NCBI GenBank assembly: GCA_902766185.1 | Contig: CACXCQ010000330.1 | Coordinates: 1 to 10,502, forward strand | Source of the DNA: an uncultured Eubacteriales bacterium | GTDB taxonomy: Bacteria; Bacillota; Clostridia; Peptostreptococcales; Anaerovoracaceae | DNA length: 10,502 bases | Reading direction: 5' to 3' | Shown: one piece after another, positions 1-10,502 of the stretch | How the letters are laid out: every line of letters starts with the position of its first letter | Numbering within the stretch: the stretch's first letter is position 1 | Position numbers and translations under genes: made by a program | Notes under the pieces: model-generated | The model's input: only the letters and a program-made list of their open reading frames with translations | The model's database searches: none | What the model was told of the DNA's origin: nothing

Positions 1-552
1 ATAAAGATGATTTCGACGTCGGGCGACAAGCCGGTCGATATGCTCACCGACAAGCTTGGGAAAGCAGGAGGCTTTGATGCATTGTATAAAGTAGTGGTGA
101 TGGATAAGGACGATTCGATCAGAGCCCTGACGGATGAGTACGGCTTCGGCGGCAGTGAGGCTGCAGAGCTGGAGGCTTTACTGCATCCGAGCGACCCGAG
201 GGAAGTCTACCTCGCGATGTATGAGACCATGACCGAACAGCTCGGGGTCTTCGAGTACTACGGGAACTGGGACTATGACGGGGAGAACATGGTGCCGGTT
301 AAAACTGTGCACACGTCGCTGCCGGACGGGAGCGATGATATTAGTTCGACCGATAAGGAGGTGCAGGAGTTCTTCGAGAAGAGGCAGAAAGAGATGCTGT
401 GGAGGCTCTATATCTCAGATGATACAATAAAGAAGAGCGAAGTATCGGACCCTGAGGATGACGAGGCCTCTGCCGATGAGCCAGCCTTTGAGAAAGTATT
501 TGAAGATGACGACGGCTATGTCGGCTTCAAGATCTGGAAGCTCATCTGGTAG
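1..552 (+). CDS. C-terminal part of a probable STT3-type oligosaccharyltransferase (5' end outside window)
   Basis: The frame is open from base 1 (codons ATA AAG precede the first ATG at 7) and stops with TAG at 550-552. No ribosome binding site is visible, so I read this as the 3' end of a longer gene rather than a 181-residue protein. Counting from the ATG, residues 60-91 contain HPSDPREVYLAM and then FEYYGNWDYD. This resembles the 'HP-x-x-P-x-x-VYL ... YFG-x-WDF' segment in the soluble C-terminal domain of bacterial STT3/GT66-like oligosaccharyltransferases. Those enzymes transfer a lipid-linked glycan to Asn on the outer face of the membrane. The membrane part and the catalytic WWDYG-type motif would lie upstream and cannot be checked here. 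The C-terminus is acidic (about residues 146-170) and ends in the aromatic GFKIWKLIW. The family call is from remembered motif similarity and is moderate; the reading frame itself is secure. Confidence 0.55.
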   Translation: MKMISTSGDKPVDMLTDKLGKAGGFDALYKVVVMDKDDSIRALTDEYGFGGSEAAELEALLHPSDPREVYLAMYETMTEQLGVFEYYGNWDYDGENMVPVKTVHTSLPDGSDDISSTDKEVQEFFEKRQKEMLWRLYISDDTIKKSEVSDPEDDEASADEPAFEKVFEDDDGYVGFKIWKLIW

Positions 553-560
553 GAAAGAGG

Positions 561-578
561 GTATTTGCAGCCAAATAC
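561..578. other. short perfect hairpin after the first gene
   Basis: A 7-bp perfect inverted repeat (GTATTTG ... CAAATAC) flanks the 4-base loop CAGC, nine bases after the TAG stop. The stem is AT-rich and no T-run follows directly; the nearest is TTTT at 587-590. It is therefore a weak candidate for a transcript-end structure, not a convincing intrinsic terminator. Confidence 0.4.
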
Positions 579-651
579 GGTAGACATTTTCGGCCATAAC
601 ACCGACACCCGAATGGTTGTAACTATTCCCGCGTAGCTATAAAAAAAGTAT

Positions 652-912
652 GTGTATTGGAGGAGAACCTATGAAATGGGTATCGATGGAACACCTGTCG
701 GCCCTGGGGCAAGTGCGGCAGCGGCTGATAAGGCCATCACGAGCATGAAGGCGGATACGGATCCCGCAGGCTCTGTATTCTCAACACTGAAGCTGAACTC
801 GACAAAGCAGGCGAAAACTTCGGTAACGCTCAAGTGGGCGAAGGGCTCCTGCTACGTATACGCATACGCGCAGAACGGCGTTGCCAAAAAGATCAAGGTC
901 GTTGTGAAATAA
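652..912 (+). pseudogene. internally deleted remnant of a surface protein (Fn3-like start fused to Big_2-like end)
   Basis: This 86-codon frame runs from GTG 652 to TAA 910-912; the frame is open back to 643, after a TAA at 640-642. The first part (MGIDGTPVGPGAS to TSVTLKWAK) looks like the start of an Fn3-like repeat found in large clostridial surface proteins, where it normally continues as '...LKW-x-K-V-x-G-A-x-K-Y-x-V-Y-G'. Instead it jumps directly to GSCYVYAYAQNGVAKKIKVVVK-type residues, which normally close a Big_2-like (bacterial Ig-like) module at the C-terminus of the same proteins. The inferred join is near 840-846, at the AAG/GGC codons. There is no signal peptide, and the usual N-terminal domain is missing too. 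A GGAGGAG at 659-665 is well spaced for the ATG at 671, but that frame gives only 25 codons. I take it as a decayed gene that happens to keep a frame across the deletion. A short expressed protein is possible but unlikely, since neither half-domain could fold normally. Confidence 0.6.
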
Positions 913-931
913 CCGAAACGATTCAACAGTC

Positions 932-969
932 AAAGCCTTGGGAATATCGTACATTCCCAGGGCTTTTTT
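932..969 (+). terminator. strong intrinsic terminator
   Basis: The stem has 14 pairs (left arm 932-945 AAAGCCTTGGGAAT, right arm 953-966 ATTCCCAGGGCTTT) with a single T-G wobble and a 7-base loop ATCGTAC. It runs straight into six T residues at 964-969. It lies 20 bases after the stop of the surface-protein remnant and just before the promoter of the next operon. It is a textbook Rho-independent terminator and suggests the original, larger surface-protein gene was a separately terminated unit. Confidence 0.92.
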
Positions 970-983
970 CAATCGACGTACTT

Positions 984-992
984 TGGTATAAT
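984..992 (+). promoter_or_regulatory. extended -10 promoter of the nat-yvcK-mtnN operon
   Basis: TG-G-TATAAT at 984-992 is a perfect -10 hexamer with an extended TGn element, 44 bases before the nat start codon. No good -35 hexamer is present at 16-18 bases; that position is occupied by the T-run of the preceding terminator. The extended -10 would have to carry recognition. Transcription would begin around 999-1000. I see no operator or riboswitch-like structure in the short leader. Confidence 0.6.
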
Positions 993-1036
993 TCAGTATA
1001 ACATTGACGGCTGCCCCAGCAGGAGGTTGATCATAA

Positions 1037-1843
1037 ATGGCATTTTTGTTTTCCGGTCTATATGAAGATATTCCGGATATAGATCAGTATTTGGAAAGAA
1101 TCGATTATCACGGCGATCGAAGGCCGACCCTGGATAATTTACAGGAACTCACGAGGAAGAATCTGACGCATATTCCTTATGGCAACCTGGACTTTTATCG
1201 AAATCAGAACTGTCCTTCTCTGGCTATTCCGGACATCTATGAAAAAATCGTCATCCAGCGTGGCTGCGGAGGATGTTTTGAGATCAATCTGCTGTTTTTT
1301 GCTCTCCTGCGGTCACTGGGTTACGACCTGTTCCCCGTAATCGTGAAATGCTTATTCGGCTCTGCCGATCCGGTCGTGCCGACCCATTGCGCTGCCATCG
1401 TCACCATAGATGATATCCGGTATTATGTGGACGTAGGGCTGGGTCTGCCTTCTCCGGCGGGGCCTGTGGTACTCGATGAAGGCTCAGGCTGGCAGCCGGC
1501 AGTTATTTCGCCTCACTATTATTCGTATAAAATGAATCGGGAGGGCGACACCATCCTGTTTGAAGGATGCAAAGGCAGGAAACGGATGACGATGGTGAGC
1601 TTTGTTCCTCAGCCGGTGGAAGCAGTGGATCTGATCCCTTTGAACTACTACGCCTGCATGGCAGAGACAAGTCCCGTGACTCAGGGGATCATCGTCGAGA
1701 TCTTCAGAGAAAACGGATCAGCTTGTTTACGAAAAGATAAGCTTACGATCTGTTCGGATGGTAGGGTCGAAGAAAGAACGTTGGAAACGGATGATGATCT
1801 TAATACGGCCTTACGGGAAGTATTTGGAATAGGAGGAGTGTGA
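1037..1843 (+). CDS. nat: arylamine N-acetyltransferase (NAT)
   Basis: This is a 268-residue protein, the usual length for bacterial NATs (about 260-280). The family transfers an acetyl group from acetyl-CoA to arylamines, hydrazines or related amines in the cytoplasm through a Cys-His-Asp triad. The triad is visible: C80 in RGCGGCFEIN (bacterial consensus RGGYCFE-x-N), H117 in PTHCAAIVTI and D132 in YYVDVGLG. The N-terminal IPYGNLDFY (residues 46-54) matches the conserved IPFENLD segment. One oddity is that the residue before the catalytic Cys, normally aromatic, is Gly, and C77 makes a CGGC pair with C80. The ATG at 1037 has AGGAGG at 1021-1026, ten bases upstream. It is the first gene of the operon, four bases before the next gene. 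The natural substrate is unknown: NATs in bacteria serve in xenobiotic detoxification or, as in rifamycin synthesis, in amide formation. Nothing nearby points to a biosynthetic cluster. Confidence 0.9.
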   Translation: MAFLFSGLYEDIPDIDQYLERIDYHGDRRPTLDNLQELTRKNLTHIPYGNLDFYRNQNCPSLAIPDIYEKIVIQRGCGGCFEINLLFFALLRSLGYDLFPVIVKCLFGSADPVVPTHCAAIVTIDDIRYYVDVGLGLPSPAGPVVLDEGSGWQPAVISPHYYSYKMNREGDTILFEGCKGRKRMTMVSFVPQPVEAVDLIPLNYYACMAETSPVTQGIIVEIFRENGSACLRKDKLTICSDGRVEERTLETDDDLNTALREVFGIGGV

Positions 1844-1847
1844 GAGT

Positions 1848-2132
1848 ATGTCAATCAAGTATGCGATTCTGTTCCTGGTATTGTTTGCGATAGCAAGCAT
1901 GGGAGCCGGGTTCATCAAAGGCGCGATCCAGCAGAGAAAGATCAACAAAGAAGCGGCGAAGAATGCTCCGCCTGTGGAGAAGTCATCGGAAAAGGATGAG
2001 AAGAAACCGGCTGAAAAGAAACCTGTGAAAAAACCAAAAAAGAAGCCGGAAGTCAAGAGACCAAAACGTCTGGTCGATGGATCGGCGGAGAATGCAGTTG
2101 ACGAGCAGAAGAAGCCGGAGGAGCGAAAGTGA
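1848..2132 (+). CDS. small membrane-anchored Lys/Pro-rich protein, unknown function
   Basis: This 94-residue protein has one clear N-terminal membrane segment (about residues 5-25, YAILFLVLFAIASMGAGF). A strongly basic tail follows, in which Lys, Pro and Glu dominate (KKPAEKKPVKKPKKKPEVKRP, about 52-72), ending in an acidic/basic mix. The low-complexity tail is probably unstructured. With few positive residues before the helix and a very basic region after it, the tail most likely faces the cytoplasm. I recognise no family. AGGAGG at 1831-1836 lies 11 bases before the ATG. The gene follows nat by four bases and overlaps yvcK by one base (TGATG), so its translation is probably coupled to both. 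A role as a membrane tether for a cytoplasmic partner, perhaps YvcK, is only an inference from this coupling. Confidence 0.8.
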   Translation: MSIKYAILFLVLFAIASMGAGFIKGAIQQRKINKEAAKNAPPVEKSSEKDEKKPAEKKPVKKPKKKPEVKRPKRLVDGSAENAVDEQKKPEERK

Positions 2133-3073
2133 TGAAAAAGATCGTAATTTTTGGTGGGGGTACCGGACTGTCGTGTATCCTGAATGGATTGAAACTGTTC
2201 CCGGTGGATGTGACAGCCGTCATCGCCGTCAGTGACGATGGCAGTTCGACCGGTGTTCTGCGCGAGGAATTAGATATTCCGGCAGTGGGCGATCTAGGCA
2301 AGGTGCTTCTGGCGATGGCAAATGTGGACGATGATTTCGTCAAGCTTTTGCGGTACCGGTTCGAGCAGGAAGGATCCTTGAAAAACCATCCTGTGCGAAA
2401 TGTTTTGCTGGCAGCGCTGATCGACCTGAAGGGAAACCTGACGGAAGCTTCAAAATATATGAGCCAGCTTTTGCGTGTGAAGGGTACGGTGCTCCCGATC
2501 ACGGAGGATAAGGTGGATCTGATCGGCTACGGAAAGAACGGGGAGTACGTAGGCGAAAGTGAGGTGAGCCGGAATATCGAGCGTATCGATCGGTTGGCAT
2601 ACGATCATCCGGTGGAGATCAATCCGGAGATCCCCGAGAAGATCGCGGAAGCGGACCTGATCATACTGAGTCCGGGCAGCCTTTATACGAGCACGCTGCC
2701 GCATCTGATCATCCCGGATATCCAGCGGGCGCTGGAGCAGGTGGATGCTCCCATAATGTACATCTCGAACCTGGGCACGCAGCCTGGGGAAACAGACGGA
2801 TATACAGTCAGCGATCACATAGCGGTGCTGAATCGGTATCTGGGAAAACGCAGGGTAGACGTGGTCATCGCCAATGAAGGCGATGTGGACCGGAATATCG
2901 CCGGACGTTACCGGGATGAGAACAAGTCGGTAGTGGATCTGGACCGCTATGCGGTCGAGCAGCTGGGCGCGGAGATCATCACCGATGATATCATGAGGAT
3001 CGGTGAGAACGGCTGGATCCGGCACGATGAACTGAAGACCGCGTATCTCGTCTTTTCCTATCTCATGAAGTGA
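2132..3073 (+). CDS. yvcK: YvcK/CofD-like family protein (gluconeogenesis/morphogenesis factor)
   Basis: This is a 313-residue protein, close to Bacillus YvcK (about 317). The fold is the CofD-like Rossmann type. Visible family signatures are GGGTGLS (8-14), the SDDGSSTG loop followed by LREEL (34-46), VGDLGKVLLAMA (52-63), HPVRNVLLAAL (86-96), LSPGSLYTS (179-187) and GETDGYTVSDH (219-229). Family members bind UDP-sugars such as UDP-GlcNAc and are needed for growth on gluconeogenic carbon sources and for cell-shape control. No enzymatic activity is established. The ATG at 2132 is preferred over GTG 2129 because GGAGGAG at 2117-2123 gives an 8-base spacer and the ATG overlaps the upstream stop by one base. 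The gene usually sits in a rapZ(yvcJ)-yvcK-whiA cluster; here neither partner is present and the neighbours are nat and a nucleosidase. GDLGKV replaces the commoner GD[IL]RN[VC], so this may be a divergent or second copy. Confidence 0.88.
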   Translation: MKKIVIFGGGTGLSCILNGLKLFPVDVTAVIAVSDDGSSTGVLREELDIPAVGDLGKVLLAMANVDDDFVKLLRYRFEQEGSLKNHPVRNVLLAALIDLKGNLTEASKYMSQLLRVKGTVLPITEDKVDLIGYGKNGEYVGESEVSRNIERIDRLAYDHPVEINPEIPEKIAEADLIILSPGSLYTSTLPHLIIPDIQRALEQVDAPIMYISNLGTQPGETDGYTVSDHIAVLNRYLGKRRVDVVIANEGDVDRNIAGRYRDENKSVVDLDRYAVEQLGAEIITDDIMRIGENGWIRHDELKTAYLVFSYLMK

Positions 3074-3099
3074 CGAAAAAGCAGAAGTGAGGAGAAGTG

Positions 3100-3891
3100 A
3101 TGAAACTGAGAACAATTACAGCGATCAGCATTCTGATCCTTTTCGCGTGTTTGTCATTTGCCGGATGCGCGCAAAAAGATGCGGAAACCGCAGAGGAAAC
3201 CATTGGCATCATCGGCGCAATGGAAGAAGAAGTGGCGCTTCTGAAGGATGAGGCGGAGATCACTAACACCACGACCAAGGCGGATATGGAGTACTGTGAG
3301 GGCGTGCTCGAAGATAAGAAGGTGGTCATCGTTCAGTGCGGTATGGGCAAGGTAAATGCCGGGATCTGCGCAAGTACGCTGATCGATGATTTCGGCTGCA
3401 CGAAAATCATAAACACCGGCGTTGCCGGATCGCTCGACAATAAACTCGATATCGGCGATATCGTCATATCGACCGATGCTGTTCAGCATGACTTCGATGT
3501 GGAGGCGATCGGTTTCAAGAAGGGGGAAATACCGTATACAGGAAGGTATGCCTTCCCCGCCGATAAGGCAATGCGCAAGGCAGCCCTGGAGGCGGTAAAC
3601 GAAGCCGCTTCCGATATTAAATCCTATGAAGGCAGGATCTGTTCAGGAGATCAATTCATCAGTACAGCCGAGCAAAAGGAGACCATAACGTCCAACTTCG
3701 GCGGGCTGTGCTGTGAGATGGAGGGCGCTGCCATCGCGCAGGTCTGCTACCTGAACGACACGCCTTTTGTCGTGATCCGCGCTATTTCCGACAAATCCGA
3801 CGGGTCGCATAACGTCGAATACGAAACCTTTAAGAAATCGGCCGCAAAGAACGGAGCAAAGATCGTTCAGGCAATGATGCAAAGGCTGTAA
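3100..3891 (+). CDS. mtnN: MTA/SAH nucleosidase with lipoprotein signal peptide (surface-anchored)
   Basis: This is a 263-residue protein. From about residue 35 it is a full MTA/SAH nucleosidase (Pfs/MtnN, E. coli form about 232 residues), which cleaves the N-glycosidic bond of methylthioadenosine, S-adenosylhomocysteine or 5'-deoxyadenosine to release adenine. It shows GIIGAMEEEV (36-45; E44 equals E. coli E12), INTGVAGSL (104-112), the CSGDQFI segment (181-187), CEMEGAAIA (205-213; E208 equals E174) and RAISD (227-231; D231 equals D197), so all catalytic residues are kept. Ahead of it lie MKLR, a hydrophobic run and LSFAGC, which fits the PROSITE lipobox with lipidated C23. The enzyme would sit outside the membrane, which is unusual because MtnN is normally cytoplasmic. 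GAGGAG at 3089-3094 with a 5-base spacer selects the ATG at 3100 over GTG 3097. It is the last gene of the operon, 26 bases after yvcK, and its end is embedded in a 17-bp tandem repeat. Confidence 0.9.
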   Translation: MKLRTITAISILILFACLSFAGCAQKDAETAEETIGIIGAMEEEVALLKDEAEITNTTTKADMEYCEGVLEDKKVVIVQCGMGKVNAGICASTLIDDFGCTKIINTGVAGSLDNKLDIGDIVISTDAVQHDFDVEAIGFKKGEIPYTGRYAFPADKAMRKAALEAVNEAASDIKSYEGRICSGDQFISTAEQKETITSNFGGLCCEMEGAAIAQVCYLNDTPFVVIRAISDKSDGSHNVEYETFKKSAAKNGAKIVQAMMQRL

Positions 3892-3926
3892 CGATGCAAA
3901 GGCTGTGACGGCGCAAAGACTGTGAC
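3876..3926. repeat. three 17-bp tandem repeats over the mtnN stop codon
   Basis: The units are 3876-3892 (GATGCAAAGGCTGTAAC), 3893-3909 (one change, TAA to TGA) and 3910-3926 (GGCGCAAAGACTGTGAC), followed by a partial GGCC. Unit 1 contains the last four codons of the nucleosidase gene (ATG CAA AGG CTG) and its TAA stop. Units 2 and 3 repeat that ending with TGA stops. With a 17-bp period, each copy is in a different frame. The array has no spacers and is best explained as slippage duplication. Confidence 0.9.
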
Positions 3927-3947
3927 GGCCAGGAGGGAGCAGGCGAT

Positions 3948-4010
3948 ATGCAGTACGCCTACTTCGTCACCCTGATCGTTACCGTCGCTGTCTGTTTGCA
4001 GCTCGGATGA
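3948..4010 (+). CDS. possible 20-residue hydrophobic peptide or truncated gene start
   Basis: An AGGAGGG at 3931-3937 stands ten bases before ATG 3948. The frame reads MQYAYFVTLIVTVAVCLQLG and stops with TGA at 4008-4010. The peptide is almost wholly hydrophobic with one Cys and could span a membrane. Most of it is antisense to the last codons of the minus-strand surface protein, whose beta-strand Thr/Val codons naturally read as hydrophobic on the other strand. It may be chance coding behind a leftover ribosome binding site from a lost fifth operon gene. I do not claim that it is expressed. Confidence 0.2.
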   Translation: MQYAYFVTLIVTVAVCLQLG

Positions 4011-5779
4011 TTCTCATCACCGGAGTCCGTCACTCTTACTTTCACTCTATAAGTCCCGCGCTTCAGACCTTTTTTCAGCGTGATCTTGCCGGTGGTTTTA
4101 TTGACCGTGATTTTTGATTTCCCGGTTTTATTGATCTTCTTGTAGGTCAGTTTGCCGGTTTGATTTTTGATTCGATAGGCTTTCTTTGCGGAGATCGCTT
4201 TGCTCTTCTTCAGTTTCTTCGCTTTCGATCTGATCTTGACTGTCCTGCCTTTGGCCGTCATTGCGGATGAGACGGAATCCTTGACTGCAAGTTTCGCCTC
4301 ACTGCCGCTGAGCACCGCCTGATAGTTTTCGTTGTCGCTGACGAAACAGCCAATGCTGTCCTTGGTCATCTTCCCGCCGGAGGTGAACACATCGGGGCGC
4401 TCCATTGTTATACCGATGGAAGCTTCATTGCTCAAGGCTTCTCCGACGTGGATCTTCTTGCCCGCGGGAAGATAGACGTTCTCGGCGGATGTGCCGGCCG
4501 TATTGCCTGTGATCTTTGCCGTTCCGGAGATCGCGATGGTGCTCTCGTCATAACTGCTCACGCCTCCGCGAGCCTCCGATGAGAAGTTCCCGCTGATCTC
4601 TCCGCCGCTCATCGTGAAGGAAGCGTTATGCGCGATAACGACTCCGCCGTCGTCACTCTTATTCGAATCGCTGTGAAGAGCGGCATTGTGTCTGATGGCG
4701 CCGCCCTGCATTTGGAAGACAGCACCATAGCCCAGGAACATCCCCCCGGCAGAGGCGCCCGAAAAATCACGTACTTTGCAAATGTTGCCGATGATCGCAG
4801 CGTCTCCTGACATAACAAACGAGGCTGTGCGATCTGTGCTATTGGTAGACCCGGCATATACGCCGCCGCCCCAGATCGAACGGTTGCCAAAGATGGTCCC
4901 TCCGGTCATGGTCAGGCTGGCGCCAGGTTCAATGTAGATTCCGCCTCCTCCGGGGTTATCTCCCCACGAATCTCCGCCTGTGATGTATCCGCCTTCAAAG
5001 GAGTAGTCTGTCGGGCTGTCTGAAATCGTCGCAGGTTTGCTCTCGTCAGGGAGATTGTAATAATGCGTGGTCTTCTCCGAAGCGCTGTCGATGATGTTCA
5101 GGCCGCAGGGGGACATGATGTAAAAGATACGCCCGCCGTTCTTCTGCGTAAGACTGTGATCATTCAGGTCCAGCGTTCTGGGAATGCTGCTGAAACTCGC
5201 GCTCAACACAGTTTTCGTCCTGGTCAGCTCCTGATCTTTGAGAAGCTTAAGGGTGCTGCCCTCATACCATGATTCGAACGCTGCGTCCAAGGTGCCATAA
5301 AAGTTTGTCTCTTCGAACATGGCAATACTGGCTACAGCTTTATCGGGTGGTTCCACAGACGTGCTCTTTTCCGTAGTAACGAAGACCCAGCAGAGAACAT
5401 GAGTATCGGACGGGGTCATGTGCATATAAAACGTGCTGCCTTCAGGCGCCCACTGATTCTTCTGCAGGGAGACGCCGGGATCTCTCGTCTGGATAATGTT
5501 TCCGTCACCATCGGTCAGGACCATCTTGGAAGGGTGGGATGATCTGAAATTGAAATAGACCATTTTACTGCTCTTCGCCGTATAGGAGAAGATCACTTCC
5601 TGGTTTGGTTCATTGGTGAGAAAATCTTTCTGGTTTTGTTTACCGAGCTCGACGGGGATCACTGCCGGGTCGCTGCCGGGAGCGGGCTCCTCGGCGAAAA
5701 CTGCTGACGCAGATATGACCGACATGATCAGCGCGAATGTGCAGATAAAGAATAGTTTAGCGTATTTCTTCATTTTCAT
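3959..5779 (-). CDS. secreted beta-helix surface protein with Ig-like C-terminal tail
   Basis: This is a 606-residue secreted protein of unknown function. Residues 1-29 are a signal peptide (KMKK, a hydrophobic core, SAVFA before EE). Residues 35-137 look like a beta-sandwich, possibly of the PPC type. Residues 148-215 form a head module (YGTLDAAF, GSTLKLLKD, RTLDLNDHSL) common before clostridial beta-helices. Residues 262-430 hold about five beta-helix coils with the pattern GG-[IVM]-...-MSGG-x-ISGN (TMTGGTIFGN, TMSGGEISGN, AISGTAKITGN). Residues 434-500 are a tail cap (NVYL ... ASIGI ... CFVSD). Residues 512-606 are the Lys/Thr-rich Ig-like tail (KITVNKTTGKITLKKGL, GTYRVKVRVTDSG, ending IRVTK) often found at the end of such proteins. 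There is no LPXTG or SLH motif, so the anchor is unclear. The start has AGGAGGG (5787-5793 on the minus strand) seven bases upstream. It converges on the mtnN operon and diverges from the giant plus-strand gene. Confidence 0.85.
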   Translation of the reverse strand: MKMKKYAKLFFICTFALIMSVISASAVFAEEPAPGSDPAVIPVELGKQNQKDFLTNEPNQEVIFSYTAKSSKMVYFNFRSSHPSKMVLTDGDGNIIQTRDPGVSLQKNQWAPEGSTFYMHMTPSDTHVLCWVFVTTEKSTSVEPPDKAVASIAMFEETNFYGTLDAAFESWYEGSTLKLLKDQELTRTKTVLSASFSSIPRTLDLNDHSLTQKNGGRIFYIMSPCGLNIIDSASEKTTHYYNLPDESKPATISDSPTDYSFEGGYITGGDSWGDNPGGGGIYIEPGASLTMTGGTIFGNRSIWGGGVYAGSTNSTDRTASFVMSGDAAIIGNICKVRDFSGASAGGMFLGYGAVFQMQGGAIRHNAALHSDSNKSDDGGVVIAHNASFTMSGGEISGNFSSEARGGVSSYDESTIAISGTAKITGNTAGTSAENVYLPAGKKIHVGEALSNEASIGITMERPDVFTSGGKMTKDSIGCFVSDNENYQAVLSGSEAKLAVKDSVSSAMTAKGRTVKIRSKAKKLKKSKAISAKKAYRIKNQTGKLTYKKINKTGKSKITVNKTTGKITLKKGLKRGTYRVKVRVTDSGDENHPSCKQTATVTIRVTK

Positions 5780-5800
5780 TGCAGTGCCCTCCTGGGATTT

Positions 5801-5806
5801 ATTATA
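5801..5806 (-). promoter_or_regulatory. -10 element for the 606-residue surface protein
   Basis: On the minus strand this reads TATAAT, 21 bases upstream of the start codon, with the Shine-Dalgarno sequence between them. The position 17 bases further upstream (5824-5829) reads TGGAAA, a poor -35 match. The short distance to the start codon implies a leader of roughly 15-20 bases. An activator may help this promoter, but no clear operator is visible in the shared region. Confidence 0.4.
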
Positions 5807-5884
5807 CTACCACGCTAAAGCGATTTCCACGAATTGTTCGCAGGAAGGCGAGAAGTAAATATTTGATGCGAAAGTGTGAAAAAA

Positions 5885-5916
5885 TTGACACAGTTTATAG
5901 GTGTTTATGCTAAAAT
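5885..5916 (+). promoter_or_regulatory. candidate promoter of the giant beta-helix gene
   Basis: A perfect TTGACA stands at 5885-5890, and an extended -10, TGC-TAAAAT, at 5908-5916. The hexamers are 20 bases apart, longer than the ideal 17, so either the extended -10 acts largely alone or the spacing reduces the basal strength. An alternative -10, TATGCT at 5906-5911, would give a 15-base gap. The region lies 39 bases before the start codon and back to back with the minus-strand promoter, about 80 bases away. Confidence 0.5.
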
Positions 5917-5954
5917 ATATTATCTATGGGTTCTCATATCAATTGGAGCAGATC

Positions 5955-8900
5955 ATGAATCCAAAACGGCATATCGTTAAAATGAATAAATGGCTTGCGA
6001 TAGCAGTGTTTGCGCTGCTCATTTTTGCCATGGGAATCATGCCGTTTACCAGAAGCGGATCTGCTCTTGCCGCATCGGATGCGGCCACTTACACAGTCGA
6101 TTTCGAGTATGAGGGACAGACCATCAGCATCGAAGGGGGGAGCGAGATCCTCGCATCCGAACTTTTTGAGCGTCTCTGTATAGACGCAGATGTCAGCGCG
6201 GCTGACCATGTCGAATTCACCGATCCCCAGCTGATTAGAGTGGAGAGTACCGGCGATGACTGGAAACTCACATCTCTCAAGCCCTTCCGCACCGAAGAGA
6301 GACTCACCGTCACGATGGCAGATAAGGTCATTGAGATCAAGGTGACGGACGCCGATAACAACAATACTTTCCTTCTGCACAGAGAAGAGTACTCGAACGA
6401 GTATTTCAGAACAAGGGTGTATACATCGCGCCCGGGCGGAGCACGATCACAGACCAGCACTGCAGGTACTGTCGTCAACAGTGACGGCACCTATGGCTGG
6501 CAGGATTTCGATACGCTGCTGAACAAGTATTACAGCGACTATTCATATACGGGATCGGACAAGCGCTACTCCGTTTCTTCCGCTCAGGACCCCGCGACCA
6601 GATTAGCGCTCTGTGCAGTGGGATTCCAGGAGGCATGGGTCTTATTAACGCCGGTGCATGCCGCCTGCGGACTGTACCCACAGGCTGATTGGCTTGGACG
6701 CAATGGAAACGGAAGCGCCATCGACTACGATCTTGACATTGAGCTCAACGATAATTCCATCCCAGTCCGGATATATGTAGATGGTACTCTTCAGGAGGAT
6801 ACCATATTCCTCAGTGATGTTGCCGGAGACCATTCAGCTGAGGAAATCGCGAACTCCCTAGGCTATGAAGACTATGCAGTGGAGTCAAGCAAAGTCAATG
6901 GCACCGATGTGAACAAAGTCACAGCCGTTGAACAGACCGGGCAGAGCCTTGCGGGAAACAGGCTGCAGAGAAACAGAACAGCCATAACGGTCGTTGGTGT
7001 TTCCTATCCTTTTGAGGCCTTTGACTATACCTATCCGAAAGCCTACGGATGGACGTACAACAACGGGACTGCCGTGGGAGACAGTCCGTATGTCATCAAC
7101 CTCGAGACGCCCATCGCACGGGTCTCAAACGATGGCGGCAACACGTGGACTTACCACGCGCACCTTATCGACAGCGGCACACAGGGCGGCGGTACAGTGT
7201 ATAAGGGCGCGTTCAATCAAGCCAATTCTCTCAGCGGTGATGTGGTGGTCGAAATGCTGTACGACAGCCATGACCGCTATACGCTGAACAGTGGCTTCAC
7301 GTTTAACAATTCCAGCATCAATAAGCTTACGATCAAGGGCACGGATAACAAGAGCACGCTCGTAAAAGATCAGACGACCTCACCCATGATCACCACATCG
7401 GGAATCGATAAGGTTCAGCTCGATAAAGTCATTTTCGACGGTGACGGCAAGATCACGACAGACAACAATGGCGGCGCTGTGCGGACAAATGCGCAGGAGC
7501 TGACGGTCAGCGACTGTACATTCGATGGCTGCCAAGCGGGCCGTCAGGGCGGCGGAATCTATCACAGCAATACTGATGGTACAGTGAGCATCACGGATTC
7601 AGAGTTTACCGGCTGCAGAGCCAACGGTCCTGATGATGCTAAAGGCGGAGGCGGAGGCGGCCTTTTCACCGATGCGCAGGCCCTGACGGTGACGGACAGC
7701 ACGTTTGAAGGATGTAGCACGGCCGTAAGACAGGGAGCGGGACTCTTCCATAAGCGCGTGAACGGCGCGGCAGCATCCGAGACGACCATAAGGGGCAGCA
7801 GATTTGAAAACTGCACAGCAGTCTGGAGCGGCGGAGGAGTTGAAACCGACGCCTGGAATACGACCATCGAAGATACTGATTTCATCGGATGCAAAGCATC
7901 TAAAGGCGGCGCGATCAACGTCTGGGCGGATGGAGTAAATGAAACCCAGCAAGACACCACGCTTTCCGTTACGGACTGCACGTTTGATACTTGTTCGGGT
8001 ACGGACAACGGGGGAGCCATCCGTTCCACAGCCCTCCATACTATCATCACCGACTCCTCGTTTAACACGTGCACGACAAGTGCGAACGGCGGAGCATTAG
8101 CATGCACGAGCAAGTATACAGAGACCGTGATCACAGACTGCTCGTTCACCGACTGCCATGCGGACAACGGCAACGGAGGAGCATGTTTTACCAACGGAAC
8201 AACCGGAACCGCATCAACGACGATCAGCGAAACATCCCCTGGCAAAACGGTCATGGAGAATTGTTCGGCAGGTAAAGGAGGCGCGGTCTACTCCGGCAAG
8301 CTGACGGTGAGCGGCGGGACCATACGTGGTTGTTCGGCAACGACCAAAGGCGGTGCGATCAGCGGAACGCAGCAGATCACCATGACCGGCGGAACCGTGA
8401 CCGGAAACACGACTGGTGGAAACAGCAGCGCTGCAGTGGATGCAGATACGAAGACTCCCGGACTCATTTTTTCCGGAAACGTGATAGTCGCAAACAACAC
8501 CGGGTCCGGCGGTGAGGCGCGCGACGTATACCTTGGCGTCGATACTGACCGGCACATCCTCATAGATGGTTCCGGTCTTGGGGAGAGCGCCAGCATAGGA
8601 ATCTATGTTGCGGACACGGATTCTGCCTTTGTAAAGCACGGCGAGCCGGGACTTATGTTTGCTTACACCACATTGAACACCACCAGTGTTGCAAATCTCC
8701 ACAAACTGTTCAGCGACAGGCTGGACAACGGTCCGATGTACGGTGCGCCTGCCGTTCCCGGTCAAACCAACTACCAGAAGAGAGTCAGGTGGATCACACC
8801 GCTCTGTAAGCTGACGGACAGCGACGGGAAACTCCTGTACAAAGACGCGGGACACACGGATCCGGCCATTTACTCGACATTGAGTGAAGCTTTTGCGGAC

Positions 8901-10502
8901 TGCAAGATAACGCTGTACAAAGAAACCGGTGATCCTTACTCGTACGATCCCGCGAATGACATCAATGTTGAGATGCTCAAGAACTACGAGCAGCCGCAGA
9001 CGGATCAGGTCACCAGTGACGCGAACCGTGTCATCACCCTGACCACAGCGAATACAGATGCTGCGGATAACCCGGGAGTGGGCGATGTCTATGTCTACAG
9101 TCGGGGAACTGATACGACCATGGATCCTGAGCGCGCAACGATCACGCGGGGCTGGTCCGATAATGCCGACAGCGGAGCAGCCGCCATGTTCCATCTGAAC
9201 AACAGCGGGCTGACCCTGATTACTGAAGATATCATCCTCGATGGCAACGGCGGGACGAATAAAGGCCGCGCGATCTACGTGAAGAACGGATCATTGAGCG
9301 CAAACGGGAATACCACATTCCAGAACTTTAGTATGAACAACGCCGATGGCGGTGCTGTTTATGCGGACAATGCGTTTACATATACCGTTTCCGATACTGG
9401 AAATGTGCTGTTCGATAACTGTACCGCAAGGAATGGCGGAGCGATCGGAACGAAGAATTCACTGACCGTTACCAACGATGATGGCGGAACACTCAGGTTC
9501 AATGCATGCAGTGCCACCGGCTCCGGCAGCAACGGACTCGGCGGAGGCATCTATGGCAACGGCGCGCTGACCATAACCTCAGCCGGGACGGACAAGACAA
9601 GCTTTACCAGCTGCGTGGCCATCTATGGCGGCGGCATCTATCAAAGCGGAACAGGGGATCTGACGCTGACCAACGTCACCTTCGGAGAATCCGGAGAGGC
9701 CGAAGAAGGCTGCTTTGCGGAAATGGAAGGCGGCTCAGTTTATTCGCATGGTAAAAATACCACGATAACAGACTGTGACTTCTTCTATTCCAAAGCAGGT
9801 TCCGGCTTAAACGAAAATAATACTCACGGCGGCGCAGTATTTCATGACGGGACAAATGCTGAGCATCAGATTCTGGGCTGTGTGTTCGACCATTGCAGCG
9901 CGAATACCAGGTCAAATGATATAGGCCATGGCAACGGCGGTGCGGTCTATATCAGCGTAAACGGGATCAAACTGACCATAGACAAGAGTGAATCGCGGCG
10001 TTCTTCCTTTACGAACTGCTATGCCTATCGCTACGGCGGCGCGGTGATCATGGAGAAGAACGGCGGCTGCACACTCAGCATCAGCAATTCCGATTTCGCG
10101 GATTGTTACACTACATTCAGGGATGGCGGCGCGGTATACACAGATTCAAACGTCACCTCGTTTGCAGACTGTACCTTCAAGAGATGCCATTCTGATTCGA
10201 CGAGCGGAGACTATGATGGCGGCGGCGCGATCTATACGAACGGGGATACCGGGAACTTAGCGAATGTTATTATAACGATCAGTGATTGCCAGTTTGAGGA
10301 TTGCCATGTCCAGAGGAACGGCGGCGCGATGCATTTCTACTCCACCGGAACGAATGCGACCCTGAATAACGTTCAGATCAAAGGTCATGTTTCGCTGGAT
10401 ACGGATACCCCAAACGCGGAACTTGGCAGCGGGATATATTCCAGAGGCAACGTCACCATCAAGGACAGCGAAATTACGGGCTGCTCTGCCTCTGTAAAAA
10501 AC
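5955..10502 (+). CDS. giant secreted Pmp-like beta-helix surface protein (3' end outside window)
   Basis: The frame is open from ATG 5955 to the window edge: 1516 codons with no stop. GGAG at 5945-5948 lies six bases upstream. Residues 1-40 are a signal peptide (basic start, LAIAVFALLIFAMGIM core, GSALAA). Residues 45-133 form an N-terminal domain seen in clostridial surface proteins (EILASELFERL, WKLTSLKPF, EIKVTDA). Residues 257-350 look Ig-like. Residues 385-470 are a head module. Residues 485-830 form the first beta-helix, with about 11 coils of the type T-[IV]-x-D-[CS]-x-F-x-x-C-x(n)-GGA-[IVL]. Residues 856-945 are a tail cap, 948-1010 a second head module, and 1088-1516 a second helix of about 11 coils that is still running. 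The pairing of GGA[IV] with FxxC recalls chlamydial Pmp repeats (GGA[ILV] with FxxN). The two helices carry 15 Cys each. It is probably an adhesin or glycan-binding surface protein; no catalytic residues are recognised and the cell anchor would be downstream. Confidence 0.88.
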   Translation, partial: MNPKRHIVKMNKWLAIAVFALLIFAMGIMPFTRSGSALAASDAATYTVDFEYEGQTISIEGGSEILASELFERLCIDADVSAADHVEFTDPQLIRVESTGDDWKLTSLKPFRTEERLTVTMADKVIEIKVTDADNNNTFLLHREEYSNEYFRTRVYTSRPGGARSQTSTAGTVVNSDGTYGWQDFDTLLNKYYSDYSYTGSDKRYSVSSAQDPATRLALCAVGFQEAWVLLTPVHAACGLYPQADWLGRNGNGSAIDYDLDIELNDNSIPVRIYVDGTLQEDTIFLSDVAGDHSAEEIANSLGYEDYAVESSKVNGTDVNKVTAVEQTGQSLAGNRLQRNRTAITVVGVSYPFEAFDYTYPKAYGWTYNNGTAVGDSPYVINLETPIARVSNDGGNTWTYHAHLIDSGTQGGGTVYKGAFNQANSLSGDVVVEMLYDSHDRYTLNSGFTFNNSSINKLTIKGTDNKSTLVKDQTTSPMITTSGIDKVQLDKVIFDGDGKITTDNNGGAVRTNAQELTVSDCTFDGCQAGRQGGGIYHSNTDGTVSITDSEFTGCRANGPDDAKGGGGGGLFTDAQALTVTDSTFEGCSTAVRQGAGLFHKRVNGAAASETTIRGSRFENCTAVWSGGGVETDAWNTTIEDTDFIGCKASKGGAINVWADGVNETQQDTTLSVTDCTFDTCSGTDNGGAIRSTALHTIITDSSFNTCTTSANGGALACTSKYTETVITDCSFTDCHADNGNGGACFTNGTTGTASTTISETSPGKTVMENCSAGKGGAVYSGKLTVSGGTIRGCSATTKGGAISGTQQITMTGGTVTGNTTGGNSSAAVDADTKTPGLIFSGNVIVANNTGSGGEARDVYLGVDTDRHILIDGSGLGESASIGIYVADTDSAFVKHGEPGLMFAYTTLNTTSVANLHKLFSDRLDNGPMYGAPAVPGQTNYQKRVRWITPLCKLTDSDGKLLYKDAGHTDPAIYSTLSEAFADCKITLYKETGDPYSYDPANDINVEMLKNYEQPQTDQVTSDANRVITLTTANTDAADNPGVGDVYVYSRGTDTTMDPERATITRGWSDNADSGAAAMFHLNNSGLTLITEDIILDGNGGTNKGRAIYVKNGSLSANGNTTFQNFSMNNADGGAVYADNAFTYTVSDTGNVLFDNCTARNGGAIGTKNSLTVTNDDGGTLRFNACSATGSGSNGLGGGIYGNGALTITSAGTDKTSFTSCVAIYGGGIYQSGTGDLTLTNVTFGESGEAEEGCFAEMEGGSVYSHGKNTTITDCDFFYSKAGSGLNENNTHGGAVFHDGTNAEHQILGCVFDHCSANTRSNDIGHGNGGAVYISVNGIKLTIDKSESRRSSFTNCYAYRYGGAVIMEKNGGCTLSISNSDFADCYTTFRDGGAVYTDSNVTSFADCTFKRCHSDSTSGDYDGGGAIYTNGDTGNLANVIITISDCQFEDCHVQRNGGAMHFYSTGTNATLNNVQIKGHVSLDTDTPNAELGSGIYSRGNVTIKDSEITGCSASVKN
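7407..8444 (+). repeat. first beta-helix block: FxxC/GGA[IV] coil repeats
   Basis: These are protein-level repeats at residues 485-830 of the giant protein. The coils are 20-35 residues long. Examples are DCTFDGC...GGGIY, DSTFEGC, SRFENC...GGGV, DTDFIGC...GGAI, DCTFDTC...GGAI, DSSFNTC...GGAL and DCSFTDC...GGAC. The last coils drift to GGTIRGC and then GGTVTGN, the Asn form used throughout the minus-strand neighbour. Unequal coil lengths and divergent codons show old duplications; I see no long identical DNA repeats. Each FxxC should stack on the next to form a Cys ladder along one face of the helix. Confidence 0.8.
9216..10502 (+). repeat. second beta-helix block: FxxC/GGA[IV] coil repeats, running out of window
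   Basis: These are protein-level repeats at residues 1088-1516 or beyond. Examples are LFDNC...GGAI, RFNAC...GGGIY, SFTSC...GGGIY, DCDFFYS...GGAVF, GCVFDHC...GGAVY, SFTNC...GGAV, SDFADC...GGAVY, DCTFKRC...GGGAIY, DCQFEDC...GGAM and DSEITGC. The Gly-Gly-Ala codons give a recurring GGCGGCGCG string, for example at 10035, 10125, 10221 and 10320. The final coil is cut by the window edge, so the total coil number is unknown. Confidence 0.8.

Follow-up and report, generated by a model that had tools for sequence, protein, structure and literature searches.

A predicted cysteine ladder at the Pmp asparagine position in a giant beta-helix surface protein of an uncultured Eubacteriales bacterium

The window analyzed here (the whole stretch of 10,502 nucleotides, positions 1–10502 of contig C330 of an uncultured Eubacteriales bacterium of gut type) contains a gene for a giant surface protein in which Cys occupies one repeated coil position, the one at which polymorphic membrane proteins (Pmp) have Asn, as an initial annotation made from the sequence had proposed. 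We consider it fairly probable that in this exported giant a buried, reduced Cys ladder replaces Asn for structural reasons and that the sheet PB1 is the working face. The gene product would be anchored by a membrane tail and would contain two right-handed parallel beta-helices, with an inward Cys at the PB3-T3 junction of each coil, where Pmp-type helices place an inward Asn. In helix 1, ten coils would stack buried, presumably reduced thiols beside stacked Phe, and the ladder would pack and stabilise the corner of the coil, standing in for the Asn ladder. The work of the protein would probably be done by the neighbouring PB1 sheet, on which aromatic and charged residues form a conserved stripe; the likely role would be to bind glycans or mediate adhesion, perhaps combined with catalysis.

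The source genome (G000) is an assembly of 1.94 Mb in 335 contigs, 83% complete and 6% contaminated. The reading frame of the giant gene runs past the contig end (Table 1), loci extracted around it likewise ending at 10502, and we refer to its visible product as P0001. The identity to the full-length relative P0002 was determined over the searched region, residues 440–1516; the C-terminus that is missing from P0001 comprises in P0002 the rest of helix 2, then a hydrophobic segment and finally a basic tail. Matches to the N-terminal module are restricted to residues 41–223 and were found in genomes G000, G003, G004, G011 and G012; the helix region was matched in only two of 60 other genomes searched (G003 and G035). 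The N-terminal part varies among P0003–P0023 in front of the same, constant helix 1, several of these proteins having an acidic linker and other modules upstream, which suggests module shuffling.

Table 1. Coordinates of features in the window.
Feature	Coordinates	Strand	Remarks
Exported 606-aa protein, divergent from the giant gene, Asn-type	3959..5779	-	three GG-x-I-x-x-N matches
Giant surface protein gene	5955..10502	+	1516 aa visible, open at contig end; 97%-identical complete relative P0002 has 1684 aa
Predicted signal peptide, residues 1-40	5955..6074	+	hydrophobic core, then ALA-AS; from sequence inspection
N-terminal module, residues 44-132	6084..6350	+	recurs in other large proteins from the same genus; 33-56% identity
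Beta-helix 1, about residues 440-840	7272..8474	+	
Second, partial Cys column at T2-PB3 junction: C521, C675, C729	7515..8141	+	S or T in other P0001 coils
Helix-1 cysteine ladder: C526, C554, C587, C620, C646, C680, C706, C734, C770, C793	7530..8333	+	one per coil, ten consecutive coils, PB3-T3
Conserved outward stripe, PB1 and turn T1: Y536, N539, F571, F598, R601, E630, D632, K650, N655, R690	7560..8024	+	from alignment; possible ligand or catalytic groove
Helix-1 C-terminal cap, residues 841-946	8475..8792	+	alignment and structure model
Beta-helix 2, residues 1080-1516	9192..10502	+	truncated by contig end; F+3 Cys in most coils

Just ahead of helix 1, at about residues 386–400 of P0001, SNDGGNTW-type letters resemble an Asp-box; the BNR/Asp-box family PF02012 matched three of 16 scanned members of the protein family (best E-value 0.0022). 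The motif [VIP][AS]PT[GNAD] recurs ahead of the last hydrophobic segment and the basic tail (P0002–P0006, rows of alignment A2) and is possibly a candidate sorting signal of a non-LPXTG type. One sortase match is present in the genome (C262:5214-5738).

The 606-aa neighbour of the giant gene has six Cys and a C-terminal cadherin-like domain (PF00028, E-value 5.5e-7). Positions 1037–3891 are occupied by ordinary genes, encoding an arylamine N-acetyltransferase (PF00797), a YvcK/CofD-like protein (TIGR01826) and an MTA/SAH nucleosidase. The last of these has an apparent lipoprotein-type signal, which is unusual for an enzyme that is normally cytoplasmic. The YvcK gene (2129–3073) has relatives in three of 24 other genomes of the genus, with 90% identity in G011 and 71–72% in G013 and G018; no relative was found in the other 21 of the 24 searched. 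In genomes of the same order it is present in 15 of 16, with 36–40% identity. Its scarcity in the genus may be due to loss there or may mean that this contig was wrongly binned.

Motifs were counted in residues 440–1516 and compared with 5000 shuffles. FxxC was found 18 times (shuffled mean 1.17, maximum 6), CxFxxC six times (mean 0.03, maximum 1) and GG[AG][ILV] 18 times (mean 0.67, maximum 5), against four occurrences of FxxN (shuffled mean 2.95), so the initial annotation was correct in stating that the Pmp Asn position is mostly Cys. It had also claimed at least 18 coils with FxxC. The 18 motifs are there, but only 16 of them are separate coil motifs: the motif at 980 falls in the stretch separating the two helices, and those at 1403 and 1408 belong to one coil. 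Three further coils have Cys after Ile or Met rather than Phe (770, 793 and 1510). All six C-x4-C pairs that it listed are present, three per helix, and its figure of 15 Cys per helix was borne out by the count in both repeat regions (15 in residues 440–940 and 15 in 1080–1516, with two in between and three in residues 1–439). Cys content is 0.68% in residues 1–439 vs. 3.0–3.4% in both helices. Of 12 loci examined, nine yielded an ORF piece that shows the N-terminal module pattern, two of these pieces (L010 and L014) being on one contig. Their Cys content is 0.11–1.17%, and the piece with 1.17% also has FxxC repeats; set beside the Cys content of the helices, these values fit the remark that exported proteins avoid Cys.

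The structure model of helix 1 is a right-handed beta-helix with a pLDDT of 94. DSSP analysis of the model gives one PB1-PB2-PB3 set per coil, with the Cys of FxxC (position F+3) directly after PB3; the three parallel sheets in each coil are those that characterise a pectin-lyase-like fold. The model and its structural neighbours thus agree with the Pmp-like right-handed beta-helix that had been predicted, and also with a column of thiols spaced one coil apart, as far as the register can be read from DSSP. As in other cysteine ladders, Cys holds the same coil position in succession, here over ten coils, and from the register we infer that these residues stack inward. The F+3 positions look like a buried ladder in the model, without surface thiols; since the coil register reads inward, into the core, the placing of thiols at the surface in the initial annotation was rejected.

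Homologue searches retrieved 64 proteins at an E-value of 0.001 or better and 149 with a 12-row alignment, of which 120 were listed. Relatives were found in RUG576, an uncultured Clostridiales bacterium whose RUG label we take to denote a rumen genome, and include P0078, an incomplete protein labelled 'Mogibacterium sp.' that matches 29% of the query at 51%. The bacteria carrying these proteins are presumably anaerobic. RUG576 has at least two helix-1 family members (L016 1081-4197 and L017 7920-10580), each all-Cys over 11 scored ladder sites.

Nine of the 15 helix-1 Cys columns (521, 526, 554, 620, 646, 675, 680, 706 and 734) contain Cys in all 23 rows of the alignment. Cys is present in 22 rows at C729 (one Ser) and at C793 (one gap), in 21 at C587 (Ile in two), in 20 at C717 (Tyr in three), in 19 at C770 (three gaps and one Gly) and in six at C744; N818 is Cys in seven rows. 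F+3 Cys is substituted only by Ile, in two rows, and by Gly, in one row at 770, and the Ile at C587 is a swap of the buried type. When retention was averaged by residue type over 21 homologues, with P0002 dropped, Cys was the best-kept residue of helix 1 (0.92 over 15 columns), level with Phe (0.91), and Gly followed with 0.79. The corresponding values for helix 2, from only four homologues beyond P0002, were 0.90 for Cys (13 columns; the other two of the 15, with too few residues, were excluded from the mean), 0.74 for Gly and 0.67 for Phe.

From a wider alignment of 36 relatives, with about 42–64% identity, we kept the 32 close ones and nine coils; this set omits P0024, P0028 and P0077 as well as P0002. 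Mean retention in it was 0.99 at F+3, the most conserved of 20 coil positions tabulated, 0.83 at F and 0.71 at F-2, and C521, C675 and C729 were retained at 0.97–1.00. At outward positions, retention was 0.78 in PB1, 0.33–0.54 in PB2 and 0.20–0.21 in PB3. Variable Cys positions among homologues had been named beforehand as the outcome that would speak against a meaningful column, and what we see is their conservation. The near-invariance of Cys exceeds the needs of simple packing and, to that extent, counts against reading the ladder as structural.

Across related proteins the ladder site is mainly Cys or Asn. In an open residue count, one of the two is the most frequent residue, alone or jointly, in 62 of 65 proteins, the exceptions being P0034, P0037 and P0045. 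The block and coil-type counts that follow were made with a ladder finder that scores only C and N and therefore overstates the purity of the site. Out of 163 proteins, 78 with fewer than eight C/N ladder sites were left out of the histogram; among the 85 kept, the Cys fraction was bimodal, with 26 proteins below 0.1 and 24 at 0.9 or more. The two residues occur in blocks in the 23 mixed proteins: 148 runs were counted vs. 203.8 ± 8.4 after shuffling (0 of 2000 shuffles as low), a result that depends partly on internal duplication and on relatedness between the proteins. Dissimilar adjacent coils were of the same type in 187 of 286 cases vs. 1578 of 2829 distant pairs, a modest excess, and agreement rose with the similarity of the adjacent coils (to 92 of 116 and 32 of 36); it follows that internal duplication accounts for part of the blocks. 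The 15-mers of 561 C-type coils resemble those of 821 N-type coils except at the ladder residue. Taken at the level of sequence, these data suggest that a Pmp-type Asn ladder may give way to a Cys ladder, one block of coils at a time.

FxxC-rich Pmp-like helices are also seen in P0048, P0049 and P0042, labelled Streblomastix (31 FxxC and 4 FxxN), Blattamonas (16 and 3) and Methanoregula (13 and 2), respectively, and the Cys state thus extends beyond this clade. As to spread via mobile elements, tblastn searches of plasmid and phage collections at an E-value of 1e-5 gave no matches. One could go further and suppose that the Pmp ladder has two states, each coil block being Asn or Cys, that the Cys state defines a broad family of surface giants with a thiol core in bacteria that lack enzymes for oxidative folding, and that an oxidant unfolds or cross-links the helix, switching adhesion off; we regard this as decidedly unlikely.

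Disulphide stapling, metal binding and a redox role had been suggested for the Cys pattern in the initial annotation, and none of the three is supported by our data. Disulphides between the Cys at F-2 and F+3 of one coil, or between F+3 Cys of neighbouring coils, could stiffen the helix, and the six C-x4-C pairs, the high retention of C521, C675 and C729 and the presence of DsbA in the genus (matches in 5 of 49 genomes, four of them above the cut-off) would agree with this. However, F-2 is a residue other than Cys in 71% of the 561 C-type coils (Cys in 29%, against 13% of the 821 N-type coils), and S, T and C interchange at F-2 (positions 549 and 615) while F+3 remains Cys. Moreover, the Ile in two rows at C587 and the gaps in three rows at C770, which leave nine F+3 Cys, would orphan their partners. 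This makes a fixed set of disulphides unlikely, and an obligate C-x4-C disulphide was rejected on these grounds. DsbA, VKOR and DsbD_TM were not matched in the genome, against 8, 3 and 10 of 14 control genomes, respectively. With the genome 83% complete this absence is no proof, and it is a poor ground in the case of DsbA, which may have been missed, since G013 and G018, two of the three same-genus genomes that share the YvcK relative of this contig, both have it. Working DsbA and VKOR exist in some Clostridia, according to the available part of PMC12453122. Overall, we judge disulphide stapling to be quite unlikely.

Ten near-invariant thiols, unbroken and about one coil apart, are chemically unusual, and one may imagine a column that binds soft metals, senses oxidants or serves as a thiol wire at the cell surface. 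Yet the positions read as buried, Ile (as at C587) and Asn are tolerated at single steps, nothing seen points to a metal, and a structural Cys ladder has been described for FdlA; for a redox role, the genome also has no DsbA, VKOR or DsbD match. A metal- or redox-active column is thus very unlikely in our view. A further reading is neutral drift, with Cys as a small hydrophobic filler that an oxygen-free cell tolerates and a ladder that is unselected; Asn-type sites are otherwise the same, and none of the three thiol-oxidase families was found in the genome. That F+3 leads all tabulated positions in conservation at about 42–64% identity, and that its Cys is replaced in so few of the 23 rows, makes drift highly improbable.

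The best-kept outward face of helix 1 is PB1 with T1. In the close set of 32 relatives, N539, R601, E630, D632, K650, N655 and R690 of the stripe have a retention of 1.00, and Y536, F571 and F598 of 0.78–0.97. In the wider alignment, with P0002 again left out, each of these seven is kept in 32 of 35 rows, N655 in 32 of 32 with three gaps; P0024, P0028 and P0077, which are more distant relatives, have lost the stripe. Since it is like the grooves of beta-helix carbohydrate-active proteins, glycan binding or adhesion is likely, and the stripe, on which the initial annotation was silent, is a better candidate for function than the Cys ladder, perhaps in binding glycans. A groove on a long surface protein would, in our reading, be glycan-binding or glycan-cutting.

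Beta-helix lyases and epimerases other than FdlA typically use PB1, and alginate epimerases and PL6 lyases are among the top structural neighbours of helix 1. The FdlA groove is formed by PB1 and T3 (PMC9410043, available part). These neighbours, together with the conservation of R601, E630, D632, K650, N655 and R690 on PB1, T1 and the T3 end of adjacent coils, would suit a carbohydrate-active enzyme bound at the surface, be it a lyase, an epimerase or a hydrolase, with a catalytic PB1 stripe and with the Cys ladder as the floor of the groove, as in FdlA. P0001 has no match to any Pfam or NCBIfam family at an E-value of 1, polysaccharide lyase and epimerase families included, and none of the latter was matched in Pfam by 16 family members at 0.1. 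We consider such an enzyme unlikely.

The reading that we favour, a structural thiol ladder beside a PB1 working face, suggests that some thirty Cys can be accommodated in a surface protein of Gram-positive type. Two questions become testable, whether beta-solenoids gain stability from long stacks of buried thiols and whether it is life without oxygen that allows such stacks, and the PB1 stripe offers a concrete site at which to seek the ligand of a large uncharacterised family.

P0001 resembles Pmp in the alternation of GGA[ILV] and Fxx[N/C], which marks T3-PB1 and PB3-T3, in the long right-handed beta-helix and in the surface location. In the available parts of the sources, Pmp FxxN is placed at PB3-T3 with conserved side chains inward (PMC11166332), and FxxN is given for trichomonad Pmp repeats (PMC6701047). 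In contrast, the P0001 family has Cys at the ladder site, and in P0002–P0006 the C-terminus has one hydrophobic segment followed by a basic tail, in Gram-positive style, instead of an autotransporter barrel; a scan of 16 members matched seven families, none of them an autotransporter or middle-domain family. In HMM searches, the Pmp family PF02415 was unmatched in P0001 at an E-value of 1 and in all 16 members at 0.1, and PF13229 (Beta_helix) was matched by seven of the 16 at 0.1 (best 1.2e-27), though not by P0001 at 1. With no PF02415 match, FxxC in place of FxxN and no barrel, the protein does not belong to Pmp.

FdlA, a Flavobacterium fucoidan lyase, is likewise a right-handed beta-helix and has an interior cysteine ladder, which lies beneath its groove and is read by the authors as stabilising (PMC9410043). 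According to the part of that source available, the FdlA ladder has five Cys at the T2-PB3 junction, whereas the main ladder of P0001 is located at PB3-T3 over ten coils and its T2-PB3 column is partial. A PDB sequence search with P0001 returned three weak matches, all with E-values of 0.11 or more, and no sequence match to FdlA. A cysteine ladder in InlJ was reportedly described by Bublitz et al. in 2008. InlJ of Listeria monocytogenes is an LPXTG surface adhesin whose repeats have such a ladder (PMC7291126, available part); it is like P0001 in being of Gram-positive surface type and in its repeats with a cysteine ladder, which in P0001 is predicted, and differs in having leucine-rich repeats and an LPXTG anchor, where the P0001 family has a beta-helix and P0002–P0006 lack LPXTG before the C-terminal hydrophobic stretch and carry [VP][AS]PT[GNA]. 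PfbA of Streptococcus pneumoniae, a beta-helix adhesin, has 15% identity.

Cysteine ladders have been treated in earlier literature (PMC9410043, PMC3196904, PMC9525666 and PMC7291126, as far as these sources were available). Among the literature matches listed, there was no description of FxxC Pmp-like repeats and no precedent for a Cys ladder at PB3-T3, for one of such length in a giant Gram-positive-type family or for blockwise exchange with Asn. Since ladders of this kind are already known from InlJ and FdlA, and the novelty lies in site, length and exchange with Asn, the protein is a clear variant of known architectures.
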